Positions 1 to 64,000 of a DNA stretch of 64,000 nucleotides are shown here, in pieces. The first letter of the stretch is position 1. Each line of letters begins with the position of its first letter. This stretch comes from Malus domestica (taxonomy: Eukaryota > Streptophyta > Magnoliopsida > Rosales > Rosaceae): positions 40,249,501 to 40,313,500 of the forward strand of contig NC_091670.1 of NCBI RefSeq assembly GCF_042453785.1. Reading direction: 5' to 3'. The notes below the pieces were generated by a model. That model was not told where the DNA came from and did not search any database. It worked only from the letters and a program-made list of their open reading frames with translations. The position numbers and the translations under genes were made by a program.

Positions 1-839
1 GTCGTATTTATTCTCTACAATGCCAATATTACCCCTCGTTAGTACACTTTCAAGACACTATACTCCAGTGTATGCACTATGCAGTACGTTGTACTCCTCA
101 TTTTTTTAGGAAATTCGTTATTGGCCTTCATGTCTTCTTTATTTTCCTTGTCCTCATTGTGCCACATGTCTAAAACACTAATTATAGGTAAAAGAAAGAT
201 AATTAAATGTCATTTAGTACTACAATCTAACGATATTCCTCTTCAGTGTAAAAATTTTATAATTAAAACCGTTCAATTTTTTAATATCTTCATTTGAATA
301 TTATCTGTACAGAAAAATTATTCGAATCAGAGATCGTTTATGCATTCAAATGTATGAAATAAATTGACATTGTGAGTACTAATTAATATTTTTTTTATAA
401 AATACAATTATTTAATACATTTGAATGACCAAATGATCTATAATTCAAAATAAATATTAAGATATTAAATATAATTATGAAATTAATAAAGTAAAGATAC
501 ATGACCTCGTGAAGGATGCATGTATTATTAAAAAAAAATATAAAAAATTTGAAAAACGATGCCGTTGTTGCCACCACTTTTGCAATGATCGTTGCCACCA
601 CTTCTGCAATGATCGTCGCCACCATCACCAAACCCCAACACCCCATTACAGCTCATAAAAGCACATCAAAAGAAATTTATAAAATAAAATTACTCGAATA
701 CCAAATTCCCCCTTAGTTTAGGTCACCAATGTTTAGATTTTATCACAACTTTCATTCCAAATTTACTTTTTATCCGTTGCTTTGTTTGTTCAAATTTACT
801 TTGGCATTTCAATTAGTATTAAAATCTAATTTAAATTTT
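1..839. other. 3' flank of block A, shared with block B
   Basis: AT-rich, no gene. It aligns with 35,810-36,950 in block B, which shows that the duplicated segment starts before this window. A 27-bp motif (gttgccaccacttttgcaat type) is repeated two to three times at 560-630 but is shorter in block B at about 36,520. Block B carries a small extra insertion near 36,300-36,425. Confidence 0.75.
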
Positions 840-1000
840 AGTGTTCAAACTAGAAGAAAAGAAAACTAACGAAAAGTTCAAAAAAACTTTAGTTTTAATG
901 AAAAATGACAAATAAAGATGTAGCGAATAGTACCAGGAAAAAGTAAAAATATGTTTTTTTGTTAAAAAATGAATAGTACCGAAAGTGTTGCAATTCCCTA
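840..1000. mobile_element. MITE-like repeat (three dispersed copies)
   Basis: Starts near gaaaactaacgaaaag and ends near gaatagtaccgaaag. The same family, better preserved, lies at 12,936-13,095 and around 26,773-28,130 (the latter split by an hAT). Shared motifs are aaaactaatgaaaatggctt, gttttaacgataagg and gaatagtacc. Non-coding. Confidence 0.6.
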
Positions 1001-1116
1001 GAAGAAGTGTTCCATTTAATATTTAATATCAGTTTTTCTCTTTATTCTTTTATTGGGATTTGGTTGCATCGTATCTCCATTTTTCTTGGTGTTGTATGTT
1101 CATAAGGCTTGTGAAA

Positions 1117-1363
1117 TGAGTTGAATATCAGAGTGCGCAACGAACGAGACTACAAAATAATAGGAATATTATTAAATAAACGAGAATGCCGGAACGGCTA
1201 CAAAACCCTAAAGGCTACATTGTGAATGACTTTTTCTCTAATGAATAACAAAGCACCCTATTTATAATAGCCTAACCCTAATCTCTAACAAAACCTAATT
1301 CTAACCGGCTAAGGCCAGAAAACCAAACATTCAAATAAACCAAAATACTAATATTTTCCAACA
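1117..1363. mobile_element. Short solo LTR-like insertion (247 bp)
   Basis: Block B lacks this piece: its sequence runs straight from cataaggcctgggaaa into cgttggca. The insertion begins TGAGTTGAATATC and ends TTTTCCAACA, i.e. TG...CA ends as in an LTR. I cannot define a clean TSD because the target was rearranged, so a solo copia-type LTR is only the best guess. Confidence 0.55.
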
Positions 1364-1483
1364 AAACGTTGGCATGTAGTGCATGGTACTCATTTTTTGG
1401 CCCAAAATGCATAAGGCATGTAGATATGTAGACTAAATTTTATAAACTAAATAACATGAAAGTTGATGATTAGATTATTACTT

Positions 1484-1608
1484 AGGGTAATGCTAGGGAG
1501 ACTAAATTTGGAGAGAAAATATACAAACTAAATGATGCGTCACCAATAAAAATGAGCATGTTTATCAACACTTAAGTAATAAACCAATCATCAACTTTCA
1601 TGTCATTT
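1484..1608. mobile_element. Left half of a MITE split by the 1609 insertion
   Basis: The repeat starts taatgctagggagactaaat. Its other half resumes at about 5130-5182 and ends atttagtctccctagcatta, an inverted repeat of the start. The uninterrupted version is at about 37,168-37,331 in block B. Related copies lie near 5183-5278, 37,332-37,420 and 34,625-34,935. Non-coding TIR element. Confidence 0.65.
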
Positions 1609-4600
1609 TGTTGATCTTAAAAACTACCAAGCCTACGTGGCGCGCAGGCCGAGTAATTAATAAGCTAACTACAACCTTCGGTTATGTGCGGGACATCACA
1701 ACTAGTCGGCCGAGCTCGGCCGGGGAGTAAAATGTGTTGATGTTGCGTTGAGCGCGCTGTTGACTTCTTGGTCTTGCAACTGCGGCCGAGGAAGGAACAC
1801 GTCTTGGCCTTCAGGCTCTAGAGCCTGAAGACAAGGCTGCTAGTTCTGCGAAGTTCAATATTAGATTCGGCTTTCAACGTGCCAAATGTAGTAACCTGGT
1901 AACACCTTACTTCGCCGAGAATGCTAATGAGATGACCTCTACCAACAAGGACTCAAAAATCCTTGTCGATTGAGACTTGGATAGGTAATCAGTCGGTCGA
2001 AAAGCAGTGTTGTTTATCCAAACTGAAGGTGTTCCTTGATCGGTTGATTCTACAAATCCAGTGTTGTTTATCTAAACTGAAGATGTCGCCGATTGCCTTC
2101 ACAGTGTTGTTTATCCAAACTGAAGATGTGTCAGCGGAAAAAAGAAAATAAAAATCTCAAGGTTATTGATAGGTTTTGCGTAGAGCGAGAGTTTGCGCAG
2201 GGCAATTTGTGTGTTGAATTGGAGAGAGATTGAATGTTGTCCGTGACTCTGTATTTAGAAGCAAATGTTGTGTGGTGCGACCAGATAATTTTGTAGAGTC
2301 CAACTGCAACTCTAATTCGCGGAACTAAACTTGATCCGCGTCAAAAGCCAAGGCATATCCTTCTAATTGATCCATGGGATTTGTTCCTTGACCTCTCAAA
2401 CCTAATTAAAGTTAGGCTTATCATATCACATCAGAAACCAAACCTATTTAGGCTTCTTCATAATCTTTACCATCATAATCTTTACCGATGCATGCATCCT
2501 GATCCCTACCATACTTTGAATAGACAATAATCAGTTTGCAACACACCACTTGTCAGTCAACCACACTGATCTCACCTACACATTCACACGCCAAAACATC
2601 CAAATCAGCTTGAATTGTGCTGCCATGTTTCCAGTTGGAAATACATATCTCATCTTTCATAATAAATTATTATTAAAAGATAATTATGATAAAACACCAT
2701 AACATTATCCTTTAATAATAACAAAATGAATTATCTCCACTTTTCATCTGACGGTGTGAAACTATGCTCACTCAACGACCTTGATTGCACGGGCCGATGG
2801 TGACACGCCCCGATCCCAATATTCCCCGAATACCAGGATAGGCATGTGCTGGCCGACATCCGAGAGTGACGAAAGCCATTTATTGAGTACAAATGCTGAG
2901 AATAAAGGATGGATATGACTTATAAATATAAAAGAATCAAGAATATGCATTTAAGGAACGTGTTCAAAGCACACAACTAACTAGATTACTAAAAGAAATA
3001 ATATAAAATGGAGTGAATAAAAGAATGGGTCATACACCGAAAGGACTCGAAGAAGTTGATGTAGGAGTCCTTTGACGTCAGGATTGTATGCCTCGATTCT
3101 AAGTCCTGAAGGGGGCGCAAAACAAACATGAGTGGACCAATTTGATATATAAATAGTAAAACAGTTATCAACGTACTAACCCCCAGGTTTTATGAAAACA
3201 CATATATATCATGATAAACATAATTTTTTCGAAACCTAGCATGCCGTGCAATGTCTCAAACCATACCTTGTATATATAATAATCACTAGTGAATTGTTCG
3301 ATAAACCCCAGGCCCCATGCCGGCTCCCCGTCTCTGAGCAGACAGTCAGAGGAAAATATACTTCAGGCCCCATGCCGGCTCCCCGTCCCTGTGCTAAATA
3401 GCCAGAGGAAACACATTACAGGCCCTATGCCAACACCAAACCGTCGCCCAGGACGGACCGGATCTATCCCTACTTCCCGTAGCGGAAATGACCACTAGGT
3501 AAATACAAAACCATTGAACATACATATATTGAAAAGCAACTTCATAGTATAAAGTCATCCATCATCTATATTATAAAGAGGTGTTCGAAACATGTTCTAA
3601 ATATCATATCGTCATCCATCGGATATTCTATAAGAACATGAGTTATAGGAAAAATAGTAATAATTCAAAGTAGCCTTAGTAAGCATGTTATCTCACAAAA
3701 CGTTTCATAAAATGTAATCATCAAATCATGCTTTTCATGTATGCATTTCTACTATTAAAACATGAATTTTGAGAAGGGGTCCACTCACAGTACTTAGCCG
3801 CCGAAGAGCCACGCAAACTAGTAACCACGAAAACATCACAAATATTGCCCTTAAGCACATAAATGGTCCAATTAATAAAACTCTATTGTAACAATTGAAT
3901 TTGGGAAAACGGAAGTTGGAAACGGATTCAGAACGTCAAATTACCCTAAGAAGGGTCCTGGATAAATTTCGTAAAATGTCAACAAAATATTCCCTGACAT
4001 AATATTTCCCATAAAAGGTATGGGCCGATTAGGGTTTAGGGTTAGCTAATTAGGTGGGCTAGGTTTAGAGGAGAGGGCTTAGGGCCCTGGTTCAAAAGGC
4101 CCGAAGGCCTTAAGCCTAAGGGTTTTGGGTTTTTAGATAAAAAGGCTTAGGGCCTTAGCTAATTTGGCCCAAAGGCCTTTAACTTAAAACAATTAATAAA
4201 AATACATAATAAAAATTGAAATGGGTTTTGGGTTGGGCTCGGCAGGAAAGGCCCAAAGGCCTTGGGATTTTTGGGTTGCAGAATTCAAAGGAAGGAGAAG
4301 GCCGGATTCGGCCGGAAAACTACATCAACTTTAAACGGCCATAACTTTGTCAAAACTCAACGAAATCGAGTGATTCAAAAACAGAAATTGTATCCCTCGA
4401 AGAGACGAAGAGAATGGTACCTCGCACGATGTGGTTTAAAGTTGTTGGACTCGCCGGAAACTGGGTAAGATTCAAATGAGTATAACTTCTTCAATACTCA
4501 ACAAAATTGGGTGAAACAAAAAGGAAAGTTGTAGTACTCAGTGAGACCAAGAGATTGATACCTTGCACGCCGGCCAACTCACTATAGTTTGGCCGGAAAT

Positions 4601-5129
4601 TGCCTCGAAAGTGGCGGTGCTCGCCAGAAAATTTGGAAAAGCTTTCCCGAGCTATTTTCTGTGATTCAAATGTATACACAACTTAAAACAAGCTTCAATC
4701 TAACCCTAAAACACATCCCAGGGGTTTTTAGAAGCTTACCAACATTGAAAAATCAAGAAACTCATCGGGGAAGAAGATGAACAGTACCGGCCGAATGGAA
4801 GAGAGGGGTTTGGGGTGCTAATGGAGATGTTGTTGTTGTTGTGGTGTTGTTTGTTGGTAAGAAAAGCCCTTGGAGGGGCTGAGATAGAGAGAGCTGAGAG
4901 AGTGTAAGGGAGAGCGAGGGAGAAGAGAGAAAGAGAGACTTTTCAAAAGAAAGAAGAAAAAAAATAAAAGAAAGGGAAAGGGAACGGGAACGGGGGACAA
5001 AACAGGGGGTGGGCCCCTTGAGCACAATCCAAAAATAATTTTAAAAGCAAGATAATATCAAACTTAGTGAAAATACAATTTAAATTAGGGGTGAGTGTAA
5101 CAGATTGTGTAAATTTGGGTCCAAACACC
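1609..5129. mobile_element. Solo LTR (about 1.2 kb net) carrying a nested LTR
   Basis: Block B is uninterrupted here (atgtcctttagtttcc near 37,274). The insertion begins TGTTGATCTTAAAA and ends GTCCAAACA, and is flanked by CATTT on the left and CCTTT on the right (4 of 5 bases match). Removing the nested element at 2801-5104 leaves an LTR of about 1.2 kb. No internal region or coding domain is present. A mini-repeat with cagtgttgtttatccaaact occurs three times at 2005-2120. Confidence 0.8.
2801..5104. mobile_element. Nested solo LTR, TGACACGCCCC family (2.3 kb)
   Basis: Begins TGACACGCCCCGATCCC and ends GAGTGTAACA, with flanks GATGG and GATTG (4 of 5 match). It is homologous along its length to 49,632-51,923. 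The near-inverted ends (TGACAC... / ...GTGTAACA) and 2.3-kb length fit long LTRs of Tekay/Del-type Ty3/gypsy elements read in reverse; that lineage call is inference. Short ORFs within it are not supported as genes. Confidence 0.8.
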
Positions 5130-5182
5130 TTTAGTTTCCAAAATTTAGTATATAAATTTAGTCTCCCTAGCATTACTCTATT

Positions 5183-5512
5183 ACTTAAGTATTGATTAAC
5201 GGACTTATTTCTTATGGTGACACATTATTTTAGTTTACAAATTTAATCTACAAATTTAGTCTACCTAACATTACTCTTTTGAGAATTTAACTATCTTGTC
5301 CACTAATATAATTCTATTTTTCTTATGATCAAAACTTCAAATGTTAGCAAGTCGCACGTAAAGTCGCTTCTGAGAGAATGTGCTCACATTGTAGTTGAAA
5401 GATTATGTGGCTAGCAACATTACAAATTTAATTTGGTATAATTTTAAAATATGGATTGAGGAAAAAAATGATCACATTAACTAGAAACTGAAAAGGTTTC
5501 AGCACAGTTTGT
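5183..5512. other. PPO 3' flank, block A
   Basis: AT-rich sequence with a second partial MITE (to about 5278), then about 230 bases matching block B at 37,420-37,640. It probably contains the PPO 3' UTR, but I cannot place the poly(A) site. Confidence 0.6.
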
Positions 5513-7345
5513 TCAAGCAAGAAACTCAATTTTGATGCTACCGATCTTAACAGCCTGAGCGCCGTACCTGGGCACCAAAGTCACCACCACACTCTCATCA
5601 TCTTCAGCACCCAAATCCTCCAACAGGTCCGTTAACCCCAACCTTAAACAACTCTTGCTCTTTTCCTTCTGCTTATGTGGCACACTCACAAAACTCCCAG
5701 CAAACTCGCTCTTGTCGGGTCCACTCGGTGCCGCATCCTCATCGTCCACGTCATTCACATACACATCAAACTTCACAGCCACATCTTTGTCAAGCTCAAT
5801 CCCCTGAATCACCAATATCTCCTCCTCATCCTCTTTCTCCTTCTTGCTCCTCTTCTTCGGCTTCGGCCTTGACACCACCGTACTTATCTTCGTCTCCAAA
5901 TTTATTGGAAAATCTTTACCCGCCACCACCTTCCCTGATGACGTCGTCTCAGCGGCCTTCGCCACTCCAGCCGCCTTTGCCTTTCTCGCAAGCTTTGTCC
6001 GACGTGGCGTCGGTCTAGACTTGAGCCATGGAATCTCAACATCTTCATACGTATACCCTAGCTTTTTATTATCAAGAGTGTCCCTCACCGTGACCCTAAC
6101 AAGCTCAGCATTCTCGTCATAAAACAAAAACCCCGTATCCAACCAATCCTTATCGTTAATATCTTTATTTTTAGTCCCTATACTTTTCCAAATATTCCAC
6201 ATTCGATCTATATTCGAATGGTGCGAAAAAAATATTGGATCCCTTCCAGCGGAGTAAAAATTCCCCATGTCTTCAAAATTAGGTTGCGTGTTATCTCCGG
6301 TCCATAAATGAACCGGACCATGTGGGGTCGTTTCGATTGAACCGCCCCCTGGATCTGGTTCAGTGCCAGCCCTGTAGGGCGAACCAAAGAACAACAGCGG
6401 TTTCTTGGAGTTGGAAACCATCTGCCTATACATAATTTTGAGGTTGGCTTCGATTTGAGCATCGTTGGACATTGTTTCATCCGTGCCGTTGAAGTCAAGA
6501 TCGATGAGAGTCGGCGGCTGATGGCTGGCAGCGCGAAGCTCGTCGTAAAGCGGAGAGTCCGGGTTAGCGAACAAGGCAGGGAGTTGCATGCCAGCTGGCG
6601 CGTCCCAGTTCCAAAACGGCAACGCGAACGTCGGATCGTCTATGAGTTTGGCCAAGATTCTTTCGTGGAAGTATAGGTAGTAACGATGGAAGGGGAAGAA
6701 AAGCCAGCATTGATGGATTTGGAGCTCGAGGTTGGGGAAGCCGACTTGGTCGTACGCGCCGTCGCAATAGGCACAGTGGAGATCGGCTTGCTGGGTGAAG
6801 CTACGCGGATCGTCGTCCGGGAGGGCTTTCATGAGCTCGATGGCTTTTGAATATTTTTCGATGTAGGCTTTATCCACGGTGTGAGCTGCCGGCCTGACGC
6901 GGAGTTTGGTAGGGGAGGGGAATTTGAAGTCTACGATTTTTTGGGACGTTGGCGGGCAACAGTTGGTCGGGACTGCTCCACTTGGAAAGTCCGCAGCTCC
7001 GCATTTGGCTAGGTCAGGCGGCGACACTGGCTTTGCAACAGCGAAGGGGTCGCTGCCAAGACCAGCCACTCCACCGTATAGGCTTCCGAGACCTATAAGT
7101 ACATTTCTTCTGTCTAGGTTTACTGGAGAAGGGTTTTCATGGTCGTGATCGTTGGAGCTAGTGGAAGGGTTTTTGTTTTGGTCACTACTATTATTTGTGG
7201 CTTTGCATGAGACAGCTTGTAAATTGGAATGCCTAGGGTTTCCAAATGAGGATATTCGGTGATACTTTTGGGAGAAAGGGGAGAGGAAAGTTGTGGGGAT
7301 GATACTTGTGGCGGAGGTGACGAGTGGAGCTGACATAGAAGCCAT
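5513..7345 (-). CDS. PPO: Polyphenol oxidase (catechol oxidase), block A copy
   Basis: Intronless 610-residue plastid polyphenol oxidase, which oxidises o-diphenols to o-quinones (browning, defence). Residues 1 to about 46 are a Ser/Thr-rich chloroplast transit peptide. A twin-arginine (DRR, 78-80) followed by a hydrophobic stretch and an AVA-K cleavage site near 104 indicate Tat export to the thylakoid lumen. CuA ligands are His190, His211 and His220, with Cys194 placed for the thioether bridge to His211. CuB ligands are His342, His346 and His376, with gate Phe363. The DWL motif (400-402), the YTYEDVEIPW stretch and a C-terminal KFDV domain (525-528) follow. The frame stays open 32 codons upstream to 7441, but that extension runs across the TATA box, so I start at MASMSAP, as in the block B copy. 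Against that copy I count 15 amino-acid differences, all in residues 12-367. One is Ser213 to Cys beside ligand His211. No break is seen and it should be functional. Confidence 0.96.
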   Translation of the reverse strand: MASMSAPLVTSATSIIPTTFLSPFSQKYHRISSFGNPRHSNLQAVSCKATNNSSDQNKNPSTSSNDHDHENPSPVNLDRRNVLIGLGSLYGGVAGLGSDPFAVAKPVSPPDLAKCGAADFPSGAVPTNCCPPTSQKIVDFKFPSPTKLRVRPAAHTVDKAYIEKYSKAIELMKALPDDDPRSFTQQADLHCAYCDGAYDQVGFPNLELQIHQCWLFFPFHRYYLYFHERILAKLIDDPTFALPFWNWDAPAGMQLPALFANPDSPLYDELRAASHQPPTLIDLDFNGTDETMSNDAQIEANLKIMYRQMVSNSKKPLLFFGSPYRAGTEPDPGGGSIETTPHGPVHLWTGDNTQPNFEDMGNFYSAGRDPIFFSHHSNIDRMWNIWKSIGTKNKDINDKDWLDTGFLFYDENAELVRVTVRDTLDNKKLGYTYEDVEIPWLKSRPTPRRTKLARKAKAAGVAKAAETTSSGKVVAGKDFPINLETKISTVVSRPKPKKRSKKEKEDEEEILVIQGIELDKDVAVKFDVYVNDVDDEDAAPSGPDKSEFAGSFVSVPHKQKEKSKSCLRLGLTDLLEDLGAEDDESVVVTLVPRYGAQAVKIGSIKIEFLA

Positions 7346-7386
7346 GGTTACTTTTGACTCTGAATAATACGTTGTATTGGCTTTGC

Positions 7387-7394
7387 TTTTATAA
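7387..7394 (-). promoter_or_regulatory. Probable TATA box of block A PPO
   Basis: On the minus strand the sequence reads TTATAAAA about 42 bases before the chosen ATG, giving a short 5' leader. The same element and spacing occur in the block B copy. Confidence 0.6.
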
Positions 7395-7477
7395 TGTGTT
7401 CTAGGTTGTACTTTTCTTTGCACAGGTGGCAGGCCGTACACACGTGGTCGGTCCTTAAGGGTTTGACGAGGAATACT

Positions 7478-7898
7478 ACGTAGTCATTTAGTACAGGACA
7501 ACCATACACTATAGCAAGTGGCATGTATTTAGAGATCGAGAGAGAATTGGGTAAGGTTCACGAGGGATTTGTAGTTTCAGAAGGTGAATTGGTTTTGGTC
7601 TTCTTGTGTACCAATAATATTTACTTAGTCATTTAGTGCAGGACAACCATGCACTATAGCAAGTGGCATGTATTTAGAGATCGAGAGAGAATTGGGTAAG
7701 GTTCACGAGGGATTGTAGTTTCAGAAGGTGAATTGGTTTTGGTCTTCTTGTGTACCAATAATATTTACTTAGTCATTTAGTGCAGGACAACCATGCACTA
7801 TAGCAAGTGGCATGTATTTAGAGATCGAGAGAGAATTGGGTAAGGTTCACGAGGGATTGTAGTTTCAGAAGGTGAATTGGTTTTGGTCTTCTTGTGTA
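7478..7898. repeat. Three tandem ~144-bp repeats upstream of block A PPO
   Basis: Units begin near 7478, 7623 and 7767, each opening with ac(g/t)tagtcatttagt and closing with cttcttgtgtaccaata; the third is slightly short. Block B has one shortened unit (about 39,597-39,720), and the tail of a unit also occurs at 62,356-62,400. The array begins about 130 bp upstream of the PPO start, so it may affect the promoter. Confidence 0.9.
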
Positions 7899-7900
7899 CG

Positions 7901-8239
7901 GCTGTGGGTCTGCTGTCCCGGACTCTCTGTCTCATTTGTGTCTTATTTTTTATTTTTTCACACGTGTCTTTTACTTAACGTCAAATCATGATAGCAATGT
8001 TATGCAATTGGGAGCTAAACGACCGATGCTTTTATTTTTTAGTTTGCTTTTTTTCCAGATCTGATCAAATCATGATAGCAATGTTATGCAATTTTCAAGA
8101 GGGAAAGATGCACCTGGGAGAGAAACGGTACGGTGACTTCTAAATCACCGTCCAACAGAACAATTCTCAGTAGAGACTACTAGAGAGAGATGCACCTCAC
8201 CAATGAAAAATTTAACTGCAAAAATTCTGGGTATTGGGT
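7901..8239. other. Spacer with a duplicated 27-bp motif
   Basis: No gene is seen. A motif beginning aaatcatgatagcaatg is present twice, near 7985 and 8067, as a short local duplication. Confidence 0.6.
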
Positions 8240-8376
8240 AAGGAAATTCGGTGATACTTTTGGGAGAAAGGGAAGAGAGAAGTTGTGGGGATGATACTTC
8301 TCGTGGAGGTGACGAGTGGAGCTGACATAGAAGCCATGGTTACTTGACTCTGAATACTACGTTGTATTGGGTTTGC
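8240..8376 (-). pseudogene. Truncated 5' end of a third PPO copy
   Basis: On the minus strand an ATG at 8337 opens a PPO N-terminus (MASMSAPLVTSTRSII...) that follows the block B protein for about 32 codons, then breaks into unrelated sequence at 8240. Upstream, to about 8376, the leader matches the PPO genes (the ggttacttgactctgaat stretch), then changes into an AT-rich repeat. It is closer to the block B gene than to its own neighbour: it has the SLFPFSQ form rather than FLSPFSQ. It is a relic of an extra PPO gene or an aborted duplication. It cannot encode an enzyme. Confidence 0.85.
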
Positions 8377-8379
8377 ATA

Positions 8380-8820
8380 TATATATAATTAGGATTGAAG
8401 GATGTAGAGCTTATTTTGTTATGTATTTTAACGATTTAAGTGCTTATCTTTTAGGTTTTCTCTTAAACATCATGTCTATAAAAAATCACCAAAATTCAAA
8501 CCATATGACCATTAGATCCATAGTCATTTTAGTGTTTATTTGTAAAATGTATTCATTCATTTTCTTCACTACAAATGAGTGAATTAATGATTTTAGAATT
8601 TGTCTAATTTTTTACATTGATTATTTATGAATGTTGAATTGAAATTTAGACGATTCAAAAATAGTTGATATGCATTACAAAATGAACTCCACAAAATAAG
8701 TGTCAAAATATGTATAAAAAATGGACAGCGTGAATGGCTTGGAAATTGGAATAGGTTTGAAAATTGTGCTTTTTGTAGCAAATTTTAGCAAAGTTTGCTT
8801 GGACTTTCACAACCGTATAA
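8380..8820. repeat. Duplicated spacer shared with 62,405-62,757
   Basis: Opens taattaggattgaaggat and ends ttcacaaccgtataaatta. The second copy is directly followed by the cgcagcactctc sequence that here lies 3.2 kb away at about 12,000. So 8821-11,994 is extra sequence in block A relative to the third unit, or was lost there. No gene. Confidence 0.8.
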
Positions 8821-9668
8821 ATTAAAGGGAAACTTGATATAACTCCAATTTTTTGAGCCAATAGTAGGAATAGTCCAGTTTATTAAAATAAGTTCAATTC
8901 TTTAAATTTAATTATTTAGTTATCAATAATTATCTCTTAAAAGAAAAAACTTATTGTAAAAATCAAATTTCTTCCTAATTATCTCTTTGATTATTTCTTT
9001 TTATTTATTTATTTGTTATTTCTTGTTCTTCCTCCTGCTTTAACCCATTTATAGATTTTTTTTTTAATTTTATAATCAACCTATGTCACAGGTTAATTGT
9101 ATTTATCTACCTATATGACATATTCTTTTTCATAGTCAACATTTCACAGATTAATGTGTCTTGCTTGTAGATATATTATGTTTTTTTCTACCTTTTAGTT
9201 AGGTTTCATATCTCACTTATAGGTATAATATACATTCATATATTTGCTACTTGAGTTAGGGTAGAATGTTTTGCAGATAGATTTATGTTAGTATATTAAT
9301 TTTTTTTTGTTTATAAGATATTAATTAGATATTTTGGAGTTGAAAAATGCATAATATTAAAAGCTTTTAATTGATTTTTAATATTTTTAGAAAATATAAA
9401 AGGAGTATAAAAGAAATCAAAACATATAATTAGATAACGGGAGTCACTCCTAAAAACACTCTATGTTTTTTGACCTGGATCTTAAAGCCCCTAAATTAAA
9501 CTGTTCGCTTTGTTGGGAAAAAGAAGTGGCCCTAGTTTCCCTTTGATTTTTCAAGCACGGTGGGAGACTGGTCATAGTTTCTAGATTGATGCTCTAATTC
9601 TAATGTTATACAACGCGTACGCTATAATATTTTTATCAAAATATTAGTTTTAGTGTTATCAAAACAAT
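8821..9668. other. AT-rich sequence without recognisable genes
   Basis: Long T- and A-runs, frequent stops in all frames, no motif I recognise. It is absent at the equivalent point of the third unit (62,757). Confidence 0.5.
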
Positions 9669-10348
9669 ATGTTATTCTTACCATGTTTTTGTATCACAAT
9701 TATATACCACCTTAGATGGTATCTGATGTGGACAGCCACATCATTTAAATTAATAAGCATTTAATTTCAAAATGTTAATCAATAATTAATAAAAAGATTG
9801 TTAATTAAATGATGATTGTGGTATACAAGGAGTCTCCTTCTTCCTTCCTCTTTCCATTCTGCTTTTTCTTCTTACCTCTTTTTTTTTTTTAATGCCAGTT
9901 TTGTATTGATTTCTGTTGATTTCCATGATTATGGTCAATCTTTATAGAATTTACTAGTATGCCACAATCACCATTGATTTCTATCTCCAGACTCATGCCC
10001 CGTAGCCCTAATCCTCATTCCCCTTCAAGTATTTCTGTCTCCAATCTTCTTTGGTACTCCATGATTGTTCATCTCGTGATATTTTTTTTTTTGATTATTT
10101 CATTAAGTAACGCTTATTAGCTTTCATGCGAATTAGGAGTCAAAATCAAATTTGTCTATCGGATTAGGGTTCATACCCAATTAAGTTACTAACGCCAGAG
10201 GGATTTTGAAGTATGCAATTTTCCTTATTTAAGTGTTTTAATTAATAAGAAAATTGAAATTAAACAATTTAGCTTGTCCAACTCATCTGCCACCTAAGAT
10301 GGTAAATAAATGTGGTATAAAATTGTGGTAAGAATATCATTACTCTTA
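9669..10348. mobile_element. TIR element of the ATACCACCTTAG family, long form
   Basis: Left end ttattcttaccatgtttttg... with accaccttagatgg, right end ccacctaagatgg...taagaatatcattactc; the ends are inverted copies over about 45 bases. It is related to the 298-bp MITE at 12,326-12,623 but has extra internal sequence. No transposase is visible. Confidence 0.7.
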
Positions 10349-10473
10349 TCGAAATTACAAAAAAAAAAAAAAAAAAGCTGATTCAATATTTAGTTATTAA
10401 AAAAAAAATGATCAAGTAACTATCCAATACCCATGTATTGGGTGCTTTGTTTGAAAATTTTCAAAATGATATT

Positions 10474-10713
10474 GGGCTCGTTTGGATATGTTTTTAAAAT
10501 GACTGAAAGCATTTTTAGAGAAAATATTTTTTTGATTCCAAAAGCACTTAAAGTGCTTTCTGCAAGAAGCACCCGTTATGTGCTTCTTCCTGGAAGCACT
10601 TTAAGTGTTTTTCCAGCATTTACTTGCTTTTTTACTAAGGACTGGTTCCAAAAACATTTTCACAAAAAGTGTTTTCAGTCATTTTAAAAGCACATTCAAA
10701 CGAGCTCATTGTT
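10474..10713. mobile_element. Foldback MITE (about 240 bp)
   Basis: Left end gggctcgtttggatatg followed by tttaaaatgactgaaagc; right end ttttcagtcattttaaaagc then acattcaaacgagctc, so the ends pair over about 35 bases. The flank ...aaaatgatattg resumes as ...attgttttt, and the uninterrupted form is at about 13,920-13,945. Short TSD (att or attg). Family unassigned. Confidence 0.75.
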
Positions 10714-10739
10714 TTTCCTATTTTAATCGAGTGCGTCGT

Positions 10740-11760
10740 CCTCTGTTGAGAATGAATCTCATATTATGGGAGGAGGGATCTTGCATGAATGGGAGGAGGG
10801 ACCTTGCATGAGCTTATAAGTAAGTTGGGTTACTCTCCATATTGCCAAAAGAAATTTTATTTGGACCCAGTTTTCCTCTCTCTAAACCCAACTTTAATAT
10901 TTTGTTACCTATAAACTCTCTAGTTTACCCTCATAAATTATAAACATAAATAAACTAGAAAAAGAAAAACTCATCAAACCCATTTCCCAACTGTTCTGGC
11001 GTCTCTTCCCTGTATTTGTTGGGTCTGTCTCCCTCCCGACTGTTTTTTTTTTTCTGATATTCTCTGTGTGTTCCCCCACCTCTCCCACACCCACCAATTC
11101 TTTGTGGTGGCTATTCCACCAAACGTCCAGTGAATCTTTCCATTTTTCTTCTATTGCGCGTGATAGGGCCTTGCTATTAATAGGCAAAACTAAGCGGCAT
11201 CGTCGACTCCGTAAGCGACTTGTTGCATAAGTCCAAAATGGAGTCAAATGGATTTTGTATTGGGTCGGGTTGTTGAAGGCGATGGCTGATTTAGCAATCC
11301 CGCCTAACTATTTCTATATGTAGGAGAAGGAAGAGGGAGGGAGGTCTGAAGTGGTGGTTGAGTGGTGGCGATGTATGTGGGTTCTCTCTCGGTTGAATGG
11401 GTGTAGAAAGATATTTAATTTTCAATATCTTATTTTATTTTGTATAAGGGATAATATAGGAATTACATAAAAAGTTTTTTTTATAGCTAGGTGTAGAAAT
11501 AGTATTGTTGGGTCTAAATAAAATTACCCTATTGCCAATTAGTTTTATGGTGAAATCTTAACTTTGTTCATGCTTTCATAGTAGGTTGTTCCACGTGTGA
11601 AGTCAAACATCCACACGCGCTGCACGTCACCCCGTTGTGTTGTTCACGTGTTAAGCTTGAAAATTCATCACACATGAGGGAGCGTGTTGAGAATAAATTC
11701 CACAGTTTATAAGTAAGTTGTACTACTCCGTATATTACCAATTAATTTTGTGGAATTCCG
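10740..11760. mobile_element. Probable decayed LTR fragments
   Basis: Two similar stretches, near 10,747 and 11,689, both read tgttgagaat(g/a)aat followed by ttataagtaagttg and a tactc...tatt(g/a)ccaa motif, spaced about 940 bp apart. This could be a pair of short LTRs with a non-coding interior, or two fragments. A 112-codon minus-strand ORF (10,909-11,247) has no recognisable domain, and I do not call it a gene. Confidence 0.4.
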
Positions 11761-11994
11761 TCAAAGCTGAATTTGACGGAAAAAAATAACTTCATGTTTG
11801 TTCTTAACTATAAAGTCAGTGATACACTAATTCTGGTTTGTTTGTTTTTTCCTTCCTTCTTAAGGAAATTCCCAATCCAACCAAAAAAATGAAATTCCCA
11901 AGAGAATAGTAGCACGAACAATCGTAGCTTTCTTCTTCGATAAGCCTTGGGGAAACAGAAAAGGGAAAACCGGACTTTAACCCTAATTTCTCCC

Positions 11995-12325
11995 AATGCC
12001 GCAGCACTCTCTATTTTCTCTCTCGCTCTATATCGCGGTCCCTCTCTCTCGCCGTCCTCTATTGCTCAAACTCAATGTCTCCAACTTCCTCTGTATGGTT
12101 CCCGAGGAAGATGGTAAAACAGTAAGGGCAAGAAATTGTGACAAGGTTAGATTTGGGTATTAATCTGGTGGGGCTACAATTCTCCAATCCACACCCCTTT
12201 CATCTGTGCTAGTGTTTGAACCCAATATTAGATAACCGGTCCATGCAATCGATGCCGTTGAATGAGAAAAATTCTAGGCCGTGGGATCAAATATAATGAT
12301 GTGGATTAAATAAGGAAAATTTAAA
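11995..12325. repeat. Duplicated spacer shared with 62,757-63,140
   Basis: Starts atgccgcagcactctc and runs through ctctcgccgtcctc to gtgggatcaaatataatg. The third-unit copy has an expanded minisatellite inside. Stops interrupt every frame, and I see no conserved protein. Confidence 0.75.
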
Positions 12326-12623
12326 GAGTAATGATATTCATACCATGTTTTTGTACCACATTTTCATACCACCTTAGGTGGCATTTGATGTGGATAGCCA
12401 CATCATTTGAATTAATCAGATTTTAAAATTTAGTTGATTATTTAATAAACTAATAATTAAGAAAAACTAATTAATTAAATGATGATTGTGATATACGAGG
12501 AGTCTTTCTCGTTCATTTCTTTGGGTTTTGCAAATTTTTCAAATGATGTGGCTGTCTACATCGGATGCCACCTAAGGTGGTATAGAAATATGGTATAAAA
12601 ATATGGTATGAATATCATTACTC
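12326..12623. mobile_element. MITE with 9-bp TSD AAATTTAAA
   Basis: TIRs GAGTAATGATATTCATACC and GGTATGAATATCATTACTC are perfect inverted copies. AAATTTAAA flanks both sides, and the empty site is seen once at about 63,150. A 9-bp TSD suggests Mutator (8 bp would suggest hAT); no coding capacity. Confidence 0.9.
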
Positions 12624-12935
12624 AAATTTAAATGTTTATCTTGGTTAAATTACCATGATAATATTGTGGAATTATCTTTTGCATAACGGAAGAGCGAGAA
12701 AAGTCCAAGGGTGTAGGGAAGTTGTGTGGTTGACTACCGCTATTTTGATGGTATAATCTGTAGAGTAATATTACATTTAACATCTATTTGTATCATATTT
12801 CTAATAAAGATAAGGACCATCAATGCATAAATAATTAAACAAATATATAATAAGAGTATCATTTTTGTAACTAGAATAGGAGAAGAAAGACTTCAAGATG
12901 GGATCAGCCAAATAATTAGCGTTAAGATAAAAATA

Positions 12936-13095
12936 TTGAAAGGAAAACTAATGAAAATGGCTTGAAAACTTTGAGTTTTAACGATAAGGACAAGATAAAG
13001 GGTAAAGTGAATAGTACCAGGATTGACTTTTTAATGTAAAAATATAGTTTTTCGTTAAAGTGAACATTACCGGGAACTTTTCGTTAAAGTTTCCA
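12936..13095. mobile_element. MITE-like repeat, better-preserved copy
   Basis: Begins aaggaaaactaatgaaaatg and ends cttttcgttaaagttt. The ends are weakly complementary. It is the same family as at 840-1000 and around 26,773-28,130. Non-coding. Confidence 0.65.
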
Positions 13096-13495
13096 ATGAG
13101 ATAATATTGCAACAGCTGGCATGAGACAATGATGGTATAAAGATGGCTACTACGGCCAAACTACTACATAGGATTCCATACATGCGGTCATTATTTCGAC
13201 AAATCAATGGCTGCCGCAATCATGTGCTCATTATTCCGACAAATCAGTAGCTACTTGCATTGGATTAGGATTGCATGCGTGTGGTCATTGAATGAGGATT
13301 GCGTGCACGTGATCTTTATTCAAACAAATCACTATTGACCATATATTGCAATTGGTTAATGGTAGGCAAATTGAATTTTTACATCAAATAATGTGATTGC
13401 TGATAATTGAATTATTATTTAAATGTTGATTAATATGCTTATTTTTTATTTGTGATATATCATTTAATTTGTACATTTAGTTTACCTAACATTAC

Positions 13496-13625
13496 CAACT
13501 GTAATTTGTATAAATGGACTGGTACCTAACATAACCAGTTGTAATTTGTATAAATGGGACTGTAATTTGTATAAATGGACTGGTGCCTAACATTACCAGT
13601 TGTAATTTGTATAAATTTACTGGTC
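13496..13625. repeat. Tandem ~40-bp minisatellite
   Basis: Unit built of gtaatttgtataaatggact plus ggtacctaacattacca, about 3.5 copies. Block B has about two copies at 39,940-40,020, so copy number changed after duplication. Confidence 0.8.
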
Positions 13626-15732
13626 CCAAGAGCACATGCTACTGCTCAAGAAGCAAAGTTCTTATTTGCCCAAAAAAAATCATGGTTTTTTAATTGATGC
13701 TCTCATTTTAATTTACTAGCCCCTTACTTGGCCTTTTTTATTTATCATTTTATACATATTAATATTTTTTTGTAAAATATATTAGTTTGAGTTTTATTAA
13801 AATTAAAAATAAATAAAAAAACTTAGTTTTAGTTTTATCAAATTAAAAAAAAATGACTTAATATTTAGTTATTGAAATTGTAAAAAAGTGATCAAGTATT
13901 GGGTGCTTTGTTTGAAATTTTTCAAAATGATATTGTTTTTACCATTGAAACCCTGTTATATACAGTGATGGCTAATTTGTCAAGTTCTACGAAGTTGGGA
14001 TACCCAGCGTTTTAGCATATAACATAGCTTAGTATTACAAGCATAATTAATTAAAATAAAGGCAAAATAAGAGGATAGCTTAGTATTACAAGCATAATTA
14101 ATTAAAATAAAGGCAAATTGTAACAGCCCGTCCCTAAAAATGACGATTTTATAATCTTAACACGTGAGTTTATGAAGATGCCCTTCGAGGCAAAGTGTTG
14201 ACTACCGCGTCGTGTCATGTGAGACTCATCTTCTTGGCGTATTCTCGTTTTACTCGTCGCTACGGATGCGTGGGCGCAAACGACACGTGATTTGGAGCTA
14301 TAACAAAAGAGTTATTAACATTTAAAGTTAAGGACATTTTAGTAAATTAATTAATTTCAGATTTTGTTGAGGGGAAAATCTGGAGTGCCATGTGGGTGGC
14401 CCAGATTAAAGGAAATGAGGAATGGATGGTGGAGGTGTAAAGGAAAGAAGATAAAAGAAAAATGAGAGGAAATGTGTGACTAATAGGGAGATGAGAGAGT
14501 TAGGATGGCCCAATTAGAAACAAACGAAAGGAGGAAAAAGGAGAGAAGAGGGGAGCAGGGGATCCCTTCAACCCGGTTCCACTTTCCGACCCGACCCGAT
14601 CCTTTTCATCTTTTCCGGTGGTTTTTCGTCAGTTTTTCCGGCGAACCACGTTATCTAACCCCGTTGAAAATGTTCCACGACCTTCCCTCTACCATTACAA
14701 CCCAAAATTGTAGAAATTTAGCCATGAAAGTATGAAAACCGCACCGGTGGGTGCGGGAAACCTTTGTCGTCGATTCTCCCATTATTGAAACGATTTTCAC
14801 CAATTATCACCACCTACAGCATCCTCTTGAGGTCTGGAATAAAGCCCAAACAAGTTTTGGGGCGTTGGAGTTCGTTTAAGGTCGAATTGAGCACACCCAA
14901 ATTCAAGGGTTCCGTACCGTTCATGGTGATTTGAGGTGTTTCTCGGCCAAATTGGCCTTAGTCACAAGTATGAAAGTTGCTCCACTCGTTGAGATCTTCA
15001 TTTATGTGAAATTTGAGAATTTTTTGAAATATTTGGATTTTCCAGCGAGTCGGGGTGGCGGACCGCCACCGGCAGCAGCGCATGGCCAGTGGTCCACCAA
15101 TGTCATTTTACGTTAAATTGATATCTTGATTTTAGATTTGATGTCTATATGTTATGACTTGATTATGTGAACCTAGTTTGATTAAGGTGCGTTAATTGGT
15201 AAAAATATGAAACGACGATCCGACCGTGGGATCGTCACCAAACTTTAATATGTTATAGTACATAATATTTGAGAATCATAGGGACTGACAGATAGGAAAT
15301 CCGAGATACAGATCTTCCCGAAATGGAATTGTAAGTTTGAAGAATAAACGTTAACCGCCACTTTGTTTTGACTATTGGTGGAGATCCAACCGTTGGATCA
15401 TAATGAAATTTTAGGATGATGTTTTAGAAGCATAATGTGGATCTTTGGAAGTTACTGATCGGAAATCCGAGGAGTGAATCTTCCGAATTGAATTACGTAG
15501 GGTTGTGGACCTTACCGTCGATCGTTGACCGATGATCGACTTTTGGTCAATGGGGCTTAAATCAATCTAAAACGTTTTTAGGGATGTGTTTTACGTAAAT
15601 TACATGATCTATTGATAAGAATTATGAGATGTGGTTTGATAATTGTCCTAGGTGCCGATCGTTAGGAACGCTTCGATGGTTATGCTAGGAAATTGTAGCA
15701 CAGACTCCTTGTGAGTGAATCTTTTCCTTCTT

Positions 15733-15735
<3 letters not shown>

Positions 15736-15768
<33 letters not shown>
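15736..15768. repeat. (TA)n microsatellite
   Basis: About 16 uninterrupted TA units within the 14,119-17,526 insertion. Confidence 0.95.
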
Positions 15769-15772
<4 letters not shown>

Positions 15773-16790
15773 TGACAATTCCACAAACGTTTATAAATTG
15801 ATTATTGCATATAACTACTGTGAATACTTTGAAGTACTTATGCGAACTACGAATGGCTTGATCCGTGTTTAGGGTACGTAGGCAGTCTAACAAGACGTTA
15901 GATGTAGTCATACAATAATTGAGATTAAACAATTGAGATAAAGCCTTGTTTGGGGAACTGGGCAAGGTGAAGGAATTTGGTAAAAAGGTGAGATTTAACC
16001 TTATGAATTGGTGATTAAATGTTGGTCATAAATCAATGTGTAAAGAATCAAGAATTTGAAGTAAGGAAACGTAAGTAATGATAATTAATTAAACTAGTGT
16101 CTAGTTGGGCTTGTCACCTATAATTATCCCCGAAAATGAATAATTCGGGAGTAGGGCGTTACAGCTTCTGCATTTTTATGCCACATTATATATATATATA
16201 TAATTGGAAATGCTATAACATGGTTGAGTATCAGATTTCATCATGGTTTATCTATATGTATATTACCTGCACACAATTATTATGAACGCGTTGAAGTGCA
16301 AAGGTGAATGCACGACACCCAGGTAAGTTCAGGTGAGTTTATGGTATTAGTTGAAATGATGGGGTTATGGTATGACTACATGTATGTTTAGGTTGCAATG
16401 ATAGGCAACTCCAACACTGTCGTACAGGTTGCCCATGAATTGTACATGTTACAATAGATACAGTTAGAGCTCATAAACCTACACCCCGGTGTTAGTACTC
16501 CCGCTCGTGGCCAGGGCACAGTCCTTCACGTGATGTTCACCTCCCGCACCTTACGCTCACCTTGGATCCAAGGTAGGTGCACAATCATGTCGTACCACTA
16601 TAGGTGGTTCCGACTCGTAGATGACCCGCGATTATTTGCACAGTCTTCACGTGATTGTAGCACTTGAGCGTATTTATTTACACCCAGTTCTATTGTACAG
16701 ACCACTTTAGGTGGTTCCGACTCGTATGCAGGTATACTTATTAAGCTATGGATAAGTCGTACAGGTCACTAGAAGTGACTCCGACTTATG

Positions 16791-16982
16791 AGCTAGCATA
16801 TGTGATGAGCTAGCATATGTGATGAGATAAGTGATGAGTTAGTATATGTAATGAGATATGTGATGAGCTAGCATATGTGATGAGATATGTGATGAGCTAG
16901 CATATGTGATGAGATATGTGATGAGCTAGCATATGTGATGAGTTAGCATATGTGATGAGCTAGCATATGTGATGAGATATGG
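16791..16982. repeat. Minisatellite of gatgagctagcatatgt units
   Basis: About eight to ten units alternating between gatgagctagcatatgt and gatgagatatgt, inside the LTR-type insertion. It is bracketed by short imperfect palindromes reading cgtac...cact...agtg...cgact. Confidence 0.9.
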
Positions 16983-17531
16983 GTAAGTCGTACATGTCAC
17001 TATAGGTGACTTCGACTTGCGTGCTAGTATGGGTTATTAATCACATGATTATTGATATTACTGATGAGATGCTGTGTTGTGGTATATTTATGATCTTTCT
17101 GGAAACTATGCAAGTGTTGTAACGAGGGGTTATAATGAGGTGTTGTAACGAGGGGTTATAATGTTTTATATGGTTTCTGTTAAAATTTTATTTCTAGGGT
17201 CACTCACCCTTATTTTGTTTTCACCCTCTAGGTTTTATTAGCTGAGCTTTCTTATCGTCGAAGATTCGTGGCGATTCTTAGTATTGGAGATTATTTCGAG
17301 AGTACGATTCTTAATTCACTTTACTGTACTTGCTTAAGCTGTAACGTCACGTGTGAAGTGGGTTCATTTCCGCTTACCAGCGCATTCTGGTATTTAGGCA
17401 CTCTTAGGTTTAAATTTATTCACATTTTTCCACATCATCAAACTTTATGGCTTTGTCACTCTTTAGGTGTCGGCCAGCACAGCTCGATTTGGAGTCCTAG
17501 TGGACATTCCGGGTCGGGGTGTGTCACAAAT

Positions 17532-18738
17532 GAAGAGGATGGTTGAACTTGTTAAGTTTCTTAAGTGTGTCTACTTGAAGTGTGTTGCTAATAAATATTT
17601 TGTTGTAGGCATAATTTACTGAACAATTATGGAGGCAGAGAGAGAGAGAGGGAATATGCGGCATAGAGAGAGAAGAGAGAGATGTGTAATTGTGAGGTGT
17701 GTTCTATTCCACCCCATTGTACCTTTATTATATTAGTAGGGAAAGTTAATTCCTTACCCTTTTAGGATTACAACTCTAATAGGAAAATATCTAGTCTAAG
17801 AGATATGATAGAATCTCATAAGGATATCCTAGATATGTTAGGATTTACACAATCATATTCCTATTCCAATAAGACTGCAACACATTTGTATTTTTTTAGA
17901 ATTTTTTTGATAATTTGTTGGTATTCTCAATTTTTGTTAACATTGAAAATATAACGGTTCAGATGAAAAACCTTTGGAAATCCAACAGCTTGCAAGACGT
18001 TGGGCTGTGCTGAAGGAAGCTGGGCTGTCACGTGGATGGGGCCCTCCCTCTCCCTCTTGTTGATTCAAAGGGCGCAGGCCCGTGCAACAATTGGCGAGGC
18101 AGCCCATAGAGATCCTGCGATTCACCCATTCGCCATTTTTTCCACCGCTGGAGCACCAAAATTCGGTCAAAAGGCAGGGGTATCAATGGCAAGGGCAATT
18201 TGGCTTCCGCTGGAGGTGCTCTTTGTCGACTTTGTTTTTTCTCTCATTTTAGCTTTTGCAGTAATATTGAAGTAATCACTCCAATTTTATCCAAACTTTT
18301 GTTGTCCGTCAATTTTTATCAAAACTATTGGTTAATTTACATATTCAGACTAACCTTCTCATTATTTTTAGTATTTTTATCATAAATAATATCTGAAATA
18401 GTCACATTTTATTCAACAACCACTCAATTAAAAATTAATTAGTGTTGTTTCTAAACCATTACATCAAGCTTTTGTAGATACACATCAATATTGCAGCGAT
18501 CCGAGGCATTGTTTTAGTGACGGTAGTACTTTCTACTCCTTGGATTTGGTGAATCGGAAAAGAGAAGAGTTACGAGTAAAAGTCCCTCGCATTGTTTTGG
18601 GGAGATGAAGATGATGATCTTTTGTTTTTGTTTTTTAATGATTAATCCACGCAGCAACATATAATTAAATTGTTGGGATCTACTCAAGTTCCATATCACA
18701 CACTAACATAAAATTTGACAAACGAAACGAAATATGTG
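17532..18738. other. Low-copy spacer shared with 46,237-47,418
   Basis: It aligns throughout with block B. A 91-codon plus-strand ORF (18,000-18,275) keeps an open counterpart in block B (46,685-46,951). The two share stretches such as AQARATI, HPFAIFSTAGAPKFG and LEVLFVDFV, with one codon-sized indel, but they diverge in frame at the C-terminus. I recognise no family, so it is probably non-coding or an old gene remnant. Confidence 0.5.
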
Positions 18739-19766
18739 TGTAGACATCGAAATTTCGTAAATAAATGTTGACCGATAAATCAAAGTGTCAACGCTCATGT
18801 ATTACATAAATTTTACACGTAGCGTGTGACTCAACGAAAATTGAAATGAGTTGGAAAAGTCATCAAATAGGACACGTGTCAACACCTGGCAGAAACGACT
18901 TATTTCATCTGGGATATTATATTCAAAATTAGCCATTGGAAAATTCTATAAATACAAGCCCATTTCATTCATTTAAGGAGAGGAATTCATATTACACCTT
19001 GAAGCTCTGAAGCTCTGAAACTCCGAAGCTCTCAAGCATCCAGGTTCCCGAAGAATCAAGAAAGTGTTCTTCGTTCTTCGTTCATCGTTCTTCCAAGATC
19101 AAGCCTCGACGGCCCTTGGATCAACAATCATCCACCTTCAAGATCAAGCCCCGACGGCCCTTGAAGAAAGCGTTCTTCGTTCTTCGTTCATCGTTCTTCC
19201 AAGATCAAGCCCCGACGGCCCTCGGATCAACAATCATCCACCTTCAAGATCAAGCCCCAAAGGCCCTTGAAGAACTTCCACCAATTCAAGATCAAGCCCC
19301 GACGGCCCTTGAAGAAAGCACCATCGTTCATCATCCGTTCATCCAAGATCAAGCCCCAACGGCCCTTTAGATCAACAACGTCGACAAATCCACACATCCA
19401 ACCGTTCTTCAAGATCAAGCCCAAAAGCCCTTGAAGATCCGTTCATCACTGTTCTTCAAGATCAAGCCCAAAAGCCCTTGGAGATCCGTTCATCACTATT
19501 CTTCAAAGATCAAGCCCAAAAGCCCCTTTGAAGATCCGCTCAAATCCACCTTCAAGATCAAGTCCACGGCCCTTGAAGAACGTTCATCCTTAGATCAAGC
19601 CCAACGCCCCTTTGGATCAATCGCACATCCACAAATCAACACCTTACGGAGATCGAATCAGAGGATCAAAATAGAGAGAGATTGTAACCCAAAATCATCA
19701 AATACAAATATTTGTTTGTGCGCGTTGTTCTTGTCTCTTTCGTTTCAGGAATTTTCCGTGTTCACA
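18739..19766. mobile_element. Solo LTR with internal tandem repeats, TSD ATGTG
   Basis: Begins TGTAGACATCGAAATTTCG and ends CCGTGTTCACA, with perfect ATGTG on both sides; block B is uninterrupted (aaatatgtgctctc near 47,420). The right 500 bases (19,080-19,620) are degenerate tandem repeats of a unit containing aagatcaagccccgacggcc and cttgaagaa, mixed with gttcttcgttcatcg. A second member starts at 63,472 and runs off the window. ORFs across the repeats reflect the repeat period and are not genes. Confidence 0.9.
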
Positions 19767-20659
19767 ATGTGCTCTTGAAATCAAAATGAGGGCACTGCTC
19801 CAAGAACAAGAAGGGCACCTTGTCGAGGTCGCCATCCGCCGTGAGGGAAAACCGGAAGAAGTTGGACAACAATGATAACATCAATTTGCGGCACCCATAT
19901 CGGGACATCACACTGTGAAATAAATATTGAAATAAATACTCAAAACTCCTGGAAAGTCCTCGAGACAACAAACTTTCATCTCCTTCAAACATTTCATTTT
20001 ACTAAGTTTTATCTTTGAAGGGAGGGAAAAAAAGAGAAGAGAGAATCCTACTCCTTATTCCTGAATATATTCAAGAATAGCTATTGAATAAAGAGAGAAT
20101 GGAGGGTGATCGAAAGAGGAGGGAAGAGAATTCTAGTTCCAAACATAAAAAGGACCACAACTTTTAAATTATCAGCACAATCATCACCTAATTGAAGAGA
20201 CCATTCACTGTGAAACATATTGTCAATCAGTCTATCTATATCTATTTATATACCATATTTTTAGAGTAAGATTCTCTCACCTCCTATTACCATCCCCTTC
20301 CATCCTTTCATCTCATACTCTTTTTTTGTTGTCTTATTCTCTATATAAAAAAATTCAAAACAAGATGTATACGTGACGTAATCGTAACCGTTTAAATAAG
20401 AGGGGATAGAAGAGAAGAGAGATTAGGAGAAGGGAGAATCCTACTCCCACATTTTTCTTCTTCATAAACAAAAGAGAGGTTCTAGATTACTTGACTCTAT
20501 GCCTCATTTTTTTCATCAAGTATTTGTGATAAGTGGGTTCATTTTCAAGTATTTTAGTTTTTTTGTCAAAATTGAGAAAACTGAAAATCAAACATTAATA
20601 TGAAAAATTAAAAAATCAACATATAATTATTTAGAAATCGCAATAGAAAAGAAAAAAAA
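19767..20659. other. Low-copy spacer shared with 47,419-48,300
   Basis: No gene recognised. A minus-strand ORF of 76 codons at 19,762-19,992 has a partly similar counterpart at 47,377-47,607, but start and end differ. The purine-rich part (gagagaatcctactcc) recurs twice. Confidence 0.45.
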
Positions 20660-21203
20660 TGGAGGTTTGTGATGAAAAATCTTTTATACTAAGTAATTTA
20701 GTATCCTTATGCATGAAGATAATCAATTTGTTCGTTACGGTCATACTCTTTTTGAATTTTTGAACACATTCTCCATAGGGCCTTCTTATATGTTCCTTCT
20801 CCAAGCTCGGGTTATGGAAGAAGTAAAAGAAGGAATCGAAAAGAAAGTATTGGTAACAACCGATTTCATTACGAGACAACTCTTGATATTCATATCAATC
20901 TATTATGTACCTTTGCATCTAGCATTAGACAATAATTGTCATAGCTTTACCATATTTTTTGTTTCATTTCTTCTGAAACAATCTCACACACTTTTTTATT
21001 ATGTGTCTACTACTAGGAATTCAATACGTAATCTTAGCATTCAATAGTTATTCCTAAATAATTTCAATTTTCAAATGATCAACCATTTCATTTTACCAAG
21101 TTCAATCAATGTTAGTCAGATTAGTCAACATTTATATATTTTGATGCAACAACAAGATGTTATTTGTAACAAGTGATTTTGTTAGTTGGTTAATTGGTCA
21201 CAA
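20660..21203 (+). pseudogene. Nuclear copy of chloroplast ycf1 (tic214) 5' end, block A
   Basis: Translated in pieces, this reads the N-terminus of chloroplast Ycf1/Tic214, an inner-envelope translocon protein: FSIGPSY, the RVMEEVKEG stretch, [26 protein letters not shown], then a fragment ending LVGWLIGH-like. Small indels break the frame and many substitutions have accumulated. About 545 bp of plastid DNA was inserted in the nucleus before the A/B duplication, since the same piece with the same ends is in block B. Not functional. Confidence 0.88.
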
Positions 21204-22057
21204 GTTAATGTTCGGTTCAGTTTAGTTTTTCTCTCGATTTTTTGTGATTCGGTTTTTTCAATTCTCTTTAGGGTCGGTTCGGTTTTGTTTTTTTATTTAT
21301 ACTTGAATTTTATTTTAATTTATTTTAATTTATTTTATTTTAAATCTGGAAACACCAAGAACAACACAAGCACATAGTCAATCAAACAACTATCCTTCTC
21401 CACAAATCATAGTAATAATTACATTCATTGAGCTGAAATGCAAATAACTAACAAACTCACAAAAATCAAATAAAAACTACAAATTGCTTACTCTTTTTCT
21501 TTGGGTTTCACTCGAAAAGTGTCGGTAAAATTTAGGGTTTGCAAGAACGCAACTGAAATCTAAAACGGAGGCCTTGTGGCCTATGGGTTGCTATTGAGTT
21601 CCAGTACAGAGAACCTTGCTTAATCTCGATCACGGTACAAAGTATCGAGTACCTTTAGCACTGTATTTTGGTATGATTGGTAGAACCAAATTAAAAGCTA
21701 ACATCAACAACAACTACCAGAGACAAAAGCTCTTATCAATGCTTTGGAAACATTTATGTATCTCCAAGTGTAATGATATAATTGGTTGGAAACTTGTGAT
21801 TTCGTATCAAATCAATAAAAAGTTACAATATTGACAATATATTAGCAATTTTTATGTTAATTATGAACAAGTCAATCATGTAGAACCAAATTAAAAGCTA
21901 ACATCAACAACAACTACCATAGACAAAAGCTCTAATCAATGCTTAGGAAACACAGTCCTGTATCTCTAGGTGTATTGATATAATTGGTTGGAAATTTAAA
22001 AGAAAAATGGTGATTTTGTATAAAATTGATAAAAAGTTACAATATTGACAATATATT
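21204..22057. repeat. Spacer with a ~200-bp tandem pair
   Basis: The segment starting tagaaccaaattaaaagct occurs at about 21,681-21,840 and again at 21,880-22,056. In block B the same pair is at 49,272-49,450 and 61,445-61,625, now separated by the 12-kb Pack-MULE, so the pair predates the block duplication. No gene. Confidence 0.75.
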
Positions 22058-22775
22058 TGACACACCCCGACCAAGATCAAGGCATGCTGGCCGTCACATG
22101 AGAGTGACGTAACCATGTGCACAGTGCGGAAGCAATAATGATAAGAAATATATGAATAATTAAAAACCGAATCTACTAGAGTGCACTACTAAACAGGAAG
22201 TATTAGGAGTAAGATACAAAAGTAAATACTCCTAATCAGAGCATAGAAAGTCTAGGTGCAATCCAGTAGGACAAGTACTAATTATACAGTATAAAATGTC
22301 TTACAATTATTTAGATAGGTCAGAACCGCCGAAGTCCTCACACCCAACAACTGCAAACTTACTTAAAACCTGAAGGGGCGCAAAATAGAAAACGTGAGTG
22401 GGAAAAAACAAATGTTTTACAAAACCATTTCATTTATCAATATATCTAACCCCTCGCTGTAAACATGTATAATTTTTCCCAGAATCAAGATATAAGCATA
22501 TACATAAATATATATATAAATATATCAATTCAAATCATGCTTCACATAATCATATTCATATGTATGTCATGCCAAGATATAACAGAGTAAGCAACTCAGG
22601 TAAGAGTAATTTCATAGAAATATAACATGTTAGCCGGAACCCCTGTAGTAGTCTGTACGGCTGAATTCATAGCTCAAAAGTCAATCTAGCCGAAGTCACT
22701 ACAATGACCTATACGGCAATATACTGCACAAGAGTCGGAACCAAATGAAAAGATCTGTACGACAATAATGGGTGT

Positions 22776-23290
22776 TGTTGATGCACAAAATCAGTGAGGA
22801 CTTTGGTACAACAGAAAGTGTTAAGTTTGTGACATTCTCTAGATTACTCCGATCACTAGTGTGGATAAGTATGTAAATGGATAAAGACAGGGAAGCAAAC
22901 ACAAGATGTACGTGGTTCACCCAGATTGGCTACGTCCATGGAGTAAATGAGTTCTTATTAATTGTGAAGGGTTTACACAAGTATATAGGTTCAAGCTCTC
23001 CTTTAGTGAGTACTAGTGAATGATTTAGTACAAATGACATTAGGAAATATTGTGAGAGAATGATCTCTATTTATAGAAGAGAGTTTCTAGTTTCATTCTG
23101 ACATTGACACGTGTCATGTTGTGATTGGCTTCTGATGTTGACATGTGTTGCACTATGATTGGCTTTAGATGTCAACATGTGTCGCGTTGTGATTGGCCTC
23201 CTGGTTTGAGGGAAACTCTTCTGGCTCCTTGACGGTATAACGTTGATCGATGCTCAGTAGTTTCGGGATTGGTCAAGTATGGTACAAACA
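22776..23290. mobile_element. Nested solo LTR, 515 bp, TSD GGTGT
   Basis: Begins TGTTGATGCACAAAATC and ends TATGGTACAAACA with perfect GGTGT at both sides. End sequences and the cacaagatgtacgtggttca stretch match the LTRs of the element at 42,078-46,151, so it belongs to the same or a sister family, here reduced to a solo LTR. Confidence 0.92.
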
Positions 23291-23464
23291 GGTGTAATAT
23301 AATCATACTCAATACTACTCTCACATAATAGCTGGGTGATAAATCGCTAGTCACCTATGAGTCAGAACGATAATAAAGGTCTGTACGACAAGACTGTGCA
23401 CCTAAATTGGATCCAATATGACCATATGGTGCGGGATGTGACATTATATACAGGCTTGTGCCAT

Positions 23465-24181
23465 CACTGGCGGAGCTACACCCACGGCTACAGTAGGCTG
23501 TAGCCTAGGGAGGATTTTAACAAACTGCTGGTATAATAGTTTATATATGAGTTTGTTGTTGCTTATTGTATGTATAATAGCCCACATAAATCCTGCCAAA
23601 ATTATTAGTTAATGTGTTTCTTAATTTATAAATAATACTTTTATTACCTTTTATTATTTTATTATTTTTAGGCTAAAAGTAAAAATGGTAAATTAATACA
23701 TAATTAGGTTTCTCCTATTCCCCATGCTTTTTACCTATTCGTTCAAAACAAAAAAATTAAACCCTCTACCCTAAGAAAAGAAAAACTATGAATCACCATC
23801 AAATTATTTTCTAATGAAATTCAACACTAGATATGCTCTTCATGTCTTCATTTAACCTATTTCTTGATTCAATTGTTCATTCCATATATCTACAGCACGA
23901 CTTGAATTGGTATCCCCTAACCTTTTTTCTTTTGGGTACTTGTTATCAACAAAAGTGATAATATTTGTTCTCTTTCTATTGCTTTTTTGTATGCATGTTT
24001 TATTTGTGTAAAAATTAGTTGGAAAGTAATTAATAAACTTGTTTGGATTATTAGTACTTCATGTTCCTACTTTTATGTAGATTACTATATAATTTTATGT
24101 AGGCAAAAAAAAAATTCATAAGATTATATGCTAATGATTTTAGTTAGCCCACCCAAGAAAAATTTTCTGGCTCCGCTATTA
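23465..24181. mobile_element. Nested non-autonomous hAT element, TSD TGTGCCAT
   Basis: The 8-bp TSD TGTGCCAT flanks both ends, the length expected for hAT. Termini CACTGGCGGAGCTA and TGGCTCCGCTATTA are imperfect inverted repeats. The interior is AT-rich with no transposase frame. Confidence 0.88.
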
Positions 24182-25617
24182 TGTGCCATAACTCTGGCAA
24201 AATCACAATCACCCTAAGTGCAGTTTTATGAGTTCAACGTTATTCTATCACATATCACATCATCGATAATTCACATAACCAAACATAACTCACATGAGCT
24301 TACCTGAGCGTCCACAGTACCATAATTATATATAATGCATCATATACGAAATATAAATTCATATGCATGGCATTTAAGGTATACTTTCATTTAAACACAT
24401 ATTTCTGGGAAAATATCAAGTATATAAATATATACTGAAAACCAAAAGCCCACTCATTGGTATGTCGAAGGGTCGTAGCCCCCGAGTCGCCTTTGAATAC
24501 TCTCGTCCTCGTGATAAGTCTCACCTATATGCGAATTAACTATAAAAACGTTATTTTAGAGCACATACAAAAAATTAGCTAATAACTCTCATACAATGCT
24601 CAATTTTTGTATTTGAATATATCACAGTGACCTACACAACCTCAAGATCATCCCTAAATTTTTACAATATTTTTCTGACCCCTCACGCGCTGCCACGCAC
24701 CGGCAAGGGCAACGCCTTACTCGCCCCCACGCGCGGCCACGTGACAAGCATACTGATGGCGTCAATCAACATCATCAGGAATATTCTAGGGAATATTCTG
24801 TTAAAACCCAATGGTAACTGTTAAAGATGACTGACGGCATGAGCATATTCTGTCAACCTTGACGGAATATACTCCTTTCTTCTCCGATGAGTCGTCGGTC
24901 GCCGGCGACTTCGCCGATTTCTTGGTAAAACTTTAAATCGCTTATTCTTCTTCGTTTCTTCGCCATTTTTCATGAAATTGGTACCAAAATGAAGCTAATA
25001 ACATGTAGAATCACTTTGTATAAGTTTCAAGGCTTAAAATCTACTAGTTTTTCCCTGAGAAAGCTCGATAGTTCGGCTTACCTAGATATGCGTCGATCTC
25101 AGCCCTCCGACGTCCAATTCCTTCCAACGAAGTACCCCAAGACTCGTGAGGACCTCCTTAAGCTTCCTATAAGCTTCAAATTCCCTGAAACACAAGATTT
25201 TACGTATGCATGAACAATGCACAAAGTCGGAGCTAGGGTTTCCACGTGAAATCGAAGGTTTCCTTACCTGAAAATGGTTCCTTTGAATTCGTATGGTTCT
25301 CACGAACACAATGGTGATCTTAAAACCTTCGATCTACAAGGTTTAAGAGGGTTTCTGGGTTGGTCCGTACGAAGAAGGGAGAGAGAGAATGAGAATCTGC
25401 GAGAGAGAGGGCACGGGAAGGAAAGAGAAATAAGATAGGTGTGTGTATGGTCCAAAAGCCACCAATCAAAACTAAGAAAAGTCTTAGTTGTAATTGGGTC
25501 ACCAATCTAAAACAATTTAACCCAATAATAACTTACACACATCATTTAACATCCGAGGGTAATTCCGTCATTCTACGTCATCGAGAATAATCTTCCGGGA
25601 CGGGCTGTGACAATATC

Positions 25618-26304
25618 AGCAATATTTATGTTAATTATGAATAGGTCAATCATGTATTTAATACTTAAATGTATTTAAAATAAACACCTTATCAATGTTT
25701 TCTGAACTGTGCTCGATTTTTCTCCTTCGCTTTGGTTCTGTCCCATTGGATTTTTCAAGCAAGATTTTATCAAGGCAACTATCATTAACTGTGAACATAA
25801 TTTATCATTGAGACACGAACATCCAAGGGGGAGTGTCGTGGAAAAAAATGTAGATATCTTTATACGTTGTATGGTAGTAAACCATCATAAACACCATAAA
25901 TATGTAGAAACGCCCTTGCGGTACCTTTGAATGATAACTCATGTATTTGTTGCCCTATGTAAAGATGGCTAATGATAATGGAAGACTAATTTTCTCATCC
26001 CAATCTCTCCTGTCTCTCTTATTCTCTTTTCTCTATATTTTATTTCCAACAAGTTGTGTTTTTTTTTTAGTATTGTTAAGCAACCCAATAGATTTTAATC
26101 GTAGTCTTTGTTTTTTTTCTTTTATATTTTTAATCAATTTCAGTTGCTTATCAGTTCTAGCTAATTGAGCTCTTTTACAGCAATTTTTTTCTTTAAATAA
26201 AATTATTATTATTAAAAAGAGTGAGAAAATTCGAAATTGTTACAATAATTTAAAAAAAATAGGAGTTTCAAATCATGAAGGTAGAGGGAGTTAACAACAT
26301 TTTA
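25618..26304. mobile_element. Old copia-like 3' remnant, shared with 61,640-62,280
   Basis: A purine tract plus possible LTR start (ccaagggggagtgtcgtgg, near 25,824) follows a short coding-like stretch (KATIINCEHNLSLRHEH), the arrangement seen at the 3' end of Ty1/copia elements. The right LTR end is not clear. Block B has the same piece, so it predates the duplication. Confidence 0.4.
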
Positions 26305-26764
26305 GGGGGGGGTGTAGTCAAACTAGGATTTTGAAGGATTTTAAAAGTGATAGATTTGATAGGATTTAAGATGATTAAAGACTCTTACAAAATTCATATG
26401 GATTTTAAAGAATATGAATGGATTGCGGTGGATTGTGGGGGAAGGATTTGAAATCCTAGGGGGTGAGGTTTGATTCTTTTTAGTTTTGGTTATATATGGT
26501 ATGCTTTCAAATCCCAGAAAATCCACAACTTTTTAAAATCCTTTAAAATCTTAATTTTTTTAATACACTTAGATTTGGATGGATTCTAAAATCCTTTAAA
26601 ATCTTTTAATTGACTACACCTAGATTTGAATGGATTCTAAAATCTTTTAATTGACTACACCTAGATTTTAATGGATTCTAAAATCCTTTAAAATCTTTTA
26701 ATTGACTACACTATGATTTTAAAGTCTTTAAAATCCTCTCAAATCCAAGTTTGACTACACCCCC
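26305..26764. mobile_element. MITE with GGGGGTGTAGTCAAAC ends
   Basis: Inverted ends GGGGGTGTAGTCAAAC and GTTTGACTACACCCCC. The interior is a run of related aaaatcctttaaaatctttt motifs. Block B lacks it: caacattttaattaag is continuous at about 62,285. Confidence 0.85.
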
Positions 26765-26772
26765 TAAAGATT

Positions 26773-28130
26773 TTAAGGAAAACTAATGAAAATGGCTTGA
26801 AAACTTTGAGTTTTAACTAGGGGTGGGCAAACGGGTACAGGAACCGCGGGTAGGGGTGGGTAATTCAAGTTCGGGGCAGGTATGGGACATGTCCAATATT
26901 TCTAAACACAAAACGGGGCGAGGCTGTTCGGGTATATGAAATTATCGGGGCGGGGCGGGTCTTAAAATAGAAGGGAACGGGCCCCCAGCCTGACCCGTTT
27001 CTTTTCCTCATCCCTAGTCTTCTCTATCTCTCTTCCCCGACACTTTTCATTTCACTCAAACCCGGCCCATTTCTTTTCCTCATCAGTCATCCCTAGTCTT
27101 TTCAATCTCTCTTCCCTAACTCCTTTCATTTCACTCGTACCTCGAGACCTCCTCTTAACTCGCTCCCAGCCTCCCACCGTCCTAGCTCCGTACCTCGCCA
27201 TCATCATCGTCAGACCTCCATCTCTCCTGATTTACTCATGTCTTCCTCGCTGCGTCCGCCGCCATGTCTCTCTTTCTGTGACGAACTTAAAGGGACGGAC
27301 GAAGTTGAACAACTCGAAACGACGCCTCTTCTGTCTGAATTAGACCCATATTTGCAGCGCACGACTCTGCTCATAGTCCTCTTCGGTTTTAAGGTATTAC
27401 GTTTTAGAGATTTAGGATTGAAAATTAAATTAGGGTTTTCTAGATTTAGGGATTTTGTTGGGTTCTTGAACCTTGACCTCTGTTATGTTCCAATTTCAAA
27501 TATATATTGAATTGAATTTGAATCGACTGTGTTTGAAACTTCTGTTGAATTAAATTGAATTTGAGCAGGAGAAGAGGCAGATGTGGGTTGGGCAATGTCG
27601 AATCTCATTGTGGGTGGTGAGGTGGGCATGGCGGGCGACAATATTGACTGGCAATGGTACGGGCGGTGCTATTAAGTTGCAGAAGAATACGAAGGAGGGG
27701 GTGTGGGCATGGGTGGATATCGCAAGCTCAATTGAATTTTTTCTGGTTTTGTTTGTGATTAATTGCTTGTATATGATAGTTATTGATGGATCTTGACATG
27801 CCCATTTAATTGTTATTGGCAATGCTAGTTTGATTGTAACAAATTCAAACCGATTGAATTGTATCCCAGAAAAAAAAATCAATAAAGGAACTGAGGACCC
27901 GGCCCGAACCAGCCCATTTCAACCGGGCCAGGTTAGGTTCGGTTCTTATATTAGAAAATGTTGTTCCCGGCCCGTTTCTCTTAAGCCCGGATCCAGTCCG
28001 ATCACTTCGAAATTGGCCCCAACCCGGCCCGGGCCCACCTCTAGTTTTAACGATAAGGACAAAATAAAGGGTAAAGTGAATAGTACCAAGTTTGACTTTT
28101 TAGTGTAAAAATGTAATTTTTCGTTAAAAT
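26773..28130. mobile_element. MITE of the 12,936 family split by an hAT
   Basis: The left part aaggaaaactaatgaaaatg...gagttttaac (26,773-26,817) and right part gttttaacgataagg...tttttcgttaaa (28,044-28,130) join to the family consensus once the hAT between them is removed. Confidence 0.75.
26818..28043. mobile_element. Non-autonomous hAT element, TSD GTTTTAAC
   Basis: 8-bp TSD GTTTTAAC at both ends; termini TAGGGGTGGGCAAAC and GGGCCCACCTCTA are inverted. Sub-terminal regions are GC-rich runs of cggg/cccg. The interior (27,000-27,830) has a gene-like base composition with a 90-codon plus-strand ORF (27,238-27,510), which I cannot identify; it could be captured sequence. No transposase seen. 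Confidence 0.85.
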
Positions 28131-28149
28131 AAGATTTTAATGGATTCTA

Positions 28150-28230
28150 AAATCCTTAATTAAGAAATTAGGCTTCAACCCAACTCATCTTTGCAACGCC
28201 GGTTCCACTTCACATCAACAGGCAATGTTT
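28150..28230. repeat. End of homology with block B (62,284-62,356)
   Basis: The stretch taattaagaaattaggcttc to cacttcacatcaacaggcaa marks the last block A sequence that I can match to block B. Confidence 0.7.
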
Positions 28231-29752
28231 TCTCCTCAACAAATAGTATTCTTTTATGAGACAAAGACTAATGAGGGTGATATATATAATTAATAATAAT
28301 ACTTGTGTTCCCTTTGTGAGTGAATGCACTTATTTTACCATTCTCTAATAATGTATCTTTATTATATAAATTTATATCATGTGGATATCTTCCTATAAAA
28401 AAGTTATTCAAATTGGAAATCCTTACGTCATCAAAATATATAAAAAAATGGACGATCTCATCGTAAATATGTTAGTTACTCACACTATAACTTTGTATAT
28501 TCCCTCACGTAGGAAACGCAATAATTATCCTCTAATTAATTCTTCTTGAGAGTAGAATTTTTATTGTTGGTTTTTCGCAACCTTCAGACCTAAAGCTGAT
28601 ATGGACCTCTCATTGTTTTTTGGGTTGCCGTTCTTATTTTGCTTGGTCCTTTTACCTTTTCTATAGTTGTTTATCTAGTTCTTTTGAGCCTCGTACTAAT
28701 TTTTAATGTAATGAAAATTATCTTCGTGATAAAAAAAAAAATCATTAGTCCTCGTATGAACATGCGATGTAACACACTTTCATGGAACAACAGATGATAA
28801 AGACGATATCCAAATTTTCTCTGTGTTATGTGGACTTTCCCAACCAAATAAATAATAACCAATAAACAAATAAATAAGAGTTTAACTTCAAACATTGAGA
28901 AGCGAAATTCCAACACTACGAGCCTAACTTTTGTCTTCATCATCATCATAGACTAGTCTCCTATCCATCAACTCCTACATCAATTTTTTTTTTTACTAGA
29001 TTGTAGCTCACTTTCAAAAGAGTTACGTAAAGTATTTAAGCACCATAAAAGAAAATTAAACGACAACGATTGACATAATATTAGTAGTATCATGGTCTAA
29101 AATATTCATAATATCTTGATATTTTTATTGAAATTTTCGTGTTTTTAGACTACCTATATTTTCAATATCATCGATATTTTAAACCTTGCTAAGTCACTCA
29201 TGTATCTTACCATGCAATGTATAAAGTGTAAAATATTGTACTAATTCATTATATATAAATGATTATAGTGTGTTTAAACTTCTTTCATTAATTACTACAT
29301 ATTTTCTACACTCACAATGTTTGCCAGCTCGCTATATAATCAACTTAAATCAATTATATCTATCATGTAATGCATTTCCTTCCAATTTTTTGTGATAAAC
29401 TAATAGATAATTGACTAAATAAACATCCTGCAAAGTTTCAATAAAAATTTCCAAGTTTTTCTTACAATTTCCGTAGTTTTTATTCAATTTTTATCGATAT
29501 CGATAATATCCCGATATTTCCATCGAAATTTCCGTATTTTTAGACTACTGATATTTCCGATATCATCGATATTTTATACCTTGGTAGTTATACATTTTAT
29601 CGGCCTCATTTTTATGCAACTTATACATTAAATTATTGTCAAAATGTACATATAAAGTAGCTGATCAACGATGAGATTTTAGGCAACCATTTTCTTCTAC
29701 GACGTCAAAGGTTGTAGAGGTGGCCATGTGCACTACATGCGTAAATCAACTA
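28231..29752. other. Inter-block spacer, no genes
   Basis: AT-rich. Motifs of the type gatatttccatcgaaatttc and gatatcatcgatatttta recur at about 29,100-29,190 and 29,500-29,580, suggesting a degenerate dispersed repeat. No coding frame is supported. Confidence 0.5.
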
Positions 29753-29955
29753 GGGACTTGGATCCTCTCTTAAGCCCAAGGAGAGGATCCTCCTAACCAA
29801 ATGACTTGGATTGTTGGATGAAAATCTAACGATTACAAACAGATGATCTCTTTAAAGTTATAATATTTATTACCGTTGAATTTTCATCAAACGGTCAAAT
29901 ATCATTGGTCAAAAGGGTCCTCTCATTGGGCTCAGAGAGGACCCAAGTGCATCAA
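29753..29955. mobile_element. MITE (about 200 bp)
   Basis: Ends acttggatcctctc...aagcccaa and ttgggctcagagaggacccaagt are inverted. Internal sequence has the accgttgaattttcatc motif common in plant MITEs. TSD unclear. Confidence 0.65.
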
Positions 29956-31600
29956 CCAGAACTATTGCTATTATAACAATTCATGAAATCAATTAAACAA
30001 TAATTTTCCTTCTGGCAGGCATGTTAGTTATTTCTTATTTGGCCAATTGCCTAGTGGATTTGGTAGATTTAACCTCTCCACCACAAACACATTTAAAAAT
30101 TTCCAGAAATCCGTAACGTAAAATTTAAAAATAAATATTAATAACAGCAAGTTCTTTTCACCGACCGTGACCGAGATCTGTCACATATCCAAAATGTCAC
30201 CTCCTTATCGCAAAAACCAAATTTGACTTGGGATAAATACCGTGTACAAATTAAACGCGTTTCTCTAGCTTTTGCGTAAAGAGGCAACCCAACACTAAAC
30301 TAGGAAAACGTTGGGTTGACAAAGATACCATGAAGAATAAAGGGGTTATGCAATCCACTTTGCAAGATAATCAAAGTTTCCCGTTGTAGACTTGTCTTAA
30401 CCCAACACTAAACTAAGAAAACGTTGCTTTCCCGTTGTAACATGAAACAACATTAAACAACATTAAACAATATTAAATAACATTAAATAACATAAAAATT
30501 ATACAACATAAAAAAAACCATTTAACAACATAAAACTTAAAATGCGTACTTCTTGCTTCTTGTGGCCTAAAGATGTGCAACAAGATCTTGATGTAGGTAC
30601 TTGTTTGTGGCACGAAAACGTATCATCCTAGCCGTTGGATTTGAATTTTTTTTGTTTTCGGCCAAAAAATTTTAAATTTAAAAGTTGAAGATGGTGAGAA
30701 ATATGATCCTACACTGTTCATTAAAATATTAATTTCTTGAATGACCAAAAGGCTAAAACAAGCCATCCTTCGGTTGGAGATGCCTAAGGAGAGACTAGAG
30801 ATAGAGAGTTTCCTATATATGATTTTCATTAACAAGATTGAAATGATTTCAGAGAGAAGATCAAGTATGGTTATTTTTATTTTGTAGAGTGTAGACATTA
30901 TAACTATACATTCATAATAACATGAGTAATGTTATATTTATCACATTTGTACTCTTTCTCTGATAAAGGTAGGGTTCATCAACACATGTGGGTTCTATTT
31001 GCCCATCAACACATGCGGATCTCATTTTTATTAGAAAAATAGTACAAATATGGTACGGAAAATATGATAAGATCGCAATTTTGTAATAACATATATACTC
31101 AACTATTTATATACCGACCCATCTCCTTTTAGTGTAGATAATATCGTTTGTTAAAAAAAATGTTGAACTTGTCATAATCATTGAATCCATTTACCATGAA
31201 CAAACGGCAGTTTACTAAACTTGCCCTCAGAGTATATATAAAAGGTGAATCACAATCTATTGCATTAATATAAGGAAACAATTTATAGGGTTTGACGGGT
31301 GACTTAATATGCTATATGGCACAATGAAAATTAAGTTCACACTTTATCCCAAATAAGGTGTTGCACCTTTAATTTATGGATGCTGGTTTGACGTGTGACC
31401 GAAATAATCAAATTGTAGCCATTAATCATTTTACAAGTAATAATATGTAGTTTTTACTGTTTACGATTCACACAACAATCTGCTAGGAAGTAGAAAATGC
31501 AGTACTTGTCCCTCTCACAGAAGTCATGAATAATTATCAAATTCAAAGATAAAGAAAAACCACACAATTTACAAGAGGAAAGAAAATGAAGGGATAAAGA
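29956..31600. other. Inter-block spacer, no genes
   Basis: AT-rich. Includes a roughly 10-bp tandem array acattaaaca/acattaaata at 30,447-30,500. A 91-codon minus-strand ORF (30,623-30,898) has no recognisable domain. Confidence 0.5.
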
Positions 31601-32716
31601 AAGTAAGAAAGGAATACCTCTATGGGAGGACTCTTATTTGCTTCAGATGCCTACAATATTCATCATATAAACACTGATTAAGTAGTCATCGAAAACCAAA
31701 ACAAATGTCGAACATAGGGTGAAAAACAGAAAGAATAACCGCAGCTCATCATACCAATAGAGATAGAACTGCCCGATGCCCAAGTATGACTGAAAAATGG
31801 CAATCCAAACATGGCGCCTTCTAGCTCATCAAACTGTCAAAACCTAGGTTCCACCAAAAAGATACAAGTCACCTAGTTACTTGTAAAATAAAAATCTGTT
31901 TCAAAATAGTGGAAAATATTATTAACATTGTTCAAAGTCCACATTGTTGTACCTACCAAGAAACAAGAAGGATTGTATCTTATCATGAAAAAGAACATAG
32001 GTACCTTTTCAATTGTAATTGTACAAAAATGAGAGACCACTTCCGAACTTCTCTTGGAACTTCAATCAATTTCTGCCCACTTTTAAATGCCTTGACATAC
32101 TTAAGCCTATTTCTTTGAGCTTCAGTTTTGGCTTCTGATGCCTTTAAATTTCTTAAAGATTCTTACCAAGTTTTACAAACTCACTTCTATACAACCATTT
32201 GTCAGTATACATACCATTTTCTTTGAGCTTCAGTCTTTGCAACACCAAAACCCCCCAAATAGACCCGGAATTTTGCAATGTGCAGGGAATATACAAAAAA
32301 AACCCTCCTATCCATCTAAAACGAAATCAGAACCCAAACCACAATCAAAATCCGTAAAATTAATTTAGCCAACCCTAAATCTAATAATTCTAACAAATAT
32401 TATAGTATCAATTGAGAGAGAATTTGAGAAGATACCTAGAGATGAAAGGAAGAGCGTTTCCTCTGATAGGGGTTCCGTGAAAGCATCTGTTGACCAGAAA
32501 AGAAAAGGCAAAAAACCCCAAATTACATATCAAGCAATTATAGATAGATCGAACCTTGAAAATTGAAATTTCAAACAAGAGAAAGGTTATAAACTTACAA
32601 CGATCTGGGTGTTGGTTACTGGGTTTGGATTTGGGTTTCTGATAAGAGAGAGAATCGTATGAGGAACCGATAGAGGAACTGCACCGGCAACAGAGAGCAA
32701 CTGATATGGTGGAGAA
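31600..32716 (-). pseudogene. Possible multi-exon gene or gene remnant, unidentified
   Basis: On the minus strand several exon-like pieces have plausible splice sites. A 5' piece near 32,600-32,710 ends at gtaagt. A short piece at about 32,450-32,495 follows tttctggtcaacag and precedes gtatctt. A piece at 32,013-32,135 reads open (EAQRNRLKYVKAFKSGQKL, then IEVPREVRKW). A piece at 31,755-31,835 follows ttttgacag and reads FDELEGAMFGLPFFSHTWA. Phases do not all agree and no long frame results. I do not recognise the protein. It may be a degraded gene, a transcript leader or chance. Confidence 0.3.
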
Positions 32717-33521
32717 TAGAGATGGGCAAAATATCCCGGTTATCCGCCCATTTAAAGTTCACAGTTACGGTTATGGTAATTGAACGGTTATGGGTACTAC
32801 CCGTGGTTATAACGGGTATCTATTGGTTATGGGTATTATCCGCGGTTATAACAGGTATTCATTTACCCATTTAATTTCATATATGTAAAATTTATAATAT
32901 TTTTAACAGTTATAACGCGTTTTTGTATTTGTTGCCAAACTTTTCGTATACAAAAAATTTGAAGCACAAGAAGCCAACAAGGAGAAAGATCAAAGAGCTT
33001 ACTTGAAGCTTATGATCTATCCTGCGGTTAATAGAAAGTACTGGTATTAGTGTAGAAAAATGTTTGTTTTTAGAAGCTTTATTTTGTAATCATATGAATT
33101 ATAATTAAAGACTTGCTTGGGTGTAGTAAAAAAATATCGTTTGTAAACTATTATTTCAATTATTAGAATTGTATGATGACCTAAATGATTAAAATAGAGA
33201 AATGCATGCTAAAATGTATTTATAACAGTGTTTAATTGTCAGATTTTTTTTTTTTTTGTAATTTTCAAGTTGTTAAAAAAAACATGCAGAGAGGTGAAAA
33301 AAGGGATTAAAAAATGATAAACGGGTTCAAAACGGGTAAACGGGTAAATGATTATGGTTAAATAGGTAAACGGTTATGGGTAAATGGGTACACGGTTATG
33401 GGTATGAGTATAACCGTTTATGCAATTACCCAACGGGTAAACGGCTATGTGGGTATGAACATAAATGGTTATGAGTAAATAACCGCGGTTACCCGCCCGC
33501 TATAACCATTGCACATCCCTA
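32717..33521. mobile_element. Non-autonomous hAT-like element
   Basis: Termini TAGAGATGGGCAAAA and TTGCACATCCCTA are inverted. Flanks gtggagaa and atagagaa share six of eight bases, consistent with a worn 8-bp TSD. Subterminal regions are runs of acgggta/ggttat motifs. The interior has no open transposase. Confidence 0.75.
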
Positions 33522-33709
33522 ATAGAGAACATACGAGAATAGCCGCTTGGATGGTCAATCCAAGAAGAGAAAATCTTGCCACAATCACGGTACTTGAAAA
33601 AAAAAACAATTTTAAAGGAGGGAAACAATCGCGCCTTTTTTTTAATAGACTCTGTCGACGATATTCTTGACAAATAGTCGGGTGAGCTTATTTTTCACAA
33701 CATTTTATT

Positions 33710-34264
33710 TAGGACTAGGTTCGGTTGGCAAATCGTGTCAAATTTCTTGTGCCATTTGCCAGCCACATATACATAATTACCAAAAATCAGTTACCGTTCG
33801 CCAACCATCTTCTTGCGGTTGCCAAAAATCGGTTCAACCAAAATGATTGGCTGGTTCGGTTGGTAAATGGCACAACCGGTGGTTTCCACTTCTTCCTCGC
33901 TATCTTCTAGTTGCAAGGGCTCAATTTGATTTTCAGATTGGGATGCTTGTTCGGTTGCATTGTGTGGTTCATTTTGGGTTAATCCATGTTGTGCACTAGC
34001 AATTAATTGGCTAGACTCCATCATCCTAAACATAAGCAACACATATACATTCAAAATCATATATATGTACGTGTATATATAGTATCAGTAATCATCATGT
34101 TATCAATTTTGTTAACAATATTTTCTATATTGATTATGGCATGAATCATATACATATACATATATTTTTTAAACCCTAAAACTAAGGAGTTATTTATTTT
34201 CTAAGCCCTAAAATTGAGGAGTCAAGCATGTAAAAAAATACTTAAAATATCTAAATAGAAAAAG

Positions 34265-34302
<38 letters not shown>

Positions 34303-34483
34303 TATCGGTAGGTATGGCATACCGCCGACATACAAAATCAATTACCAAAGCCATGCCATTAATTGTCGGTTCGGTAAAATGCCAACCGATTATGAAAAAA
34401 TGCCAAAACTATACCATACCATTTTGAGCCAACCGGTATGGTTCGGTCGGTAAATCGGCTTATGGCAAAATTTCTCACCCCTA
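33710..34483. mobile_element. hAT-derived element, TSD ATTTTATT
   Basis: ATTTTATT flanks both ends; the right terminus reads CTCACCCCTA and the left TAGGACTAGG, weakly inverted. Subterminal gccaaccg/cggttggc motifs repeat. An 89-codon minus-strand ORF (33,791-34,060; MESSQLIASAQ...) resembles the acidic N-terminal exon ahead of the BED finger in RICESLEEPER-type hAT transposases, a weak resemblance judged by eye. An A-run plus (TA)n lies at 34,269-34,303. Confidence 0.65.
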
Positions 34484-35800
34484 ATTTTATTTGTCGCCTT
34501 AAACCTATTGGTTTCTAGCCTACAATTTGGATATTTTGTTGGGGAAAGATTTTTGTACCAATAAAATTTTGCTTTGTCAGCTTAGGATTTGTCGGCAAAA
34601 TGACATTTTCTAGTCGTTATAATATTAGGTAGATCAAATTTGTAAACTATGTGATGTGTCACCAATAGGAAAAAAATTCAGTGTGCTGAAAATACAGTCT
34701 AGAACACCAAGTGTCATAATATATACTTGGTTGGAAATTTTTTATTTTCAAGTTTCCAACTAATTGTATTGTAACAGTTGGTGTTCCAAGCTATTTTCTC
34801 GATGCGTTGGAAAATCTCTTCACCAATTAAAAATAAACATATTAATTAACACTTAAGTAATAATCAAAGTATCAACAACTACGTCATAAAATTTACGAAA
34901 TATGATCTTAATTAATGATCTCCATGGCATTACCCTTTATCTTAGCGTATACGTACGCCTTCACATGTTTATTTGCTGATATGCAGCTTGAGTAAAAATT
35001 TCTTTTTAAGAACATATATGTGAATATAAACATATATATCTAGTGATCCATGTTGCGTTATTTAAAAATAAACAAATTAATTAATTAATAAATGAACTGT
35101 GTGCATGTCTGTGTAGAGTAATCCATATGCATGCTTGAATCCTGATCACCACGAAACCATAATATAAGCTACTCAAGGCCCGGAAGCTAGGATTGAAGAG
35201 AAAAACACCCAGTCAGATTAAGCCAATATATCAAAGTTAATACTTCGAAATGTAAGCTTTAAGATAGAAAAATCACTTACTACCTTGAGCAGTCGAGCTT
35301 CTTCAATGGCATGAAGCTTTTAGCATGAGATTGACTGCATCACAACTAAAATTTTCTCTTGGAAACTACATAAGGAATAGCATGTATACCTATAACGTTG
35401 AGAAAGTACGCCAATTTTTTCCTTCTGCACATTCATGTTTAAAAGTAATCCTCAAATGAACTTGCCCACAATGAAATGCAATTTGAGGTAGTCGAGTGTG
35501 TTCCATTTCCATTCCATGGGAATTACTACTAAACTTTGAGATGGTAAAGGATTCATGAAATTTTTTACTTTTGAGATAGCCTCTTTAACATTTCTCGACT
35601 ATAACAATGAGGGAATACTTCACCTTGTATCAAACAAGGGAGAGCGAAAATCAACTACTAATAGCATCACAGAGCCAGCAGAAGATTGAGGAGGCCATGA
35701 AGAGGAGAGAGAAAATACACTCTTTTTTTTTGTAAGGACAGAGATAATACATTCAGTAAGGGGTACTGATGTTTATATGCAATGCTGATTAGGTTTAAAT
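34484..35800. other. Inter-block spacer with a MITE remnant
   Basis: A copy of the cacttaagtaata MITE lies at about 34,625-34,935. The rest to 35,800 is AT-rich without a supported gene. Confidence 0.5.
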
Positions 35801-37640
35801 AGTCCTATTTATTCTGTACAGTGCCAATATTACCACCCGTTAGTACACTTTCAAGACACTGTACTCCAGTGTGTGCGCTATGCAGTACGTAGTACTCCTC
35901 ATTTTTTGGGGAAATTCATTATTGGTCTTCATATCTTCTTTATTTTCCTTTTCCTCATTGTGCCACGTGTTTAAATCACTAATTGTAGGTAATCTTTCAA
36001 TTTAATTAAATCTTATGTAAAAAAAGATATTTAAATATCATTTAGTATTACAAGATAGTGATATTCCTCTTTAGTATAAAATTTTTATAATTAAAAGCGT
36101 TCAGTTTTTTAATCTTCATTTGAATACTATCTATAAAGAAAAATTATTCGAATAAGAGATCGTTTATGCATTCAAATGTACAAAATGCATCGACAGTGTG
36201 AGAACGAATTAATATATTTTTGATGAAGTACAATTATTGAATACATTTGAATGATCAAATGATATATGATTCAAAATACATATTAAGATAATAAATATAA
36301 GTGAATTGTTATTAGCACTCCAAGAATCTTATTATACACTCTAAATTTTCTATATTTTGAATGAAAAATAAATTTATGAAGAGTGTAGAATGAGATTTTT
36401 TAATGCTAATAACACTTCTCTAAATATAATTATGAAATTAATAAAGTAAAGATACATGACCTCGTGAATGATGTATGTATTATTCAAAAAATTATTAAAA
36501 ACAAATTGAAAAAGGACGCTGTTGTTGCCACCACTTATGCAATGATCGTCGCTGCCATCACCAACCCCCAACACCCCATTACAGCTCATAAAAGCACATC
36601 ATAAGCAATTTATGAAATAAATTTACTGGAATACTAATTTCCCCCTTAGTTTAGGTCACCAATGTTTAAATTTAGGGGTGTGATATGCACATACCTTTTT
36701 TTGCTTCTCTCACACTTTTTTTGTTGTTGTCGAATCAGATGAATTGAAGAAGATCAATTGACAGAAATTAACAAGGGGTGTATGAAAAGTAAAAATGGAT
36801 GTGTAGATAACACATCCCTAAATTTATCACAACTTTCATTCCAAATTTAATTTTTATGCGTAGTTTTGTTTGTTCAAATTTACTTTGACATTTCAATTAG
36901 TATTAAAATCTAATTTAAATTTTAGCGTTCAAGCTAGAAAAAGTGTTCCATTTAATATTTAATCTCAGTTTTTCTCTTTATTCTTTTATTCCGATTTGGT
37001 TGCATCGTATCTCCATTTTTCTCGGTGTTGTATGTTCATAAGGCCTGGGAAACGTTGGCACGGAGTGAAGGGTACTCACTTTTTGGCCCAAAATGCATAA
37101 GGCATGTAGATATGTTAATCAAATTTTGTAAACTAAAGGATATAGAAGTTGATACTTAGATTATAATTTAAGATAATACTAAAGAGACTAAATTTGCAAA
37201 CTAAATGATGTGTCACCAATAAAAATAAGCACGTTTATCAACGCTTAAGTAATAAATCAATCATCAACTTTCATGTCCTTTAGTTTCCAAAATTTAATAT
37301 ACAAATTTAGTCTCCCAAGCATTACTCTATTACTTAAGTATTGATTAACAGACTTATTTCTTATGGTGACATATTATTTAATTTACAAATTTAGTCAACC
37401 CAACATTACTCTTTTGAAATTGTCTTGTCCACTGATATAATTCTATTTTTCTTGTGATCAAAACTTCAAATGTTAGCAAGTCGCACGTAAAGTCACTTCT
37501 GAGAGAATGTGCTCACATTGTAGTTGAAAGATTATGTGGCTAGCAACATTACAAATTTAATTTGGTATAATTTTAAAATATAGATTGAGGAAAAAATGAT
37601 CACATTAACTAGAAACTGAAAAGGTTTCAGCACAGTTTGT
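35801..37640. other. Block B start and PPO 3' flank
   Basis: Aligns with 1-1480 and 5130-5512 of block A minus the insertions there. It supplies the empty sites for the 1117-1363 and 1609-5129 insertions. It contains the intact MITE at about 37,168-37,331 and a block-B-only insertion near 36,665-36,825. Confidence 0.75.
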
Positions 37641-39473
37641 TCAAGCAAGAAACTCAATTTTGATGCTACCGATCTTAACAGCCTGAGCGCCGTACCTGGG
37701 CACTAAAGTCACCACCACACTCTCATCATCTTCAGCACCCAAATCCTCCAACAGGTCCGTTAACCCCAACCTTAAACAACTCTTGCTCTTTTCCTTCTGC
37801 TTATGTGGAACACTCACAAAACTCCCAGCAAACTCGCTCTTGTCGGGTCCACTCGGTGCCGCATCCTCATCGTCCACGTCATTCACATACACATCAAACT
37901 TCACAGCCACATCTTTGTCAAGCTCAATCCCCTGAATCACCAGTATCTCCTCCTCATCCTCTTTCTCCTTCTTGCTCCTCTTCTTCGGCTTCGGCCTTGA
38001 CACCACCGTACTTATCTTTGTCTCCAAATTTATTGGAAAATCTTTACCCGCCACCACCTTCCCCGATGACGTCGTCTCAGCGGCCTTCGCCACTCCAGCC
38101 GCCTTTGCCTTTCTCGCAAGCTTTGTCCGACGTGGCGTCGGTCTAGACTTGAGCCATGGAATCTCAACATCTTCATACGTATACCCTAGCTTTTTATTAT
38201 CAAGAGTGTCCCTCACCGTGACCCTAACAAGCTCAGCATTCTCGTCATAAAACAAAAACCCCGTATCCAACCAATCCTTATCGTTAATATCTTTATTTTT
38301 AGTCCCTATACTTTTCCAAATATTCCACATTCGATCTATATTCGAATGGTGCGAAAAAAATATTGGATCCCTTGCAGCGGAGTAAAAATTCCCCATGTCT
38401 TCAAAATTAGGTTGCGTGTTATCTCCGGTCCATGTATGAACCGGACCATGTGGGGTCGTTTCGATTGAACCGGCCCCTGGATCTGGTTCGGTGCCAGCCC
38501 TGTAGGGCGAACCAAAGAACAACAGCGGTTTCTTGGAGTTGGAAACCATCTGCCTATACATGATTTTGAGGTTGGCGTCGATTTGAGCATCCTTGGACAT
38601 TGTTTCATCCGTGCCGTTAAAGTCAAGATCGATGAGAGTCGGCGGCTGATGGCTGGCAGCGCGGAGCTCGTCGTAAAGCGGAGAGTCCGGGTTAGCGAAC
38701 AAGGCAGGGAGTTGCATGCCAGCTGGCGCGTCCCAGTTCCAAAACGGCAACGCGAACGTCGGATCGTCTATGAGTTTGGCCAAGATTCTTTCGTGGAAGT
38801 ATAGGTAGTAACGATGGAAGGGGAAGAAAAGCCAGGATTGATGGATTTGGAGCTCGAGGTTGGGGAAGCCGACTTGATCGTACGCGCCGTCGCAATAGGC
38901 ACAGTGGATATCGGCTTGCTGGGTGAAGCTACGCGGATCGTCGTCCGGGAGGGCTTTCATGAGCTCGATGGCTTTTGAATATTTTTCGATGTAGGCTTTA
39001 TCCACGGTGTGAGCTGCCGGCCTGACGCGGAGTTTGGTAGGGGAGGGGAATTTGAAGTCTACGATTTTTTGGGACGTTGGCGGGCAACAGTTGGTCGGGA
39101 CTGCTCCACTTGGAAAGTCCGCACCTCCGCATTTGGCTAGGTCAGGCGGCGACACTGGCTTTGCAACAGCGAAGGGGTCGCTGCCAAGACCAGCCACTCC
39201 ACCGTACAGGCTTCCGAGACCTATAAGTACATGTCTTCTGTCTAGGTTTACTGGAGAAAGGTTTTCATGGTCGTGATCGTTGGAGCTAGTGGAAGGGTTT
39301 TTGTTTTGGTCACTACTATTATTCGTGGCTTTGCATGAGACGGCTTGTAAATTGGAATGCCTAGGGTTTTCAAATAAGGAAATTCGGTGATACTTTTGGG
39401 AGAAAGGGAAGAGAGAAGTTGTGGGGATGATACTTGTGGTGGAGGTGACGAGTGGAGCTGACATAGAAGCCAT
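37641..39473 (-). CDS. PPO: Polyphenol oxidase (catechol oxidase), block B copy
   Basis: Intronless 610-residue paralogue of the gene at 5513-7345, about 97.5% identical by my residue count (15 differences). It has the same transit peptide, twin-arginine lumen signal (DRR 78-80), six copper-ligand histidines (190, 211, 220, 342, 346, 376), bridge Cys194, gate Phe363, DWL motif and KFDV C-terminal domain. It keeps HQSW at the second CuA ligand, has HTWTGD after the second CuB ligand and YSAARDP before the third, where the other copy has HQCW, HLWTGD and YSAGRDP. Residues 368-610 are identical in the two proteins, while I see five silent base differences there, so both genes have been under protein-level constraint in that part. 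Flanking sequence is also duplicated. It is probably functional. Confidence 0.96.
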   Translation of the reverse strand: MASMSAPLVTSTTSIIPTTSLFPFSQKYHRISLFENPRHSNLQAVSCKATNNSSDQNKNPSTSSNDHDHENLSPVNLDRRHVLIGLGSLYGGVAGLGSDPFAVAKPVSPPDLAKCGGADFPSGAVPTNCCPPTSQKIVDFKFPSPTKLRVRPAAHTVDKAYIEKYSKAIELMKALPDDDPRSFTQQADIHCAYCDGAYDQVGFPNLELQIHQSWLFFPFHRYYLYFHERILAKLIDDPTFALPFWNWDAPAGMQLPALFANPDSPLYDELRAASHQPPTLIDLDFNGTDETMSKDAQIDANLKIMYRQMVSNSKKPLLFFGSPYRAGTEPDPGAGSIETTPHGPVHTWTGDNTQPNFEDMGNFYSAARDPIFFSHHSNIDRMWNIWKSIGTKNKDINDKDWLDTGFLFYDENAELVRVTVRDTLDNKKLGYTYEDVEIPWLKSRPTPRRTKLARKAKAAGVAKAAETTSSGKVVAGKDFPINLETKISTVVSRPKPKKRSKKEKEDEEEILVIQGIELDKDVAVKFDVYVNDVDDEDAAPSGPDKSEFAGSFVSVPHKQKEKSKSCLRLGLTDLLEDLGAEDDESVVVTLVPRYGAQAVKIGSIKIEFLA

Positions 39474-39512
39474 GGTTACTTGACTCTGAATACTACGTTG
39501 TATAGGCTTTGC

Positions 39513-39520
39513 TTTTATAA
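39513..39520 (-). promoter_or_regulatory. Probable TATA box of block B PPO
   Basis: Minus-strand TTATAAAA about 40 bases before the ATG at 39473, in the same context as in block A. Confidence 0.6.
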
Positions 39521-39596
39521 TGTGTTCTAGGTTTTACTTTTCTTTGCACAGGTGGCAGGCCGTACACATTGGCGGTCCTTAAGGGTTTGACGAGGA

Positions 39597-40422
39597 ATAC
39601 TACGTAGTCATTTAGTACAGGGCAACCATGCACTATAGCACGTGGCATGTAATATTTACGTAGTCTCAGAAGGTGAAGCGGTTTTGGGCTTCTTGTGTAC
39701 CAATAATATTTACGTACTCATTATTCCACTGGATGGATTGCGTGCACGTGATCTTTATTCAAACAAATCACTATTGACCATATATTGCAATTGGTTAATG
39801 TTAGGCAAATTAAATTTTTACATCAAATAATGTGGTTGCTGATTATTGAATTATTATTTAAGTTTGATTAATGTGCTTATTTTTTATCGGTAATACATCA
39901 TTTGATTTGCAAATTTGATTTACCTAATATTACCAGTTATAATTTGTATAAATGGACTGGTACCTAACATTACCAATTGTAATTTGTATAAATGGACTCG
40001 TACCTAACATTACCGGTTGTCCCAAGAGCACACGCTACTGCTCAAGAAGCAAAGTTCTTATTTGCCCAAAAAAAATCATGGTTTTTTAATTGATGCTCTC
40101 ATTTTAATTTACTAGCCCCTTACTTGGCCCTTTTTATTTATCATTTTATACATATTAATATTTTGTTTGTAAAATATATTAGTGTTAGTTTTATCAAAAT
40201 TAAAAATAAATAAAAAACTTAGCTTTAGTATTTAGTTATTGAAATTGTAAAAAAAGTGATAAAGTATTGGGTGCTTTGTTTGAAAATTTTCAAAATGATA
40301 TTGTTTTTACCACTGAACCCCTGTTATATACAGTGATGGCTAATTTGTCAAGTTCTACGAAGTTGGGATACCCAGCGTTTTAGCATATAACATAGCTTAG
40401 TATTTCAAGCATAATTAATTAA
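39597..40422. other. PPO 5' flank, block B
   Basis: One shortened unit of the 144-bp repeat, then a direct join (about 39,720-39,745) to sequence equivalent to 13,290 onward in block A. So 8380-13,290 is missing here. Then the minisatellite and flank up to 40,422, equivalent to 13,900-14,060. Confidence 0.7.
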
Positions 40423-41186
40423 CGAAAAATTAGTATCCGGTCCCTAGTTTTTACTGTTCATTGACTAAGACCTTATTAGTTCTCAAATTTTGATTCAAGT
40501 CCCTAGCATTAATGTGATAATGAATTTACATGTTTATTATATAATTTTTTAATATAAAAATTAGTAATTAATTTAGGGTTTAATACTCACACCTCTATTA
40601 AACTTCTAATTAATTTTCAATTCAGACATTTCCAAAATAATAAAAAATTAAATTAAATTAAGTTTGTACCTATTAGTTTTTTTTTATATATAAAAAGATT
40701 CTCAATTTTTTAATCTTAAATGTACATCTTAAATGTACCCATTCTCAAATATATCAATTTGTTATATGTAAAATGTACCCTTTTTTAATATAAAATCCAT
40801 TCAAAATTTTTAATCCATGTTTAAACTTATATGGGTACATTCTTTTTCGTTGATTTGAGAATGTATCCATGTTTTGGTACAATAAATTTTTTGTTAATTT
40901 TGGTTAATGTACCCATACATATATGTACACACACACACACACACACACACACAATATAATAGAGAGTATAATTTATATTTTATTATTTTTAATCCCATAA
41001 ATGATGGGTTTTATTTAAAATCTCATTAATATAAACAATTATAAATTTCAATTTTTAATTTTTAATTTAAAAAATATAGTAACTTACATTATTACATTAA
41101 TGTCAGGGACCTCAATAAAAAACTAAAAACTAACAAGGTTTCAATCAAAGAATATTGATAGCTAGGGACCACATCCAAAGTGTCCC
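40423..41186. mobile_element. MULE-type TIR element at a TTAATTAA target
   Basis: The ends are imperfect inverted repeats of about 100 bases. The left starts gaaaaattagtatccggtcc, with tagcattaatgtgataatg further in. The right ends gctagggaccacatccaaag plus tgtccc. TTAATTAA lies on both sides, and block A has the uninterrupted site. Interior AT-rich with a (CA)n run at 40,928-40,952. No coding frame. Confidence 0.75.
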
Positions 41187-42077
41187 TTAATTAAAGGGTA
41201 AATTACATAGTAACCCCTCAGGTTTGATGTCTATTACAACCCCATACAACATCTTTAAAACATTTCACTTTCATACCTCAAGTACTATTTTATTTCAATA
41301 TAATACATCTGTTAGATTTTCCATCCATTAATCCGTTAAATGCTGACATGGATACCACATTTGTGCCACGTGGCTGCCAAATGCGTGTCATGTGGCAAAA
41401 ATAATAATTTTTAAATTTAAAAAAAAATGAATCTTCAACCCAAAAAAAAAAAAAAAAAACCCCAAACCCAGATCCCATCAACCCCCCCCAAACGATTATC
41501 CCTTCCCCATATCCCCCATCCCACCCCCCAACCCCCCCTCTGCGACCAACCTTACCATAGCGCCCCCCAACCTCGCGACCCACCTCACTCAAGGCCCTAA
41601 TCCACACTACCTACAACCCAGAAACGAAAAAAAAAAACAAAAAACAAAAAACTCATCTCCCTTTCCCTGCAACCCAAATCCCATCTTCCCTAATGGGTAT
41701 GGATTTAAGAAGTGGGGTGTGTAGAGGAGGGAAGAGGGTGGGTGCGGAGGATGGGTATGGTGGGTTGCAAGGAAGGGGGGTCGGGTAAGATGAAGATGGG
41801 TTTTTTTTTTCTCTCTCTCTTCTTCTTCTTCTGGGTTGCAAGTTGTAGGTTGGGGTTTTTTTTTGGGGGGGGGGGGAGGGAGGGAGGGAAGACGACGTGG
41901 GGTTTGGTTTTTTTTTTTTAATTTATTTAGAAGATTTAGGTTTTTTGAAAAAAAAAAAAAAATTCCACGTGGCACAAATGTGGCAGCCACGTCAGCATTT
42001 AACAGATTAATAGATGGAAAATCTAACGGATGTATTATATTGAAATAAAATAGTACTTGAGGTTAGAAAGTGAAATG

Positions 42078-42434
42078 TGTTGATGCACAAAACCGAAGGT
42101 CTTTGAACAACGTAAATCCGATCGTGAATATGCAAGTAATGTAAATAACACAAGATGTATCGTGGTTCACTCCAATGTTTGGGCTACGTCCACACTGATT
42201 ATTGTATTTCTCTGAGAGGTGAGGGGGAGAGCTTTGAGAAAGCTTAGAGCTTAGGGGATGTGAGAAGGCTTAAGAATTGGCCTCCCTTATTTGTGAGGGT
42301 GATGAGTCCTTTTATAGAATAAGGGATCCTCACTTATTACATATTTGCCCATTCCTTTATTACATAATTACATTTAAGTCCCCTGAGTACTTGTACAAGG
42401 TCTAAATACGGAGGCCCTAAGTATGGTACAAACA
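42078..42434 (-). repeat. 3' LTR of the gene-carrying element
   Basis: 357 bp, closely matching the 45,797-46,151 copy (for example ccgaaggtctttgaac against ccggaggtcttggaac). The few scattered differences indicate a fairly recent insertion. Confidence 0.9.
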
Positions 42435-43640
42435 GTAGTCCCCCAAGTCTTCAGTCAAGAGAGTCTTTTGGCTAGAGACTTGAAATTCTGTCCATGTGTG
42501 AGCCGAAATAACTAGATGTCGTCTAGAACTGATATTTGATATGCGGCAGTGCCCATTTTGAAATAATGCTCAACTAGAAGTAGCACATGCTGCGAGGCTG
42601 CTCTGCTTGTGTTGCCTTGGTTGGCTCGACTTGTGGCGTTGAAGGTGAGAGAGTCCCTTTTATAGAATAAGGGCTCGCTCCTCATTACAAAGATGATGGG
42701 TTAGTTGGTGCTTGCGGTGAGGCGGATGCTCAGCTGGCGGCGATGCTCTCTAATGATAGTGAGGGAGTCCATTTTATAGAATAAGGGATCGCTCCTCAAT
42801 ACATAAATAATAGGTGCTCTCTAATGAAAGTAAGGGAGTCCCTTTTATAGAATAAGGGCTCACTCTTCAATACATAAATAATGGGCTAAGTCCCCTAAGT
42901 ATTTTTTATGAGGCCTAATTGAGGCCCAATATATGGTACATAATGTAGTCCCCCAAGTCTTCGGTCAATAGAGTCTGTTGGCTGGAGACTTCAAATTGAA
43001 TCCATGTATGGGCCGAAGTGGCGGTTGTTCGGAAGCGGTATTTGTATACCCTGCACTGAAGCTTTATAGGTGAAGCTTTGCAAGTGAAGCTTTGAAGCTG
43101 GAGCTCAGTAAATGAAGCTTTTGAAGCTAGAGCTTTTGTAAATGAAACTTTTGAAGCTGGAGCTCTATAAAGGAAGCTTTTGTAAATGAAGCTTTTGAAG
43201 CTGATTCACATGAGTGATGCTCATGAATGTTTATGTTGATTGATATGAGTGATGCTTATGGATGTTGACATGAGTGATGCTCATGGATGTTGACGTGATG
43301 CTCATGAATGTTAACATGAGTGATGCTCATGAATGTTTATGTATGATTGATATGAGTAATGTTCATGAATGTTTATGTATGATTGACATGAGTAATGCTC
43401 ATGTATAATTTGAAGTACTGGGCATACTTTTGATTACCTGGTTGGCGATAATAGCGGCAGGGTGCCGAATAATTTTTTGTAGTACTGGGCGTACTTTTGG
43501 TCACCTGGTTGGTGATAATAGCAGCAGGGTGCCGAATAATTTTTTGTAATACTGGTCGTCCTTTTGGTCACCTGGTTGGTGCTATTTTGAGCTTATGGGC
43601 CTTCGCCCTCTACACAACATTCCAGCCTATTTATTTTGGG
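42435..43640. repeat. Internal repeat-rich region of the element
   Basis: Three kinds of repeat are seen. A LTR-derived motif ccttttatagaataaggg is repeated at about 42,655, 42,770 and 42,840. Units of aagcttttgaagctggagct lie at 43,070-43,205 and gagtgatgctcatgaatgtt units at 43,210-43,410. There are three copies of a unit with cttttggtcacctggttgg at 43,430-43,590. No coding frame. It lies where the 3' part of pol would be. Confidence 0.75.
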
Positions 43641-43919
43641 CTTTACCGTTTTTTTTAATTACCCTATGATGGGGTTTATACAGATGTCTCCGAAAGATAT
43701 GAAAAATAAATTACATCATTCAAAAATAAATCCGACCCTCTGCTCAATGGGTCACGCCAATAATTCTTTTTTTTTATGCATGCCATCACCACCGCAATTA
43801 TGTCTGCTTCTTTTTATCTTCTTTTGCTTTCTGCTTTTGCTTTTACTTTATCTTTTCTCTTTTGGCATATGGCAGACAACGCCAAAACGGAATAATGAAT
43901 TATTATGAGAACATGAATC

Positions 43920-44393
43920 TTATCTTTTGCCTGGTTTTCCACTAGTGCTCGTGGTATTCTCAGGAGATTGGATCTGGGGGTAGGCGACTACCCCAGCACC
44001 TTGCCCTGATACGTAATAGCCTGATGTCCCACTGCCATCTCCATACTGGAAGGTGTACGAACAATGGTTATTCTGTGTGGAACAAATAGAATCCGATTGA
44101 GATTCAAGACTGCACCTTCGATCTGAGCAAGAAATGAATTGTGACGTTGATGAACTTCTAGGAGGAGAAGCAGAGGATCTTTGACTATGATGATCTTTGA
44201 ATTCCAGATGAAACTGAATAAAATGCAGGTTGTGGAGCTTGATGTGGGCCCAGATCTGCTTGACAGCTTTGGGGCGGGAGGATTCCTTGACACTGAGGAA
44301 GATTCCCAGAGCTGGAGGGATGAGAATCGACTTCATAATCCCGATGGTGGGTTTGTGCTTGGTCGAAAGATCATTTCTGGCAGGGGAAAACAT
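43920..44393 (-). pseudogene. Captured SWIB/MDM2 piece fused to an aspartic protease piece
   Basis: A 157-codon open frame. Residues about 16-56 (PTIGIMKSI, then [26 protein letters not shown]) match the first half of a plant SWIB/MDM2 domain. Residues about 72-130 ([15 protein letters not shown], then [18 protein letters not shown]) match the cysteine-rich insert of nepenthesin-type A1 aspartic proteases. Both domains are partial: the second half of SWIB is absent, and the protease lacks its active-site DTG and DSG segments. So no activity of either kind is expected. The join around residues 57-71 lacks similarity to either. Whether this frame is translated is unknown. Confidence 0.75.
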
Positions 44394-44484
44394 GTACCAT
44401 ACCTATTGCAAATCTTGCAAATTCTCTGCTTCTCCATGGAAGATGAAGAGCATCGAATCTCTGTTTTCTCTCTCTCTCTCTAAA

Positions 44485-44941
44485 ACGTTTTCGTTATAGA
44501 GTGCCCCAATAGAAGTGGACGGGCAGTGAGCATGCCATTTAGTGCCTCCTCCAAGACAGTAACTGATACGGTGGTCTTTATTGGCACTCCAAGTTTACTA
44601 AAAAGGGCAGCAAAAATAGTATTTACAGCACCCAAACTTGAAAGATCTAGCTCCAACTAGTGGCTTTCTGTTTCAACAGCCTGAAAGCCGGCAGTGTCAT
44701 ACCGACGCCGTTTGTCTGGATCAAATAATATATTATAAGAAAACATGACCTTCTTGAAGATATCAGCTGTTTTAGAGTCATTAGCATTTTTGTCAGGATG
44801 GTACTTGAGAGCCATTTTCCGGTAAGCACTTTTGATTTCCTGGTTGGTGGAATTCCTATTGAGGCCGAGGACCGCATAAGGGTTTTGTCGGAGCTGCTTC
44901 TTAGCTTCTTGCTTCTCCGATTTTGATCGGCTGCCCTGCAT
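44485..44941 (-). pseudogene. Captured J-domain (DnaJ, ARG1/ARL-like) gene fragment
   Basis: A 94-codon frame opens with MQGSRSKSEK. It then gives a J domain: PYAVLGLNRNSTNQEIKSAY, with the HPD motif at 48-50 and DPDKRRRYDTAGF. A stop then replaces the next codon, but similarity continues in the same frame (LELDLSSLGAVNTIFAAL, then FSKLGVPIKTTVSV) to about 44,485. That continuation is typical of the ARG1/ARL family of plant J proteins. There is no intron in about 450 bases, consistent with capture from an mRNA. About 120 bp upstream look like the source gene's 5' leader. Without its C-terminal part it is not a working chaperone gene. Confidence 0.85.
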
Positions 44942-45203
44942 TTTTGAAATTGACGGTCAATTTCTTCACAAAACCCTAGAAATTGCCTCTCGATTACCTC
45001 CGAAACACATAATTCACGACTCTTGGTTGAAATTTTTTTTTTTCATTTCAAAGAAGTGGCGGAGGTAAATCAGTTGTCACATAGCACCGGAGCATGAGGA
45101 AAACCTAGAAAACCAAGAGGCAGAGAGACTCCATGCACATCTAACCTGGAACCTTGCAGGAGAGAGCAGAGAGAAAGAGACAAGAAAGATTGAGGGAGAA
45201 GCG

Positions 45204-45404
45204 ATCTTGGTGCATCGTCTGTGATTCCTTGGTGATTTGCTCGATCGGGACTCTGAATTCGTGCAAGTCATTGCTGTTAAGCAAGAATCGCGAGGAGTCG
45301 GAGAGCTTGGAAATCGAGAAGGAGAGAGGGCCTTTAGTCAGGGCTTGGAGGGTGTCGGACTCCGTCGGCCAAGATTGGTGCACGGTCACGGCGTCTGGGC
45401 CCAT
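45204..45404 (-). pseudogene. Probable captured RRP6-like exosome nuclease N-terminus
   Basis: Minus-strand frame reads DTLQALTKGPLSFSISKLSD and, further on, HEFRVPIEQITKESQTM. This resembles the start of plant RRP6-like nuclear exosome 3'-5' exonucleases (PMC2NT region: TLQ.LT.GPLS.SISKL, F..F..FK.PI.EI...SQSM). Only this N-terminal stretch is present. The call is by recalled pattern and is the least sure of the captured pieces. Confidence 0.4.
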
Positions 45405-45796
45405 GGCGGTTGTGTAAATGGGGGAGGTTCTAGGAGTCCAAGAAAGAAGAAGAAGCAGCGACCATAGATCTGGGAGTCCATGGCGCTTGAAAGATACGGC
45501 GAACAAGTCGGACTTGCTGCTGGGCAGCTGGCGGTGATAATGTTGGTGCATGGGTTTTGGAGTGGGAGTGTTTGGAATGGGTTTTTTGTTTAGTTTCTAT
45601 GTGTTTTTTCACAGAGAGAGAGAGAGAGAAGTGATGGTGTTTAAGGGATGAGTTTTGGAGCTTAGTGAATGCTTTTTCTGGAAAAGCCCAGTGAGGTTTG
45701 TGGGTTTTTGCAGATTTTGCAGATTCGCGGTGGAGGTGAAAGAATGAAAGAGAACCGACACAACTTTTCGTATTGATTCCCACATACGGCGCCAAA

Positions 45797-46151
45797 TGTT
45801 GATGCACAAAACCGGAGGTCTTGGAACAACGCAAATCCGACCGTGAATCTGCAAGTAATGTAAATAACACAAGATGTATCGTGGTTCACCCCAATGTTTA
45901 GGCTATGTCCACACTGATTATTGTATTTCTCTGAGAGGTGAGGGAGAGCTTTGAGAGAGCTTAGAGCTTAGGGGATGTGAGAAGGCTTAGGAATTGGCCT
46001 CCCTTATTTGTGAGGGTGAGAAGTCCTTTTATAGAATAAGGGTTCCTCACTTATTACATATTTGCCCATTCCTTTATTACATAATTACATTTAAGTCCCC
46101 CGAGTATTTGTACGAGGTCTAAATACGGAGGCCCTAAGTATGGTACAAACA
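45797..46151 (-). repeat. 5' LTR of the gene-carrying element
   Basis: 355 bp, followed on the minus strand by the primer-binding site at about 45,775-45,795. Confidence 0.9.
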
Positions 46152-46230
46152 AAATGTTTTAAAGATGTTGTATGGGGTTGTAATAGACCTCAAACTTGAG
46201 GGGTTACTATGTAATTTACCCTTAATTAAA

Positions 46231-48299
46231 ATAAGGGCAAATGAAGAGGATGGTTGAACTTGTTAAGTTTCTTAAGTGTGTCTAATTTAAGTGTGTTGTT
46301 AATAAACATTTATTATGGAGGCAAAGAGAGGGAAGGTGCGGCATAGAAAGAGAAGAGAGAGATATGTAATTGTGAGTTGTGTTTTATTCCATCCCATTGT
46401 GCATTTATTTATATTAGTTGGGAAAGTTAATTCTTTAACCTTTTAGGATTACAACTCTAATAGGAAAATATATAATCTAAAAGATATGGTAGAATCCCAT
46501 AAGAATATCCTAGATATGTTAGGATTTACACAATCATATTCCTATTCCAATAGGACTGCAAAACATTTGTATTTTTTTATAATTTTTTTGATAATTTGTT
46601 GGCATTTTCAATTTTTGTTAACATTGAAAATATAACGGTTCAGATGAAAAACCTTTGGAAATCCAACATTGAAAATATAACAGTTTGACGTTGGGCTGTG
46701 GTGAAGGAGGCTGGGCTGTCACGTGGGTGGGGCCCTCCCTCTCCCACTTGGTGATTCAAAGGGCGCAGGCCCGTGCAACAATTGAGGCAGCCCATAGAGA
46801 TCCTGCGTTTCACCCATTTGCCATTTTTTCCACCGCTGGAGCACCAAAATTCGGTCCAAAGGCAGGGGTTCCAATTGCATGGGCAATTTGGTTTCCGCTG
46901 GAGGTGCTCTTTGTCGACTTTGTTTATTCTTTCTTTTTAGCTTTGCAGTAATATTGAAGTAATCACTCCAATTGTATCCGAACTTTTGTTGTCCATCAAT
47001 TTGTATCAAAACTATTGGTTAATTTACATATTCAGACTAACCTTCTCATTATTTTTAGTATTTTTATCATAAATAATATCTAAAATAATCACATTTTATT
47101 CAACAACCACTCAATTAAAAATTAATTAATGTTGTTTCTAAACCATTACATCGAGCTTTTGTAAATACACATCAATATTGCAGCGATCCGAGGCATTGTT
47201 TTCTACGCCTTGGATTTGGCGAATTGGAAAAGAGAAGAGTTACGAGTAAAAGTCCCTCACATTAAGAGGGCTCCTCCTCGGGGAGATGAAGATGATGATC
47301 TTTTGTTTTTGTTTCTTAATGATTAATCCACGCAGCAACATATAATTAGATTGTTGGGATCTACTCAAGTTCCATATCACGCACTAATATAAAGTTTGAC
47401 AAACGAAACGAAATATGTGCTCTCGAAAGCAAAATGAGGGCACTGCTCCAAGAACAGGAAGGGCTCCTTGTCGAGGTTGCCATCCGCCATGAGGGAAAAC
47501 CGGAAGAAGTTAGACAACAATGATGACATCGATTTGCAACACCCATATTGGGACATCAAACTGTGAAATAAATACTCAAAACTCCTGGAAAGTCCTCGGG
47601 ACAACAAACTTTTATCTCCTTCAAATATTTCATTTTACCAAGTTTTATGTTTGAAGGGAGGGAAAAAAAGAGATGAGAGAATCCTACTCCTTATTCTTGA
47701 ATATATTCAGGAATAACTATTGAATAAAGAGAGAATGGAAGGGGATCGAAAGAGGAGGGAAGATAATTCTAGTCCCAAACATAAAAAGGACCACAACTTT
47801 TAAATTATCAGCACGATCATCATCTGATTGAAGAGACCATTCATTGTGAAACATATCGTCAATCAATATGTCTATATCTATTTATATACCACATTTTTGG
47901 AGTAGGATTCTCCCCCCTCCTATTACCATCCCCTTCCATCCCCTTCCATCCCCTCCTTTCATACTTTTTTTTTTCTTATTCTCTATATAAAAAATTCAAA
48001 ACAAGATGTAGATGTGTCGTAATCGCAATAGTTTAAATAAAAGGAGATGGAAGGAGAGATAAATTACGAGGGGAGAGAATCTTACTCCCACATTTTTCTT
48101 CTTCATAAACAAAAGAGAGGTTCTAGATTACTTGACTCTATGCCTCATTTTTTTCATCAAGTATTTGTGCTAAACGGGTTCAGTTTCAAGTATTTTAGTT
48201 TTTTGTCAAAATTGAGAAAACTGAAAATCAAACATTAATATGCAAAATTAAAAAATCAACACATAATTATTTAGAAATCGCAATAGAAAAGAAAAAATG
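46231..48299. other. Block B low-copy spacer
   Basis: Aligns with 17,532-18,738 and 19,767-20,659 of block A. It shows the empty site for the solo LTR at 18,739. No recognised gene; see the block A entries for the paired ORFs. Confidence 0.6.
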
Positions 48300-48842
48300 G
48301 AGGTTTGTGATGAAAAATCTTTTATACTAAGTAATTTAGTATCCTTATGCATGAAGATAATCAATTCGTTCGTTATGGTCAGACTCTTTTTGAATTTTTG
48401 AACACATTCTCCATAGGGCCTTCTTATTTGTTCCTTCTCCGAGTTGGGGTTATGGAAGAAGTAAAAGAAGGAACCAAGAAGAAAGTATTGGCAACAACCG
48501 ATTTCGTTACGGGACAACTCTTGATATTCATATCGATCTATTATGTACCTTTGCATCTAGCATTAGACAATAACTGTCATAGCTTTACCATATTTTTTGT
48601 TTCATTTCTTCTGAAACAATAACACACACTTTTTTATTATGTGTCTAATACTAGGAATTCAATACATAATCTTAGCATTCAATAGTTATTCCTGAATAAT
48701 TTCATTTTTCAATTGATCAACCATTTCATTTTTCCAAGTTCAATCAATGTTAGTCACATTAGTCAACATTTATATATTTTGATGCAACAACAATATGTTA
48801 TTTGTAACAAGTGATTTTGCTAGTTGGTTAATTGGTCACAAG
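48300..48842 (+). pseudogene. Nuclear copy of chloroplast ycf1 (tic214) 5' end, block B
   Basis: Same piece as 20,660-21,203. It is slightly closer to a plastid reading frame in places: it has [17 protein letters not shown] and [16 protein letters not shown]. It still has frameshifts and stops (for example after LLKQ). Its left and right limits equal those in block A. Confidence 0.88.
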
Positions 48843-49465
48843 TTAATGTTCGGTTCAGTTCAGCTTTTCTCTCGATTTTTTGCGATTCGGTTTTTTCGAT
48901 TCTCTTTAGATTCGGTTCGATTTTGTTTTTTTATTTATACTTAATTTTTTTTAATCTGAAAACACCAAGAACAACACAAGCATACTCAATCAAACAACTA
49001 TCCTTCTCCACAAATCACAGTAATAATTACATTCATTTAGCTAAAATGCAAATAACTAACAAACTCACAAAAATCGAATAAAAACTACAAATTGCTTACT
49101 CTTTTTCTTTGGGTTTCACTCGAAAAGTGTCGGTAAAATTTAGGGTTTGCAAGAACGCAACCGAAATCCAAAACGGAGGCTCTGTGGCTTGTGGGCTGCT
49201 ATTGAGTTCCAGTACGGAAAACCTTGCTTACTCTCTATCACGGTACAAAGTATCAGTACCTTTAGCACTGTATTTGGTAGAACCAAATTAAAAGCTAACA
49301 TCAATAACAACTACCAGAGACATAAGCTCTTATCAATGCTTTGGAAACAGTCATGTATCTCCAAGTGTAATGATATAATTAGTAAGAAATTTAAAAGAAA
49401 AATGGTGATTTCATATAAAATCAATAAAAAGTTACAATATTGACAATATATCAACAATTTTTATG
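48843..49465. other. Block B spacer before the Pack-MULE
   Basis: Aligns with 21,204-21,840. Ends with the TSD ATTTTTATG at 49,457-49,465. No gene. Confidence 0.6.
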
Positions 49466-49631
49466 GGGTAAATTACATAGGACCCCCTCAGGTTTGAGGT
49501 CTATTACAACCCCATACAACATCTTTAAAATATTTCACTTTCATACCTCACCTACTATTTTATTTCAATATAGTACCTCCATTACATTTTCCATCAATTG
49601 ATCCATTAAGAGCTGAATTGGTTGCCACATT

Positions 49632-51923
49632 TGACACGCCCCGATCCCGATATCCTCGGGATATCAGGATGGTCACGTGCTGGCCGACACCCGAGGGTGA
49701 CGAAAGCCATTTATTGAGTGCAATTGCTGAAAATAAAGGATAGATAAAACTTATAAATGTAAAAGAATAAGGAATATGCATTTAAGGAACGTGTTCAGAG
49801 CATACAACTAACTAGAACACTAAAAGAATGATATAAAATGGAATGAATAAAAGAATGAGTCTTACACCAAGAGGACTCGAAGATGCCGATGCGGAAGTAC
49901 CTTGATTGTCGGGATTGTACGCCTCGATCCTAAATCCTGAAGGGGGCGCAAAACAAACATGAGTGGACCAAGTTGATATATATATAATAAAACAGTTATC
50001 AATATACTAACCCCCAGGTTTATGAAAACAAATATATAATGATGAACATAGGTTTTCCGAAACCTAGCATGATGTGCAGTATCTCAAATCATAACTCATA
50101 TATAATAATCACTAGTGAATTGTCCGATAACCTGCAGGCCCCATGCCGGCTCCCCGTCTCTGAGCAGACAGTCAGAGGAAAATACACTTCAGGCCCCATG
50201 CCGGCTCCCCGTCCCTGTGCTAAATAGCCAGAGGAAACACACTCCAGGCCCTATGCCAACACCAAACCGTCGCCCGGGACGGACCGGAATCTATTCCTAC
50301 GTCCCGTAGCGGAAATGACCACTAGGTAAGTACAAAACCATTGAACATACATATATTGAAAAACAACTTCATAGTATAAAGTCATCCATCATCTATACTA
50401 TAAAGAGGTGTTCGAAACATGTTCTAAATATCATATCGTCATCCATCAGATATTCTATAAGAACACGGGTTATAGGAAAAATAGTAATAATTCAAGGTAG
50501 CCTCAGTAAGCATGTTATCTCAAAACGTTTCATAAAACGTAATCATTAAATCATGCATTTCATGTATGCATTTCTACTATTAAAACATGCTTTTGAAGGG
50601 GTCCACTCACAGTACTTAGCCGCCGAAGAGCCACGCAAACTAACGTCACCAATATTGCCCCTAAGCACATAAATGGTCCAATTAATAAAACTATATAATA
50701 GCAATTGGATTTGGGAAAACGGACGTTGGAAACGGATTCAGAACGTCGAATTACCCTAAGAAGGGTCCCGGACGAAAACCCGAAAAGTCAACTCTAAAGT
50801 CAATGTTGACCGGAGGTCAACGGTCAAATTAGGTCTAACGGGTTTTAGGCTTGAAATCCGGATTAGGGTTTAGGTTAAATAGGATTAGGATTTATTGGGT
50901 TTTGGAATTCTAAGGTTTTTGGGTTAAAAGGGTTTAGGGTGAAAATGGGTGGTTTGGGCTTAATCCCAAACTCACACACAACACACACACACACTACACA
51001 AACCCTAAAACACACACACACACACGGGCTGCACTAGGGCAGCCCTCACAACACTTCACAAAGGCCCTAAGGCCTTATTAAAGGACAGGGCTTTAAGCCC
51101 TTTAAAGGATACTGGCCCAAGGCCCGTCAAAATAAGGCCCGAGGCCTTTGGGTTTTAAAAAGAACAAGAACAAATTTAAAAGAAAAGGGGCTGGGGTCTA
51201 CTGGGCTAAGATATAACGGGCTTAAGGCCCGTGGGGTTTTCTAAAGGGCCTGAGAGGCCTGGGTTTGTCGAAGGAGAAGGCCGGAATTTCGGCCGGAAAA
51301 CCACCCAACTTTAAATGGCCATAACTTTGTCAATACTCAACGAAATCAAGCAAGACAAAAATGAAAGTTGTAGCCCTTGAAGCGACGAAGAGAATGGTTC
51401 CTCACACGACGTCTAACTCGCCGTGGTTTGGCCGGAAAATGCCTCGAAATCCGTCGGACTCGCCGGAAACTGGGTAAGATTCAAATGAGTATAACTTCTT
51501 CAATACTCAACGAAATTAAGTGAAACAAAAAGGAAAGTTGTATTACTCGACGAGACGAAGAGATTGATACCTTACACGCCGGCCAACTCGCTGTGGTTTG
51601 GCCGGAAATGGCCTCGAAAGGGGCGGTGCTCGCCGGAGCTTACTCCGTGCCGTCGAACTCGCAGGGTAGGGTCCGGGGTTCGTTGCAAGCCTCTCTTCGA
51701 TGGTGACTCGGTCCTAGTGAGTCCAGGGGAAGAGAGAGATGCGAAAGGTTGAGGGAGAGAGAGACGGGAGAGCTGAGAAAGAGAGAGCTACGGGAGGGAG
51801 AAACGAAGAAGAAGAAGAGAGAGATCAGAAAACATAAAAAAAATAAACAAGGTGGGCCCCACGGGCTCACCAATTAAGGCTTTAAAACAATTTTAAAATA
51901 TAAAAGAGGGTTGGGGTGTTTCA
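49632..51923. mobile_element. Nested solo LTR, TSD ACATT (2.3 kb)
   Basis: Begins TGACACGCCCCGATCCC and ends GGGGTGTTTCA, with ACATT on both sides. It is homologous to 2801-5104 along its length, including the paired gccccatgccggctccccgt motifs and ggccataactttgtcaa. A (CA)n-rich patch lies near 50,970-51,025. No coding domain. Confidence 0.9.
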
Positions 51924-52179
51924 ACATTTGTACCACGTGGCAAAAAAAAAACCTAAATCTTCTATACAAAAAAACTAAAAAAACCAAAAAAAGCAAAATC
52001 GAACACTCCACCCCGCAAAAATCCTAGCATCTTCCTTTTATTCCCCACAACCCCAAATTCCCCCCCAAAACCCCTAAAACCCAAACCCTAATTCCTCCCC
52101 CACATGAAGAAAATCCCAGTCCAATTCAATCCCAATTACCTCAAATCCCACCATAGAAACCCTAAATTTTGGTTCCTCA

Positions 52180-52502
52180 ATCCCTAGATTTCCCACGCCT
52201 CTGTTGCCTACACCTTATCAATCTTTAGCTTTCTCCCTCATCCCCTCCATGAACGACACTTTCTCTCATCCGCTGTTCCCCAGCAACGGCACCGATACCT
52301 ACGAGGCCTGGTACGGCAACATCCAGTACCTTCTCAACATCTCCGCCATCGGCTCATTCTTATGTGTCTTCTTTTTCACCTTGGTCAAGCTTTGAAGCGA
52401 TCGCCGCCGCATGCCCGGCTCGTCCTCCCTCGTTGCTAAGCTCTTCGCAGTGTGGTATGCTACCTGTCGAGAGATTATGCTCCCATGTGGCGCTGAGGCC
52501 AT
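52180..52502 (+). pseudogene. Captured OSCA/CSC1-like channel gene fragment
   Basis: The plus frame from 52,204 reads MPTPYQSLAFSL, later TDTYEAWYGNIQYLLNISAI, a hydrophobic segment (GSFLCVFFFTLVKL), a TGA stop at 52,393, then in the same frame [20 protein letters not shown] and ATCREI. This order matches the N-terminus and first membrane span of plant CSC1-like/OSCA proteins, closest in my recall to the OSCA4 (At4g35870-like) branch. Only the first roughly 100 codons are present, with a stop, so it is a captured non-functional piece. A C-rich stretch before it may be the source gene's 5' leader. Confidence 0.82.
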
Positions 52503-52504
52503 AA

Positions 52505-52816
52505 TACTCACGCACCCATCTACACACCCACACCACCACTACCGTGGACTCTCTCTCACTCTCCCTCGTCTTTGTAGAGCTAGGTGAAGCCTAGAAACCG
52601 AGAACTAGCTCCAGCAAACCCCGTGAGTTTCGAGCCAGATCCCTGCCGACTCCGACCATCCCATGACCAATCTAAGGTACAAAACATTTCCCCTTGACTC
52701 TATGCTCTTTTTCGTATGTAGATCGTAGGGAAAAGCCCACAGAATGAGAGAGAATAGTGACCTGAGAGAGTCCACGGTGATGGTGGTGTGTAGATGAGTG
52801 CGTGCGTGGGTGTACT
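52505..52816. repeat. Inverted repeat inside the Pack-MULE
   Basis: cacccatctacacaccca...ccgtggactctctc at about 52,512-52,556 is complementary to gagagagtccacgg...gtgtgtagatgag at about 52,763-52,810. The RNA could form a long hairpin next to the captured fragment. Confidence 0.75.
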
Positions 52817-53035
52817 GTCGGGGATAGAGTCTGAGAGAGATAGAGAGTGAAAGAGTCTGAGAGAAGAGTGACTTGCGAGAGTGAGAGATTCGAGAGAGAC
52901 TCGGGAAAAGATTTATGGGTTTGGGTTTTTCTGGTTTTTTATTTTTATAATAATAGGGTTAATATTATAATATTTTTAATGTATAAAAATTTCTTTTTTG
53001 CCACGTGGCAGCCACATCAGCACAAATGTGGTAGT

Positions 53036-53804
53036 TGTAGATGCAAATTTCTTCCTCTTGATCTTGGACAATTTTGCACCTACAAAACAATTAACACCTT
53101 AGGTTAAGGCCAAAAGCCTCACACACCCACAATGAATGGGGGGCTTTGGCCGAAGAACCTCTGTTGCCAAAGTTAGAATTTAGAGAGAAAGAGTCTTTAC
53201 AGAATTTTGGGATTTTTGCCAAAGTGTTGGAATGGCTTTCTGGTGAGAACGGGATCACTTTTATAAGGATAGGAAGTGGTCGGCCTAGCTAGGGTTTTTG
53301 GGTTTAATTTAGGTTTAATTCTTCAATTTATTTGGCTAATTAAACCCTAAAGAATAAATTGGTGGTTACAAAATTGATTATTTGTATAAATGGGGTAATA
53401 AAATGGAGAAAAGTGAAAAAGGTTAGGAAAAGGGAGGTAGCTAGCTTCTTAGTAGTTTTAGGTGTGAGTGGGTGTTTTAATTGATAATTAAGGGATTGAT
53501 TAGGTAATTAATCCCTTAATTAAACAATTTTTAGGGAATATGAAAGGAAATTATTATTTAGCTAATTGATTAGCTAAATAATGGAATACAAAATATATAG
53601 AATAAATTAGGCTTTAGGTATTACCTTATAGAAATGATTTGATGAAATAGGCTTTAAATTGTTAACTATTTTGGGCACTTTTGACTTGGTTGAGGATGAT
53701 TGTCTGCCGCTCGCACGTAGGAATCTCGATATGCCTTAAGGGTATTTTTGTCCTCTTTTACCCAAAAATCCACGTGTCGCCTTGTGATTATTTTTGGCTC
53801 CACA
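53036..53804 (-). repeat. 3' LTR of the gypsy element
   Basis: 769 bp. It differs from the other LTR at scattered positions and by small indels (for example a 12-16 bp piece near 53,515), so the insertion is older than the 42,078-46,151 element. Confidence 0.88.
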
Positions 53805-54511
53805 AATGCCCCCACACCTGTTGGGCTGCTCGCAGAAAATGGCAGCAGGTGTAGAGATCATCTTGCTTTAGGAAACGTAGGACTACTTCCTCTTTAGATG
53901 TAGATTCTCTCTTTAATAGGAAATTAGGTTCTTCTAGGAAAGGGAAATAAATTTCTGTTAAAGCCTATTTAAGTCTACCTTAAGTGGGTTATTAAATCAA
54001 CTTTGGAGAGCGATTTCTTATACCCTACAAGAGAGAGGGAGCTTAGAGAATATTTGTTCCCCCTCTTCTAGCAATCTTCTACATCTTTCCCGTGCAAAGG
54101 ATCGTCTTTCGTTGATTTCTTCGTCTTCTCCGTGCCGCACCGATGTAAGAAAAATTTAATTTTTTGCTTATCTTCTTCTTGGATAGTACTATTACAGGGC
54201 AACCGTTAAGGTAGTGCGGCACGTCTACTGGCAGGGGCTAGGAGTTGGCTCGGCATCGGTCGATGAGGCATTATGGCAGGGGCCACTGCTTAGGCTGTTT
54301 GGCTTGGCTAGAGCCAATGGCAGCTTGTGCGGCTGGGGTCGCGGATTGTGGCGTTGGGGCGCAATGCTAGGCGAGCCACATGGTTAATGTCCTTTAGGCT
54401 CTTAGACCTTACTCGGGCCAGGCTAGCGACTGAAAGAAATGAGGAGGTCGTGGGCCTCATGGGTTGTTGGAATGTTGGGCATGCAGGCCTCCTGTCTGCT
54501 AGAATGCTAGG

Positions 54512-55640
54512 TTGAGCTCCTCTGCTGAGTACCGTGAATGGCGTTGGCTGCTTAGTTCTTTTTACAGAGAGAAAGGTGGGCTGCTCCCGAAAGAGGAAGT
54601 AAAGAGGATCAAGGTGGATGCATTGGCTCGTCTAATCGCTGTCGTGGAACCTCCTATGAATGAAGATGGAAATAAGAGATCTTCCCTGCCTACTCAAGAG
54701 ATGCCGATCGAGAAAAATTGAAGACTTTCTCCACTGCTGCTCATGATGATTTGTCTGCTGTCGATAGGCCTGTGATTGGCATGACTTCTTCCAATGGGAA
54801 GAAAAATGAGGCTGCTAGATCTGATCATGTGGTGCCTTCCATGTTGAGAATTGCTAGTACAATTGTTGATAAGATTGCTTAGCGCAAAGGTTTTATCATG
54901 CCCCCAGTACCGAAGTCTGTACCAGGACTTTCGTTTGGAGCAAAGTCTGGTTCACCTTTGGAGATACTTGCTATTATGAAAAGTGGTAAGGTGGACTCTG
55001 CTGCTAAAGTGGCGTCAAGGCCCACTCCCTTTGTTGCTGAGACTGATTCGCCTGCTAGGAAGGAAGATACTACTTGTATGGGCAGCTGTGAGAAATCCAC
55101 TAAACTTGCTTCTGGGGAGGCTGCTGAGATCATTGTGCTTTTGAAACTATATCTGCTTGAAGACATGGACGCTTGTGCCAAGTTTGTTGATGGCGGTAGA
55201 AAGGTTGTTTACCTAAGTTCCTTTGCGAAACATACGACCCAATATAAAATGACTGCTCTGCTTACTAGGATGCATAAATAGCAAGGTTGTCAAGGAGGTG
55301 GCGAAGATTATGGCAGCTAAAGCTTATTCCTCAGTCGAGGAGATCAAAAGGTTGAATTATGAGCTTGTTGCTTTGAAAGAAATGGAAGAACTGCAACACG
55401 TTCGTGTTAGTCTGTTTGAGAAGAATGAGCAGCTAAACGGTAAGAATGATGGGCTTGAGGTTTCTCTATTTTTCCGGAAGACTTGCTTACTTTTACTTTT
55501 GAGGCTTCCATTGGTGAAGTAGTTGGAGACGTTAGTGCCCAGGCTTAGGCAACCGGGGGTGAAGCACCGGATGATGCCGCTGCTAAGAACGTTACGGCTG
55601 CTGAAGGTGTGGAGACCAAGTAGTCGTGGGATGTCCAAGC
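54512..55640 (+). pseudogene. Antisense ORF of the gypsy element (degraded)
   Basis: Plus-strand pieces in shifting frames: MSSSAEYREWRWLLSSFYRE (54,512-54,721), MPPVPKSVPGLSFGAKSG with LLEDMDACAKFVDGGRKVV (54,898-55,281), and a lysine/glutamate-rich coiled-coil-like part (55,298-55,470). They read opposite to gag-pol, downstream of integrase. This is the position of the antisense ORFs known from Tat-lineage elements such as Retand and Grande. Stops and a deletion within the coiled coil break it. Function of such ORFs is not established. Confidence 0.65.
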
Positions 55641-57139
55641 TGCTGTAGTGTAGTATTTTAGGTAGCTTTTATGATTTTCTTTGTTTTTCCTTGTAGCTCT
55701 TGTTTTGCTTGAACTTCTTCGGCCTTTGCTAGTTGTATAAACATGTTTTCCTTCGCTTTTCTTCATCTTCGCTTCTTTTGTTCATGCCCTAACCTTTAGA
55801 CTTGATAGACCAATGGCAGGCATGCTACTTTTTTATAAGCAGACAAGCTCGCGTAGCCTATGCAGCCGTAAATGTTGGTGTAGAACTTTGCAAAGTTGTT
55901 AGCCATTAGGTTGGTAACCAGATACCTTACTTACAGAAGTAGACAAGTCCGCATAACCACTAGGCTATTAACCTTGACTTTCTCCAATTCTGTAGGTTGC
56001 GTAGCAAGTATCACAACACTTTAGGAATTGGTATAGGTTGCTCCGCACTTGGCAGAGGTGAAGCCTATCGACTACGTAGCATGTCGGCAGTGGATAAAAC
56101 TTCCATATATGCGCGCTAGCTTGTTTAACCTTTCACAAGAATGTGCGGTTGTATAAGTCTAGCACGGTTTTACTGCTTGAAGGGCAAGCCGTAGGCAGTC
56201 TTCCGGAATCCGTAGGCTACCTTAATGTACTCGGTAGCAGCTTTAGGGTTCCAGGGCAGCCGTCTATAGAGCGTACTGCGTAATGTGCCCCATCCGTCTC
56301 TAGCTCCCGGTTCCCCACAGATTAGACCAAGAGACCCAAAATCCTTCAGTTAGTTAAGCCTTGAAAAAGACCATTGTGGCTACTTCTAGGAATCCCGGCT
56401 CAAGCCATCGTACATCTAGTTATACTAGGGTAGCCAGGCTCATCAGCGTCTGGATATTCGGAGTGTAAAGTTTATCCTCCCGTCTTAGAGAGCTGACCCA
56501 TATGAGTGTCGGGGAATTGGTTTACCCTCTCACACTAGAGAGTAATTAATTTACCCTCTCGCACTGGAGAGCAATTAGTTTACCCTCTCGCACTGGAGAG
56601 CATGGTTGGTCCATCGGGGGGCGCAATTCCTGCGATGAGTCCCTAAGAAGGGCGCAGTCTTCTTTTGAAGTGCAGGAATGATTAGTTGTTATAAGCATGT
56701 GATCGAGTCAAGTTGTGATTACTTCTAAATTCCTCATTGAAAAACGAGTGAAACGAACGAGAACTTAGCCGTAAGGTAGGAACTGCATAACAACTGGATA
56801 GTCCTCAACTTGTGTGGTGGTACCCATCGAGCTTCTTGAGTCTTCGGGCTTTGATGTAGTGGGAGGTTACACATGGCACCTTTTCAGATTGTAGGCGCTC
56901 TACTGCTTTTCGAACTTTTTTTTTGTTGTGTAATTGCTCTTGCTGCCTACTCGGCTAATCTTATACAGACTTTCTCGGATGAGATTCATCTTTTTGGAGC
57001 TTCTCTGCTGGCAGTGATGAAGGCTTTTCTTAGGACTAGATCTCTGGGCTGGAACTGCCAGATTTTGGCCTTTTTGTTGTGGCTGGAAAAGAACCACTGC
57101 TGGTAAGTTGTAATGCAGATGATAGTCTGCTCGCACTTC
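55641..57139. other. Non-coding internal region of the gypsy element
   Basis: No supported frame. Contains a roughly 30-bp tandem repeat (accctctcgcactggagagc) three to four times at 56,520-56,605. Confidence 0.6.
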
Positions 57140-57585
57140 TCCTCTGCCAAATTTAAGCTTGTGGCCATCTCCTTTCGGTTGCTCGTCTTTTGGTGTTGCG
57201 ATGTGCCCATAGACATCCAGGGAGTTTGTCTGGCCATTTTCTTTTCTTATTGGTAGGGGATTTCTTGTGGCAGTCGAGGATCATCTTAGTGGATGTTTTG
57301 GCCAGCCTATTGCCTTGAGGATATCTTGGCGTAGACATGTGCTGCTTGATGCCATATTTTTAGAAGAATTTCGCCAAATCTTTGCCCACGAATTACGGGC
57401 CGTTGTTGGTGACGATGGATTAAGGTATGCCAAATCGGCAAATGATGCTCTTTCATATGAAGCGCTCTATGTCCGTTTGAATTGTGATCGTCATGGGCTC
57501 TGCTTCTACCTATTTGGTGAAATAGTTGGTTGCCACGATCATCATGCATTTGCCCTTAGTAGTCTGGCTGGTGATTAGCTGGGAA
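57140..57585 (-). pseudogene. Integrase core of the gypsy element (inactivated)
   Basis: Minus-strand translation gives the rve integrase core in one frame with stops: VATNYFTK, SIVTNNGP, STPRYPQGN, then PDKLPGCLWAHRN. At the positions of the first and second catalytic aspartates there is asparagine (ATN, TNN), and the catalytic glutamate after PQGN appears to be lysine. A tryptophan and a glutamine codon are stops. The changes are of the C-to-T/G-to-A type expected from deamination of methylated DNA. Not functional. Confidence 0.85.
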
Positions 57586-57960
57586 TCAGAATGAATTGAA
57601 AGCTTTTTCACCACCAAGTCTTTTGTCACTCGAAGGCCTGCTAGTGGGGCTTTGTACTCTGCTTCGTTGTTAGGTGCTTTGACGCTTAGAGTGATCGCTT
57701 ACTCGAGCATTGAACCGTCTGGGGTGGCAAGAACCACGGTTACTTATAAGCCTTTGTAGTTGGATGCGCCGTCGACATGCAAATGCCAGAAATTTCCATT
57801 GAGGGAGTAGGTATGGCTAAAGTGTGCTCGGCTACCTTCGAAGCGTCGTTGGGCCGCTTTGTTACATTGTCAAGGCTAGGTTTGAAGGCGCGGTAGAGAG
57901 TCGTGGAGCTGGGGCCATGTTACATGTAGCAGGAGATGCTCAACTTCCGGTATTAGGCCA
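57586..57960 (-). pseudogene. RNase H domain remnant of the gypsy element
   Basis: Minus strand reads NNEAEYKAPLAGLRVTK and DSQLIT in frame, the plant Ty3/gypsy RNase H signature (NNEAEYEALL...SDSQL), just upstream of the integrase. Interrupted by stops. Confidence 0.7.
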
Positions 57961-58258
57961 CTCTAGAGCTGAATAATGGAGCAAAGGTCGGCTAGGGTCG
58001 TATGACGCGCAGCAGAAGGTAGTGCTCGACTGCTAGTACATGTTGCTCTTACGTAGAATCTTCTGAGGCGACGAGGACAAAACTTGCTTTTAAGTGTTCC
58101 TTCTAGTGTTCGTCTGCCCTTGGCGTGTCTTTTGGGCTGAGTTGTTGCGTTCGTCAGAAAACTTTGCATCTGCCAGGGTTTACGTCTTTATCATCACGGG
58201 TTTGGATTAGGCGGAATAGTGCGTCATGATGATGACTGCGTACATTTGAAGGTAAAAC

Positions 58259-58483
58259 TTAAGCTTTTGGGTTACAACAACTATCACCAAAGTTAGCTTT
58301 TGAATTTTTAATAGCATCGAGGAGAGCTTTTGAACTATAAAATACATGTAGTTGGGCCCCCAACTCTTCTCGCATGACGGTACAGCTTATTTCTACTTTA
58401 GATACCGTCAAACATGCGAATAAGTCCTCTGCTGCTTCTAGGGAGGTGATGTTGGGTACTTCTTCAAGCCCTTGAATGTGCAT
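58259..58483 (-). pseudogene. End of reverse transcriptase / tether remnant
   Basis: The frame contains LEAAEDLFACLTVSKVEISC and REELGAQLHVFYSSKALLDA, as found between the RT thumb and RNase H in plant gypsy polyproteins. The RT catalytic core (YVDD region) is absent upstream, where gag sequence abuts directly. Confidence 0.75.
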
Positions 58484-60329
58484 TGGCGAGCCTCATCCCA
58501 AAGTGCATGCTTCTCTGCCAAAGAAAAAGAGTCTACCAGAGTTAGATATTCTTTCATGATCAATTTTCTAAATAGCGGGTGGTCTGCTGGAAGGCCTTTT
58601 TGGAAGGCTGCTCTAGCTATTGAGTCGCTGCATCCGACTATCATTGCCTTCTCTGTTTTGAATCTCTTCACATAGTCACGAAGTGACTCCTTTGGGTTCT
58701 TTTTTACGTCAAACAAATGGTCGGACTTCTTTTTGATCGAGCAATAAGATGAATATTCTTTGGTGAAAACCAAAGAAAGTTCGTAGAAATTCTAGATAGA
58801 TTGTGGCGGCAGGGTGTAGAACCAATCTTGTGCCTCGCCTTCATAGTGGTGGCGAATATCTTGCACATGAGATCATCGTTGTTTCGATAAAGGATCATTG
58901 TGCTTCGGTAGCGCTTTAAGTGTCTCTTCGGGTCTTCATCCCCTTTGAAAGATATGAAATGTTGCATACTGAACTCGCATGGAGGCTCTGCCAGCTCGAT
59001 CTCATCCGTGAAGGGTGACCTGCTTATGTTGGTCATGTTCCGTCGTAGTGCCTCGTCGGTGACCTTGTTGCGTTAGAAATCATGCAATCGCTTGATTAAA
59101 AGTCTCTCTACTTCTTCCTGAATTTTCATTTGTTAGGGTAGCAGAGCTCTCGGCTGCCCCTAGCCATAACTTACTGGTCTAGGATGCTCTTCCATGTGTT
59201 TGGCTCGTCTATACCGTGGATGCAGTGTATGTGGTGCGGTCCTAGTAGGTGAGCGAGTTCTTCGCAGGCTGCTAGTTGAACTTGAGCTGGATTGAGTGAC
59301 TACTTCTCTCCGTCCGTCGTGCTGCCTACTCCAATGTGAGGTGAAAGATGCTCCTTGCAGGCTTAGCCACGAATGAACACTTTACCTGGAAGGTTGCTCA
59401 TGTTGACTATCAGAGTATGACCCTAACCGTGAATGTATATTCACCCGTGGGCTTAGTCGAGAGTGCACGCTCCTCCGCGCGCTAAGACGAGAGTATACGT
59501 TATCTCGGGAGCCCAATTGGGAGTGTACACTGCCCGAACGCTCGGCTCGTGGCTGGTCGAGTGGCTGCTTGCCGAAACGCTGCGGGAAAGGTTCGTCTGC
59601 CCTTGTCCTACTTCGGGATACCTTGTTTGGGGCACGTTGGATTCTGGTGCATTGCAAAAGTTGATTCACCAAGGTTGTCTGTTGTGCAAGGGTGCTCGTA
59701 AACGCTACGACTTGTCGAGACAAGTGTTGTTCGTCATTTGGATTGGAATAGCTTGGAAGGAATGTGCCTTCTTGGGCAGTGGAAGGGTGGTAGACTCCGG
59801 GCTCGAGATTTGAGTTGGGAAATGTCAAATCTACGAAAAAATGTGGTGAGAATGCCCCCGGCTCGATGGTAGGTCCGGATGGTTGAGATAGTCTTGGGCC
59901 GACTTGGGCTGCTTGGAAAGCCACGGGAGCAGGCTGGGCCACGAGAGTGAGCTGCTCGGCAGGAGTAGGCTGGGCTACGAGAGTGGGCTGCTCGGCAGGA
60001 GCAAACTGCTTGGAGTGTGATGCACATGGGTGCGAGGCTTGGGCTCGGCTTGGTAACACATTGAGTTCGGGTTTGGCTTGGAGTGACATGACTTGGGCCG
60101 TGGCCTTGGTGTCGTGAGCCTTGGATGGCACGGCTCGGGCAGTGGTAGCTGTGCCATGGACCTCGCCGCGGGTAGTGGTGACCGTGATGGCCACCGCGGT
60201 GGTTGCCATGGTGGAGCCCCGTAGTGATGGTGCCGCTCCTATGATCACATTTAGCCTCGTGGATCGTCGTGGTCCCATTTCTTGAATATTAGAATTTTCA
60301 CTTATGGAATTTTCTAAATTTCTAGCCAT
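58438..60329 (-). pseudogene. gag gene of the gypsy element (broken)
   Basis: A start at 60,329 (MARNLENSISENSN) heads about 315 codons of a Gln/Pro/Ala-rich, arginine-rich N-terminal region ending near 59,382. After a frame break the capsid-like Retrotrans_gag domain follows: FISFKGDEDPKRHLKRYRST (59,036-58,704), then ESLRDYVKRFKTEKAMI and AFQKGLPADHPLF (58,773-58,438). The longer frame to 60,530 only adds sequence overlapping the LTR and leader. No CCHC knuckle or protease is seen because the deletion runs from here into RT. Confidence 0.8.
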
Positions 60330-60493
60330 TATATTTTTCTTATACGTTTTATCAAAGAACCTTTGCAAATAAAAAATTCTAATAATAAGAACGTATGAAA
60401 AAATATTCAAATGGACTAGAAAATAGAGAAAAACCTTTTTATGCGAGAGTCTTCTACGAGTATAGATCTCAACTCTCAATGAAAGCACCAATT

Positions 60494-61251
60494 TGTGGAT
60501 GCAAATTTCTTCCTCCTTGATCCTAGACAATTTTGCACCTACAAAACAATTAACACCTTAGGTTAAGGCCAAGAGCCTCACACGCCCACGATGAATGGGG
60601 GGGCTTTGGCCGAAGAACCTCTGATGCCAAAGTTAGAATTTAGAGAGATAGAGTGTTCAGAGAATTTTGAGATTTTTGCCAAAGTGTTGGAATGGATTTT
60701 TGGTGAGAATGGGATCACTTTTATAGGGATAGGAAGTGGCCGGCCTAGCTAGGGTTTTTGGGTTTAATTTAGGTTTAATTAGTCAATTTATTTGGCTAAT
60801 TAAACCCTAAAGAATAAATTGGTGGTTACAAAATTGATTATTTGTATAAATGGGGTAATAAAATGGAGAAAGGTGAAAAAGGTTAGGAAAAGGGAGGTGG
60901 CCGGCTTCTTAGTGGTTTTAGGTGTGAGTGGGTGTTTTAATTGATAATTAAGGGATTCATTAGGTAATTAATCAATTTTTAGGGAATATGAAAGGAAAAT
61001 ATTATTTAGCTAATTGATTAGCTAAATAATGGAATACAAAATATATAGAACAAATTAGGTATTAGGAATTACCTTATAGAAAGGATTTGATGAAATAAGC
61101 TTTAAATTGTTACCTATTTTGGGCACTTTTGACTTGGTTGAGGATGATTGTCTGCCGCTCACGCGTAGGAATCTCGATATGCCTCAAGGGTATTTTTGTT
61201 CTCTTTTACCCAAAAATCCACGTGTCGCCTTGTGATTATTTTGGCTCCACA
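60494..61251 (-). repeat. 5' LTR of the gypsy element
   Basis: 758 bp. On the minus strand it is followed by the primer-binding site at about 60,475-60,492. Confidence 0.88.
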
Positions 61252-61411
61252 ACAACCACGTCAGCATTTAACAGACCAATGGATGGAAAATCTAACGGAG
61301 GTATTATTTTGAAATAAAATAACAAGTGAGGTATGAAAGTGAAATGTTTTAAAGATGTTGTATGGGGTTGTAATAGACCTCAAACTTGAGGGGGTCCTAT
61401 GTAATTTACCT

Positions 61412-62355
61412 ATTTTTATGTTAATTATGAATAGGTCAATCATGTAGAACCAAATTAAAAGCTAACATCAATAACAACTACCAGAGACAAAAGCTCTAAT
61501 CAATGCTTCGGAAACATAGTCTTGTATCTCTAGGTGTAATGATATAATTTGTTGGAAACTTAAAAGAAAATTGGTGATTTTGTATATAATCGATAAAAAG
61601 TTATAATAGTGACAATATATCAGTAATATTTATGTTAATTAGGAATAGGTCAATCATGTATTTAATACTTACATGCATTTAAAATAAACACCTTATCAAT
61701 GTTTTTTTAACTGTGCTCAGTTTTTCTCCTTCGCTTTGGTTTTGTTCTATTGGATTTTTCAACTATCATTAATTGTGAACATAACTGATCATTGAGACAC
61801 AAACATCCAAGGGAGAGTACCGTGGAACAAAATGTGGATATCTTTATACATTGTATGGTAGTAAACCATCATAAACACCATAATAATGTAGAAACGCTCT
61901 TGGGGTACCTTTGGATGATAACTCATGTATTTGTTGCCCTACGTAAAGATGGCTAATGATAATGGAAGTCTAATTTTCTCATCCCAATCTCTCCTGTCTC
62001 TCTTGTTCTCTTTTCTCTATAGTTTATTTCCAACAAGTTGTGTTATTTTTTTTTTTTAGTATTGTTAAGCAACCAATAGATTTTAATTAGCAGTCTTTGT
62101 TTTTTTCTTTTATATTTTTAATCAATTTCAGTTGCTTATCCGTTCTAGCAAATTGAGCTCTTTTACAGCAATTTTTTTCTTTAAATGAAATTATTATTAT
62201 TAAAAGAGTGAGAAAATTCGAAATTATTACAACAATTTAAAAAAAAGAAGTTTCGAATCATAAACACAGAGGGAGTTTACAACATTTTAATTAAGAAATT
62301 AGGCTTCAGCTCAACTCATCTTTGCAACGTCGGTTCCACTTCACATCAACATGCA
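61412..62355. other. Block B right end
   Basis: Begins with TSD ATTTTTATG, then the second unit of the roughly 200-bp tandem pair, the copia-like remnant (equivalent of 25,618-26,304) and the terminal piece equivalent to 28,150-28,230. It is the empty site for the MITE at 26,305 and the hAT-split MITE. No gene. Confidence 0.7.
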
Positions 62356-63471
62356 ATGTTTCAGAAGGTCACGCGGTTTTGGGGTTGTTGTGTACCAATA
62401 ATATTATATATATATAAATTAGGATTGAAGGATACACGCATTTTGTAGAGCTTATTTTGTTATGTATTTTAATGATTTAAATGCTTACGTTTTTCTTCAC
62501 TACAAATGAGTGAATTAATGATTTTAGAATTTGTCTAATTTTTTACATTGATTATTTATGAATATTGAATTGAAATATAGACGATTCAAAAATCGTTGAT
62601 ATACATTACAAAATGAACTCCACAAAATAAGCGTCAAAATATGTATATAAAATGGACAGCGTGAAAGGCTTGGAAATTGGAATAGGTTTGAAAATTGTGC
62701 TTTTTGTAGCAAATTGTAGCAAAGTTTGCTTGGACTTTCACAACCGTATAAATTATGCCGCAGCACTCTCTATTTTCTCTCTCGCTCTATATCGTGGTCC
62801 CTCTCTCTCGCCGTCCTCGATTGCTCGAACTCACTATCCTTTATTGCTCGAACTCACCGTCCTCAATTGCTCGAACCCACTGTCCTTTATTGCTCGAACT
62901 CACTGTCTCCAACTTCCTCTGTTTGGTTCCCGATGAAGATGGTAAAACAGTAGGGGCAAGAAATTATGACAATGTTAGATTTGCATATTAATCTGGTAGG
63001 GCTACAATTCTCCAATCCACACCCCTTCCATCTATGCTAGTGTTTGTACCCAATATTAGATATCCGGTCTGTGCAATCGAGATCGTTGAATGAGAAAAAT
63101 TCTAAGCCGTGGGATCAAATATAATGATGTGGATTAAATAAGAAAAATTTAAATGTTTATCTTGGTTGAATTACCATGATAATATTGTGGAATTATCTTC
63201 TGCATAACGGGATAGCGAGAAAAGTCCAAGGGTGTAGGGAAGTTGTGTGGCTGACTACCGCTTTTTTTTATGGTGTCATTAGTAGAGTAATATCACACTT
63301 AACATTTATTTGTACCATCTCTCTAATAAAGATAAAGACCATCAATGCATAAATAATGATACAAATATATAATAAGAGTATCATATTTGTAACTAGAATA
63401 GGAGAAGAAAGACTTCAAGATGGGGTCAGCCAAATAATTAGCGTCAGGATAAAAATATGAGTAATGATATT
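62356..63471. repeat. Start of a third, PPO-less unit
   Basis: First about 45 bases (cagaaggtcacgcggttttg) match the end of the 144-bp repeat that lies upstream of PPO. Then 62,405-62,757 equals 8380-8820 and 62,757-63,471 equals 11,995-12,950. The PPO gene expected before this point is missing. Confidence 0.75.
62805..62910. repeat. Minisatellite: ttgctcgaactcac units
   Basis: About four units of 29-30 bp (attgctcgaactcactgtcc); block A has a single unit at about 12,061. ORFs in three frames here exist only because the repeat lacks stops. Confidence 0.9.
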
Positions 63472-64000
63472 TGTAAACATCGAAATTTCGGTAAATAAAT
63501 GTTGACCGATAAATCAAAGTTTCAACGCTCATGTATTACATAAATTTTACACGTAGCGTATGTCTAAACAAAAAATCGAAATAAGTTGGAAAAGTCATCA
63601 AACAGGACACATGTCAACACCTGGCAGAAACGACTTATTTCATCTGGAATATTATATTCAAAATTAGGCATTGGAAAATTCTATAAATAGAAGCCAATTT
63701 CATTCATTTGAAGGAACCAAAATCATTAGGCAAAATTCTTGAAGCTCTGAAGCTCTGAAACTCCGAAACTCTCAAGCATCCAGGTTCCCGAAGAATCAAG
63801 AAAGCTCTCTTCGTTCTTCGTTCTTCGTTCATCGTTCATCCTAAGATCAAGCTCCAACGGCCCTTTAGATCAACAATCATCCACTAATTCAAGATCAAGC
63901 CCCGACGGCCCTTGAAGAAAGTGTTCTTCATTCTTCGTTCATCGTTCTTCCAAGATCAAGCCCCAACGGCCCTTTGGATTAACAATCATCCACCAATTCA
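63472..64000. mobile_element. LTR of the 18,739 family, cut by window end
   Basis: Begins TGTAAACATCGAAATTTCGG and follows 18,739-19,270 into the aagatcaagccccgacggcc tandem repeats. Whether it is a solo LTR or the 5' LTR of a longer element cannot be seen. Confidence 0.88.

Follow-up and report, generated by a model that had tools for sequence, protein, structure and literature searches.

The window, a 64,000-nt stretch of Malus domestica DNA, contains a 4074-bp LTR element on its minus strand, at 42078-46151 (Table 1). The paired LTRs are in direct orientation with TG..CA ends, in place of the terminal inverted repeats of a Pack-MULE, and are identical in 339 of 357 aligned columns. No gag-pol or other retroviral domain was found by Pfam in the 10 ORFs scanned. 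By its LTRs, target-site duplication (TSD), primer-binding-like site (PBS), polypurine tract (PPT), and absence of gag-pol, the element is a non-autonomous LTR retrotransposon. An initial sequence-only reading had described the LTR pair, AAATG duplication, PBS, PPT, and lack of a retroviral domain, all of which hold. The TGTT/AACA Rosaceae subfamilies were ruled out as relatives: in the available part of their description (PMC5659011), LTRs end in TG..TT or AA..CA. A plasmid collection searched with the LTR gave no match.

Table 1. Features of the window copy, in order of window position.
Feature	Positions	Strand	Donor or remark
Target-site duplication AAATG, one copy	42073..42077	.	sequence reading
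3' LTR (element sense)	42078..42434	-	357 bp
Polypurine tract GAAGACTTGGGGGACTAC	42435..42452	-	by position and motif, just inside 42435
3' tail	42435..44005	-	a segment common to relatives, followed by an A/G-rich tract and by tandem repeats that recur across members
Stop-to-stop open frame, 160 codons	43920..44402	-	joins SWIB and protease pieces
Piece 6, nepenthesin-type aspartic protease	44006..44163	-	C3:12638164-12638321(-), 94%
Spacer between SWIB and protease pieces	44164..44223	-	60 nt, no donor of its own among 40 scored matches
Piece 5, SWIB-domain half	44224..44368	-	C2:28249282-28249426(+), 90%
Piece 4, C2H2 zinc-finger gene	44406..44475 (about)	-	C7:32360428-32360497(-), 94%
Piece 3, DnaJ-domain gene	44488..45198	-	C13:5741043-5742659(+), 92-98%
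Piece 2, RRP6-like exoribonuclease N-terminus	45212..45425	-	C14:679874-680111(+), 83%
Piece 1, fasciclin-like arabinogalactan protein (FLA)	45446..45575	-	C12:4859137-4859266(-), 92%
Leader	45576..45796	-	between PBS-side LTR and FLA piece
PBS-like site TTTGGCGCCGTATGTGGGAA	45777..45796	-	by position and motif, just inside 45796
5' LTR (element sense)	45797..46151	-	355 bp, TGTTTGTA..CATCAACA
Target-site duplication AAATG, other copy	46152..46156	.	sequence reading

Host-gene pieces and their donors

The middle of the window copy is made up of six host-gene pieces, all in the same sense, with donors on six chromosomes (C12, C14, C13, C7, C2, C3). The sequence-only reading had proposed three or four donors; that they are multiple and unrelated stands, and the count is now six, the FLA and C2H2 zinc-finger pieces having been overlooked. 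The objection it had foreseen, that all pieces might match one single host gene, fails on the same evidence.

Five donors were identified by Pfam on the donor DNA, and the DnaJ gene by exon matches together with the element's own Pfam match. The FLA and zinc-finger pieces each combine sequence preceding the start codon with the first codons. The RRP6-like N-terminus, at first called probable, is confirmed through its donor gene, which carries PMC2NT and DNA_pol_A_exo1; the frame in the element itself has a best Pfam match of 0.031, to an unrelated family, and is not useful. The DnaJ piece takes in sequence ahead of the start codon and four donor exons, with a DnaJ domain (E 1.8e-23) in the frame at 44657-44956. 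The last two pieces are as first described: the SWIB half-domain (E 6.6e-7; partial, 32 of 74 profile positions) terminates at most 1 nt from a donor exon end, and the protease piece, with a TAXi_N aspartic protease domain (E 3.6e-8; partial, 63 of 176), falls inside one donor exon. Pieces 1 to 4 all begin upstream of the donor start codon, and these stretches are read here as probable 5' UTR. The idea that every piece starts at an mRNA 5' end was dropped: because the SWIB and protease pieces start inside their genes, the pattern is a tendency only.

Introns are informative in one of the six pieces, the remaining five each lying within one block. In the DnaJ piece three GT-AG donor introns (621, 176, and 100 bp) are all absent, so a spliced mRNA served as its template. 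This agrees with the intron-free J-domain start and leader seen originally, and the presence of donor introns, which had been named as a ground for abandoning that reading, was not found in the one informative piece. In L061, a relative, three end-to-end blocks match the protease donor, and the two donor stretches between them, which may be introns, are absent.

Multi-exon pieces without intervening sequence would also fit processed pseudogenes, that is, poly(A)-type retrocopies inserted serially into the element, or into the same place by chance. This is hardly credible here: the six pieces are same-sense and only 12-60 nt apart, none reaches the donor 3' end, neither a poly(A) tail nor a TSD of their own (the marks of such retrocopies) was seen by eye at the window-copy junctions, and cargo sits between leader and tail in all 16 elements compared. 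The 12-60 nt between aligned pieces are without match to the donors, the 60-nt spacer has no separate donor among the 40 genome matches scored, and no clean microhomology rule was found at the junctions by eye. Read-through transduction, in which transcription past an LTR picks up pieces of genes beside older insertions, is a known capture route for retroelements (PMC13317346, in its available part), and is nevertheless improbable as the source of these pieces, which come from six donors on six chromosomes, lie inside the element and not beyond an LTR, and in four of six cases represent the 5' part of a gene, not downstream flank.

Chimeric open frame

The SWIB and protease pieces had been reported to share an open frame of 157 codons; one joint frame does exist, of 160 codons from stop to stop. 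A sister copy on C13 (L051) carries the window-copy cargo at 91%, and its stop-to-stop frames are 206 and 209 codons long; an annotated 255-aa Malus domestica protein (P0001; 91% identical) joins DnaJ, SWIB, and TAXi_N. These frames and this protein could suggest a working DnaJ-SWIB-protease gene kept by selection, with the element as its vehicle. That is very improbable: SWIB and TAXi_N are both partial, the DnaJ frame in the window copy stops before the SWIB frame, and an automatic gene model does not count as protein evidence. The SWIB-protease frame is a possible chimeric gene, as the sequence-only reading had put it. A PDB sequence search gave weak matches only (best E 0.24 for this frame, 0.44 for the RRP6-like frame). 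Against a large protein set, the RRP6-like frame matched, among 64 candidates, four Malus hypothetical proteins (P0040-P0043; E <= 0.001) and nothing with a function. There is a warning for annotation here, in that Malus domestica "hypothetical proteins" match element cargo: P0001 with three domains, P0040-P0043 with the RRP6-like frame.

Family members: fixed ends, different middles

The family LTR has 4451 first-look candidates in the genome. Twenty regions picked by LTR similarity yielded 15 full-length elements besides the window copy, of 3451-5074 bp. Common to the sampled members are the LTRs, PBS-like site and PPT, a tail rich in repeats, and ~60-200 nt of leader. In the window copy, the first ~60-100 nt of the leader are common to the 15 others, and genome matches elsewhere reach ~200 nt. 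The PBS-like site is similar in all 15, with changes (including an insertion in L034), the PPT has at most two differences, and the LTR end base is changed in a few relatives. By eye, 11 of the 16 elements have perfect 5-bp TSDs and three have TSDs with four of five bases; L038a and L038b have no clean TSD at the coordinates used.

With the same ends, none of the 15 has a match over 50 nt to the window-copy cargo, and matches over 50 nt among the 15 are confined to the ~490 nt that directly precede the tail. In ORFs of 60 codons or more, their middles contain 16 Pfam families in sense (111 ORFs) and two, PH and V-SNARE, in antisense (86 ORFs); none of these ORFs, sense or antisense, has a gag-pol family. 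A normal gag-pol in other members, another finding that would have counted against the sequence-only reading, is thus missing from the 15 full-length members sampled, which have other middles there. The pooled sense-ORF families include TORTIFOLIA1, ribosomal S21, and linker histone, and there is a second DnaJ ORF.

One member, L049, carries a GIP1 piece matching five genomic blocks, and for each of two more genes it matches three blocks; another, L042, matches three blocks on C17, with no Pfam match in three ORFs scanned singly. The L042 cargo recurs at C3:34003508 (99%) and C16:19511469 (91%), and parts of the L049 cargo at C5:6195071, C2:25035300, C9:30677589, and C5:46598098. Since cargos recur in other copies, independent captures must be fewer than the copy number. 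The window copy is not a one-off: its cargo occurs a second time, on C13, and different cargo is found in its relatives.

Shared modules and proposed template switching

Some relatives share single modules with the window copy. L059 carries FLA and RRP6 pieces, the FLA piece having the borders it has in the window copy, and matches none of the four remaining donors. It keeps a leader remnant between its FLA and RRP6 pieces; in a control with single-base shuffles, one such match arose in 50 rounds of 20 interiors. L060 and L061 share the protease 3' junction and differ in upstream cargo. This sharing of single modules suggests that the window copy may be a mosaic of two lineages, in which leader, FLA, and RRP6 would come from an L059-like lineage and protease and tail from an L060/L061-like one, with the DnaJ, zinc-finger, and SWIB pieces between them.

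The reading preferred here, with a probability of roughly 0.86, is that the family is non-autonomous, depends on reverse transcription in trans, and undergoes serial template switches to mRNAs and to the RNAs of sister copies. Repeated switching between cellular mRNAs and element RNA had been proposed in the sequence-only reading, and is supported by the six donors and the absent DnaJ introns. We infer mobilization in trans: an autonomous partner would package element RNA and reverse-transcribe it. While making the minus strand, its enzyme would first copy the tail, then switch to an internal position of an mRNA, in many cases continue to the 5' end of that mRNA or close to it, and switch again. 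A last jump, to an element-RNA leader, would restore the PBS, so that the product could integrate. A second element RNA with older cargo of its own may likewise serve as template, and modules would therefore accumulate and be shuffled. Counter-points are the SWIB and protease pieces that start inside their genes, the 12-60 nt at junctions that match no donor, the single piece informative on introns, the antisense Pfam matches, the recurrence of cargos, and the potential of integrated copies to pass modules to one another through DNA-level recombination.

The last of these can be put more strongly: a few old RNA-level captures, with later unequal exchange or gene conversion between integrated copies, might account for most module sharing. 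Unlinked copies do share modules with the same junctions, some whole cargos recur, and copy number is high (by the first-look LTR candidates). This remains rather unlikely, since it leaves unexplained both the intron loss and the fact that the 15 sampled members differ in their middles, and perfect 5-bp TSDs in 11 of 16 elements indicate that these copies integrated as units and were not made in place.

It can be suggested tentatively, at somewhat less than even odds, that the family is an RNA-level exon-shuffling vehicle, with cis needs at the two ends, a free middle, and mRNA switching as a regular part of replication. In that case, a genome in which these LTRs number in the thousands might contain hundreds of different cDNA mosaics of several genes; transcribed from an LTR, each would be a source of new chimeric ORFs and perhaps of small RNAs directed at the donor genes. 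To our knowledge, gene capture by LTR elements has been argued mostly from single cases with few junctions. Fixed ends, varied cargos, same-genome donors, shared junctions, and a leader remnant would here document successive template switches at the sequence level, making testable the capture frequency, the enzyme's entry and exit points on mRNA, any bias to highly expressed genes, and the question of whether chimeras turn into genes.

Comparison with known systems

Multi-gene capture is already known, from Bs1 of maize and a soybean TRIM; literature searches found no family in which the ends are fixed and a middle made of several genes is exchanged. Bs1 is a low-copy element that retained part of gag. 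In the present family, by contrast, the other 15 members sampled differ from the window copy in their middles, and the scanned ORFs gave no gag domain. The sequence-only reading cited Bs1 as single-gene capture; the available part of a review (PMC13317346) instead describes an LTR element with pieces of three unrelated genes forming a chimeric gene, and Bs1 carries exons only according to the accessible text of PMC4717578. The window copy is alike in holding several host-gene pieces without introns (one of six informative).

With paired LTRs, PBS, PPT, and no coding capacity for movement, the element also resembles a LARD. Interiors of LARDs are conserved within a family, whereas only leader and tail are conserved here. 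Pack-MULEs and gene-capturing Helitrons likewise combine a fixed end pair with varying sets of gene fragments. These are DNA transposons, whereas the window copy has LTR ends and, in its one testable piece, spliced cargo. Helitrons are not known to make a target duplication, and their cargo usually keeps introns; the window copy has a TSD, and introns are absent from that piece. Pack-MULE cargo includes introns as well (PMC4717578, available portion).

In rice and sorghum, 672 and 1343 host genes have been reported inside LTR elements; the available text (PMC3726574) deals with annotated genes located in elements and does not describe a common backbone whose multi-gene cDNA mosaics are exchanged. 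TRIMs with captured exons, such as soybean GmaRetroS15, are non-autonomous LTR elements whose exons lack introns, one with three genes; the part available of the TRIM survey (PMC4717578) lists 30 exon-carrying elements of 1.2-1.4 kb in seven subfamilies from Medicago and soybean. At 3.5-5.1 kb the present family is outside the very small size of TRIMs, and gene pieces in multiple blocks occur in all three members searched for cargo (the window copy, L049, and L042).

Element Structure and Donors

In element sense, the LTR element in the window (the window copy) runs from 5' LTR through PBS-like site, leader, cargo, A/G-rich stretch, tandem-repeat tail and PPT to 3' LTR. The paired LTRs and AAATG duplication noted in the sequence-only reading held on alignment: 339 of 357 LTR columns are identical, and the duplication bounding the element is perfect. 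If plant DNA changes at 1.3e-8 substitutions per site per year, the LTR-LTR distance (K = 0.047) corresponds to roughly 2 million years; a slower tree rate would make the copy older.

Features of the window, and donor loci of the window-copy pieces (C, chromosome of the same genome)
Feature	Location	Strand	Details
Polyphenol oxidase gene	5513-7483	-	tyrosinase, PPO1_DWL, PPO1_KFDV domains
Polyphenol oxidase gene	37641-39533	-	tyrosinase, PPO1_DWL, PPO1_KFDV domains
Whole LTR element	42078-46151	-	complete
5' LTR (element sense)	46151-45797	-
3' LTR (element sense)	42434-42078	-
PBS-like site	after 5' LTR	-	TTTGGCGCCGTATGTGGGAA
PPT	before 3' LTR	-	GAAGACTTGGGGGACTAC
Piece 1, fasciclin-like AGP (FLA)	C12:4859137-4859266		92%
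Piece 2, RRP6-like	C14:679874-680111		83%
Piece 3, DnaJ	C13:5741043-5742659		92-98%
Piece 4, C2H2 zinc-finger	C7:32360428-32360497		94%
Piece 5, SWIB	C2:28249282-28249426		90%
Piece 6, aspartic protease	C3:12638164-12638321		94%

The interior was compared with the whole genome in three stretches (best 40 of 59, best 40 of 1443, and 13 of 13 candidates scored). As had been proposed, it joins pieces of several unrelated genes: six donors on six chromosomes, in the transcript order FLA, RRP6-like, DnaJ, C2H2 zinc-finger, SWIB, aspartic protease. Five donors were identified by Pfam domains on their own DNA (Fasciclin; PMC2NT with DNA_pol_A_exo1; zf-C2H2_6; SWIB; TAXi_N/Asp), and DnaJ by the domain in the element itself. 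All pieces but FLA have a weaker second match on another chromosome among the matches scored (C12, C16, C1, C7, C11), presumably homeologs of the donors. All six run in element sense; four begin upstream of the donor start codon and include it, and the SWIB and protease pieces begin inside their donor genes. Between aligned pieces are 12-60 nt without donor match; by eye, part of the DnaJ/zinc-finger gap resembles the region upstream of the zinc-finger gene, its GA run being longer.

The DnaJ piece corresponds to four donor blocks (5741043-5741436, 5742058-5742186, 5742363-5742447, and 5742548-5742659) separated by introns of 621, 176, and 100 bp that are bordered by GT and AG. The element is uninterrupted across all three, in agreement with the earlier report of an intronless J-domain piece. 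The other five pieces have one donor block each, so the intron test in the window copy rests on DnaJ. In L061, a relative on C11, protease donor blocks 235-453, 809-939, and 1059-1237 are joined end to end. In each of the three members searched (window copy, L049, L042), at least one piece matches, in the right order, genomic blocks that lie apart from one another, the pattern expected of a spliced mRNA, with splice borders read for the DnaJ donor only.

The SWIB-protease open frame proposed as a possible new gene is real (160 codons), but the chance that this putative gene works is low. Its SWIB and TAXi_N domains are partial; an annotated apple protein, P0001 (255 aa, 91%), has DnaJ, SWIB, and TAXi_N in a single gene model.

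The window copy lies ~2.5 kb upstream of the nearer polyphenol oxidase gene in the same orientation, and because of this placement could affect its promoter. A 391-codon stop-to-stop frame at 59382-60557 (minus strand) has no Pfam match at E <= 0.001.

Shared Ends and Differing Cargos

With the window-copy LTR as query, the genome yielded 4451 first-look candidates, and the best 40 were scored; copy number is known only to be large. The 20 regions sampled surround the best LTR matches and are not random, since their LTRs are those most like the window copy's. Fourteen hold 15 full-length elements (two, L038a and L038b, in region L038), five a lone LTR (L040, L044, L047, L048, L050), and L045 only the 3' part of an element. 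The 15 relatives have in common their LTRs, PBS-like site, leader start, PPT, and tail, the last with rearranged repeats; departures are an insertion at the L034 PBS and altered end bases in a few LTRs. LTR identities range between 0.924 and 0.980. Among all 16 elements, 5-bp TSDs are perfect in 11 and agree at four of five bases in three (by eye); L038a and L038b have no clean TSD at the coordinates used.

The window cargo has no match >50 nt in the 15 other middles, and in pairwise comparison of all 16, matches among the other 15 are confined to the final ~490 nt, next to the tail. From these 15 middles, 111 sense and 86 antisense ORFs, each 60 codons or longer, were searched against Pfam (E <= 0.001). 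Neither sense nor antisense ORFs matched gag or pol. Sense ORFs matched 16 families: DnaJ, DnaJ_C, GIP1_N, MIP, EAF, TORTIFOLIA1, SMAX1 NBD, TIM, four overlapping RING models, ribosomal S21, SOUL, linker histone, and PRA1, with SOUL and PRA1 under their curated cut-offs. Single scans tied eight elements to a match (L031, L033, L034, L035, L037, L038b, L039, L049) and gave none for L032, L036, L038a, L041, L042, L043, and L046; three of the 16 families and a second DnaJ ORF fall outside the singly scanned ORFs. Antisense ORFs matched two families, PH and V-SNARE, which may reflect a few captures in reverse orientation; the PH piece is in L039 by eye.

Against the genome, L049 cargo (best 40 of 65 candidates) matched a GIP1 gene on C3 (five blocks), TIM on C10 and a gene on C11 (three blocks each), and a C1 piece, SR45-like by eye. 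L042 cargo (best 40 of 62) matched a C17 gene in three blocks, plus single-block matches that may be to a donor or to another element. At L038:5858-7346, a DnaJ_C piece is followed by a DnaJ domain and a second DnaJ_C piece, as if an HSP40 mRNA had been taken up twice. Downstream of the L025 leader are frames that, by eye, are probable alpha-tubulin and PRA1 pieces.

Inheritance and Joining of Cargos

Rather than being fresh in every copy, cargos are, by sequence comparison, also inherited, so independent captures are fewer than copies. Among matches scored, L042 cargo recurs at C3:34003508 (99%) and C16:19511469 (91%), with parts elsewhere, and parts of L049 cargo at C5:6195071, C2:25035300, C9:30677589, and C5:46598098. 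By eye, L030 and L046 have a common histone-H1-like start directly after the leader and form a cargo lineage of at least two copies.

The check for other copies of the window cargo found it whole at one further place among the matches, L051 on C13 (91% over element positions 1-2211), and in none of the 15 sampled relatives. L051, examined without a complete 3' LTR, holds every donor block compared; the zinc-finger donor was outside that comparison, and the L051 frame runs into the zinc-finger start. L059 (C3) has the leader of the window copy, an FLA piece bounded at the same points, and RRP6 over a longer stretch; the DnaJ, zinc-finger, SWIB, and protease donors have no match in it. L060 (C1) and L061 have the protease piece in common with the window copy, as well as the junction on its 3' side, with different upstream cargo (in L060 an oxidoreductase N-terminus, ADH_N_2). 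From this module sharing, the window copy looks like a composite: its 5' side resembles L059, its 3' side L060 and L061, and the DnaJ, zinc-finger, and SWIB pieces lie in the middle.

Between FLA and RRP6, L059 retains 20 nt of leader sequence as a remnant, which suggests that a later round placed FLA between the leader and RRP6. In 20 elements scanned with two leader patterns, it is the sole copy outside the leader; 50 rounds of single-base shuffling, each of 20 interiors, produced one match for each pattern.

Proposed Mechanism and Known Systems

Retroviral-type reverse transcription is primed at the PBS, jumps to the 3' end, and from there proceeds along the RNA towards its 5' end. In the proposed route, which resembles that of oncogene capture by retroviruses, the enzyme would abandon element RNA within the A/G-rich stretch that precedes the tail, enter an mRNA, and copy towards its 5' end; a later landing on the element leader would let the product regain PBS and LTR ends. 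A protein source and mRNA packaging are presumed. Such template switching predicts same-sense, spliced pieces, with entry anywhere and exit often at 5' UTRs; the window copy fits this, four of its six pieces starting upstream of the donor start codon.

PMC13317346 describes Bs1 with three genes and template switching in Veju and BARE-2, and PMC4717578 describes 30 gene-carrying TRIMs. Among the best-ranked titles and abstract openings of the full-text literature, which covers few subscription papers, none was recognised as describing an LTR family that swaps its cargo, whether in apple or elsewhere in plants.
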